NCBI GenBank assembly: GCA_009839615.1
Contig: VXPH01000190.1
Coordinates: 1-37,474, forward strand
Direction: 5' to 3'
Source: Nitrospinota bacterium
Lineage (GTDB): Bacteria > UBA8248
Length of the DNA: 37,474 bases
A model generated the notes under the pieces. That model saw nothing but the letters and a program-made list of their open reading frames with translations, searched no databases and had not been told where the DNA came from. Below, piece by piece: positions 1-37,474 of the stretch (positions within the stretch are counted from its first letter, which is position 1; every line of letters starts with the position of its first letter). The translations under genes were made by a program, and so were the position numbers.

Positions 1-75
1 TTTTTAATGCTACGGCTCCCACCGAGATCTACACGCGTAATATCGTCGGCTGCGGCAGTTGTGTAAAAGCGCCAG
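1..75 (+). other. Illumina Nextera adapter remnant (assembly artefact)
   Basis: Positions 6-34 align without gaps to the Illumina P5 sequence with 3 mismatches, including the intact stretch ACCGAGATCTACAC. Positions 35-42 (GCGTAATA) fill the i5 index slot and differ by one base from the Nextera S517 index as I recall it. Positions 43-56 match the Nextera linker with 2 mismatches, and 57-75 match the 19-base Tn5 mosaic end with 4. Overall about 60 of 70 positions agree, and every mismatch is a transversion. Genomic sequence should begin at about base 76. Confidence 0.95.
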
Positions 76-297
76 CCCCCGTGTCATGGGGGGGTAGGGG
101 GGGTTGGTTTTACCCTCTCAGGGGCTTTGGCATCGGGCTTCCCCCTCGGGAAGCCCAACCCTCAAGGGAGTGATTCTTGCTCTTTCATCAGTCGGCCATC
201 CCCCGCTCCTCGTTCGGTCTTGCACAAAACGCCCAAATGCTTACACTAGGGCTTCCAATTCACTTTACCGCTCCATTCGTTCTATCGAGGGCCGCAC
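76..297. other. Non-coding upstream region with G-runs and a hairpin
   Basis: I see no gene here. Two runs of seven G lie at 88-94 and 97-103. They may be real, or they may be a low-quality continuation of the adapter-bearing contig end. A perfect 9-bp stem with a 4-base loop sits at 135-156 (GGGCTTCCC, CCTC, GGGAAGCCC) without a following T-run. TTCATCAGTC at 184-193 recurs in two other intergenic regions of the window. The end of the stretch carries the ribosome binding site of the next gene (GAGGG before the ATG at 298). Confidence 0.6.
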
Positions 298-2172
298 ATG
301 CTCGGATACCAAGGAAAAATACTGCACATCGACCTGACCAACCGCACGTCCCGCATCGAGGAATTCGGCGAGGAAATGGGCCGGAAATACCTGGGTGGAA
401 ACGGATTCTGCGCCAAGATCCTCTGGGACAACCTGAAGGCAGGCACCGACGCGCTGTCTCCTGAAAACGTCATCGTCTTCGCCGTGGGGCCCTATACGGA
501 TTCCGCAGTCCCCAGCGCGAGCCGCGCGTGCGCTGCGGCCATCAGCCCGCTCACGGGGCTTTTCTTCGACTCCACCTTCGGCGGCGCCTGGCCCATCACC
601 TTGAAGCGCACCGGCCACGACGCGGTCGTCCTGCACGGCAAGGCGGACTCTCTCGTCTATCTCATGCTGACCGAAGAGGGCGTGGCGTTCCAGGACGCGA
701 GCCACCTCAAGGGGAAATGGATTCGCGAGACGTGCGACACCATCACCGAGACGGAAGGCGGCACCGACGTGCTCGCCATCGGCCCCGCCGGCGAGAACCA
801 GGTGCGCTTCGCTGCCATGGCGCACACCTGGCGCAAGAGCCGAGACGGTATCAGCGGGCGCGGCGGCATGGCGGCCGTCCTGGGGAGCAAGAACGTCAAG
901 GCCATCGCCGTGCGCGGCAAGGCGAAAACCGCCTGGGCGGACGCCAAGGCGCTCAGAACCTACGTGAACGAGACGGCCGAGGACGTGCGCACGGGCACGG
1001 CGGCCCTCCACAAGTACGGCACGCCGATCCTCGTCAACATGATCAACAAGATGGGCGCGCTCGGCACGCGCAACCTCATGAGCGAGATTTTCGAGAACTG
1101 CGAGCCCATCAGCGGCGAATACATGCACGACAATTTCCTCGACAAGCACACCACCTGCCTCAAATGCCCCGTGGCGTGCGGCAAGAATTACCTGATGAAA
1201 GGCGGCGAGTTCGACGGCCTCGTGTGGAAACTCCCCGAGTACGAGACCATCTTCGCGCTGGGGACCATGCTGGGCATCGGCGACCCCGGCGTCATGCTGC
1301 AGGCGAACATGCTGTGCGACGAACTGGGGTTGGACACGATTTCCGCGGGCGTCACGCTCTCGCTCGCCTTCGAGAGCATGGAGAAAGGACTCCTGAGCGA
1401 AAAGGATGTCGGCGAGCCGCTCAAGTGGGGCGATTCGGCCACCATGCTGAGGCTCCTCGAAGACATGACCCACCGCAAGGGGTTCGGCGACAGGCTGGCG
1501 GAGGGCGGCAAGCGCCTGGCCGCGGAAATCGGCGGCGACGCGCCGAATCTGCTCTATGCCTCGCGCGGGCTCGAGCTGCCGGCGCACAGCGCGCGCGCGC
1601 TCAAGGGCATGTCCATCGGCTACGCCACGGGCACGCGGGGCGGCAGCCACCACGACACCCGCCCCACCCTGCAATACGCCTCGGACCACGACAACACCTC
1701 GACCGAGGGCAAACCGGAGTTCGCCGTGCGCACCCAGAACTTCACCGCGCTGGGCGATTCCATCACGCAGTGCCGCTTCACGGCCGAGCGCGGCTACGGG
1801 GCGATGATCAACGAGAAATACGCGGAGATGCTGAACCTCGTGACCGGGTGGGACACGACGGCGGATGAGCTCGAAGAAACCGGCGAGCGCATCTGCAACC
1901 TCGAGCGCGCCCTGCACGTGCGCGAAGGGGTGAGCCGCACCGACGACATGCTCCCGTATAAAGTGATGCACGAGCCGATTCCCGACGGCCCCCACAAGGG
2001 GATGCACTGCCCGCCCGATGAGCTCGAGGGCATGAAGAACGAGTTCTACGGCATTAGGGGGTGGGATGAGAACGGTTCGCCCACGGCGGCGACGCTCGAA
2101 AGGCTGAAACTCAATGAGGTGGCCGAAGCCCTGGCCGATTCGGGGAATGGAGACGGCAACGGCGCGGGTTGA
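298..2172 (+). CDS. Aldehyde:ferredoxin oxidoreductase family protein
   Basis: This 624-residue protein matches the family's usual length. Family members are cytoplasmic enzymes carrying a tungsten (or molybdenum) bis-pterin cofactor and one [4Fe-4S] cluster, and oxidise aldehydes to acids with ferredoxin as acceptor. The N-terminus (GYQGKILHIDLT) and the glycine-rich segment near residues 68-100 are typical. The cluster ligands are visible as C287, C290 and C294 (CLKCPVAC) plus a distal C492 (SITQCRF), very close to the spacing in the Pyrococcus enzyme. GAGGG lies 6 bases before the ATG. No cofactor-synthesis or ferredoxin gene is adjacent on the same strand, so the substrate cannot be told from context. 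The gene looks richer in GC than the central part of the window. The family call is secure; the subfamily is open. Confidence 0.93.
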   Translation: MLGYQGKILHIDLTNRTSRIEEFGEEMGRKYLGGNGFCAKILWDNLKAGTDALSPENVIVFAVGPYTDSAVPSASRACAAAISPLTGLFFDSTFGGAWPITLKRTGHDAVVLHGKADSLVYLMLTEEGVAFQDASHLKGKWIRETCDTITETEGGTDVLAIGPAGENQVRFAAMAHTWRKSRDGISGRGGMAAVLGSKNVKAIAVRGKAKTAWADAKALRTYVNETAEDVRTGTAALHKYGTPILVNMINKMGALGTRNLMSEIFENCEPISGEYMHDNFLDKHTTCLKCPVACGKNYLMKGGEFDGLVWKLPEYETIFALGTMLGIGDPGVMLQANMLCDELGLDTISAGVTLSLAFESMEKGLLSEKDVGEPLKWGDSATMLRLLEDMTHRKGFGDRLAEGGKRLAAEIGGDAPNLLYASRGLELPAHSARALKGMSIGYATGTRGGSHHDTRPTLQYASDHDNTSTEGKPEFAVRTQNFTALGDSITQCRFTAERGYGAMINEKYAEMLNLVTGWDTTADELEETGERICNLERALHVREGVSRTDDMLPYKVMHEPIPDGPHKGMHCPPDELEGMKNEFYGIRGWDENGSPTAATLERLKLNEVAEALADSGNGDGNGAG

Positions 2173-2198
2173 GAGCGAGCGTTATCGAAACGACTGGC

Positions 2199-2222
2199 AG
2201 GGGCGGTTCGCGAACCGCCCCT
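2199..2222. repeat. REP-like perfect palindrome
   Basis: AGGGGCGGTTCG followed by its exact reverse complement gives a 24-bp palindrome, 26 bases after the stop of the aldehyde:ferredoxin oxidoreductase. Palindromes of the form AGGGGCG...CGCCCCT are a common class of intergenic repeat in environmental bacterial genomes, from general recollection. It may also act as a transcript-end hairpin for the preceding gene, although no T-run follows. Confidence 0.75.
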
Positions 2223-2370
2223 ACAGCGGGAGACACAATCTTTCAAAAGGACTGAATTCCGCTACACGCCTGCAACACCAAATTTACCGTCATGGCACTC
2301 TATCTGAAACGCGAATAATCTCCGCGACCATGAATGATCCCGCTCCCTCCCCTTTCGGTCGAGACTGACC

Positions 2371-2394
2371 CGCATTTCCCCGCATTTGCCGTTA
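2371..2394 (+). repeat. Composite intergenic repeat, module 1 (left copy)
   Basis: This 24-base module (CGCATTTCCC... ending CCGTTA) matches the reverse complement of 37260-37283 at 23 of 24 positions. It contains the word CGCATTTCCC/CGCATTTG in near-direct repetition. Together with 2666-2700 it forms a two-part element whose order and orientation are kept at the other end of the window. Confidence 0.75.
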
Positions 2395-2665
2395 AAGCGT
2401 TTTCGGTGAAATGCGCGAGAATCCCCGCGCGGAAATCAAGTGTCCCGGCGTGCGCAGGAGAGGAATCTATGGAACGGACGATAAGGACCCGTCGGCGCGA
2501 AGCTCCCTTCCGCGGGGAGGCGCAAACAGCTGCCGCTCTATCATCGGTCGCGTCAAGCCTTTTTCATCAGTCAGGTTTGAGCACGCATTGGCCTGTATTT
2601 ACGAAACCCGTACACAAGGGGGTTTCGCTATGATGGCAAAGCCAATCGGTTCGTTCGGAGATAAG

Positions 2666-2700
2666 GAATTTCCGAAAAATTCGATAAATATCGATAAATT
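2666..2700 (+). repeat. Composite intergenic repeat, AT-rich module 2 (left copy)
   Basis: This 35-base module, beginning GAATTTCCGAAAAATTCGAT, matches the reverse complement of 36848-36882 at 33 of 35 positions. The two differences are adjacent. Related words (TTCGATAAATTACCGG and AATTTTTGGGGAAATTATCG) continue to about 2760, so the module seems to be one unit of a larger degenerate array just beyond the 3' end of the acyl-CoA dehydrogenase gene. Confidence 0.8.
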
Positions 2701-2831
2701 CACGGGGTTTTTCGATAAATTACCGGAAATTTTTGGGGAAATTATCGGCAAATATATCAATGAGTTACGGATTTCAGGGGCCGTTTTCAAGGGTGTTTCG
2801 GGGGAAAGAAACTTCGGGAGTTATGTAAAAT

Positions 2832-3986
2832 TCAAGCGGGGTACTTCTCCACCAGACGCTTCGCGATCACGATCCGCTGGATGTCGTTCGTGCCCTCGCC
2901 CACCTGCAGGAGAATGGAGTCGCGGTAATAGCGCTCGACGGGCAACTCCTTGATGTAGCCGTATCCCCCGTGAATGTGCACGGCGGCTTCGGAGGCTCTC
3001 TGGCAGGCGTCTGAGGCGAAGAGCTTCGCCATGCCGGCTTCGAGGTCGCACCGCACGCCCTGGTCCTTCATGCGCGCCGCGCGGTAGGTGAGCTGGCGGG
3101 CCGCTTCCAAAGAGGTTGCCATGTCCGCGAGTTTTATCTGGATGGCCTGGTGCTCGGCGATGGGCTTGCCCATGCTCTTTCTCTGCTGGGCGTACTTGAT
3201 GGAATCCTCAAAGCAGGCGGCATGAAGCCCCACCGCCCGGGCGGCCACCTGGATACGGCCCAGTTCCAGAGTCGCCATGAGCTGGTGGAATCCCCTGTTC
3301 TCCTCTCCTATCAGGTACGAAGCCGGAACCGGACAATCATCGAAAACCAGTTCTCCCGTCCGAAGGCCCTTGTAGCCCATCTTGTCCAGATGGCGGCTGG
3401 CGCTGAAACCGGGCAGATTCCTGTCCATGAGGATGCAACTGATCCCCCGGGTGGGTTTCTCCGCCTTGGGGTTCGTGCGGGCCATGATCGCGAAGTGCGT
3501 CGCGTTCTCGCTGTTGGTGATGAACATCTTCGAGCCGTTGACGATGTAGTCCTGCCCCTCCCGGCGGGCGGAAGTTCTCAAGGCCGCGACGTCGGAGCCG
3601 CCATCCGCCTCGGTGATGCCGATGCCGAAACGCATTTTCCCCTCGGCCACCCGGGGGAGCCAGTCCTGGCGCTGCTCGTCGTTGCCGAATTCGTTGATCA
3701 TCCATCCCACCATCGAATGGGCGCCAAGCACGCCGGTCAGGCTCATCCAGCCCCGCGCCAACTCCTCGGTCAGAACCGTAAAACTCATCGCATCCATCTC
3801 GCTGCCGCCATAACACTCCGGCACGAGCGCACCGAAATATCCCAGTTCCTTCATCCGGTTGACCAGCGGATGGGGGTACTCGTCTTTGTGCTCATACGCG
3901 CTGGCAACGGGAATGACTTCCTGGTTCACGAATTGCCGAACGCTGCTTTGCAGCGCGGTCTGAAACTCGCTCAACTGAACATCCAT
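2832..3986 (-). CDS. Acyl-CoA dehydrogenase
   Basis: This 384-residue protein has the full length of a soluble FAD-dependent acyl-CoA dehydrogenase, which introduces the alpha-beta double bond into an acyl-CoA. Family signatures run in order: the alpha-helical N-domain with PECYGGS, the beta-domain with GIGITEADGGSD and KMFITNSENA, and the C-terminal helical domain with GGYGYIKELPVERYYRD. The likely catalytic base is E364 in the GEGTNDIQR segment. AGGAG stands 7 bases before the ATG. It lies 42 bases downstream of a thioredoxin-like ferredoxin gene on the same strand, so the two are probably one transcript. No etfAB, thiolase or hydratase is nearby, so the chain length or substrate (straight, branched or aryl) cannot be assigned. 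The gene looks GC-rich compared with its right-hand neighbours. Confidence 0.95.
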   Translation of the reverse strand: MDVQLSEFQTALQSSVRQFVNQEVIPVASAYEHKDEYPHPLVNRMKELGYFGALVPECYGGSEMDAMSFTVLTEELARGWMSLTGVLGAHSMVGWMINEFGNDEQRQDWLPRVAEGKMRFGIGITEADGGSDVAALRTSARREGQDYIVNGSKMFITNSENATHFAIMARTNPKAEKPTRGISCILMDRNLPGFSASRHLDKMGYKGLRTGELVFDDCPVPASYLIGEENRGFHQLMATLELGRIQVAARAVGLHAACFEDSIKYAQQRKSMGKPIAEHQAIQIKLADMATSLEAARQLTYRAARMKDQGVRCDLEAGMAKLFASDACQRASEAAVHIHGGYGYIKELPVERYYRDSILLQVGEGTNDIQRIVIAKRLVEKYPA

Positions 3987-4028
3987 TTCACCGCTCCTGG
4001 AATTACACGCGATAACAGCTCTCCGTCT

Positions 4029-4370
4029 TCAACCAAACAACGAAAGCCCGCTCATCTCTTCGGGTATCAGGAGCCGCTCCACGGGCTCGCCGTTTTCCAA
4101 ATGTTTTTCCACGATTTCTTCGGCATCCTCCGGCCTCACGCCGCCGTACCAGACGTTGTCGGGCATCACGCAAATGACTGCGCCATTCTCACAGACATCC
4201 ATGCAACTCGTCGCGAGTATGCGCGCCTGACCCTTGAGATTTTTCTCTTCCAGAAGGAATTTCATGCGCTCCCGGACTTCCAAAGAGCCGCAGTTGGCGC
4301 AACTTCCCTTGGGATGATCCAATGCACGCTCGTTCGTACACACCAAGACGTAGCGTTTTTGTTTGAACAT
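4029..4370 (-). CDS. Thioredoxin-like [2Fe-2S] ferredoxin
   Basis: A 113-residue protein of the thioredoxin-fold [2Fe-2S] ferredoxin family, related to Aquifex Fd and the NuoE C-domain. The four cluster ligands are in place: C11 (YVLVC), C24 (GSCANC) and C56 and C60 (SCMDVC). The C-terminal part (VWYGGVRPEDAEEIVEKHL) is also typical. I chose the ATG at 4370 over an in-frame start 17 codons upstream because GGAG precedes it at good distance and the protein then begins in the conserved strand. It is a small electron carrier. It precedes the acyl-CoA dehydrogenase on the same strand and is divergent from the Lut genes, so it may serve either enzyme. The family is firm; the partner is inference. 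Confidence 0.9.
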   Translation of the reverse strand: MFKQKRYVLVCTNERALDHPKGSCANCGSLEVRERMKFLLEEKNLKGQARILATSCMDVCENGAVICVMPDNVWYGGVRPEDAEEIVEKHLENGEPVERLLIPEEMSGLSLFG

Positions 4371-4583
4371 CACGCCTGCTCCGGGGTTTGACGATGAATC
4401 GGATATCCTTGCGTTTCCCAAAGAGGCACCGAAGTCGTTTTCGACCCTCGTTCGGACGCCGTAAAGAAGCTAACATTTCTGAAGCCTGCGTTCAACGGAA
4501 ATCTCTTTTCCCTTTGTTTGTATTGAAGGCGCAAAACGGCATAATATATTGACGTTCGGCTGTGTATTCTCTGGGGATAGCGG

Positions 4584-5363
4584 ATGATGTCTTCTGAAAC
4601 GCATGAGAACCGACCCAAACGTGTCTTCCTCTTCGCCACGTGCCTGGTGGATCAGTTCTTCCCCGAAGTCGGCGAGGCAACTGTCCATTTGCTCGAGAGT
4701 GCGAATATCGATGTGATTTATCCGGAAGGACTCACCTGTTGTGGACTCCCCCACTTCAACAACGGTTTCAGGGCCGAGGCAAGGAAAATTCTCGAAACCC
4801 AGTTACACTTGCTGGAGGGCGACATTCCGATCATTGTCCCCTCGGGGTCTTGTGGCTGGATGCTCAAATGCGTCTTGCCCACCTTGTTCCCGACCGACCC
4901 TTGGGCGCGGGAAAAGGCCGCGCAAATCGCCGGGCGCGTCATTGAGTTGTCCCAATTCCTTTGCAAGATAAAAGTGGGGGATTTCGGCGCAACGCTTCCC
5001 GGGAAAACCGTGTATCACGATTCTTGCCATCTTCTGCGCGGCATGGGAGAAAACCAAACGCCTCGCCAGTGCCTCGACATGGTGGCCGAGAACCGGGAGG
5101 AATTACCCGGTTGCGACCGTTGCTGCGGGTTCGGCGGCTCGTTCGCAGTTAAATTTCCGGAAGTCTCATGCGCCATGCTTGAAGAGAAGATCAAATCCGC
5201 CGAGGAAGTTGACGCAACCTGGCTCGTGGCGGCAGACGCCGGCTGCATGCTGCATATCTCGGGTGGATTATCGAGACGAAACTCACAAATCAAACTCCTT
5301 CATCTTGCGCAGGCCCTCTCCGGACCAAATAATCCGGGCTGGCCCGAGGAAGACCAGGCTTGA
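4584..5363 (+). CDS. lutA: LutA/LldE-type (Fe-S) lactate utilisation protein
   Basis: A 259-residue protein with two cysteine-rich (CCG-type) domains, as in LutA/LldE. The first domain carries ATCLVD near residue 14 and TCCGLPH near 50. The second carries HDSCHLLRG near 150 and DRCCGFGG near 180. In characterised systems LutA, LutB and LutC together form an NAD-independent L-lactate oxidase that feeds electrons to the respiratory chain. The stop codon overlaps the TTG start of the fused lutBC gene, so the two are translationally coupled. The start could be either of two consecutive ATGs (4584 or 4587). No lactate permease or LutR-type regulator is adjacent. The cysteine pattern also fits other heterodisulfide-reductase-like subunits, but the neighbour fixes the call. 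Confidence 0.9.
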   Translation: MMSSETHENRPKRVFLFATCLVDQFFPEVGEATVHLLESANIDVIYPEGLTCCGLPHFNNGFRAEARKILETQLHLLEGDIPIIVPSGSCGWMLKCVLPTLFPTDPWAREKAAQIAGRVIELSQFLCKIKVGDFGATLPGKTVYHDSCHLLRGMGENQTPRQCLDMVAENREELPGCDRCCGFGGSFAVKFPEVSCAMLEEKIKSAEEVDATWLVAADAGCMLHISGGLSRRNSQIKLLHLAQALSGPNNPGWPEEDQA

Positions 5364-7480
5364 ATACGCCTTTCAACGAACGCGCTAATTCCGCGCTGAT
5401 AAACCTCCCTCTTCAAGAAGCCCTTCAGGCGGCTACGGGCAAATTCGCCAACCAGCGCGCGCAGGCCTTTGAGTCGACTGCCGCACCGCTCGCATTGCGG
5501 GCGAAAGCGAGAGAAATCCGCAGGAAAACGTTCGATGAGATCGATAAACATCTGGAAACACTGTTCGCGAGCCTACAGAGTCTCGGCGTGCATGTACACT
5601 CTGCGCCCGATGCGGATTCCGCAAAACGAATCATCCTTGAAATCGCCCGTAAACACGGGGTCGAAACGGTCGTCAAGAGCAAATCTATGGCGTCCGAGGA
5701 GATCCATCTGAATCAAGCATTAGAGGCGGCAGGCATCATTCCCTACGAAACCGACTTGGGCGAATGGATACTACAACTGGCCAACGAGACGCCGAGTCAC
5801 CTCGTCGCTCCCGCCATCCATAAGACGTTGCAACAGGTGCAAGACCTTTTCCGCGAAAAAGTAGACCCAAACGCCGGCTCGGACCCCCAGGAACTCACAT
5901 CAATCGCGCGCGAGAAACTGAGAACGGAATTCCTGCGTGCGGGTATGGGAATCAGCGGCGTGAATTTTGCCGTGGCGGAAACCGGAACGCTATGTCTTGT
6001 CACGAACGAGGGAAACGGACGACTCGTCACTACCTTGCCCAAAGTCCATGTCGCCATTATGGGGTTCGAAAAAGTAGTGCCCACGCTGCGCGACACACTT
6101 ACGCTCCTCTCGGTGCTTCCCCGCAGTGCAACGGGCCAAAAACTCACCAGCTATTTCACCATGCTCACCGGACCAAGAAAAGAAAACGAAGCGGACGGAC
6201 CCGATGAGGTTCATCTCGTACTCCTCGATGGAGGACGCTCCAGACACCTCGGGACCCCATTTCAGGAAGCGTTTCATTGTATCCGCTGCGGAGCTTGTCA
6301 AAACGCCTGCCCGGTCTTCCAGACGGTCGGCGGCCATACATACGACTCCGTATACGGAGGACCGATCGGCTCGATATTAAGTCCTATGCTCCGCGGCCTT
6401 AACGTTTCTGGAGAACTTCCCGCGGCATCGAGTCTATGCGGCGCTTGTATGGACGCCTGCCCCGTATTCGTCGACATTCCCCGCATGTTGCTGGAAATGA
6501 GAGAAGCGAGAACGGTCAAAAAAAATAACGCGCTGATGGAAAGATTCTCATTTCGCTTGCTCGGCATGGCGATGCGCAAACCTTTCGTTTGGGAGACGGG
6601 GTTCAAGGTGGGGTCCGTTTTTTCAAGATTCCTGAACGCCAAAACAGCATCATGGTTGCCGGGACCTCTGGGATCGTGGGCGCAGGGGCGCGAACTCCCA
6701 AGAATCGCGAAAAAAAGTTTCCGCGCGAGCTGGCGGGAGAAAAAACGAAGGGGCATCGATTCGTCTGCAGCACCTCATGACACACCACGAACCAGCGGTC
6801 AGGACATGGTCATCGAAAAGACCCACCAAGCCCTGGAGTTGGCACACGGCTTGTCGCACGGCCACTTTGAAAATACCGAAGGCCCACTGCCGGAAATCAG
6901 CGTCCCAGACGCCGCCACCCGCTTCGCGGCAGAGTTCGAAGCGGTAGCGAATCCCGTTCATCGTCCACATTCCGTGGGTGACGTTCAGGAATATGTGCTC
7001 GATCTGGCGGCCAAATGGAAAGAATACCCCGTCGCCATCAGCGACGGCCTGCCGATCGAAGTAACTGCTTGGTTAAAGGATGAAGGGTTTGACGTGATTT
7101 CCCCATCGAACGAGGGGGATAACCGAGACGCCATCGCCCGCTGCGGCATTGGGATTACGGGCTGCGACTGGGCGATCGCGGAAACGGGCAGTATCGTCTT
7201 GCGGAGCGGGCCCGGTCATCCGCGCCTTCACTCCCTGCTCCCGGAAACTCACCTGGCCCTCATTTCCGAAAAGAACATCCTACCCCATATCTCCTCGCTG
7301 GGTCCTGAACTCGAAAGAGTCCTCAAGCAAGGAGAAGGCACCGCGCCCAGTTGCGTCAATATCATCACAGGACCCAGCCGTTCGGCCGACATCGCCCTGA
7401 CGCTCATCAAAGGTGTGCATGGTCCGCGTGATGTTTTTGCGATTATCGTTCCAGACACGCTCATCGCGGGAGTTCTTTAG
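5360..7480 (+). CDS. lutB: Fused LutB-LutC lactate utilisation iron-sulfur protein
   Basis: This 706-residue protein joins two usually separate Lut subunits. Residues 1-300 are the LutB LUD domain (AVAETGTLCLVTNEGNGR near 205-225). A di-cluster ferredoxin segment follows, with C307, C310, C313 and C317 (CIRCGACQNAC) and C360, C363 and C367 (CGACMDAC). A linker of about 100 residues leads into a second LUD domain, roughly 530-706, matching LutC (AIAETGSIVLRSGPGHPR). The start is TTG, overlapping the lutA stop by four bases. GAGGA stands upstream and the first residues (FNERANSALINL) resemble other LutB N-termini. The protein acts with LutA in lactate oxidation. A strong bidirectional terminator follows 70 bases after the stop. 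Confidence 0.92.
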   Translation: MNTPFNERANSALINLPLQEALQAATGKFANQRAQAFESTAAPLALRAKAREIRRKTFDEIDKHLETLFASLQSLGVHVHSAPDADSAKRIILEIARKHGVETVVKSKSMASEEIHLNQALEAAGIIPYETDLGEWILQLANETPSHLVAPAIHKTLQQVQDLFREKVDPNAGSDPQELTSIAREKLRTEFLRAGMGISGVNFAVAETGTLCLVTNEGNGRLVTTLPKVHVAIMGFEKVVPTLRDTLTLLSVLPRSATGQKLTSYFTMLTGPRKENEADGPDEVHLVLLDGGRSRHLGTPFQEAFHCIRCGACQNACPVFQTVGGHTYDSVYGGPIGSILSPMLRGLNVSGELPAASSLCGACMDACPVFVDIPRMLLEMREARTVKKNNALMERFSFRLLGMAMRKPFVWETGFKVGSVFSRFLNAKTASWLPGPLGSWAQGRELPRIAKKSFRASWREKKRRGIDSSAAPHDTPRTSGQDMVIEKTHQALELAHGLSHGHFENTEGPLPEISVPDAATRFAAEFEAVANPVHRPHSVGDVQEYVLDLAAKWKEYPVAISDGLPIEVTAWLKDEGFDVISPSNEGDNRDAIARCGIGITGCDWAIAETGSIVLRSGPGHPRLHSLLPETHLALISEKNILPHISSLGPELERVLKQGEGTAPSCVNIITGPSRSADIALTLIKGVHGPRDVFAIIVPDTLIAGVL

Positions 7481-7549
7481 AACACACCCGCCTTCATGGA
7501 AGACAAACCTCGTCCCCAAGCCGTGACGAAGCATTGCTTCCGATGAAAA

Positions 7550-7592
7550 CGACAAACCCCTCGAGTGAATAGTCCGCCCGAGGGGTTTGTCG
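7550..7592. terminator. Bidirectional terminator between lutBC and glnA
   Basis: A perfect 14-bp stem (CGACAAACCCCTCG at 7550-7563, its complement at 7579-7592) encloses a 15-base loop. T-rich sequence follows on both sides (ATTTTTC about 10 bases rightwards, GTTTTC leftwards), so it can end both the rightward lut transcript and the leftward gln transcript. Confidence 0.85.
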
Positions 7593-7625
7593 GTCCCGAT
7601 TTTTCAGAATCGGTGACACTGAAAC

Positions 7626-9038
7626 CTAGATATCATAGTAGAGGTGGAATTCGTGGGGATGCGGACGCAGGCGAACCGCATCCACCTCCTCTACACGCTT
7701 GTATTCGATCCAGTTGTCGATGGCATCCTTCGTGAACACGTCGCCTTTCAGCAAGAACTCATAATCGGCTTCGAGCGCGTCCAACGCCTCGGGCAGGCTG
7801 CCGGGTGTCTGCTGCACGCTGCCCTTCTCCTCTGGACCGAGATCGTAGAGATTCTTGTCGATTGGGTCGGGCGGCATGATTTTATTTTGGATGCCGTCCA
7901 AGCCAGCCATCAACATCGCGGCGAAGGCCAGATAAGGGTTGCAAGAGGGGTCGGGACAACGGAATTCGACCCTCTTGGCCTTCTCACTCGAAGAATACAT
8001 CGGTATGCGCACGCAAGCGCTTCTGTTGCGGCAGCTATAGATCAAATTGATAGGTGCCTCATAACCCGGCACCAATCGACGGTAGCTATTCGTCGTCGGA
8101 TTGGTGAAAGCCAGCAATGCGGGCGCATGCTTTAACAAACCACCGATGTAGTAAAGTGCGTCTGGACTCAGATCGCCATAAGTCCCCGCGCGATACATGA
8201 TGTTCTTGTCATCCTTCCAGATGCTTTGGTGGCAATGCATTCCGGTGCCGTTGTCGAGAAACACAGGTTTCGGCATGAAGGTCGCTGTCTTTCCATGCTT
8301 TCTTGCCACGTTCTTGACGATGTACTTGTACTTCATCAGCTTATCCGCCGTGGTCACCAAGGTATCGAATCGAATATCGATTTCACATTGCCCAGCGGAG
8401 GCCACCTCATGGTGATGCACTTCACACTCGACGCCACACTCCAGCATTGTCAGCATCATCTCCGAGCGAACGTCCTGCAGCGTGTCGTTGGGCGGCACGG
8501 GGAAATAGCCTTCTTTGTAGCGGTTCTTGTGGCCTAGGTTCGGATCTTCATTGGCACCCGTGTTCCAGGCGGCTTCTACTGAATCAACTTCGTAAAAAGC
8601 ATGATTTTCCGAACCAGAATAGCGCACGTCGTCGAACACGAAAAACTCAGCTTCGGGGCCAAAATAAGCGACATCCCCGATGCCTGTAGACTTCATATAC
8701 TGTTCCGCCTTGATGGCGATGTGACGGGGATCGCGATCGTAGAGTTCGAGCGTAACCGGATCCTTGATGTCGCAGATCAGAACCAGGGTCGGAATTTTCA
8801 GGAATGGATCCATGAACGCGGTCGTCGGATCCGGAATAAGAAGCATGTCGCTCTGATCGATGCTTTGAAACCCCCGGATGCTCGAGCCATCGAAACCGAC
8901 ACCTTCCTCGAAGGTATCTTCCTCAAGAGTATCGATGTGCGCCGAGAAGTGCTGCCACATGCCGGGCATGTCTATGAAACGATAGTCAACCATTTGGGCG
9001 CCGCTTTCCTTAGCCAATTTCAAGACATCTTCAACCAT
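7626..9038 (-). CDS. glnA: Glutamine synthetase, type I
   Basis: A 470-residue class I glutamine synthetase, which condenses ammonia and glutamate with ATP. The N-terminal beta-grasp ([17 protein letters not shown]), [10 protein letters not shown], the EAEFFVFD glutamate-binding segment, [16 protein letters not shown] and the latch NRSACVRIP are all present. Y398 in NLYDL corresponds to the adenylylation tyrosine of the GSI-beta type, which suggests control by GlnE-type adenylylation. No glnE lies in this window. GGAGG stands 9 bases before the ATG. The gene is last in glnB-glnD-glnA, 82 bases after glnD. I see no clear extra promoter in that gap. Confidence 0.98.
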
Positions 9039-9120
9039 CTGTTACACCTCCATACGGAATTGCGGTTTTGCGAGAAATTATCGACACAAAACCAGGATTT
9101 GTTCAGCCCTACAGGCTTCG

Positions 9121-11862
9121 TTATGACACGATGGCGCCTACCGGACGCCCTTCCTCGAGAATTTCGCTAAGATTTCCGCACAACTCCTTCAGTCTGGTCG
9201 TATCATCTATTTTTTGACTGTTGTCGTCCGTGATGTAGAAGGCATCCACCGCACATTGGCCCTCTGTGGTGATTTTGGCTCGTGAGATGGATATACCCTC
9301 TTGCGCGAAGAATTGAGCAATTTGCGCCAGGAGCCCATGTCTGTCCGGCGCAACTACTTCCAGAACCGTCGCGTCTTCACTCGCCGTCTGATCGAATTCG
9401 ACAAGTATCGGCAAATCGAATGACATCCGTTTCTTCAAGCGCAAATACTTTTTGCTTCGTCCCAAAAATTCAGGCAATCCCAGTTCACCCGACAGTAATT
9501 CCTCCAGCGATTCCCGGAATTTTTCCCAAAGGCCTTCATCGACGACGGCCTTTCCATCGGCATCCACTACCTCGAACGTATCAATCACTAAACCGTCTTC
9601 GCGTGTATATACTTTCGCATCCAGAATGTTGAGCTCATATACTGCAAACGCACCAGCGACGAGCGCGAACAAACCAAGTTGATCCTTGCACAACAGCGTC
9701 AAGAGCGTATGTCTCCGTCTTCTGCGGTGCGTAATGTCGATCTCGCATATCGTTCCATCCGAAATACGGGTTCCAAGCTCGATGTGGCGCAAGATGTCTT
9801 GCGGTGGAGTTTCTGTGCGGTATCTATCCGGCATGGACTCCATGTGCCCGGCGATTTCTTCGCGCCCTATCCGGCTTCCTCCAGCCCTCGCCTCTAAACT
9901 CACTTGCTCTACGGTGTCTTCCGTGCGCTTTCTCCTGTACAAATCCTCTCCCGTTTCCATCACCCTGAGCACTCGCTTGTACAGTTCGTAGATTAAAGTA
10001 CTTCTCCACTCATTCCATATACCTGGAGCGACGGCGGATATATCCGCATAGGTCAAGAGATAAAGCATTTGGAGTCTTTCCACCGTCTCCATTTTATCGG
10101 CGAAATTGCTGATCAAAACAGGATCGTCGATATCACGCCTTTCAGCCGTGATGCTCATTTCAATATGGCAAGCCACCAAAAATTCGATGATGCTTCCCTG
10201 ATCCGCCGGCAGACCCATACGCATGATGATGTCGGGAAGCGCGGATGAACTCTTGTGCACATGCCTCGGCCCTCTGGCCTTTCCGATATCGTGAAACAAA
10301 AGCGCAAGCCTAAGGATATTGGTGCGCTCCATCTCTCTATGAATATGGGCCACTTGTTGCAAGGACACGTCTTTTGTGTATGTGAGCTCATCCAATGCCG
10401 CCAGGGTCAACAAAGTATGTTCATCCGCCGTATATCGATGGTAATGATCGTACTGGACGAAACATGTCAGAGGTTCAAACTCGGGGACATAACGCCCCAA
10501 AAGACCGAGACCGTGCATTTCGTGCATCGTAGTCGTCACACCGGCCTTGCCGCTCAATATCCGTAAGAAGCTGTCTCTTACATCCGGTGAAGAGCGAAAA
10601 TTATCGTCGACGGTATCCAGGTGGGCTCGAACAAAATTTCTCACGTTCGGAGATAATCGGCACCCGAAGCGATATTGACACTCGAAGATATTCATCAAGC
10701 CCTTAGGATTTTCAAGAACTATTTCAGGATTGGACTCATCTAGAACGAGCGAATGATAATCCTGCAAAGCCAATCCATCTTCGAGGGTCTGGAGCCTAGG
10801 TTTTCTGTTGACCCATCTTCTGCTCTTCAGATGGTCTTCTAGGGTTTCAAAAAAATCCCGGCAAAAAATGTGCAGATCCCTGGCATGCAAGAAATAATCG
10901 CGCATCAAGCACTCACTGGCCAAAGCGTTTTCTTCATCTTCATAACCCAGCGCGGGCGCGATCTCGGCTTGCGCTTGAAAGTTCAGCATATCGTTTTTGG
11001 CTTTTGCGCGTATGTGGAGTTGAGCTCGGATGCGAAGGAGAAAATCATAAGCTTTCATCGCCTTTTCGAACTCCGCTTGCGGCACCCAGCCCTTGCGCCA
11101 TATTTCATCCATTTCCTTCAGGCCAAAAGCCTTGGCCAACCAGCAGACGGCATGGAAATCCCGCAAGCCTCCAGCACTTTCCTTTACGTTCGGCTCTAAG
11201 ACATAAACCGAAGGATCCCATGATCGGTATCGTCTCATTCGTTCTTCAAGGCGATTTCGAAGATGCGAACTTTTCGCGACACGATGAAGGTAAGCATCGA
11301 ATTTCTTGTTGAATTCCCGGAAAACTTCTTTACTGCCCGCCAATAAACGATTCTCCAGCATGGCGGTTTCGCTTTGGTAATCTTCCTTGGCTATTTTCAG
11401 ACAATTAGAAATGGTTCTAGCGCTATGACCTATCGTAAGACCTGCATCCCACATTAGATACAAGACAGAGCGTATCAATTCACTGATTTGTCCCTCATGT
11501 CCCGAAAATAGAAACAACAGGTCGATATCCGAACCAGGAGACAATTCCCCCCGCCCATACCCACCAATGGCTACCAGAGCGCATGAAAACACCTGATCGC
11601 TTTCGCCAGATTTTCTCCTTTCTCCCTCCAAAGCGTACGCATAGACTTGAGCAATATACGCATCCATGAAATTCGCATGGGCTTCACACAATTCGTATCC
11701 GCCCGCACCCTCACGCTGCGCATTGCATATATGTTCTCCCGCCTGCGCGTACGCCTCCTTGATATAGCGGAGAAAACCGCTTCGTTCCCACCCGCTGGCG
11801 GCAAGAGTAGTTTCTCTAATATCGTTTTGAAGTTTTAATAAATGGTTGAGAGATGGCGTCAT
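9121..11862 (-). CDS. glnD: PII uridylyltransferase / uridylyl-removing enzyme
   Basis: A 913-residue protein with the complete GlnD architecture. The nucleotidyltransferase signature GGYGRGELSPGSDIDLLFL lies near residues 96-114, and the GlnD linker follows. The HD hydrolase motif HDIGKARG is near residue 524. Two C-terminal ACT domains lie at roughly 720-780 and 829-890, the second with APDRHGLLAQIAQFF. The enzyme senses glutamine through the ACT domains and adds or removes UMP on the T-loop tyrosine of PII. It begins 12 bases after glnB on the same strand, and its target (Y51) is intact in that protein. The Shine-Dalgarno sequence is weak, consistent with translational coupling. Nothing looks truncated. 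Confidence 0.97.
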   Translation of the reverse strand: MTPSLNHLLKLQNDIRETTLAASGWERSGFLRYIKEAYAQAGEHICNAQREGAGGYELCEAHANFMDAYIAQVYAYALEGERRKSGESDQVFSCALVAIGGYGRGELSPGSDIDLLFLFSGHEGQISELIRSVLYLMWDAGLTIGHSARTISNCLKIAKEDYQSETAMLENRLLAGSKEVFREFNKKFDAYLHRVAKSSHLRNRLEERMRRYRSWDPSVYVLEPNVKESAGGLRDFHAVCWLAKAFGLKEMDEIWRKGWVPQAEFEKAMKAYDFLLRIRAQLHIRAKAKNDMLNFQAQAEIAPALGYEDEENALASECLMRDYFLHARDLHIFCRDFFETLEDHLKSRRWVNRKPRLQTLEDGLALQDYHSLVLDESNPEIVLENPKGLMNIFECQYRFGCRLSPNVRNFVRAHLDTVDDNFRSSPDVRDSFLRILSGKAGVTTTMHEMHGLGLLGRYVPEFEPLTCFVQYDHYHRYTADEHTLLTLAALDELTYTKDVSLQQVAHIHREMERTNILRLALLFHDIGKARGPRHVHKSSSALPDIIMRMGLPADQGSIIEFLVACHIEMSITAERRDIDDPVLISNFADKMETVERLQMLYLLTYADISAVAPGIWNEWRSTLIYELYKRVLRVMETGEDLYRRKRTEDTVEQVSLEARAGGSRIGREEIAGHMESMPDRYRTETPPQDILRHIELGTRISDGTICEIDITHRRRRRHTLLTLLCKDQLGLFALVAGAFAVYELNILDAKVYTREDGLVIDTFEVVDADGKAVVDEGLWEKFRESLEELLSGELGLPEFLGRSKKYLRLKKRMSFDLPILVEFDQTASEDATVLEVVAPDRHGLLAQIAQFFAQEGISISRAKITTEGQCAVDAFYITDDNSQKIDDTTRLKELCGNLSEILEEGRPVGAIVS

Positions 11863-11874
11863 CGGAAGATATCG

Positions 11875-12546
<672 letters not shown>

Positions 12547-12867
12547 ATGGAATGTACGCTTTTAGAAGCACCCGTAGACTGTCATTTCGCATCGAAAGGC
12601 TCCAATGGGCAAAACCAATGCTCATACAACGGAAGCTCCTGCTTCCCCGTCGTCGAGGAATGCCTTTCGGGCGATGACGAGAAAGCATGCGAGCACATCC
12701 TGGAGTTTCCAAAAGGAAAGTACTGCTCTAAATTTCCAAATCCGGAAAATCGCTGGGAACGCGGCAGATGTCCCCTTGCGACGCATATTAAAGTGGACTT
12801 CGAGGCCCCTCTGGAGAAGAAACTCAACCCGCTGAAAGCCTCGAAACGAGCTGCGCGAGGAAATTAA
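12547..12867 (+). CDS. PxxKW-type small cysteine-rich protein
   Basis: A 106-residue protein that I recognise as the small cysteine-rich 'PxxKW' family of Deltaproteobacteria-like genomes, with no known function. The resemblance covers the N-terminus (MECTLLEAPVDCHF), the middle (CSYNG and YCSKFPNP) and the C-terminal tail KLNPLKASKRAARG. Eight cysteines suggest a metal or Fe-S site. The eponymous P-x-x-K-W reads PENRW here, with arginine for lysine. AGGAG stands 10 bases before the ATG. It is a single-gene unit ended by a strong hairpin, between nitrogen-control genes and the IspH fusion. It has no signal peptide, so a cytoplasmic location is likely. Confidence 0.75.
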   Translation: MECTLLEAPVDCHFASKGSNGQNQCSYNGSSCFPVVEECLSGDDEKACEHILEFPKGKYCSKFPNPENRWERGRCPLATHIKVDFEAPLEKKLNPLKASKRAARGN

Positions 12868-12912
12868 AGGGCGAACATGTTCATTCAAAAACGCTACACA
12901 CCACCAATAAAT

Positions 12913-12944
12913 ATAGCCGCGCTATTATTCAGCGCGGCTATTTT
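12913..12944. terminator. Intrinsic terminator between convergent genes
   Basis: A perfect 11-bp stem (ATAGCCGCGCT at 12913-12923, complement at 12931-12941) with a 7-base loop is followed by TTTT rightwards and by an A/T-rich tract leftwards. It can end both the cysteine-rich gene and the leftward IspH-UbiA gene. Confidence 0.8.
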
Positions 12945-12958
12945 GTACTGAATGAATC

Positions 12959-14677
12959 CTACGCCACCAGAAGAGCCAAAACACCTGCAACAATGAAAAT
13001 CTGATCGGCGGCCACTTCCATGAGCCCGCTATGGCCCAGTATTTTTCGGGAATACCAGTATAGGCATGCGCCCGCGTACATGACCGGAACGAGCATCACG
13101 TAGCCGAACGACGAAGACACCCACCCGTTTATCGTGGCGCTAACGAGAGCAGCAGCTAACGCGGCGCAGACCGCCCCCATAAGCGCTTCGGTTTGCGCTT
13201 TGCCGAAAACAATCGGCAAAGTCCTCTTGCCCACGATTCTATCGCCTTGAATGTCTCTCAACTCCATCAAACCGGTTCGGAAGAAAATCAAACCGAAAGC
13301 GACGAAAATCGACACTACCCAGCCCGTGGAAATCGCTTGAGAATTCGCCAGCGCGGGCAAACCCGCCATGCTGAAGGTCCAACCCGATGCGAGAACCAAA
13401 ATCTTCAAAGCCGGGAGATTCATCACCCGCCCGACGAGTGCGCGAGGCTCGAGCTTCAGACTGCAAAAGATGGCCCAAACAAGTCCGGCCACCATAATGC
13501 CCCCCGTCAGGTAGGAGATACTCACTCCGAACGCGATGGATACCAAGGCGGCGACCCCGGACAGGGTCAACAGAATGGGTTTGTGCTTTTCATAAAAAAG
13601 AGCCCGATTGGGTTCATTGTATCTATCCGCCTCATAGCTGACACAACGATTTATCGTATGAGCCGCGAAGAGATAAAGGCCTGCCGTCAAAGCGAGTTTC
13701 ATCGAGAGAGAGAAACCACCCAATTTCGCCATAGCGATGCTACCCAGCAACGCGGATAGGAAAAGAAGAGCATTCGCTCGAGACAAGACCTTGAGAATAT
13801 CAAAAAGCTTATCTGCGATATTTGGATTCGGATCGGGAATCGCCTCGATACGGTTGACAACGCGCCTGATCATCCAATCCGGCGTAGAGGCGCCTGCCGT
13901 TACGGCGATGTTCTTGTATTGCTGCAGGAATTTTTCGTCAATCTCATCTTCGGTTTCGATGAGAATCGAATCCGCGCCTCCCTCCTTCGCTACTTCCACC
14001 AAGCGGTTTGTGTTGCCGCTGTTGCGGCCTCCGACGACGACCATCAGATCGACATCGGGTGCTAATTTCTTTACCTCTTCCTGACGAACCTCTGTCGCAT
14101 CGCAAATGGTATTGAACATTTGCGCTTGGGGGTATTTCCGCAAAATCGCTTCTTCCACACCTTTCCACTCGCGCATGTTGATAGTTGTTTGTGCGACCAC
14201 GACAACAGGTCGGTCGCCGATGTCCGGGAGCCCGGGCACATCTTCCATACACGTTATCAGGTGGCTACCGGCTTCCGCGTAGCCCTTGTGGCCATCCACC
14301 TCCGGGTGGCCTTCTTCTCCAATAATTACTGTGAATGCACCCATGCGGGAATGCTTTCTGATGACCCCATGCACTTTGGCTACCAGAGGGCATGTCGCAT
14401 CCCTGATGCCGGCGCCCGAACCTCTCAAGCGATCACGCACCTGCGGCGATATGCCATGCGCCCGGATAACGACCAGACTTGTATTGCTCGGCGTTTCCTG
14501 GGGGTCGGAAACGAAAACGCTTTTCTGCTCCAGCAATTCCACCGTTTGCGGATTGTGAATCAACGGCCCATGCGTGAGAACTTCGCTGGATGCGTCATTG
14601 GCCGTGTCCAAGGCTATATCGAGCGCTCTTTCCACTCCCCAGCAGAAACCAGCCGTCTTCGCTAGCTTGACTCTCAA
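12959..14677 (-). CDS. ispH: IspH (HMBPP reductase) fused to a UbiA-type prenyltransferase
   Basis: A 572-residue two-part protein. Residues 1-280 are a complete IspH, the [4Fe-4S] enzyme that makes IPP and DMAPP at the end of the MEP pathway. Its cluster cysteines are C12, C96 and C192, and IRAHG, EEGHPEV, AQTT, GGRNSGNT and TAGASTPDW are all present. Residues 290-572 are a hydrophobic UbiA-superfamily domain with about eight membrane segments. The second aspartate motif is intact (D475/D479 in RDIQGDRIVGKRTLP). The first motif reads N343-S347-D351, with serine at the usual middle aspartate. The start is TTG with AGGAGG seven bases before it. Family knowledge suggests that one half makes isoprenoid units and the other transfers a prenyl chain. 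That the halves cooperate is inference. No stop or frame change separates them. Confidence 0.9.
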   Translation of the reverse strand: MRVKLAKTAGFCWGVERALDIALDTANDASSEVLTHGPLIHNPQTVELLEQKSVFVSDPQETPSNTSLVVIRAHGISPQVRDRLRGSGAGIRDATCPLVAKVHGVIRKHSRMGAFTVIIGEEGHPEVDGHKGYAEAGSHLITCMEDVPGLPDIGDRPVVVVAQTTINMREWKGVEEAILRKYPQAQMFNTICDATEVRQEEVKKLAPDVDLMVVVGGRNSGNTNRLVEVAKEGGADSILIETEDEIDEKFLQQYKNIAVTAGASTPDWMIRRVVNRIEAIPDPNPNIADKLFDILKVLSRANALLFLSALLGSIAMAKLGGFSLSMKLALTAGLYLFAAHTINRCVSYEADRYNEPNRALFYEKHKPILLTLSGVAALVSIAFGVSISYLTGGIMVAGLVWAIFCSLKLEPRALVGRVMNLPALKILVLASGWTFSMAGLPALANSQAISTGWVVSIFVAFGLIFFRTGLMELRDIQGDRIVGKRTLPIVFGKAQTEALMGAVCAALAAALVSATINGWVSSSFGYVMLVPVMYAGACLYWYSRKILGHSGLMEVAADQIFIVAGVLALLVA

Positions 14678-14745
14678 TCGTATCCCTCCTGACCGAGCAA
14701 AGTGAACGCAATATACGTTTCGGCTCCCAAAATCATCATTTGCAC

Positions 14746-14775
14746 ACTATAGCTTCACTCTCGATTCATATGCAA
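14746..14775 (-). promoter_or_regulatory. Putative promoter of the IspH-UbiA gene
   Basis: Read leftwards, TTGCAT (14770-14775) and TATAGT (14746-14751) are 18 bases apart, about 70 bases before the TTG start. The -10 is good and the -35 is weak. Confidence 0.4.
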
Positions 14776-14787
14776 TAAAAACATACA

Positions 14788-15333
14788 TCAACTTTCATTC
14801 GAAAAACGTCGACGATCAAAACGAAATTCAATGATAGGAGGCGCATCCTTTAAGTGAAGCAGATCGAAGATTCGAAACCACCCACCGGAAGCATCCAAAA
14901 ACACCTCGCCAACCGTCCTGGGAAGATTGAATCTCCTCGGGCCGCAGCTGCCAGGATTGAAAAATACGGTCTTGTCAATTATTCGACAAAGTGGTTGGTG
15001 GCTGTGACCGAAAATCACTAAATCCATTGCTTCACGCCCAAGAAGCATCTTCAATTCCCGGGACGGCCCTCCCCGGTGCCAGACAATATGCTGAATCATA
15101 ATGCGCCAGCCTGCTATTACGGTTTTCAACCGCACCGGCGCCAAAGTGGGCGCATCCACGTTTCCCGAAACACTGGCGACGGGGGCAATGCTCTCGAGTT
15201 CCGGCAAGATCAAATCAGAACCCACATCGCCAGCATGGAAGATATGATCTGCACCTTGGCAAAACTCAACCACGTCATGCGCAAGGCGTCCATGCGTATC
15301 GGACAACACACATAATCTGACGCTCGAAGTCAT
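14788..15333 (-). CDS. YfcE/MJ0936-type metallophosphoesterase
   Basis: A 181-residue calcineurin-like phosphoesterase of the small YfcE/MJ0936 class, which hydrolyses phosphodiesters with two metal ions. The metal-binding motifs occur in order: SDTHGR near residue 12, HAGDVGSD near 38, SGNVD near 58, and FGHSHQPL near 110 followed by NPGSCG. Family members act on model phosphodiesters and their natural substrate is usually unknown. The gene lies 84 bases after the DMT transporter on the same strand and ends 110 bases before the IspH fusion, which has its own likely promoter. The Shine-Dalgarno sequence is weak (GAGCGG). Confidence 0.9.
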   Translation of the reverse strand: MTSSVRLCVLSDTHGRLAHDVVEFCQGADHIFHAGDVGSDLILPELESIAPVASVSGNVDAPTLAPVRLKTVIAGWRIMIQHIVWHRGGPSRELKMLLGREAMDLVIFGHSHQPLCRIIDKTVFFNPGSCGPRRFNLPRTVGEVFLDASGGWFRIFDLLHLKDAPPIIEFRFDRRRFSNES

Positions 15334-15417
15334 TTTTACCGCTCAACTCATAAGTCGCCCAAATCCCATTCCGCTGATTGAAAAGGCAATCAAAACTCAT
15401 CCAAATACAAGAAAATA

Positions 15418-16278
15418 TTAACTTTTCGATCTTCCACCCAATACGATACCCATCAATATGATAGCGCAGGCGAACAATCGGCTGGACGTAGGAACTTCCC
15501 GAAGCAGCCACCATGCTAACCCGGTAGCTACCAACGGTTCTCCCACAACAGCAAGTGCCACTTTTCCTGGGTGCAGATGTCCCAAGGCATAATTGACGGA
15601 GGTATGACCGATCAAGGTGGGGATGAGTATCATGGCAAGTAGGAGAAGCCAAGTATTGCTGGAGTATCCGCCGAGTGGCTGCTCCAGGATGAAAGCGGCA
15701 CAGATAAGCAAAATCCCGCTGAATCCATAACACCCCGTTACATACGCCGCCACGGGTATTTTCACTCTCAGTTTGCGGCCGCAAAGCATATAGGCGGATG
15801 CCATCACGGCCGCGGACAACGCGAGGAAATTCCCCCAGAAGCTATCATCCCGGCCCACAAAGTCAGAGTATGCTAAAATTGTACTGCCACTGATAGCCAA
15901 CACCACACCCAGCCAAAAATTCCTCCCTTCCCTCTCTCCCAACAGAACGATTCCACCAATTCCTGCGAATATGGGGTTGGTCGTCGCAAGCACGACGGAA
16001 CTTGCTACGGACGTATGCGACAGCGACTCTATCCAAAACGCAAAATGAAACGCCAAAAATATACCCGAACCCGCCCAAATTATCTTCTCCTTGAGCGACA
16101 AAGCACCCCATATATACATGACGTTCTTGGCTGTGAACGGCAGCAGCAACAAAGCGCCTCCGCCCATACGGTATGCCGCTATCGACAGAGGTTCGGCGTC
16201 CGCTAATCGTATGAGTATGGCGGAACAGCCAAGGGCAATGACCCCAACAAACAAATAAAAATACAAGGGAATTTTCAT
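15418..16278 (-). CDS. DMT-family (EamA) transporter
   Basis: A 286-residue integral membrane protein made of two EamA repeats of about five hydrophobic segments each, the standard layout of drug/metabolite transporters. N-terminal features (AILIRLADAEPLSIAAYRMGGGALLLLPF) and the second-repeat motif (GHTSVNYALGHLHPGKVALAVVGEPLVATGLAWWLL) are typical. The substrate cannot be told from the sequence; family members export amino acids, metabolites or drugs. It lies between the alpha/beta hydrolase and the metallophosphoesterase, all leftward with short gaps, so an operon running from trxA to the phosphoesterase is possible. Confidence 0.88.
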   Translation of the reverse strand: MKIPLYFYLFVGVIALGCSAILIRLADAEPLSIAAYRMGGGALLLLPFTAKNVMYIWGALSLKEKIIWAGSGIFLAFHFAFWIESLSHTSVASSVVLATTNPIFAGIGGIVLLGEREGRNFWLGVVLAISGSTILAYSDFVGRDDSFWGNFLALSAAVMASAYMLCGRKLRVKIPVAAYVTGCYGFSGILLICAAFILEQPLGGYSSNTWLLLLAMILIPTLIGHTSVNYALGHLHPGKVALAVVGEPLVATGLAWWLLREVPTSSRLFACAIILMGIVLGGRSKS

Positions 16279-16329
16279 GCTCTAAGAACCAGACGCAGGT
16301 GCAGGGATTCTCTAAAATCTAGAAGACCC

Positions 16330-17112
16330 CTACAAGTCATTCATGAACTGCGAGATTAAATCCCCGACCATATCCGGCTGCTCCAGCATCACCATGTGGC
16401 CAGATTTTGGGACAATGGTTAATTTCGCATTTGGAATCTTCTCAGACATAAATTGCGAATATTTTGGAGGCGTTAAATGGTCGTCTTCCCCACATAGAAT
16501 TAAAGCGGGCGTAGAGATAGATACCAATTCGGAAAGGACATCAAACCGGTCGCATGCTATAAAATCATGACGTAGGGTATCAGCATCGCATCGCAACAAA
16601 CTTCGAGTACCCTCTCGGACTAAGGATGGATCTGCCGTCGAAGAAAAAGCATACCCGATGATTTCATCCACTGTTTTTACGAAATCGCTTTTGACGCCCT
16701 TTAAGATAGAATCTTTCACTCTAAGTTTTGCGCCTGAGCCAATAAGAATGACACCTCTCAGTAACTCGGAATGCGTCATAGCACTTTCAAGAACTACGGC
16801 ACCCCCCATCGAATGGCCGGTTAAACAAACCGATTTCAATTTCTTGGCATTTAAGAACTCAAGAACAATGCGGCTATATTCTTTAATATCCGAGATTTGA
16901 GCTACATCAGACTCACCATGACCGGGCAGTTCCAAGGCCAAACTGTTCACGCCCTGTCGTGCCAAATTGCGCATTAAGGGAATCCAGCTATCTCGATTCC
17001 CTCCTGCCCCATGAATACAAACGACGACGCTACTTAAAACTTGGGGACCTGCCTCGCAATAAGCGATTCTATAGTCAGATAAACTCAGAGCACCTGGACG
17101 TAACCAAGACAA
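16330..17112 (-). CDS. Alpha/beta hydrolase
   Basis: A 260-residue alpha/beta-hydrolase-fold protein. The oxyanion region HGAGGNRDSW lies near residue 34, the nucleophile elbow GHSMGG near 98, the acid in CGEDDHLTPP near 210, and the catalytic histidine in SGHMVMLEQP near 238. The substrate is unknown. Its size and motifs fit esterases, lactonases and C-C hydrolases alike. The start is TTG 44 bases after the thioredoxin stop, with AGGAAA upstream at a rather long distance. It is therefore less certain than the domain, though little conserved sequence depends on it. No signal peptide is seen. Confidence 0.88.
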   Translation of the reverse strand: MSWLRPGALSLSDYRIAYCEAGPQVLSSVVVCIHGAGGNRDSWIPLMRNLARQGVNSLALELPGHGESDVAQISDIKEYSRIVLEFLNAKKLKSVCLTGHSMGGAVVLESAMTHSELLRGVILIGSGAKLRVKDSILKGVKSDFVKTVDEIIGYAFSSTADPSLVREGTRSLLRCDADTLRHDFIACDRFDVLSELVSISTPALILCGEDDHLTPPKYSQFMSEKIPNAKLTIVPKSGHMVMLEQPDMVGDLISQFMNDL

Positions 17113-17156
17113 ATAGAGGATTTCCTAAACTGTCGGCGGGCTATAGATTAGAGCCC

Positions 17157-17483
17157 CTAAAGGGCACGATCGATGGCGGCCTTCAAATCGGCTTTGGATT
17201 TAACTCCTACGACTTGCTCTACTATCTCGCCTCCCTTAAACAACATCAATGTTGGGATACCACGAATTCCGAATTTCGTCGGAATAGATGGATTCTCATC
17301 GATATTCAACTTTCCGATGCGCACTTTCCCTGCGTATTCCTGGGCAAGTGCTTCAACCGTAGGCGCAATCATTTTGCAAGGAGCACACCATTCTGCCCAA
17401 AAATCAACTAATGTGGGCGTATCTGAGTCAATTACATCCGTCTCGAAGTTCTGATCCGTAAACTCGAAAACCCCTTCCGCCAT
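17157..17483 (-). CDS. trxA: Thioredoxin
   Basis: A 108-residue thioredoxin, exactly the usual length. It reduces protein disulfides in the cytoplasm. The active site is W32-C33-A34-P35-C36, with alanine for the textbook glycine, a common bacterial variant. The cis-proline strand (GIRGIPTLMLFKGGE) is intact. I chose the ATG at 17483 rather than an upstream in-frame start because GGAGGA precedes it by seven bases and the protein then has standard length. It lies 198 bases after ftsK and 44 bases before the hydrolase on the same strand. A plausible promoter lies about 100 bases upstream. Confidence 0.96.
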   Translation of the reverse strand: MAEGVFEFTDQNFETDVIDSDTPTLVDFWAEWCAPCKMIAPTVEALAQEYAGKVRIGKLNIDENPSIPTKFGIRGIPTLMLFKGGEIVEQVVGVKSKADLKAAIDRAL

Positions 17484-17558
17484 TTCATTTCCTCCGGGAG
17501 CAAAATCCATCAGGCTGGAAAAAACGATAGGTATCTAAATCCATAATGGACATGACGT

Positions 17559-17612
17559 CGTTTCGACCAACGAAACGTGGAGCATCATTCCTTATTGACT
17601 GAAAGGCGTCAA
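17559..17612 (-). promoter_or_regulatory. Putative trxA promoter and leader hairpin
   Basis: Read leftwards, TTGACG (17607-17612) and AATGAT (17584-17589) are 17 bases apart. The -35 is strong and the -10 matches four of six. A 7-bp hairpin (CGTTTCG, TTGGT, CGAAACG) lies in the predicted leader at 17559-17577. Confidence 0.45.
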
Positions 17613-17681
17613 CTCCACTGCCCCAATTTCATACCCGGACTTTCAATCAGGCAATGAACAAAAGAGGAATATCAGTAAATT

Positions 17682-20669
17682 TCAAGGCGTCTCTACTGGT
17701 TCCTCGCCTGGAATCTCGGTTACCAGGACTTGTCTTCTCTTCACTCCATCTGCTGGACCGATGATTCCCTCCTGCTCCATACGCTCAATCATGCGCGCCG
17801 CCCTGTTGTACCCAATCCTCAAATGTCTCTGGATGAGAGAGATGGACGCCTCGCGCGTCCTGGAAACGAGCGCAATCGCATCATCATATCTCTCATCATA
17901 CTCGTCATCGCTATTTAGTTCATTCTGAGAGGCGTCCTCCTCTTCTACAAACCAATCCTCTCTGAATACCACCTCCCCTTGGGATTTCCAGTGCGCAACG
18001 AGCTGAGAAATCTCACTATCTGAAACATAGGCCCCATGAATACGAACAGGAGTACCGGATCCAGGCGGTACAAAAAGCATATCCCCTTTGCCCAACAGGC
18101 GCTCCGCCCCATTCGAATCCAGGATAGTTCTCGAGTCCGTCCGGGTAGCGACGCGGAGCGCCATTCTCGACGGGAAATTCGCTTTGATCAAACCTGTGAG
18201 AACGTCCACGGAGGGACGTTGGGTAGCCACCAGTAGATGGATTCCGGAAGCACGAGCCATTTGGGCCAAGCGCGTCATCGATTCTTCCACCTCACGTGGT
18301 GCAACCATCATGAGATCCGCCAATTCGTCAATTACCACTACAATATAAGGAAGGAAATCCAGGGGGGAATCCTCTTCGCCCAGTGGTTGTTTCCATCTTC
18401 TATTCGCCTCTCGCTCACCCAATTTCTGCGCCACGGAGGCATTGTAGCTTTGGATGTTCCTCACGCCCGCTTCACTCATTACTTTATAGCGTCGTTCCAT
18501 CTCCACCAGGACACCCCTCAGCCCTGCCGATGCTTTCTTGGGTTCAGTCACGACAGGCACGAGTTGATGAGGAATGCCTTCATATATCGACAGTTCCAGC
18601 ATTTTGGGATCGATCATCAAAAAGCGGACCTCTCTTGGCGTACATCTGGTCAGGAGACTACAAATCATCATGTTCAAGGCAACACTTTTTCCTGCCCCGG
18701 TCGTCCCCGCAATCAAGAGATGCGGAATCTTGGCCAAATCAGTAAACGCCGTTCTTCCTAAAATATCCTTACCCAGGCCCATCGTGAGTTTATCTTCGGC
18801 CTGTTTGAATTCTGGTGAGGAGAGCACTTCCTTCGCAAATACAGCATCACGCTTGAGATTGGGCACTTCGATGCCTACAACCGATTTTCCAGGGATCGGT
18901 GCAACTATGCGAACACTTAATGCGGACAAGGCCCGGGCGAGGTCGTCCGCGAGGCCGGTAATCTTGGAAACCTTGATTCCCGGGGCCGGATCATACTCGA
19001 AACTGGTAATGACCGGGCCCGTCTTCACTTCCCTGACTTTTCCGATGACGCCGAACTCTTTCAGCGTTTGTTCAAGAAGCGAGGACTTTTCGCGTATACC
19101 AGCTTCGTCTACGATCAGTCCGCCGGAAGGTGGGTCCGCAAAAATATCTAATGATGGAAGAACGTATTCTGTCTTCGGTTCATGGGTTCGTTGCTGCTTG
19201 TGCCGATGTTCCGCCTGCGCATTGGAGCGAACCAGAGAATGGTCTTGAATGCGTACAGCATCCGACTCGCCAACAGTCCCCGCATGTCGAACTTTTATAC
19301 CCTTTTCTGATTCTCCGCTTTTTGTTGAATCTTCAACATGAGTCGAAAATGAATCGGGAAGCGCGGTCGCCGACCCCTCTAGCGCGGGAGACTCGTCCTG
19401 CAGAGCGGGCGATATGCCGTTATCGCCATCAAGATTTTTCTTCCGTTTAATCCGCAGACCGCCAGTCACCGATTTTCTTGCGGCTCTCACATGTTTTGCT
19501 TCATCATCGGTATTTAGACCCGTCCTTGGCGTATGCTCTTCCGCCACACTCGAAGGCAAACTATCATGCGCTCCATCGCCGGTTGGGGGTTGATCACCAT
19601 CATTCTGGAGAAGCTTTTCCAACACAGAGCCAGACATTGTTTCATCGAAAAGATTCTTCGGACTTTCAGCGAGTCCGAACTCCTCCTCGCCGGCCGCCGG
19701 ACCACGAAGCGCAGGCGACTCCGGCTCTGGAAATTTCTCTCCACCAAACAGCGAAGGGCCATTTTGCTCCGATGGTCGAAAAACACGACTGCCATTTTTT
19801 TGATTTGACAAACAAGATCTATTCGGCTCCAAAATCAATTCGTCGGCATCTTTCTTTAAGGGGCTCAGCCGCGGTTCCCCGCCGTCCAAACCGCCTTGAA
19901 CGAAATATCCCGCCCCTGCGTCTTCATGTTTACTACCGGTTATCGTCTCGGCATACCCGATAGACGACTCCTTCTCATGTAGAGATGATGAAAAGCCTAG
20001 GACTGTTGAAAACAATTTTCGAGTTGCGAATACAGCGCCCCTCGCCGACCCGAGTACTACCCTTTTGAAAACCGTAAAGATGCGCGAAAAAAACCACCAA
20101 TGAGCAATCGCCAGTCCTAGAATCATTTTTTTGAATGAGAAACCGGTTATGCCGACAAACGAGGCCAGTAATACGGAACCAAGCAAAACCCAACTGCCCG
20201 CACTACCCAGATAAGCGTTCAGCAACATCACGACACCATAGCCGACAATTCCACCGGCCAAAGTCGTAGCCCCAAAAAGAGGATCGGTTTCAAATGCCTT
20301 GAAAAATAATCCCGAGGCGCTCAAAAGAAAGAACAAGCCAACCACTTCCCGCCATCCCGGCTGCCACGAGCGCAAACCCGCAAACGCGGTGACGCCCCAA
20401 ACAAGGAACCCGATGGGCATCAACACCGAGAATGCACCCACCGCCTGGACCATTGCACCTGCGGCATATGCGCCTACGGCTCCCCCATAATTTCGAATCT
20501 GCCATTTTGGGCTGACGTATGAACCCCAAGTCGGATCGCCGGAATCGAAAGTCCAAAGCGATATCGCCAGAAAAACAGCGAAACCAACCAAGGATAAACC
20601 AACGATCTCATTAGTCCTTTGGGAAACCGGGGATGGTCCGGTCTGGATACCCGAGCGCCGAGTAGGCAT
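17682..20669 (-). CDS. ftsK: DNA translocase FtsK/SpoIIIE
   Basis: A 995-residue FtsK-family translocase, which pumps chromosomal DNA at the division septum towards dif. The N-terminal 210 residues contain about four membrane segments that anchor it at the septum. Residues 220-520 form a charged, low-complexity linker. The motor follows: Walker A GTTGAGKS with K661, Walker B IVVVIDELADLMM, and RLAQMARASGIHLLVATQRPS. The C-terminal gamma winged helix (SLIQRHLRIGYNRAARMIERMEQEGIIG) reads KOPS-type sites. I chose the ATG at 20669 because the preceding 46 in-frame residues look non-coding and the N-terminus then begins shortly before the first membrane segment. The AsmA-like gene lies 172 bases upstream on the same strand. 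Confidence 0.96.
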   Translation of the reverse strand: MPTRRSGIQTGPSPVSQRTNEIVGLSLVGFAVFLAISLWTFDSGDPTWGSYVSPKWQIRNYGGAVGAYAAGAMVQAVGAFSVLMPIGFLVWGVTAFAGLRSWQPGWREVVGLFFLLSASGLFFKAFETDPLFGATTLAGGIVGYGVVMLLNAYLGSAGSWVLLGSVLLASFVGITGFSFKKMILGLAIAHWWFFSRIFTVFKRVVLGSARGAVFATRKLFSTVLGFSSSLHEKESSIGYAETITGSKHEDAGAGYFVQGGLDGGEPRLSPLKKDADELILEPNRSCLSNQKNGSRVFRPSEQNGPSLFGGEKFPEPESPALRGPAAGEEEFGLAESPKNLFDETMSGSVLEKLLQNDGDQPPTGDGAHDSLPSSVAEEHTPRTGLNTDDEAKHVRAARKSVTGGLRIKRKKNLDGDNGISPALQDESPALEGSATALPDSFSTHVEDSTKSGESEKGIKVRHAGTVGESDAVRIQDHSLVRSNAQAEHRHKQQRTHEPKTEYVLPSLDIFADPPSGGLIVDEAGIREKSSLLEQTLKEFGVIGKVREVKTGPVITSFEYDPAPGIKVSKITGLADDLARALSALSVRIVAPIPGKSVVGIEVPNLKRDAVFAKEVLSSPEFKQAEDKLTMGLGKDILGRTAFTDLAKIPHLLIAGTTGAGKSVALNMMICSLLTRCTPREVRFLMIDPKMLELSIYEGIPHQLVPVVTEPKKASAGLRGVLVEMERRYKVMSEAGVRNIQSYNASVAQKLGEREANRRWKQPLGEEDSPLDFLPYIVVVIDELADLMMVAPREVEESMTRLAQMARASGIHLLVATQRPSVDVLTGLIKANFPSRMALRVATRTDSRTILDSNGAERLLGKGDMLFVPPGSGTPVRIHGAYVSDSEISQLVAHWKSQGEVVFREDWFVEEEDASQNELNSDDEYDERYDDAIALVSRTREASISLIQRHLRIGYNRAARMIERMEQEGIIGPADGVKRRQVLVTEIPGEEPVETP

Positions 20670-20841
20670 ACACTGAACCCTATGTTCCCACCCACTAACA
20701 GAATGGGATGTATGTCCTCGGGCAGAGGAAAACCTCGAAACATTATCAAATTTAAGCGGGAAATGCAAGAAAGGTTTGAAGTTAATGAATTCAGATGCTG
20801 AAATCAAAAACCGAAATCTTTATCTATCATATTTTCATGGA

Positions 20842-23800
20842 TTACTTTACACCGAATAAACCCTGGAGCCCTTTTCGTAAAGATTTTTCGAGTTTTTTCC
20901 CAAACTGCTCAAGTTGGTTTTCTCCTCTATCCAATTCCTTTGCGGAATCTTTATCGGGTGTTGTTCGATCATCCCTCGGCACCGGCACTATTTTTTGCAC
21001 CCCCTCAATAGCGGTGCCGAGTATGCCTGTTACAATATCCTTTACATTACCCCCCAAGTTCAGCGCCTTCTCAAACAAGCTTACAAACATCGGCTCCACA
21101 ATCGCATCCAGAAAATGAAACTCCGGATCATCCAAACGCCCTGTTACCCGAACATTCAGTTTAATGCTATCGTCCGGTCTCTCGAACAGGCGGAATACGG
21201 ACTCACGGAGCAATTTCACCACAATGTCGACCAAGGGAAACTTCTCGTCGGGTTTCAAACGTAACCCGGTAATCTGCGCAGTCCCTTCCAAATTCAAGCG
21301 ACTCTTTCTCAACGAATAAGTGGATTTGAAATCCAACATGCCCCTTGTGATCTCGCTCCCTCTCATCAACAAGGCGCCAGCGCTCTCTCCCTTGCTGTCA
21401 CGGACATAAGGAGAAATTTTCCGCAGGTCAAAACGCGAGAGATTAAAAAGCCCGTCTACATCCGGGGGCACCAAGCCAGGGTTCAAGTTCGCCTTAACCA
21501 GGATTGAGGGAGATTTCCCGAGCGTTCTCAACTCCAAGCGTGTTTTTCGCAGGTTTGGGGCCATCAGCGTATCCAAATTCGTTATCAAAAGCCTTGTGTC
21601 CGGAACGCTTAAAACAACCGGCGGTTTTTCTGCCGCAATGAAATCCTGATAATAAAATACCATTCTTGCAACTTCGAATTTCGCAATTTTAATCGCCGGG
21701 AAAAGTGGTCCACTTTCCTTTTGCCCGGTCTTCTGGCGTTTTCTGGATACGGTTTTTGTATCTGCCGTCGCCGTTTTTTCTCGACTCTCCCCTCCCCGGG
21801 TTCGTTTCTCCTTCGCTTTCGCCGCCATGAACAAAGAGTCAAAATTGGTTTTTCCCTTTTCTTGGCGAACATATCGAACATTTAGCTTTTCGATCCGTAC
21901 GCTTGGCGATCGTATCTCTCCCCGCAAGATTGACGAGCGATCCAGGGATGCGCTCAGATCCCGGAGAACCACGTCGGGTTCCGCATTCGGTTTGCTGAAA
22001 TTAATTGTCTTAAGCGTCGGAATCCAAATTTTTATCGAATCGTCATCCCCTTGCGCCGAAAAATTCCCAGCCAACTTCAAACTCGGGTAGTTAACATGCG
22101 CGAGTGAAGAGAGATTTGCAGCAACCGACCAATTAGCGATAATCGACCGCGCTTTCCTCGAAATTTCCACCGATCCTTTAGCAGAACCAGCCGCCGAAAA
22201 CTCCGATACCGGCGTTCCCCAAATATTCCCGGCAAGCCCGGCCACTCCCTTAAGACTTGACAGCGACCATTGCAACCGGCCCGAATCCATACCGTTCATG
22301 CTCCAATCAACGGGCCTCGATACCCGTACATGCCCGAATGGCATGCTCAGGCTCAGGCTTTGCACCCTTCCAGATTGATTTTGGAAGTCATAGGAACCCG
22401 CTGTCTCCAGACGAAACTTATCCGTTCGAATCGGCCTCCAATCGCGGCTCATCAGTGTAAGGAATTCCCCTCTCAAGCCCTCGCTCGTCAGGCCAAGGTT
22501 CCAGTTCACCTTTTTCCCGGGAGCATATGAAAACTCCATTTTCCCGCCAACCTCCCCGGCCGGATTACGAAAAGCGGGAGGAAGACTTACGAATTTCACC
22601 CAAGGGGATATACGAATCGACTCAAATGATGCAGAACCTTTATAGGAAAACCCGGGATCACCCCTTCTGTTTCTCGTCCCGGTAAGCAGAATTTTCAGTT
22701 TTTTCTTCTTTGGCCCCGGTTTTACGGGATTCGCCACCAATTCGCCCAGCCAGACTTCGGCGGCGCTCAAATCCATGACATCGAGTGTCAACGAAAATTC
22801 ATCCCTGCCTCTTTTGTTCCACAAAGCCTGGCGATTCAAAAACATCCACGCAAAGGGAAGCTTCAAATCCAACGTCTGGATTTCTGCAGAACCTTTCGAA
22901 GCGAGATAGAAGCCGCTCGATTGAAGCCCCATGGATTCCAGAGAGACTTGGCGAGGCTTTTCCTTTGAAATGAGCTTAGCCTTCGCAACGAGCTTCTTTC
23001 CGACAATATCCACCTTCCAATGCAGGGCGCCGTCCGGGTTCGAGGACACCTGTAATTCACCGTTCACGCGGCCGGCGGCAATATGTAAATATTTCTGCAA
23101 GGGAAGCAATTCCATAATCGGTGCAATTGGCAAAGAGGCGAAATGTGTTTTCGTGTCAAACTTAAACGCTGAAGGAATTTTCCGGTCTCGCGACACGACG
23201 GCGCTCAAGCGCAGCTTCGCATCTCGGGGAACATCTCCAAACGATGTTAGTCCGAGACGCTTCAGGAAATCATTCGCAGATGAAAAGTCACGGATACTGA
23301 CAGAAAACGCGGCTTCATCATTGCCATCTACATTCCATTTCGCGGGCTTTTGGAGTTTCGCTACGGCGAATGGCAATTCAACGTCCAGTGTCTCGATATG
23401 CGCGGATTCGTTCTTCATATCGAAGTTTCCTCTCGAATGAAGAACAGCTCTTCCCAACGCCAGGGCTTGCCGTGGTTTTCTCTCATTCACCCTCACGTTC
23501 GCACCGAAGCTTCGGGCTTCCAAAGCTGCATTCCACTGCACCCCCTTGCCGGAAACAAAAACCACACGTGCTTTTCCACCCACGGTTCCCTTGATTTTCG
23601 AGAGATATCCGAAGGGGAGGATCAATTCTTCGAACCGGGCCAAATCTACTGGATCGAAGCGGGAATCCACCTCTACATAAACGAATTCGTCCGATATCTT
23701 GCGATCCCGCTTCGCCGAAATCAGAACCCGGGCCGTCGCGCGCTCTCTTAGGCCTCTGAGCGCGATACCAGTGATTTTCGATAGCCACTCACCCGTCTCA

Positions 23801-24945
23801 CGCATATCACGAACATTCGTTTCCAGATGAACTTCATCCTGCGCCGATACGTTCCAGAATGAGGGTTTCACCAATTTTGCATCCAGGAAAGGGGTCTTGA
23901 CAAAGAGAGTATCGATGCGAGCAGAACCATCCAGCAGATTGAAGCGGCCCTCTGTATTCAGATTCAATTCGGCCAACTCCAACTTCCGCCATTTCGCTTG
24001 TCGATTCAGTTGAAAATCCGCGTGGATGTTTTGGCCTCTTAAGTCGATATTCCATGTAATCGGCTTTCCAACGACATAAGCGAACTTCAAGTGCCCCGCA
24101 AAAATTCCTTTCCTGAAACGATAGCCGGCCAACGTCGGCGACACCGCAGACAAGAAGGACGAATCGAACACAGGTATTTCGAAAGACGCGCGATAACTCG
24201 GACCCTTCATGTCGATGTGTGCATCGCCTTTCAGTTCGATAAGTCGTTGACTGCCCGGACTCCGGCATTTTCCGTCGAGAAAAACGTCCAGGGGCTTGCC
24301 CGGTATAATTTTGTCGACCTCGATGTGGGCAAAAGAACATGAACCATCGAATGCCGGTGCGGCGTCGCTGGAATCGAATCGCAATGCGGTCTTCACGTCA
24401 TAAAGATTGAGTTCGTGAATGATAAAACTGAACCCCGATTCCGAGCCTTGCGGAACGCTCTCCGCCGCTTCGGCGGATTTGATAAATGAAAACGTATTTC
24501 CCCCACGCGACGAAGCCGACCTGTTTGTTCCTCGGTGCAGTTTGTCGATGATATCCTGGAAATCGAACCTGCCGTCTACATCACGATGCACACGGGCGGA
24601 GGCGCTTTTGACGTTGATCTGGAGAATGCTGATACGCTTGTAAATCAGAGTCGATGGATTCAGCAATATTTCAACATCGTCGAATCGAACGAAGGGTGTA
24701 TTGCTCTTTACCCCACCTTTTTCTGCTTGCCCGTCGATGACGATTCCACTCGCCTCGATCTTAAACAATCCCAGTTCCAGCCGCTCGATGGAGACTTTTC
24801 GCCCAAGGATTTTTCGCCCTTCTCGCTCCGCGATTCTGATTATCTCATCGGAAGAAAGAAAAATTTGCACGGCAACGATCACGACGATAATCAAAACAAA
24901 ACATATACCGGCAATCCAAACCAGCCATTTCAGAAATCGATACAT
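20842..24945 (-). CDS. Giant AsmA-like envelope protein with internal repeats
   Basis: A 1367-residue protein with one N-terminal membrane segment (residues 4-29) and a long beta-rich body, as in the AsmA/TamB/YhdP group. These inner-membrane-anchored periplasmic proteins are thought to move lipids towards the outer membrane. The AsmA N-terminal signature is visible (GRKVSIERLELGLFKIEASGI). Four units recur with tryptophan anchors at W364, W537, W709 and W881, a period of 172-173 residues. Each has the pattern TLxxxxPFAxxxLxKPxxWN then DE..., with GxxxWN about 110 residues later. Residues 1060-1090 are a basic, charged stretch. A second AsmA-like part at 1200-1290 (LNLEGTAQITGLRLKPDEKF) follows. 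Such a protein implies an outer membrane. The Shine-Dalgarno sequence is weak. Confidence 0.85.
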   Translation of the reverse strand: MYRFLKWLVWIAGICFVLIIVVIVAVQIFLSSDEIIRIAEREGRKILGRKVSIERLELGLFKIEASGIVIDGQAEKGGVKSNTPFVRFDDVEILLNPSTLIYKRISILQINVKSASARVHRDVDGRFDFQDIIDKLHRGTNRSASSRGGNTFSFIKSAEAAESVPQGSESGFSFIIHELNLYDVKTALRFDSSDAAPAFDGSCSFAHIEVDKIIPGKPLDVFLDGKCRSPGSQRLIELKGDAHIDMKGPSYRASFEIPVFDSSFLSAVSPTLAGYRFRKGIFAGHLKFAYVVGKPITWNIDLRGQNIHADFQLNRQAKWRKLELAELNLNTEGRFNLLDGSARIDTLFVKTPFLDAKLVKPSFWNVSAQDEVHLETNVRDMRETGEWLSKITGIALRGLRERATARVLISAKRDRKISDEFVYVEVDSRFDPVDLARFEELILPFGYLSKIKGTVGGKARVVFVSGKGVQWNAALEARSFGANVRVNERKPRQALALGRAVLHSRGNFDMKNESAHIETLDVELPFAVAKLQKPAKWNVDGNDEAAFSVSIRDFSSANDFLKRLGLTSFGDVPRDAKLRLSAVVSRDRKIPSAFKFDTKTHFASLPIAPIMELLPLQKYLHIAAGRVNGELQVSSNPDGALHWKVDIVGKKLVAKAKLISKEKPRQVSLESMGLQSSGFYLASKGSAEIQTLDLKLPFAWMFLNRQALWNKRGRDEFSLTLDVMDLSAAEVWLGELVANPVKPGPKKKKLKILLTGTRNRRGDPGFSYKGSASFESIRISPWVKFVSLPPAFRNPAGEVGGKMEFSYAPGKKVNWNLGLTSEGLRGEFLTLMSRDWRPIRTDKFRLETAGSYDFQNQSGRVQSLSLSMPFGHVRVSRPVDWSMNGMDSGRLQWSLSSLKGVAGLAGNIWGTPVSEFSAAGSAKGSVEISRKARSIIANWSVAANLSSLAHVNYPSLKLAGNFSAQGDDDSIKIWIPTLKTINFSKPNAEPDVVLRDLSASLDRSSILRGEIRSPSVRIEKLNVRYVRQEKGKTNFDSLFMAAKAKEKRTRGGESREKTATADTKTVSRKRQKTGQKESGPLFPAIKIAKFEVARMVFYYQDFIAAEKPPVVLSVPDTRLLITNLDTLMAPNLRKTRLELRTLGKSPSILVKANLNPGLVPPDVDGLFNLSRFDLRKISPYVRDSKGESAGALLMRGSEITRGMLDFKSTYSLRKSRLNLEGTAQITGLRLKPDEKFPLVDIVVKLLRESVFRLFERPDDSIKLNVRVTGRLDDPEFHFLDAIVEPMFVSLFEKALNLGGNVKDIVTGILGTAIEGVQKIVPVPRDDRTTPDKDSAKELDRGENQLEQFGKKLEKSLRKGLQGLFGVK

Positions 24946-25101
24946 AAAGGACCCATTGCGGAAAACAAGAAGGCGGCTTACGGATAATAAAGCAATTCAG
25001 ATTTCATACCACTACCTGATGTTATATATTAGCAAAATGCAAAATTTTTTGTTTCTTATGATGTTCACAATGGAATCCATCCCTACTGATAAAGCACCCA
25101 T

Positions 25102-26397
25102 ATGAAGAAAAATAACGAAAACTCGATTTCAAATCCTCATAGTCTAAAACCGAATCAAGGCCGAGAAGTTTTCTCTTGGTGTATGTACGATTTTGCAAAC
25201 TCCGCTTTTCCAACCCTCATCGTTACGGTGGCATACAGCGTCTATTTCAAGACAATCGTAGCGGGCGGAGGTGGGAGAGGAGACTTCCTATGGGGGGCAT
25301 CGCTCTCCATAGCCATGATTTTAAGCGTGACCGTCACCCCGCCTTTGAGCGCAATCGCCGACAGGCGAAACGCCCGGAAACGTTTCTTGATCCTTTTCGC
25401 ATATCTTTGCGTATTGGCCACTGCTCTTTTGGGGAATGTAACCGCGGGCATGATCTTCGCCGGCATGGCGCTATTCATTATCGCAACTGCTGCGTTCGAA
25501 AGTTCTCTCATCTTTTACAACTCTTTTTTGCCTGACGTCTCAACCCCAAAAACCATTGGGAAAGTTAGCGGATGGGGCTGGGGACTTGGATACCTGGGGG
25601 GGCTACTTTGTCTTTTTTTGGTCAAACCTTTGTTGGCCGGAGGCTTCTCAACGGACAATCTTCCCTTGTTCCGAATGAGTTTCGTCGCGGTCGCCGCGTT
25701 TTACGGCCTGTTCACGCTTCCGGTTATTTTTTGGCTTCGCGAGAACAAAACCAAATCCACAATATCAAACGGATATGGTGCTTTCGCCGAACTATGGAAT
25801 ACCCTTAAGGATACGAGAAAAACTCCGGGCGCACTCAGATTTTTAGTCGCCTTTTTCCTCTACAACGACGGGATTGTCACCGTTATCTCTTTCAGTTCGA
25901 TCTATGCGGTTTCCACGCTGAAATTCAGCATGGGTGAAGTGTTAGGCTTGTTTATCATGGTTCAAGTCTCGGCCGGAGTCGGCGCGTTTGCTCTCGGGTA
26001 TCTGGTGGATGCCTGGGGGCCACGGAAAACGATTCTGCTGACACTGGTGAATTGGTGCGTGGTCGTCATCGTGGCGTATTTCACTGACACGAAATACGTC
26101 TTCTTGGGTGTCTCGCTGCTGGCGGGTCTATCCCTCGGGTCCAGTCAATCGGCAAGCCGGGCGCTGATGGCCAGCTATATCCCTGAAGAAAAATCCGCAC
26201 AATCATTTTCGTTTTATGGCATATGCGGCAAAATGAGCTCGGTTCTCGGGCCACTTGTTTTCGGGGGCGTTTCCGCACTCACCGGAGAGCAGAGGTCCGC
26301 GATATTATCTGTTCTCGTCTTTTTTGTGGCAGGAGGCGTATTGTTGTGGCTAACGCCGGAGCCCAGGAAATCGGCTCTGCCAAACCGGAACACATGA
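25102..26397 (+). CDS. UMF1-type MFS transporter
   Basis: A 431-residue, twelve-segment major facilitator of the UMF1/Atg22-like class. The N-terminal signature EVFSWCMYDFANSAFPTLI is diagnostic, and the loop between segments 2 and 3 has SAIADRRNARKR. GKVSGWGWGLGYLGGLLCL and SLGSSQSASRALMASYIPEE are also characteristic. Bacterial members are mostly uncharacterised. Vacuolar Atg22 exports amino acids, so an amino-acid substrate is a guess only. No convincing Shine-Dalgarno sequence precedes the ATG. The gene is divergent from the AsmA-like gene across 156 AT-rich bases and is followed after 74 bases by two small genes on the same strand. Confidence 0.87.
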   Translation: MKKNNENSISNPHSLKPNQGREVFSWCMYDFANSAFPTLIVTVAYSVYFKTIVAGGGGRGDFLWGASLSIAMILSVTVTPPLSAIADRRNARKRFLILFAYLCVLATALLGNVTAGMIFAGMALFIIATAAFESSLIFYNSFLPDVSTPKTIGKVSGWGWGLGYLGGLLCLFLVKPLLAGGFSTDNLPLFRMSFVAVAAFYGLFTLPVIFWLRENKTKSTISNGYGAFAELWNTLKDTRKTPGALRFLVAFFLYNDGIVTVISFSSIYAVSTLKFSMGEVLGLFIMVQVSAGVGAFALGYLVDAWGPRKTILLTLVNWCVVVIVAYFTDTKYVFLGVSLLAGLSLGSSQSASRALMASYIPEEKSAQSFSFYGICGKMSSVLGPLVFGGVSALTGEQRSAILSVLVFFVAGGVLLWLTPEPRKSALPNRNT

Positions 26398-26471
26398 TGC
26401 GTTCGCTCTCGATTGCTAAAAGCGCGATAAGTTAACCGTCTCGTCTCATTAGGCAAATTTTCGGAGTTGAC

Positions 26472-26837
26472 TTGGATTTTCGCGAACAAGTCTACCAAAG
26501 ACTGATGTTTCATCTTGGTGAAGTCGACGTTTCCAGAGAAACGATCGATGCCTTCGCGTCGGACATCGTCCACATTCTTGAACGTATTACGCAAGACAGA
26601 ATATACGAGGCGAGTTTGCGCCAAATTCTTCAGAGGTACGCTGACGAATGGGCGGAGCAATCTTCTCGAAGAATACTGGACGCCCAAAACGACGAAGCGA
26701 CAGGAATCGTTTACGAAATGATCGACAGACAGGCCAGAAACCGCGCCATTCGTGCTCTCAGGAAAGTATTGCTCGAAACATTACAAGGCCAGAAAAAACC
26801 CTTGGACGATCTGGATTTTTTTGACGAGATCGAATGA
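26472..26837 (+). CDS. Helical protein of unknown function
   Basis: I do not recognise this 121-residue protein. It looks almost wholly alpha-helical and charged, with no cysteine, no signal peptide and no membrane segment. The N-terminal half (FREQVYQRLMFHLGEVDVSRETIDAFASDIVHILERI) resembles short helical bundles, and the C-terminus is acidic (DDLDFFDEIE). It starts at TTG, supported by CGGAG seven bases upstream. An ATG 11 codons later is the alternative. It lies 21 bases before the CMD-like gene, so they are probably co-transcribed. Codon use looks like its neighbours, and the frame is open with a good ribosome site, so I regard it as real. Confidence 0.65.
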   Translation: MDFREQVYQRLMFHLGEVDVSRETIDAFASDIVHILERITQDRIYEASLRQILQRYADEWAEQSSRRILDAQNDEATGIVYEMIDRQARNRAIRALRKVLLETLQGQKKPLDDLDFFDEIE

Positions 26838-26858
26838 CTTTCAATACAGAGGTTGACG

Positions 26859-27254
26859 ATGCCAGAAAAAACTTTAGCGGAACAAATCGCAGAACGCAGA
26901 GGACGCAGATACCCGGCGCATGAATTCATCGCCGAAAAGTTTCCCGACTACATGGAAGCGCTCTTACATCTCGACGAAATCATTCGGGCGAAAGAGAGAA
27001 GATTCGATGAAACAATGCACGAACTCTTTCATATCCTGGCCCTCGCCGTAGAGGGTTCGAACCCGCATAACCAGCCACACCTCAAGCAACACCTGAAAAA
27101 AGGCCTCAAATTGGGTTTGCATCCCGAGGAAATCGCAGAAGCGCTCATGGTCTGCGTGAATCCGGCGGGTTCCAAGGTACTCACTTATGGTGTCACATGC
27201 ATGCTCGAAGCGATGGATGAACTCAGAGCCGAGGGCTGGACCTGCCCCGACTGA
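26859..27254 (+). CDS. Carboxymuconolactone decarboxylase-like protein without CxxC
   Basis: A 131-residue protein with an AhpD/CMD-like helical pattern in its second half: LFHILALAVEGS, a histidine-rich HNQPHLKQHLKKGLKLG, HPEEIAEALMVCVNPAGS and KVLTYGVTCMLEAMDEL. The redox CxxC of AhpD is absent, as in metabolic CMD enzymes and many uncharacterised relatives. I chose the ATG at 26859 rather than a TTG two codons earlier because AGAGG precedes it at six bases. It closes the three-gene rightward group that begins with the UMF1 transporter. No reaction can be assigned. The fold call rests on pattern only, and the similarity to standard CMD is moderate. Confidence 0.65.
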   Translation: MPEKTLAEQIAERRGRRYPAHEFIAEKFPDYMEALLHLDEIIRAKERRFDETMHELFHILALAVEGSNPHNQPHLKQHLKKGLKLGLHPEEIAEALMVCVNPAGSKVLTYGVTCMLEAMDELRAEGWTCPD

Positions 27255-27288
27255 ACAAAGAGTCTCCAGAACCTGGTGCTGGTCATGC

Positions 27289-27618
27289 TCACGCTTCCGC
27301 TCGAATCGCCTCCTCGCGCAGAGGAGAATATATGCCGATATACGTAATCGGGGTGGGAGCATCCAGTTGATGGGAAACCCCCTTGGGTATGTGGACTACC
27401 TGGCCCGCTTTGACCTTGCGAGTTTGGCCTGCGACAGTAAAAGTGGCTTCGCCTTTCATAAGATAAATCAGTTGCTCTACATCATGACTATGGTTCTGTT
27501 CCGTACCTCCCTCTCTTTCGATATACAACATCATCACCTGCTCACCGACGACGAGTCTGCGCTCTCTACCCGGCATCTTTTGCGGCTCAATTGCTTCAAG
27601 ATCGTAGAAATACTGCAT
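27289..27618 (-). CDS. Cupin-domain protein
   Basis: A 109-residue single-domain cupin. Motif 1 is HSHDVEQLIYLMKGEATF and motif 2 is VVHIPKGVSHQLDAP, which supply the usual two histidines, the acidic residue and a final histidine for a divalent metal. The small size and single barrel fit metal-binding cupins of unknown activity or auxiliary sensors. The ATG at 27618 is preferred over one 19 codons upstream because GGGGAG stands nine bases before it. It converges on the CMD-like gene, only 34 bases away, and is divergent from gltX. Its substrate is unknown. Confidence 0.85.
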   Translation of the reverse strand: MQYFYDLEAIEPQKMPGRERRLVVGEQVMMLYIEREGGTEQNHSHDVEQLIYLMKGEATFTVAGQTRKVKAGQVVHIPKGVSHQLDAPTPITYIGIYSPLREEAIRAEA

Positions 27619-27707
27619 CCGTTTACTCCCCTTGGCTTTCGTTTGGAATTGATTCTCCGATTGTTCACTTATCAAGCCTCGATCGCAAGGTCACCACAAG
27701 ACCTACC

Positions 27708-27737
27708 TTGCAATCGCATACCCATCATCCCTAGAAT
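27708..27737 (+). promoter_or_regulatory. Putative gltX promoter
   Basis: TTGCAA (27708-27713) and TAGAAT (27732-27737) are 18 bases apart, about 50 bases before the gltX start. The -10 matches five of six positions. Confidence 0.45.
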
Positions 27738-27789
27738 CCTCCCCAACTGTTTCGACCACTGTAGGGTTTGATAGAGGACTAAATTCTTG

Positions 27790-29199
27790 ATGAATGCCGA
27801 CATTCGAGTTCGCTTTGCCCCATCCAACACGGGCCACCTCCATATAGGCGGCGCGCGAACCGCTTTGTTTAACTGGTTTTTTGCGAAACATCACGCGGGC
27901 ACGGCTATCTTGAGAATCGAAGACACCGACCGGCAACGTTCTACGGAAGAATATTACGACGCGATCCTGCAGGCGTTCGACTGGCTGGGCCTCGAATGGG
28001 ATGAAGGCCCGTATCGTCAATCCCGGCGCATGGCTCTCTATAAAGAAGCGGCCGATAAACTGCTCTCATCCGGCGCCGCCTATAGATGCACATGCACTCC
28101 GGAGGAAGTGAACGCCATGCGTGAACGTGCTCGCGCCGAGGGGAAAACGCCGAAATACGACGGCACTTGTCGAGATCGATACGACAAAGACCCGAATATC
28201 CCTTTTTGTCTTCGCCTCAGGGCGCCTGATGTCGGGGAGACGATTGTCGACGACATCCTTACCGGTGAGGTGGTATTCGAGAACTCACAACTCGACGATA
28301 TGGTCATCGTCCGCACCGACGGGACGCCTACATATAATTTCTGTGTGGCTATCGATGACATCGATATGAAGATATCCCATGTCATACGCGGTAACGACCA
28401 CCTCTCCAATACTCCAAAACAGCTTCTTGTCTATCAGGCACTGGAGGAAACGACACCAAAATTCGCGCACATATCGATGATTTTGGGGTCCGATAAAAAA
28501 AGACTGTCAAAACGGCATGGGGCGGATTCGGTATTGGAATATAAAGAACGGGGGTTTCTCCCTGAAGCGCTGATCAACTATCTTGTTCGGCTCGGCTGGA
28601 GTCACGGAGACCAGGAAATTTTCTCCAAAGAAGAAATAGTCGAAAATTTTGCTTTGGAAAACTTGAACAAATCCGCTGCCATCTTCAACCCGGAAAAGCT
28701 ATTGTGGCTGAATCAGGAGTACATCAAATCGGCCGATGGCGATTTTCTCGTCGAATCGCTCGATGCGGGCCTCAGAGCACAGGGTTTATCGCCGGATGTC
28801 CTCACACATAAATCTCGTGAAGGCATTGTGGACGAACTTAGGACGCGCTCGAGCACATTGACGGAGATGATAGATGGCGCTCGTTTTTTCTTTGAAAATG
28901 AAGTCGATTTTGACGAGAAAGCGGCTTCGAAATTCTTGACTTCGGAGAGCTCGGGGTTGATGCTGAAACTGCGGAATGAATTGAGTAAAATCGATATGTT
29001 TTCATCCGAAAACGTCAAATCGGCTTTTCATCGCGTTATGGAAGAAGAGGCCATAAAACTCGGCAAACTAGCACAACCCGTGCGCGTCGCTATTACGGGC
29101 GTCACTATCAGCCCCGGCATCTTTGAGACGCTCAGCCTGCTTGGAAAAGACAGGAGCCTCCACCGTCTCGACGCGGCTCTGGCCAGGATCAATCAATAA
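27790..29199 (+). CDS. gltX: Glutamyl-tRNA synthetase
   Basis: A 469-residue class I synthetase that charges tRNA-Glu, and in many bacteria also mischarges tRNA-Gln for later amidation by GatCAB. The HIGH element appears as HLHIGGARTALFNW near residue 16, with PSNTG where most family members have PSPTG. The zinc-binding region near residue 100 keeps YRCTC and a later cysteine (YDGTCRD). The KMSKS element is KKRLSKRHGA near residue 240. The C-terminal anticodon-binding domain (WLNQEYIK, ITGVTISPGIFETLSLLGKD) is complete. The ATG at 27790 is preferred; a TTG one codon earlier sits closer to the GAGGA ribosome site. A tRNA-Gln gene follows 61 bases later, so a non-discriminating role is attractive but unproven. 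Confidence 0.97.
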   Translation: MNADIRVRFAPSNTGHLHIGGARTALFNWFFAKHHAGTAILRIEDTDRQRSTEEYYDAILQAFDWLGLEWDEGPYRQSRRMALYKEAADKLLSSGAAYRCTCTPEEVNAMRERARAEGKTPKYDGTCRDRYDKDPNIPFCLRLRAPDVGETIVDDILTGEVVFENSQLDDMVIVRTDGTPTYNFCVAIDDIDMKISHVIRGNDHLSNTPKQLLVYQALEETTPKFAHISMILGSDKKRLSKRHGADSVLEYKERGFLPEALINYLVRLGWSHGDQEIFSKEEIVENFALENLNKSAAIFNPEKLLWLNQEYIKSADGDFLVESLDAGLRAQGLSPDVLTHKSREGIVDELRTRSSTLTEMIDGARFFFENEVDFDEKAASKFLTSESSGLMLKLRNELSKIDMFSSENVKSAFHRVMEEEAIKLGKLAQPVRVAITGVTISPGIFETLSLLGKDRSLHRLDAALARINQ

Positions 29200-29217
29200 A
29201 TGTTTTCTCCATCGTCC

Positions 29218-29246
29218 TTGACGAACAAAGAACTCATACATATAAA
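29218..29246 (+). promoter_or_regulatory. Promoter of tRNA-Gln
   Basis: TTGACG (29218-29223) and TATAAA (29241-29246) stand 17 bases apart, five of six matches each. The expected start site is about 8 bases before the mature tRNA. This is one of the best promoters in the window. Confidence 0.75.
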
Positions 29247-29260
29247 CATCTAGGTCATTT

Positions 29261-29334
29261 TGGGGGATCGTCTAGCGGCAGGACACCAGACTCTGGATCT
29301 GGGTACGGAGGTTCGAATCCTCCTCCCCCAGCCA
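29261..29334 (+). tRNA. tRNA-Gln (CUG anticodon)
   Basis: The cloverleaf is complete. The acceptor stem is TGGGGGA / TCCCCCA with discriminator G and an encoded CCA at 29332-29334. The D-arm is GTC...GAC with AGCGGCAG in the loop. The anticodon stem is CCAGA / TCTGG around the loop CTCTGGA, giving anticodon CTG. The T-arm is GGAGG TTCGAAT CCTCC. It sits directly after gltX but has its own strong promoter. Confidence 0.97.
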
Positions 29335-29349
29335 ATGAATGCTTACCGA

Positions 29350-29378
29350 TTGAGTTCTAGTGCACAGAAATTTGTAGT
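29350..29378 (+). promoter_or_regulatory. Weak putative promoter for the peroxiredoxin
   Basis: TTGAGT (29350-29355) and TGTAGT (29373-29378) are 17 bases apart, four of six matches each. No terminator separates the tRNA from the peroxiredoxin, so read-through from the tRNA promoter is also possible. Confidence 0.35.
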
Positions 29379-29409
29379 TTTCTTTCATTCTTAATGCAAG
29401 GAGACGAAA

Positions 29410-30066
29410 ATGACTTTAAGAATCAATGATGAAGCACCAGATTTTTCCGCAGAGACGACCCAAGGTCCCATCAATTTTCATGAATGGATTGGCGATGGTT
29501 GGGCCATCATATTTTCACACCCAAAGGACTTTACGCCGGTCTGCACTACGGAACTGGGGACGATGGCTGGACTCAAGCCCGAATTCGACAAAAGAAACTG
29601 CAAAGTGATCGGTATTAGCGTCGACGGGGTTTCCGACCATGAAAAATGGTCGAAAGATATCGAAGCTTCTCAGGGCCATGCCGTGAATTACCCGCTGATT
29701 GGCGATCCCGAACTTGCAATCGTAAAATCCTACGACATGCTGCCTACCGATACGGGCGACACCTCTGAGGGACGAACAGCAGCAGATAATGCAACTGCCC
29801 GCTCGGTGTTCGTCATCGGCCCGGATAAGCGCATCAAGGCGACACTCACCTATCCGATGAGCACGGGCCGGAATTTCAGCGAAATTCTGAGACTGCTTGA
29901 TTCCTGCCAATTGACAGCCAATGAACAAGTGGCTACTCCGGCAAACTGGCTACAAGGCGAAGACGTAATCATTTTGCCGGCCGTTTCGGATGAGGATGCG
30001 AAGAAGAAATATCCGGAAGGATGGGAGTCGCCGCTCCCCTATATCCGGGTCGTCAAACAGCCGTAG
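29410..30066 (+). CDS. Prx6-type (1-Cys) peroxiredoxin
   Basis: A 218-residue peroxiredoxin that reduces hydrogen peroxide and organic hydroperoxides. The peroxidatic cysteine is C45 in HPKDFTPVCTTELG. The Prx6 hallmarks follow: GISVDGVSDHEKW, the YPLIGDPELAIVKSYDML segment, ARSVFVIGPDKRIKATLTYPMSTGRNF, and the long C-terminal extension with PANWLQGEDVIILPAVSDEDAKKKYPEGW. These place it with 1-Cys enzymes rather than AhpC. Two more cysteines occur (near 68 and 163), but neither is at the canonical 2-Cys resolving position. AAGGAG stands ideally before the ATG. The gene is cytoplasmic and closed by a strong bidirectional terminator 80 bases downstream. Confidence 0.95.
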   Translation: MTLRINDEAPDFSAETTQGPINFHEWIGDGWAIIFSHPKDFTPVCTTELGTMAGLKPEFDKRNCKVIGISVDGVSDHEKWSKDIEASQGHAVNYPLIGDPELAIVKSYDMLPTDTGDTSEGRTAADNATARSVFVIGPDKRIKATLTYPMSTGRNFSEILRLLDSCQLTANEQVATPANWLQGEDVIILPAVSDEDAKKKYPEGWESPLPYIRVVKQP

Positions 30067-30144
30067 CTTTCGGCGAATCCACCCTCGTCCGCAAACCGGA
30101 ATGCGGGGCGGCACAGTTGATCCCCGGCTCGACAGGGTAGAATG

Positions 30145-30183
30145 AAAAGAGCCGCGGCCGGCGGCGGCCGCGGCTCTTTTTGT
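30145..30183. terminator. Perfect bidirectional terminator
   Basis: A 16-bp perfect stem (AAAAGAGCCGCGGCCG at 30145-30160, complement at 30165-30180) with loop GCGG includes A-tract and T-tract ends. It therefore works in both directions, for the rightward peroxiredoxin and the leftward substrate-binding protein. Confidence 0.95.
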
Positions 30184-30198
30184 TTCAGATAACGAGCC

Positions 30199-31194
30199 TT
30201 AGTTTTTCCAGTCCTCGGTTTTCATGGCCTCTTTTATCATACTCAGGTCCATGCCTTCCTTCCGCAGGTCGACCACGCGCTTCGCCTTGCGTTTCTCCAC
30301 GAGCACCTTGCCCATGAAATCGAACCACTTGTAATCCGTCTCGTTCGGGAGAAGGCCAAACTCCAAATCAGCAACGGACGCCTGCACGATTTTCCGCTTG
30401 ATCTTCGAACCCTTCGATTGCAGATGGCTCAGGTACACGTCCACAAATTTATCGCGATTGTCCCTGTGCAGTTTCATGCCCCGAATGTAGCCCCGCAGGA
30501 ACTTCACGTAGACGTCCCTGTCTTTCTTGAGGGTTTTACCGTTCGCAAACAAAATCCACAGGTTGTTCGCATATTTGCAATACGTTTCGACTGTGCGCGC
30601 CCATCCCCTGTCTATGGCGATGGCGGCCTGCGGGTTGTTCAGACCGATCATGTCGACCGTACGGGATTTGAGTGCGGCCATGCGGGTATCAGTGTTCATG
30701 TTCACGGTCGTGAAATCTTTTTCCGTTAGGCCGTATTTCGGCAGAATGAAGGTGGTGAGCGTGAAATAAGAGCCCGTGGCCTTCCCGATGCCGAGCCTTT
30801 TCCCCTTCATGTCGTGCAGGGTCTTGATGGGCGACTTCGGGGAGGTGAGAATTTTGTTCGACTTGCACCAGTAGTTGGCGTTCGCGATGCCGGGAGCGTT
30901 CGCGCCTTTCGATATAGCGGAGAGAAAAGCGCGGTCCGCGGCGCCGCCGACGTCGAGAGAGTTCGCCAAAATCGCCTGGCGCATCAGCTTGCCCTGGGGG
31001 AACTGCTTGACCGTATACTTGCCCTTGCCGATGGTCTGATCGAAATAGCCCATCTTGTAGGCCACGGCGGTTACGGACCCCATGACGGCGCGGTGGTGGC
31101 CGATGCGGAACGGCGCCGCATGGGCGGAAAATACCGTAAACAGAATTCCCGCTACGGCCATGGCCACAGTAAGAAACATACTTCTTCGATTCAT
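30199..31194 (-). CDS. ABC-type substrate-binding protein (NMT1/SsuA-like)
   Basis: A 331-residue periplasmic binding protein. A Sec signal peptide is clear: MNRR, a hydrophobic core, then FSAHAAPF with likely cleavage after AHA near residue 25. The mature part follows the NMT1/SsuA/TauA pattern: MGYFDQTIGKGKYTVKQF, then DVGGAADRAFLSAISKG, DMKGKRLGIGKATGSYF, and DMIGLNNPQAAIAIDRGW. Such proteins bind sulfonates, nitrate, pyrimidine precursors or other small organics for ABC uptake. I chose the ATG at 31194 because AAGGAGG stands before it and the signal peptide then starts correctly. No permease or ATPase gene is adjacent and the unit is closed by its own terminator, so it is an orphan here. 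It appears richer in GC than its neighbours. Confidence 0.88.
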   Translation of the reverse strand: MNRRSMFLTVAMAVAGILFTVFSAHAAPFRIGHHRAVMGSVTAVAYKMGYFDQTIGKGKYTVKQFPQGKLMRQAILANSLDVGGAADRAFLSAISKGANAPGIANANYWCKSNKILTSPKSPIKTLHDMKGKRLGIGKATGSYFTLTTFILPKYGLTEKDFTTVNMNTDTRMAALKSRTVDMIGLNNPQAAIAIDRGWARTVETYCKYANNLWILFANGKTLKKDRDVYVKFLRGYIRGMKLHRDNRDKFVDVYLSHLQSKGSKIKRKIVQASVADLEFGLLPNETDYKWFDFMGKVLVEKRKAKRVVDLRKEGMDLSMIKEAMKTEDWKN

Positions 31195-31262
31195 TACATA
31201 ATCCTCCTTGAGATTCATTGGCCCGAAGGCATCCACGAATGAAACCAAAAGATTGGCATCCC

Positions 31263-31291
31263 ACAATAGTCAAGCAAGTTCCAACCTTCAA
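31263..31291 (-). promoter_or_regulatory. Weak putative promoter of the binding-protein gene
   Basis: Read leftwards, TTGAAG (31286-31291) and TATTGT (31263-31268) are 17 bases apart, four of six matches each, about 70 bases before the ATG. The rest of 31195-31422 shows no gene or clear hairpin. Confidence 0.35.
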
Positions 31292-31422
31292 ATTCCCATA
31301 CATTCCATGAATGGCTAAAAGATATCATAGCTTAAAGCAAAAATGCATCCCACTAAGCTCCAGATATCCCTCTTTCATTTTCCATTCATGGGAAATCTCC
31401 AACCTGATTCGACTTATTTTGT

Positions 31423-32634
31423 TCAGGTAGTAGATTCCGGCTCAGGATCTCGTCTTTGCAAGGACAAAGCCAGGACCAAGCCCACAAACAATACGATTGG
31501 AAGAGTCCAAAATGCATTCAACATTCCGATTCTCTCCCCAAGCAAAGAGAGGGGAATTGCCGTCAGTCCGGCAAATATCCAACCACTACCCAGTATCAAT
31601 GAACTTGCAAACCCCCGGTGTTCGGGTAAATATTCCTGCGCCAAGGCAACGGATACCCCCATCGGCACAAAAACCCCTGCGCCAATGATTGCGAGAGATA
31701 TATAAGCCCATTCCAAGGAAGATAACTGAAACGCCACCATACCGGCCAAGGCGCATCCAACGCCGATGGTAATCACCTTGGGCTTCCCGTACCTGTCACC
31801 CATAATGCCCCCGAGCATCACGCCGATGGCTCCCGAGAAAAAAATGACCGTGTTGGCCATGCCGCCGCGCCAAAGGCCCAAACCTTTTTCGACAAATATC
31901 GCGGGCAAAAATCCCCCCAAATTCGCCAAAGTCGTTCCCCTAACGGCAGCGATGCCAAACAGGAGAAGTATAGGTCCACGGACATGTTTCAGCGACGCGA
32001 CCAATCCTTCCCGTTCGAGCGCTTTTTCATCTTTTTTCTTTCTCCGGGGAGGAGCAGGCATACCCAATTTCACCCCCACCATCGCGAGCACCGCCACAAG
32101 GATAAACACCCACAAATGCTCCATGCCTAAGGTTTCTGCGATGAAGATGGCAATCAACGGGCCAAGAGCAAAACCCAGCCTTCCTGCTGTAACGAACAGG
32201 CTGACTATAAAGCCGGCATGCTCGGAACTCAGCCGGCCGGCTCGAGCGGCCATATCCGGATGACATAAACCAAAAAGAATGCCACCCATGATTACGGCGG
32301 CGGTCAGGCCATAGACGCTCGTCACCCATCCGATTGCAGTAAAAGCAATGGAGCTACCTATCAAGCCTACGGTAAGCCAGGGCAGCCAGGGCCATCTGTC
32401 GATTACGACACCAGTAATGGGTTGCGTGATGGAGCCGCTCATCGCCTGGCATGAAATCAAGAATCCGATTGTCGTGAGGCTTAGTCCCAATTTTTCTTTT
32501 AGTAGTGGAACTAAAGGCGCAAAGAAATTCGCCTGGCTATCGACCACAAAATGCGCAAAAAAAATGATGCCTGTTCCTGTCCAGGGCAAAGTACGAAAAG
32601 ACGGCTTCTTCGCAGTTTCAGAGTGATTGTTCAA
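31423..32634 (-). CDS. MFS transporter
   Basis: A 403-residue, twelve-segment major facilitator resembling the fosmidomycin-resistance/oxalate-formate-like MFS groups. Segment 1 begins TGIIFFAHFVVDSQANFFAPLVPLLKEKL. The loop between segments 2 and 3 has GVVIDRWPW rather than a classic DRxGRR, but the central loop does carry the basic cluster PPRRKKKDEK and GGIMGDRYGKPK follows in the second half. The start is TTG, two bases after the stop of the LLM gene, with GAGG overlapping that stop, so translation is coupled. It is the last gene of the CMD-SDR-LLM-MFS operon and probably moves the compound that these enzymes process. The substrate is unknown. Confidence 0.87.
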   Translation of the reverse strand: MNNHSETAKKPSFRTLPWTGTGIIFFAHFVVDSQANFFAPLVPLLKEKLGLSLTTIGFLISCQAMSGSITQPITGVVIDRWPWLPWLTVGLIGSSIAFTAIGWVTSVYGLTAAVIMGGILFGLCHPDMAARAGRLSSEHAGFIVSLFVTAGRLGFALGPLIAIFIAETLGMEHLWVFILVAVLAMVGVKLGMPAPPRRKKKDEKALEREGLVASLKHVRGPILLLFGIAAVRGTTLANLGGFLPAIFVEKGLGLWRGGMANTVIFFSGAIGVMLGGIMGDRYGKPKVITIGVGCALAGMVAFQLSSLEWAYISLAIIGAGVFVPMGVSVALAQEYLPEHRGFASSLILGSGWIFAGLTAIPLSLLGERIGMLNAFWTLPIVLFVGLVLALSLQRRDPEPESTT

Positions 32635-32636
32635 TT

Positions 32637-33635
32637 TTACCTCGGAGCTAGGGCTCTCAAGGTGCGCTTGACCGCATCTTGATAACTTTCACCCGTCAAC
32701 ACAGGGTCTATCATCAAGGCCGGCAAATCCACCCCGGCCTCACGGAAAGCGGCCAGCCGTTCACAGCACCTCTCCGGTGGGCCGACAAGACAAAACTCAT
32801 CGATGATGTCGTCTGTGATTCCATCTCTCAAAGCTATCTGATCACCTCGCTCGAAGGCTTTTTTTATGTTTTCCGCCTCTTGCTCATAGCCGCTTTCCCG
32901 AATCGAGTTGTTATAGGCAGGGAGTCCCAGCCAATACGTAAGGGTCTTACGGGCGGCATCTCTGGCAAAGGCGAGGTCATCGCACAAAAAGGTATGTATT
33001 CCTAGATCAATCTCTACATCACGAGGATTTCTACCCGCTCGCTTGGCGCCTGCGTCTCTTGCTTCCAAATAAGCGCCCATTCTCGATAACGGAATCATAT
33101 AAGGCAACAATCCATCTGCTATTTCTCCGCCAAGCTCTGTCATCTTGGGACCGACTGCAGCCATGTATATTCGTACCGGGTATTTCGAGCGTCTGAATTT
33201 CAACTCTTCTCCCTGGTAAGTCTGTACAGGTAGGGGATACACTGGCTCACCCTCCAATACGCCTCTGACCTCACTCACATATTTGCGCATATCACCGAGA
33301 GGATTTCCGGGCTCTATCCCCATCGCTCTGATTCGGGGCAGGTGCCCAAGTCCGAGACCTAAAACATAGCGGCCGCCGGAGATTTCATTGATCGCCACCG
33401 CGCCTTGCGCCGCCATGGAGGCATGGCGCAAATAAATGATGGCTACCGAACTTCCGATCTCAATCCTGGTAGTGTATGTCGCCATCAACTGATTGATGGC
33501 CAGGGTGTCCGTGAGGGATTCCGTCGTATAGACACGAGCGTATCCCAATTCTTCACCAAGCCTTGAAACCTCTCCCAGCCCCTTGAAGGAAATATCCGCA
33601 AACGTCAGAAGCCAAAACCCGAGGCGGTGCGTCAT
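32637..33635 (-). CDS. LLM-class flavin-dependent oxidoreductase
   Basis: A 332-residue luciferase-like TIM-barrel enzyme, which uses FMN or F420. The start FWLLTFADISFKGLGEVSRLGEELGY, the strand TRIEIGSSVAIIYLRHASMAAQ, the motif GGRYVLGLGLGH and the C-terminal helix PPERCCERLAAFREAGVD fit the bacterial-luciferase superfamily; the N-terminal half looks like the F420-dependent reductase branch. The ATG at 33635 is preferred over one 20 codons upstream because GGAGAAAGG precedes it and the barrel begins there. It lies 37 bases after the SDR gene and two bases before the MFS gene. Whether it is an F420 enzyme or an FMN monooxygenase is open. Confidence 0.9.
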   Translation of the reverse strand: MTHRLGFWLLTFADISFKGLGEVSRLGEELGYARVYTTESLTDTLAINQLMATYTTRIEIGSSVAIIYLRHASMAAQGAVAINEISGGRYVLGLGLGHLPRIRAMGIEPGNPLGDMRKYVSEVRGVLEGEPVYPLPVQTYQGEELKFRRSKYPVRIYMAAVGPKMTELGGEIADGLLPYMIPLSRMGAYLEARDAGAKRAGRNPRDVEIDLGIHTFLCDDLAFARDAARKTLTYWLGLPAYNNSIRESGYEQEAENIKKAFERGDQIALRDGITDDIIDEFCLVGPPERCCERLAAFREAGVDLPALMIDPVLTGESYQDAVKRTLRALAPR

Positions 33636-33672
33636 ACAGAACCTTTCTCCAACCCCAAATTCCCCATGATGA

Positions 33673-34434
33673 CTATTGGCACAACCTGCCCCCATCTACC
33701 AGAATGACCGCTCCGTTCATGTATGACGCTTCGCCCGAAGCCATGAAAACGGCACAGTCGGCGATTTCTTCGGGAGTCGCAAATCGTCCCAACGGTATAT
33801 TACTCATCAGCCTCTCGCGTCTACCTGCTTCGGTTTCCACACGATGTTTCGTCCCCTCACTCAAAGTCGTTCCCGGGGCGATGGCGTTAACGCGAATCCC
33901 CTTCGGTCCGAGTTCTGCGGCATGCGCCTTCGTCATCAGGTGCATGGCCCCTTTCGTCGCGCAATAGAGAGAATTATTGGGTACTCCCGCCTCTCCGGAC
34001 GTCGAGCCGATGTTGATAATTTGGCCCCCGGATCTGGGGATCATGTGCTTGGCGGCCAATCCGCTCAGCATGAATGAAGCCATCGCATTGACTTGAAAGA
34101 GTGCAACAACTTCTTCATGCGTGACTTCTTCCAGAGGCTTGTTGCAGCGTATCCCGGCGCAATTCACCAATATATCGAGATGCCCGAGATGCAGTAGCGC
34201 GCGATTCATCAAAGGAGCAACATTCGCCAGGTTCGATAGGTCAATCCCCTCGCCGGCCGCCGATATCCCTTGGGTCTTGCAATACTCGAGGGTCAACTCC
34301 AAAGATTTCTGGTTTCTACCCCCCGCCAGATATAGCGAACACCCCTCCTCGGCGAAACGCCTCGCTATGGCGGAGCCAATCCCCACCGAGGCTCCCGTGA
34401 TGAACGCCGTCTTGCCCTCTAGCCGTAATCGCAT
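33673..34434 (-). CDS. SDR-family oxidoreductase
   Basis: A 253-residue short-chain dehydrogenase/reductase of the classical type. The cofactor site is TGASVGIGSAIA near residue 14, followed by NCAG near 90, the catalytic serine in INIGSTSG near 140, and the YxxxK pair in LYCATKGA near 155. The C-terminus ends in the usual MNGAVILVDGG. The residues after strand 2 (GGRNQ) suggest NADP(H), but this is weak. It is the second gene of the leftward operon: 13 bases after the CMD-family gene and 37 before the LLM gene. It probably oxidises or reduces an alcohol/ketone of the shared substrate. Confidence 0.95.
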   Translation of the reverse strand: MRLRLEGKTAFITGASVGIGSAIARRFAEEGCSLYLAGGRNQKSLELTLEYCKTQGISAAGEGIDLSNLANVAPLMNRALLHLGHLDILVNCAGIRCNKPLEEVTHEEVVALFQVNAMASFMLSGLAAKHMIPRSGGQIINIGSTSGEAGVPNNSLYCATKGAMHLMTKAHAAELGPKGIRVNAIAPGTTLSEGTKHRVETEAGRRERLMSNIPLGRFATPEEIADCAVFMASGEASYMNGAVILVDGGRLCQ

Positions 34435-34447
34435 ATCGTGTGACCCT

Positions 34448-34996
34448 TCATTTCAAAGGAGGCTCTACTCCCTCCGGAACCTGAAGTTCAAATGCGTTGA
34501 GCGTCATCGAGACGGTCGTGTAATGTCCAATAAGACCGATTAACTCCACCAACCCACGCTCTCCGAATTGCTCGAATGCATGCTGATAAACGTCATCGCC
34601 TACAAAATGATTTTTGTGCAGTGCAATACAGAATTCATAAACCGCTTCCTCGTCGGCGGCCATATCTGCGGGTCGCCTGTTCTCCTGAACCGCCTTGATG
34701 ATCTCGGGGGATAATCCCCCTTTTCTGGCCAAAGGTTCATGGGCATACCACTCGTATTGAGAGTTCCAGAAGCGGGCGGTGATCAAGATCGCAAACTCGC
34801 TCAATCTAGGCTCAAAGAGGGTGTCATAGCGTAAGTAACGCCCTGTTTCTTCCAGTTTTTCAAGGTAAGCCGGGCTTTTGAGCCACGCCAGAAACGGGCC
34901 TCGTACGCCTCCCCTGGGGCCAGAGGCGATTTTTTCATGGAGTTTTCTTTGCGCATCCGTCATCTGTTCGAACGGCGTTTCAATCAAACGAGTCAT
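34448..34996 (-). CDS. Carboxymuconolactone decarboxylase-family protein
   Basis: A 182-residue AhpD-like protein of the uncharacterised CMD group often seen beside SDR and LLM genes. Visible features are MTDAQRKLHEKIASGPRGG, RGPFLAWLKSPAYLEKLEETGRYLRYD, the core RLSEFAILITARFWNSQYEWYAHEP, and a second half with ELIGLIGHYTTVSMTLNAFE. A CxxC is absent, so a peroxidase role is unlikely. It may act as a hydrolase or decarboxylase, or have no catalytic role. It is the first gene of the leftward operon. AGGAGAA stands about ten bases before the ATG. The 219 bases upstream separate it from the divergent cold-shock gene, and I see no strong promoter there. Confidence 0.87.
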   Translation of the reverse strand: MTRLIETPFEQMTDAQRKLHEKIASGPRGGVRGPFLAWLKSPAYLEKLEETGRYLRYDTLFEPRLSEFAILITARFWNSQYEWYAHEPLARKGGLSPEIIKAVQENRRPADMAADEEAVYEFCIALHKNHFVGDDVYQHAFEQFGERGLVELIGLIGHYTTVSMTLNAFELQVPEGVEPPLK

Positions 34997-35215
34997 CTGC
35001 GTTTATTCTCCTATGGGCTTCAGGTGTGCTTGAGCGGCAAAATTCACCTGCTACATAAGAATTTCACAGGTTGCAAGCCGGTGCTTAGTTTGATAAGCAA
35101 TTATTAAGGCTGCGGCTGGCGCGGCCAAATTGAGTTTTCAGGAAATGTACTTGGAGTGAAAGGCCCCCACCCGTTTCACCTCTACCCATTTCCAAAATAT
35201 GCAGGAGATCAGCAA

Positions 35216-35431
35216 GTGCCAGAAGGAACAGTGAAGTGGTTCAATGACGCGAAGGGCTATGGTTTCATTTCGCAGACGGATGGTGACGACGTTTTCGTTC
35301 ACTTCTCCGCCATCCAGGGAGAGGGCTTCAAGACCCTGGAGGAAGGACAAAGCGTGAACTTCGAAATTGTCCAGGGCCCGAAAGGGCTTCAGGCGGCCAA
35401 CGTCACAAAAGGGGGTGACTCCGAAGAATAA
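35216..35431 (+). CDS. Cold-shock domain protein
   Basis: A 71-residue CspA-type protein that binds single-stranded RNA or DNA and loosens mRNA structure. The RNA-binding motifs are KGYGFI (RNP1) and DVFVHF (RNP2). The protein begins [16 protein letters not shown], as the family does. The start is GTG at 35216, with AGGAG eight bases before it. A longer in-frame reading from 35156 would add 20 unrelated residues and is rejected. A terminator follows within 25 bases, so it is a single-gene unit. The leader could carry cold-responsive structure, as in other csp genes, but nothing specific is evident. Confidence 0.96.
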
Positions 35432-35451
35432 CCCTCATTCAGAGAAAACCC

Positions 35452-35484
35452 AAAACGACGGCTCACCCGGGCCGTCGTTTTTTT
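35452..35484 (+). terminator. Intrinsic terminator of the cold-shock gene
   Basis: An 11-bp perfect stem (AAAACGACGGC at 35452-35462, complement at 35471-35481) with an 8-base loop runs into seven T residues. Confidence 0.93.
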
Positions 35485-35597
35485 GTCTACCGATAAGGTT
35501 CTCTCACGCTTGCGGGACGGCCGAACCTTCGTGATATAACCCCACCAGCAAGGCTATCCGGGTTATCCAACAGTTCAAATACACGGAAAGGTATTTC

Positions 35598-36701
35598 ATG
35601 CGCGACGTCATTATCATCGGTGGCGGCATCATGGGTCTCCTCACAGCGCGGGAACTCCGCAAAACGGGCAGGCGCGTCACCATCATCGAAAAGGGCCGGA
35701 CGGGCGCGGGCGCCACCTGGGCTTCGGCCGGCATCATCTCCGCTCACGGGACGAGCGGCTCTGCCGATATCGCCGGTCCGCCGGGTCTCAGGCTCCGGAC
35801 CGCCTCGAATGAAGAATGGGCTCATCTTGCGGAAGACATCGCCGAGGAAAGCGGAACGGACATCGAATACAGTCTCAACGGCGTTCTGCTGATCGCCCTG
35901 GATGAGGAGGAGGCGCACGGCATCCAGGAAAAAGCCCGTGCGCGCGAGTGGGGCGAGGTGGAGTGGATGCCGCCCGATGTGCTGAGGAGTGAAGAACCGT
36001 GTCTTTCGACTGAGTTGGCGGGCGCGCTGCTCGTCGCGGGCGGAAACCTCGAAGTCAGAAAGCTGGGGCCCGGGCTCGAGATCGCCTGCAGGCGTCTGGG
36101 TGTGGAGATCATCACCGGGTGCGCGGTGGAGGAAATCCTGAGCGAAGGCAATAAAATCACCGGAGTCCGAGCGGATGCTGAAATCCTTGAAGCGCCCGCC
36201 GTCTTCGTCTGCGCGGGCATCGGCAGCCGCAGCGTGCCCGGTAGCGTTCCGAGAGCGCCCATCACCCCCCAGCGCGGGCAGATGCTCGCCATGGACGCCC
36301 GCGCGCTGGGGCTCAAGCGCGTGGTGCTGACCGTGAACGACCCCTACCTCGTGCCCCGCGCAGACGGCCGCGTTCTGCTGGGTGCGACGAGAGAGTTCGC
36401 CGGCGAGGATCCGAGGCTCACCGTGGGAGGCCTTTCCTGGCTGCTCAGCGAGGGCATCCGCATCGCGCCCGGAATCGCCGCCTGCGCCATCGAGGAGACC
36501 TGGAGCGGCTTCCGGCCCACCACGTCGGACTACCTGCCCCTCATCGGGGAGGGCGCGCTCGAGGGCCTTTACTTCTGCACCGGGCACGGGCCTTCGGGCA
36601 TCGGGCCTGCGCCCGCGAGCGTGAAGCTGGCCACCGCGCTCTACCTGGGCGACGCCCCCCCAATCGATCCGGCGCCCTATGACCCGATGCGCTTCGCGTA
36701 G
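35598..36701 (+). CDS. ThiO-like FAD-dependent amine/glycine oxidase
   Basis: A 367-residue DAO-family flavoprotein. The FAD site VIIIGGGIMGLLTARELRKTG opens the protein, followed by the acidic end of strand 2 (IIEKG) and TWASAGIISAHG, the flavin-binding stretch of glycine oxidases. The substrate-domain segment PQRGQMLAMDA and the C-terminal WSGFRPTTSDYLPLIGEG...GHGPSGIGPAPASVKLATAL complete the ThiO-like pattern. ThiO makes iminoglycine for thiazole synthesis, but no thi genes are nearby, so it may instead be a general amino-acid or sarcosine-type oxidase. AAAGG precedes the ATG. The gene is markedly GC-rich compared with the operon to its left. A copy of the composite intergenic element begins 40 bases after its stop. 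Confidence 0.9.
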   Translation: MRDVIIIGGGIMGLLTARELRKTGRRVTIIEKGRTGAGATWASAGIISAHGTSGSADIAGPPGLRLRTASNEEWAHLAEDIAEESGTDIEYSLNGVLLIALDEEEAHGIQEKARAREWGEVEWMPPDVLRSEEPCLSTELAGALLVAGGNLEVRKLGPGLEIACRRLGVEIITGCAVEEILSEGNKITGVRADAEILEAPAVFVCAGIGSRSVPGSVPRAPITPQRGQMLAMDARALGLKRVVLTVNDPYLVPRADGRVLLGATREFAGEDPRLTVGGLSWLLSEGIRIAPGIAACAIEETWSGFRPTTSDYLPLIGEGALEGLYFCTGHGPSGIGPAPASVKLATALYLGDAPPIDPAPYDPMRFA

Positions 36702-36740
36702 CAAATGCGGGGAATTGCGGGGTTCGGAAAAATTTTTTAA

Positions 36741-36882
36741 ATTCGGTAAATTTCCGAAAATGTTTAATGTATTACTTTAATATAATATGACAAACATATA
36801 TATTAACTTCTGATATTCCGTTAGTTCGATCCGTAAACCTTTTCGGAAATTTATCGAATTTTATCGAATTTTTCGGAAATTC
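36741..36882 (-). repeat. Composite intergenic repeat, AT-rich module 2 (right copy) with inverted repeat
   Basis: 36848-36882 is the reverse complement of 2666-2700 at 33 of 35 positions. In addition, 36741-36760 and 36840-36859 form an inverted repeat matching at 19 of 20 positions around a 79-base, very AT-rich core. The words TTCCGAAAA and TTCGATAAA recur throughout, as in the left copy. It begins 40 bases after the ThiO-like gene. Confidence 0.8.
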
Positions 36883-37090
36883 GAAATCCGGGGTTCTCTC
36901 GGCGGTTCCGCCGGGTTTCGGAGTCCGGGTTTCTCCCGTCATATCACACTCCATGTGCGTTCCCATGCCTCCATCCCACTGCCTGCGAACCGCCCTGACG
37001 AATACGCTCCGCAGCCACCGACTCATCATCGAGAGGCTGCGAAAGATGCTTTCGACCATCGTCCTGCCCTCATGAACCGCCTGCGGGAAA

Positions 37091-37183
37091 CCAATTTGCT
37101 CCACGGCTGTCCGCCCCTGTGAACAGGCTGCGGGGGCGTTGGTTGCTCCATCGACCCCGCCCCTAGGAAAGGGCGGCGGGGGC
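37091..37183. repeat. GC-rich degenerate tandem units
   Basis: Two units of 46-47 bases share the frame TTGCTCCA ... CGCCCCT ... GCGGGGGC, with TTGCTCCA at 37096 and 37143 and GCGGGGGC at 37130 and 37176. A third, more diverged unit may precede them at about 37050-37090. Each unit can fold on its CGCCC/GGGCG ends. Confidence 0.6.
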
Positions 37184-37259
37184 CTCGATTTCTTATCGAG
37201 GTCCGCCCGCATGAAACTTCTCTCGGGAGGGATTATGAGGCGTCGTGAAGAAGGCGCGA

Positions 37260-37283
37260 TAACGCCAAATGCGGGGAAATGCG
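37260..37283 (-). repeat. Composite intergenic repeat, module 1 (right copy)
   Basis: This is the reverse complement of 2371-2394 at 23 of 24 positions. Read leftwards it precedes the AT-rich module by about 400 bases, compared with about 295 in the left copy. Confidence 0.75.
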
Positions 37284-37474
37284 CGATGAAACGCGACGAA
37301 TGCGGAAATGTTTGGGGCGAGCGAGGAATCGCATTCCGATGTCTGCCTCGCCACAGGTCTGCAATCGCTCCTTCATCAGTCGCGATTGACCCCTACCGCA
37401 AAGGCGTGAGACGGGTTACCGCGGCCCCCGCGGCGGGCAAGCAGCCGCGCGCGCCGGCGGCGGCGGGGCGGGCG

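Follow-up and report, generated by a model that had tools for sequence, protein, structure and literature searches.

An IspH–UbiA fusion of Nitrospinota with a broken first and a retained second aspartate motif in its membrane half

IspH, the HMBPP reductase, catalyses the last step of the MEP pathway. Its fusion to a UbiA domain has been known since 2015, when Rao et al. described 47 such proteins, mainly from Desulfobacterales and all said to be in sulfate-reducing anaerobes, noted two DXXXD repeats in the UbiA part, and proposed membrane localisation with a local supply of IPP/DMAPP, through channelling or recruitment (PMC4746011). Three of the fusions were tried for expression, and no full-length active protein was obtained (PMC4746011). 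The initial annotation of the locus studied here, which knew of no characterised example, had thus overlooked an architecture already described, and our literature search found no later characterisation of IspH–UbiA fusions after Rao et al. Two other systems resemble it in part. In the IspH–RPS1 fusion, IspH likewise carries a fused C-terminal domain, but the partner is ribosomal protein S1, which is soluble and RNA-binding. UBIAD1, a GGPP sensor controlling HMG-CoA reductase (PMC9314443), is a UbiA-family protein with a physical link to an enzyme of isoprenoid synthesis; there, however, the partners are separate polypeptides, eukaryotic and belonging to the mevalonate pathway, so that the parallel is a functional analogy only.

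The present gene lies in a window of 37,474 nucleotides (the whole stretch of DNA that was analysed) at positions 12959..14677 on the minus strand, its frame running from 14677 to 12959 with the stop included. The 572 codons plus stop (572 aa) open with a TTG start, upstream of which lies a Shine-Dalgarno sequence, AGGAGG (14685..14690, minus strand), that is conserved in the nearest named relatives. Start and frame are the same in the relatives, the named ones being mostly MAGs of Nitrospinota and Candidatus Tectomicrobia, and the TTG is kept in every named full-length copy, nearly always with a Shine-Dalgarno-like sequence. As first annotated, IspH runs uninterrupted into a UbiA-like domain, with Pfam LYTB followed by UbiA in one frame both here and in relatives. 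Since the source genome is split over 280 contigs and has metagenome-assembled genomes among its relatives, one might suspect that an artefact of assembly or annotation had joined two genes; the same junction, however, recurs in 15 phylum genomes and 27 others and is present in the literature as well, so this reading is already refuted and retains virtually no probability. A sequencing accident at the junction (frameshift or missed stop), flagged in the annotation as one finding that would refute its claim, was ruled out in the same way, the frame being continuous in 15 of 18 phylum genomes and in others outside.

An architecture search covering taxonomic spread recovered the fused frame in 15 of the 18 genomes of the Nitrospinota/Tectomicrobia-type phylum, two of the 15 running off a contig end; in a sixteenth genome (G011) a contig edge leaves just the UbiA end. 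Outside the phylum the fusion is present in 27 of 368 sampled bacterial genomes, representing 23 families: 22 were found with a Nitrospinota UbiA-domain profile (E <= 1e-15), all in frames of 578–637 aa with IspH, three divergent ones through long IspH frames, and two with a broader profile. The broader profile also reaches several standalone UbiA-like proteins, which softened a candidate statement that this UbiA domain is never unfused. Relatives with two separate genes were looked for, and no fission into ispH and ubiA was seen. Two genomes of two genera (G010 and G012) do have an unfused IspH, with no UbiA of the fusion's group in either, but it comes from another IspH lineage, set on a long branch, and fission was rejected as an explanation. 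In the IspH tree, all the fused sequences group together behind a single branch with SH-aLRT 94 when set against unfused IspHs picked by score and long frame, not randomly (99 with fewer outgroups), a topology that fits a single origin of the fusion but does not prove it. Nearest to the Nitrospinota group are the fused IspHs of G221, G080 and G351 (SH-aLRT 96), all three with DsrA. Within genus g92, one genome (G103, L150) has an unfused IspH and another (G243, L100) the fusion; the two IspHs lie far apart on the tree, and gene replacement is likely. A contig in a bin named Gammaproteobacteria (L064, COS1_bin_8) carries a UbiA end that is 83% identical and is probably a misbinned Nitrospinota contig.

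The Nitrospinota host family differs from the hosts of the Rao et al. fusions in its respiratory genes. DsrA exceeded the cut-off in five of 31 genomes tested, none of the five being Nitrospinota, and in none of nine Nitrospinota-type genomes, seven of which have the fusion; COX1, a heme-copper oxidase of the aa3 type, was found in all nine (E 1e-141 to 1e-154). Since the tested Nitrospinota carriers have an aa3-type oxidase and no DsrA over the cut-off, the fusion extends beyond sulfate-reducing anaerobes and the published restriction fails. The oxidase genes denote a capacity for oxygen respiration, not the actual lifestyle. This corrects the published picture: fusions are spread over many bacterial families, among them lineages with the equipment for oxygen respiration.

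The IspH half is complete, in agreement with the initial annotation. Its domain (13844..14671, minus strand; residues 3-278) matches Pfam LYTB (E 1.5e-88), TIGR00216 (295.9 bits, over the cut-off of 187.85) and Aquifex IspH, 3dnf (E 3.6e-65). The three cluster cysteines, C12, C96 and C192, are all present, together with the active-site residues H41, H74, H124, E126, T165, S220, N222 and S264, and cysteines and active-site residues alike are invariant among 28 fusion representatives. A check for a second ispH in the window genome found none, and IspG is present. With the half complete, single-copy and accompanied by IspG, IspH activity should come from the fusion protein, and reduction of HMBPP to IPP/DMAPP by it is very likely.

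The UbiA-superfamily membrane domain (13049..13762, minus strand; residues 306-543) scores 57.9 bits against Pfam UbiA PF01040 (cut-off 34.2, E 1.3e-15). Nine long membrane helices lie beyond residue 298 in the predicted structure model, whose confidence is moderate (mean pLDDT 71), and poor for residues 410-422 and 478-490; the count of eight segments given earlier was not borne out. Foldseek aligned this half with 4od4 (TM 0.72 by target length), 7bpu, 4tq4 and 6m31, and the IspH half with 3dnf. The protein shares its fold and the second Asp motif with archaeal ApUbiA/AfUbiA and digeranylgeranylglyceryl phosphate synthase (DGGGP synthase), the systems behind those four entries; unlike them it does not keep the first motif, NDXXDXXXD, and identity in the fold alignments is 12-17%. 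No NCBIfam model of a named bacterial or archaeal prenyltransferase family was over its cut-off (best PRK12884, 38.8 bits versus 269). Sequence matching of the PDB with a Nitrospinota-only UbiA profile found no UbiA, and a broader UbiA profile matched DGGGP synthase weakly. The genome, when checked for ubiA/menA, proved to hold two other UbiA-family genes: one, next to COX1, encodes a heme O synthase (TIGR01473 over cut-off), and the other, next to ubiD, a UbiA-like polyprenyltransferase of the ordinary kind (TIGR01475 over cut-off). In this the locus is like the fusions of Rao et al., which also have UbiA on the IspH C-terminus and separate UbiA/MenA-type genes elsewhere.

In AfUbiA, one Mg2+ is held by N68 and D72 and the second by D198/D202, and D76 lies too far away to bind directly; GPP binding was abolished in the D72A mutant, and MenA requires the equivalent residues for its activity (PMC4106721). 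The first Asp-motif region of the window protein (13625..13651, minus strand; residues 343-351, NRCVSYEAD) reads N343-R-C-V-S347-Y-E-A-D351, the N-x-x-x-S-x-x-x-D pattern noted from the outset, and departs from the catalytic NDXXDXXXD in having R344 and S347 where the motif has Asp. Profile alignment with the ordinary UbiA-like paralogue in the genome pairs S347 with that protein's first-motif Asp, at the AfUbiA D72 position; the doubt that the serine had raised about catalysis is well placed, as it replaces the equivalent of a direct Mg2+ ligand (PMC4106721). This position is S or G in all Nitrospinota copies. The second motif (13241..13255, minus strand; D475-IQG-D479) is an intact DxxxD, as annotated, and aligns to that of DGGGP synthase 6m31. 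At the YxxxK region the window has F404-C-S-L-K408 and Y is common at 405 in relatives, the alignment being loose there.

At the D72 position, the 30 fusion representatives compared, which include three from Nitrospinota, have D in 14 cases, E in eight and neither in eight; at the N68 position, 23 have N and seven another residue. The D198 position (475) is acidic in 26 of the 30, R467 is kept in 28, and D479 (the D202 position) and G483 are invariant. On the IspH tree, at least four changes are required to explain the acid at the D72 position, and none for the D202 position; the first metal site has thus eroded repeatedly in the fusion family, and the second has not. The full NxxxDxxxD is kept in two fusions, L096 and L110. 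Whereas the fusions of Rao et al. were described with two DXXXD motifs, the window protein keeps the second only, its first being without the metal-binding Asp; since the trait fails in many other fusions too, two DXXXD motifs do not define this kind of protein. The published picture also needs correcting here: in the UbiA part, a broken first metal-binding motif is common.

The reading we favour, and to which we give about half of our confidence, is that the UbiA half is a membrane tether for IspH with a retained but altered ligand site. The sole HMBPP reductase of the cell is made as a single chain with a nine-helix UbiA-superfamily domain, which would hold IspH on the cytoplasmic side of the membrane, where membrane enzymes would draw on the IPP/DMAPP it makes; an isoprenoid or diphosphate ligand would still be bound by way of the second Asp motif. 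With its first metal site broken, the UbiA half would not be an ordinary Mg2+-dependent prenyltransferase, and little or no ordinary prenyl transfer is predicted, just as membrane localisation and ligand binding are. Coverage of heme O synthesis and ordinary polyprenyl transfer by separate genes counts for tethering, as do the complete, single-copy IspH, the nine-helix UbiA fold and the purifying selection on the membrane half. Judged by the alignment, attachment and the second Asp motif, rather than first-motif chemistry, are the common denominator of the fusion lineages, because D479 and G483 never vary and the D72 and N68 positions do. Of the two roles first proposed, membrane recruitment is therefore preferred, and channelling to an active prenyltransferase is less likely because the first motif is broken phylum-wide and decays in several ways elsewhere.

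Several observations count against tethering. With an acid at the D72 position in 22 of 30 fusions and the full motif in L096 and L110, some members of the family may be catalytic; conservation within the membrane domain of the Nitrospinota copies is highest in the two motif loops, which an inert anchor would not need; and another acid, E349 or D351, could serve as metal ligand. That the UbiA half is instead an active, unusual prenyltransferase, with the fusion raising local IPP/DMAPP (the Rosetta-stone channelling of Rao et al. 2015), draws on the same 22 acids, on the intact second motif, on a first-motif loop nearly invariant in Nitrospinota apart from the S/G position, and on UBIAD1, whose first motif (N102TYYDFSKG) is without the last Asp and which is an enzyme all the same (PMC9314443). 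In the window protein, however, the residue lost is not the last Asp but the direct Mg2+ ligand, the D72 equivalent. The product of IspH is C5 units and UbiA enzymes normally take longer prenyl diphosphates from a separate synthase, so that channelling would be indirect at best. Nor is any acceptor or neighbouring pathway conserved around the fusion in other phyla: in the gene neighbourhood across phyla, no gene besides the fusion recurs widely, and no function emerged from context. We rank this reading second, after tethering, and regard it as rather unlikely.

Substitution rates bear on a further reading, that of a plain membrane anchor without ligand in which the UbiA fold is a leftover. 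The UbiA half has dN/dS of 0.06-0.22 versus 0.01-0.12 for the IspH half, several-fold higher in most pairs; the membrane half is under purifying selection, maintained but less tightly than IspH. This laxity and the motif decay in several lineages are what a plain anchor would lead one to expect, but the invariance of D479 and G483 (30 of 30), the near-invariance of R467 (28 of 30) and the strong conservation of the Nitrospinota loops argue against it, and we give it a small chance. Ranked third is a non-catalytic prenyl diphosphate sensor feeding back on IspH as UBIAD1 does on HMG-CoA reductase (PMC9314443). A ligand site that is eroded in part while its second motif stays invariant, and a physical link to the pathway enzyme that is retained in every sampled lineage, would suit such a role; on the other hand, D72A in AfUbiA abolished GPP binding (PMC4106721), and similar erosion in standalone UbiA-like proteins suggests that erosion is not tied to IspH. 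By analogy, then, a sensor is quite improbable, and it is slightly more doubtful still that a catalytically dead isoprenoid-diphosphate sensor within IspH would form an integral MEP feedback device, contained in one polypeptide and of an origin independent of UBIAD1. Should the membrane half prove not to be an enzyme, the fusion would be nature's own example of bringing a soluble Fe-S enzyme of isoprenoid synthesis to the membrane, perhaps with product sensing as well, and would bear on control of MEP flux in bacteria and on membrane-tethering designs for terpenoid production.

Standalone UbiA-like membrane proteins that have lost the first Asp motif and kept the second were observed at L171:3545-4486 (-), L172:3369-4244 (+), L174:4177-5169 (-), L175:4216-5115 (+) and L178:2735-3622 (+), and may represent a wider group of half-motif UbiA relatives. 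In three genera of family f21, IspH carries a cytidylate kinase fused at its N-terminus (L158:2278-4092 (-), L161:1341-2945 (+) and L162:1707-3275 (+)), and a separate multi-repeat protein resembling S1 lies directly downstream; a CMP kinase–IspH–RPS1 fusion is known from Ca. Arthromitus, according to Rao et al. (PMC4746011). In the window itself, a small cysteine-rich protein of the PxxKW family (12547-12867, plus strand; NF038144 over cut-off) is encoded convergently with the fusion gene, between it and glnB-glnD-glnA.
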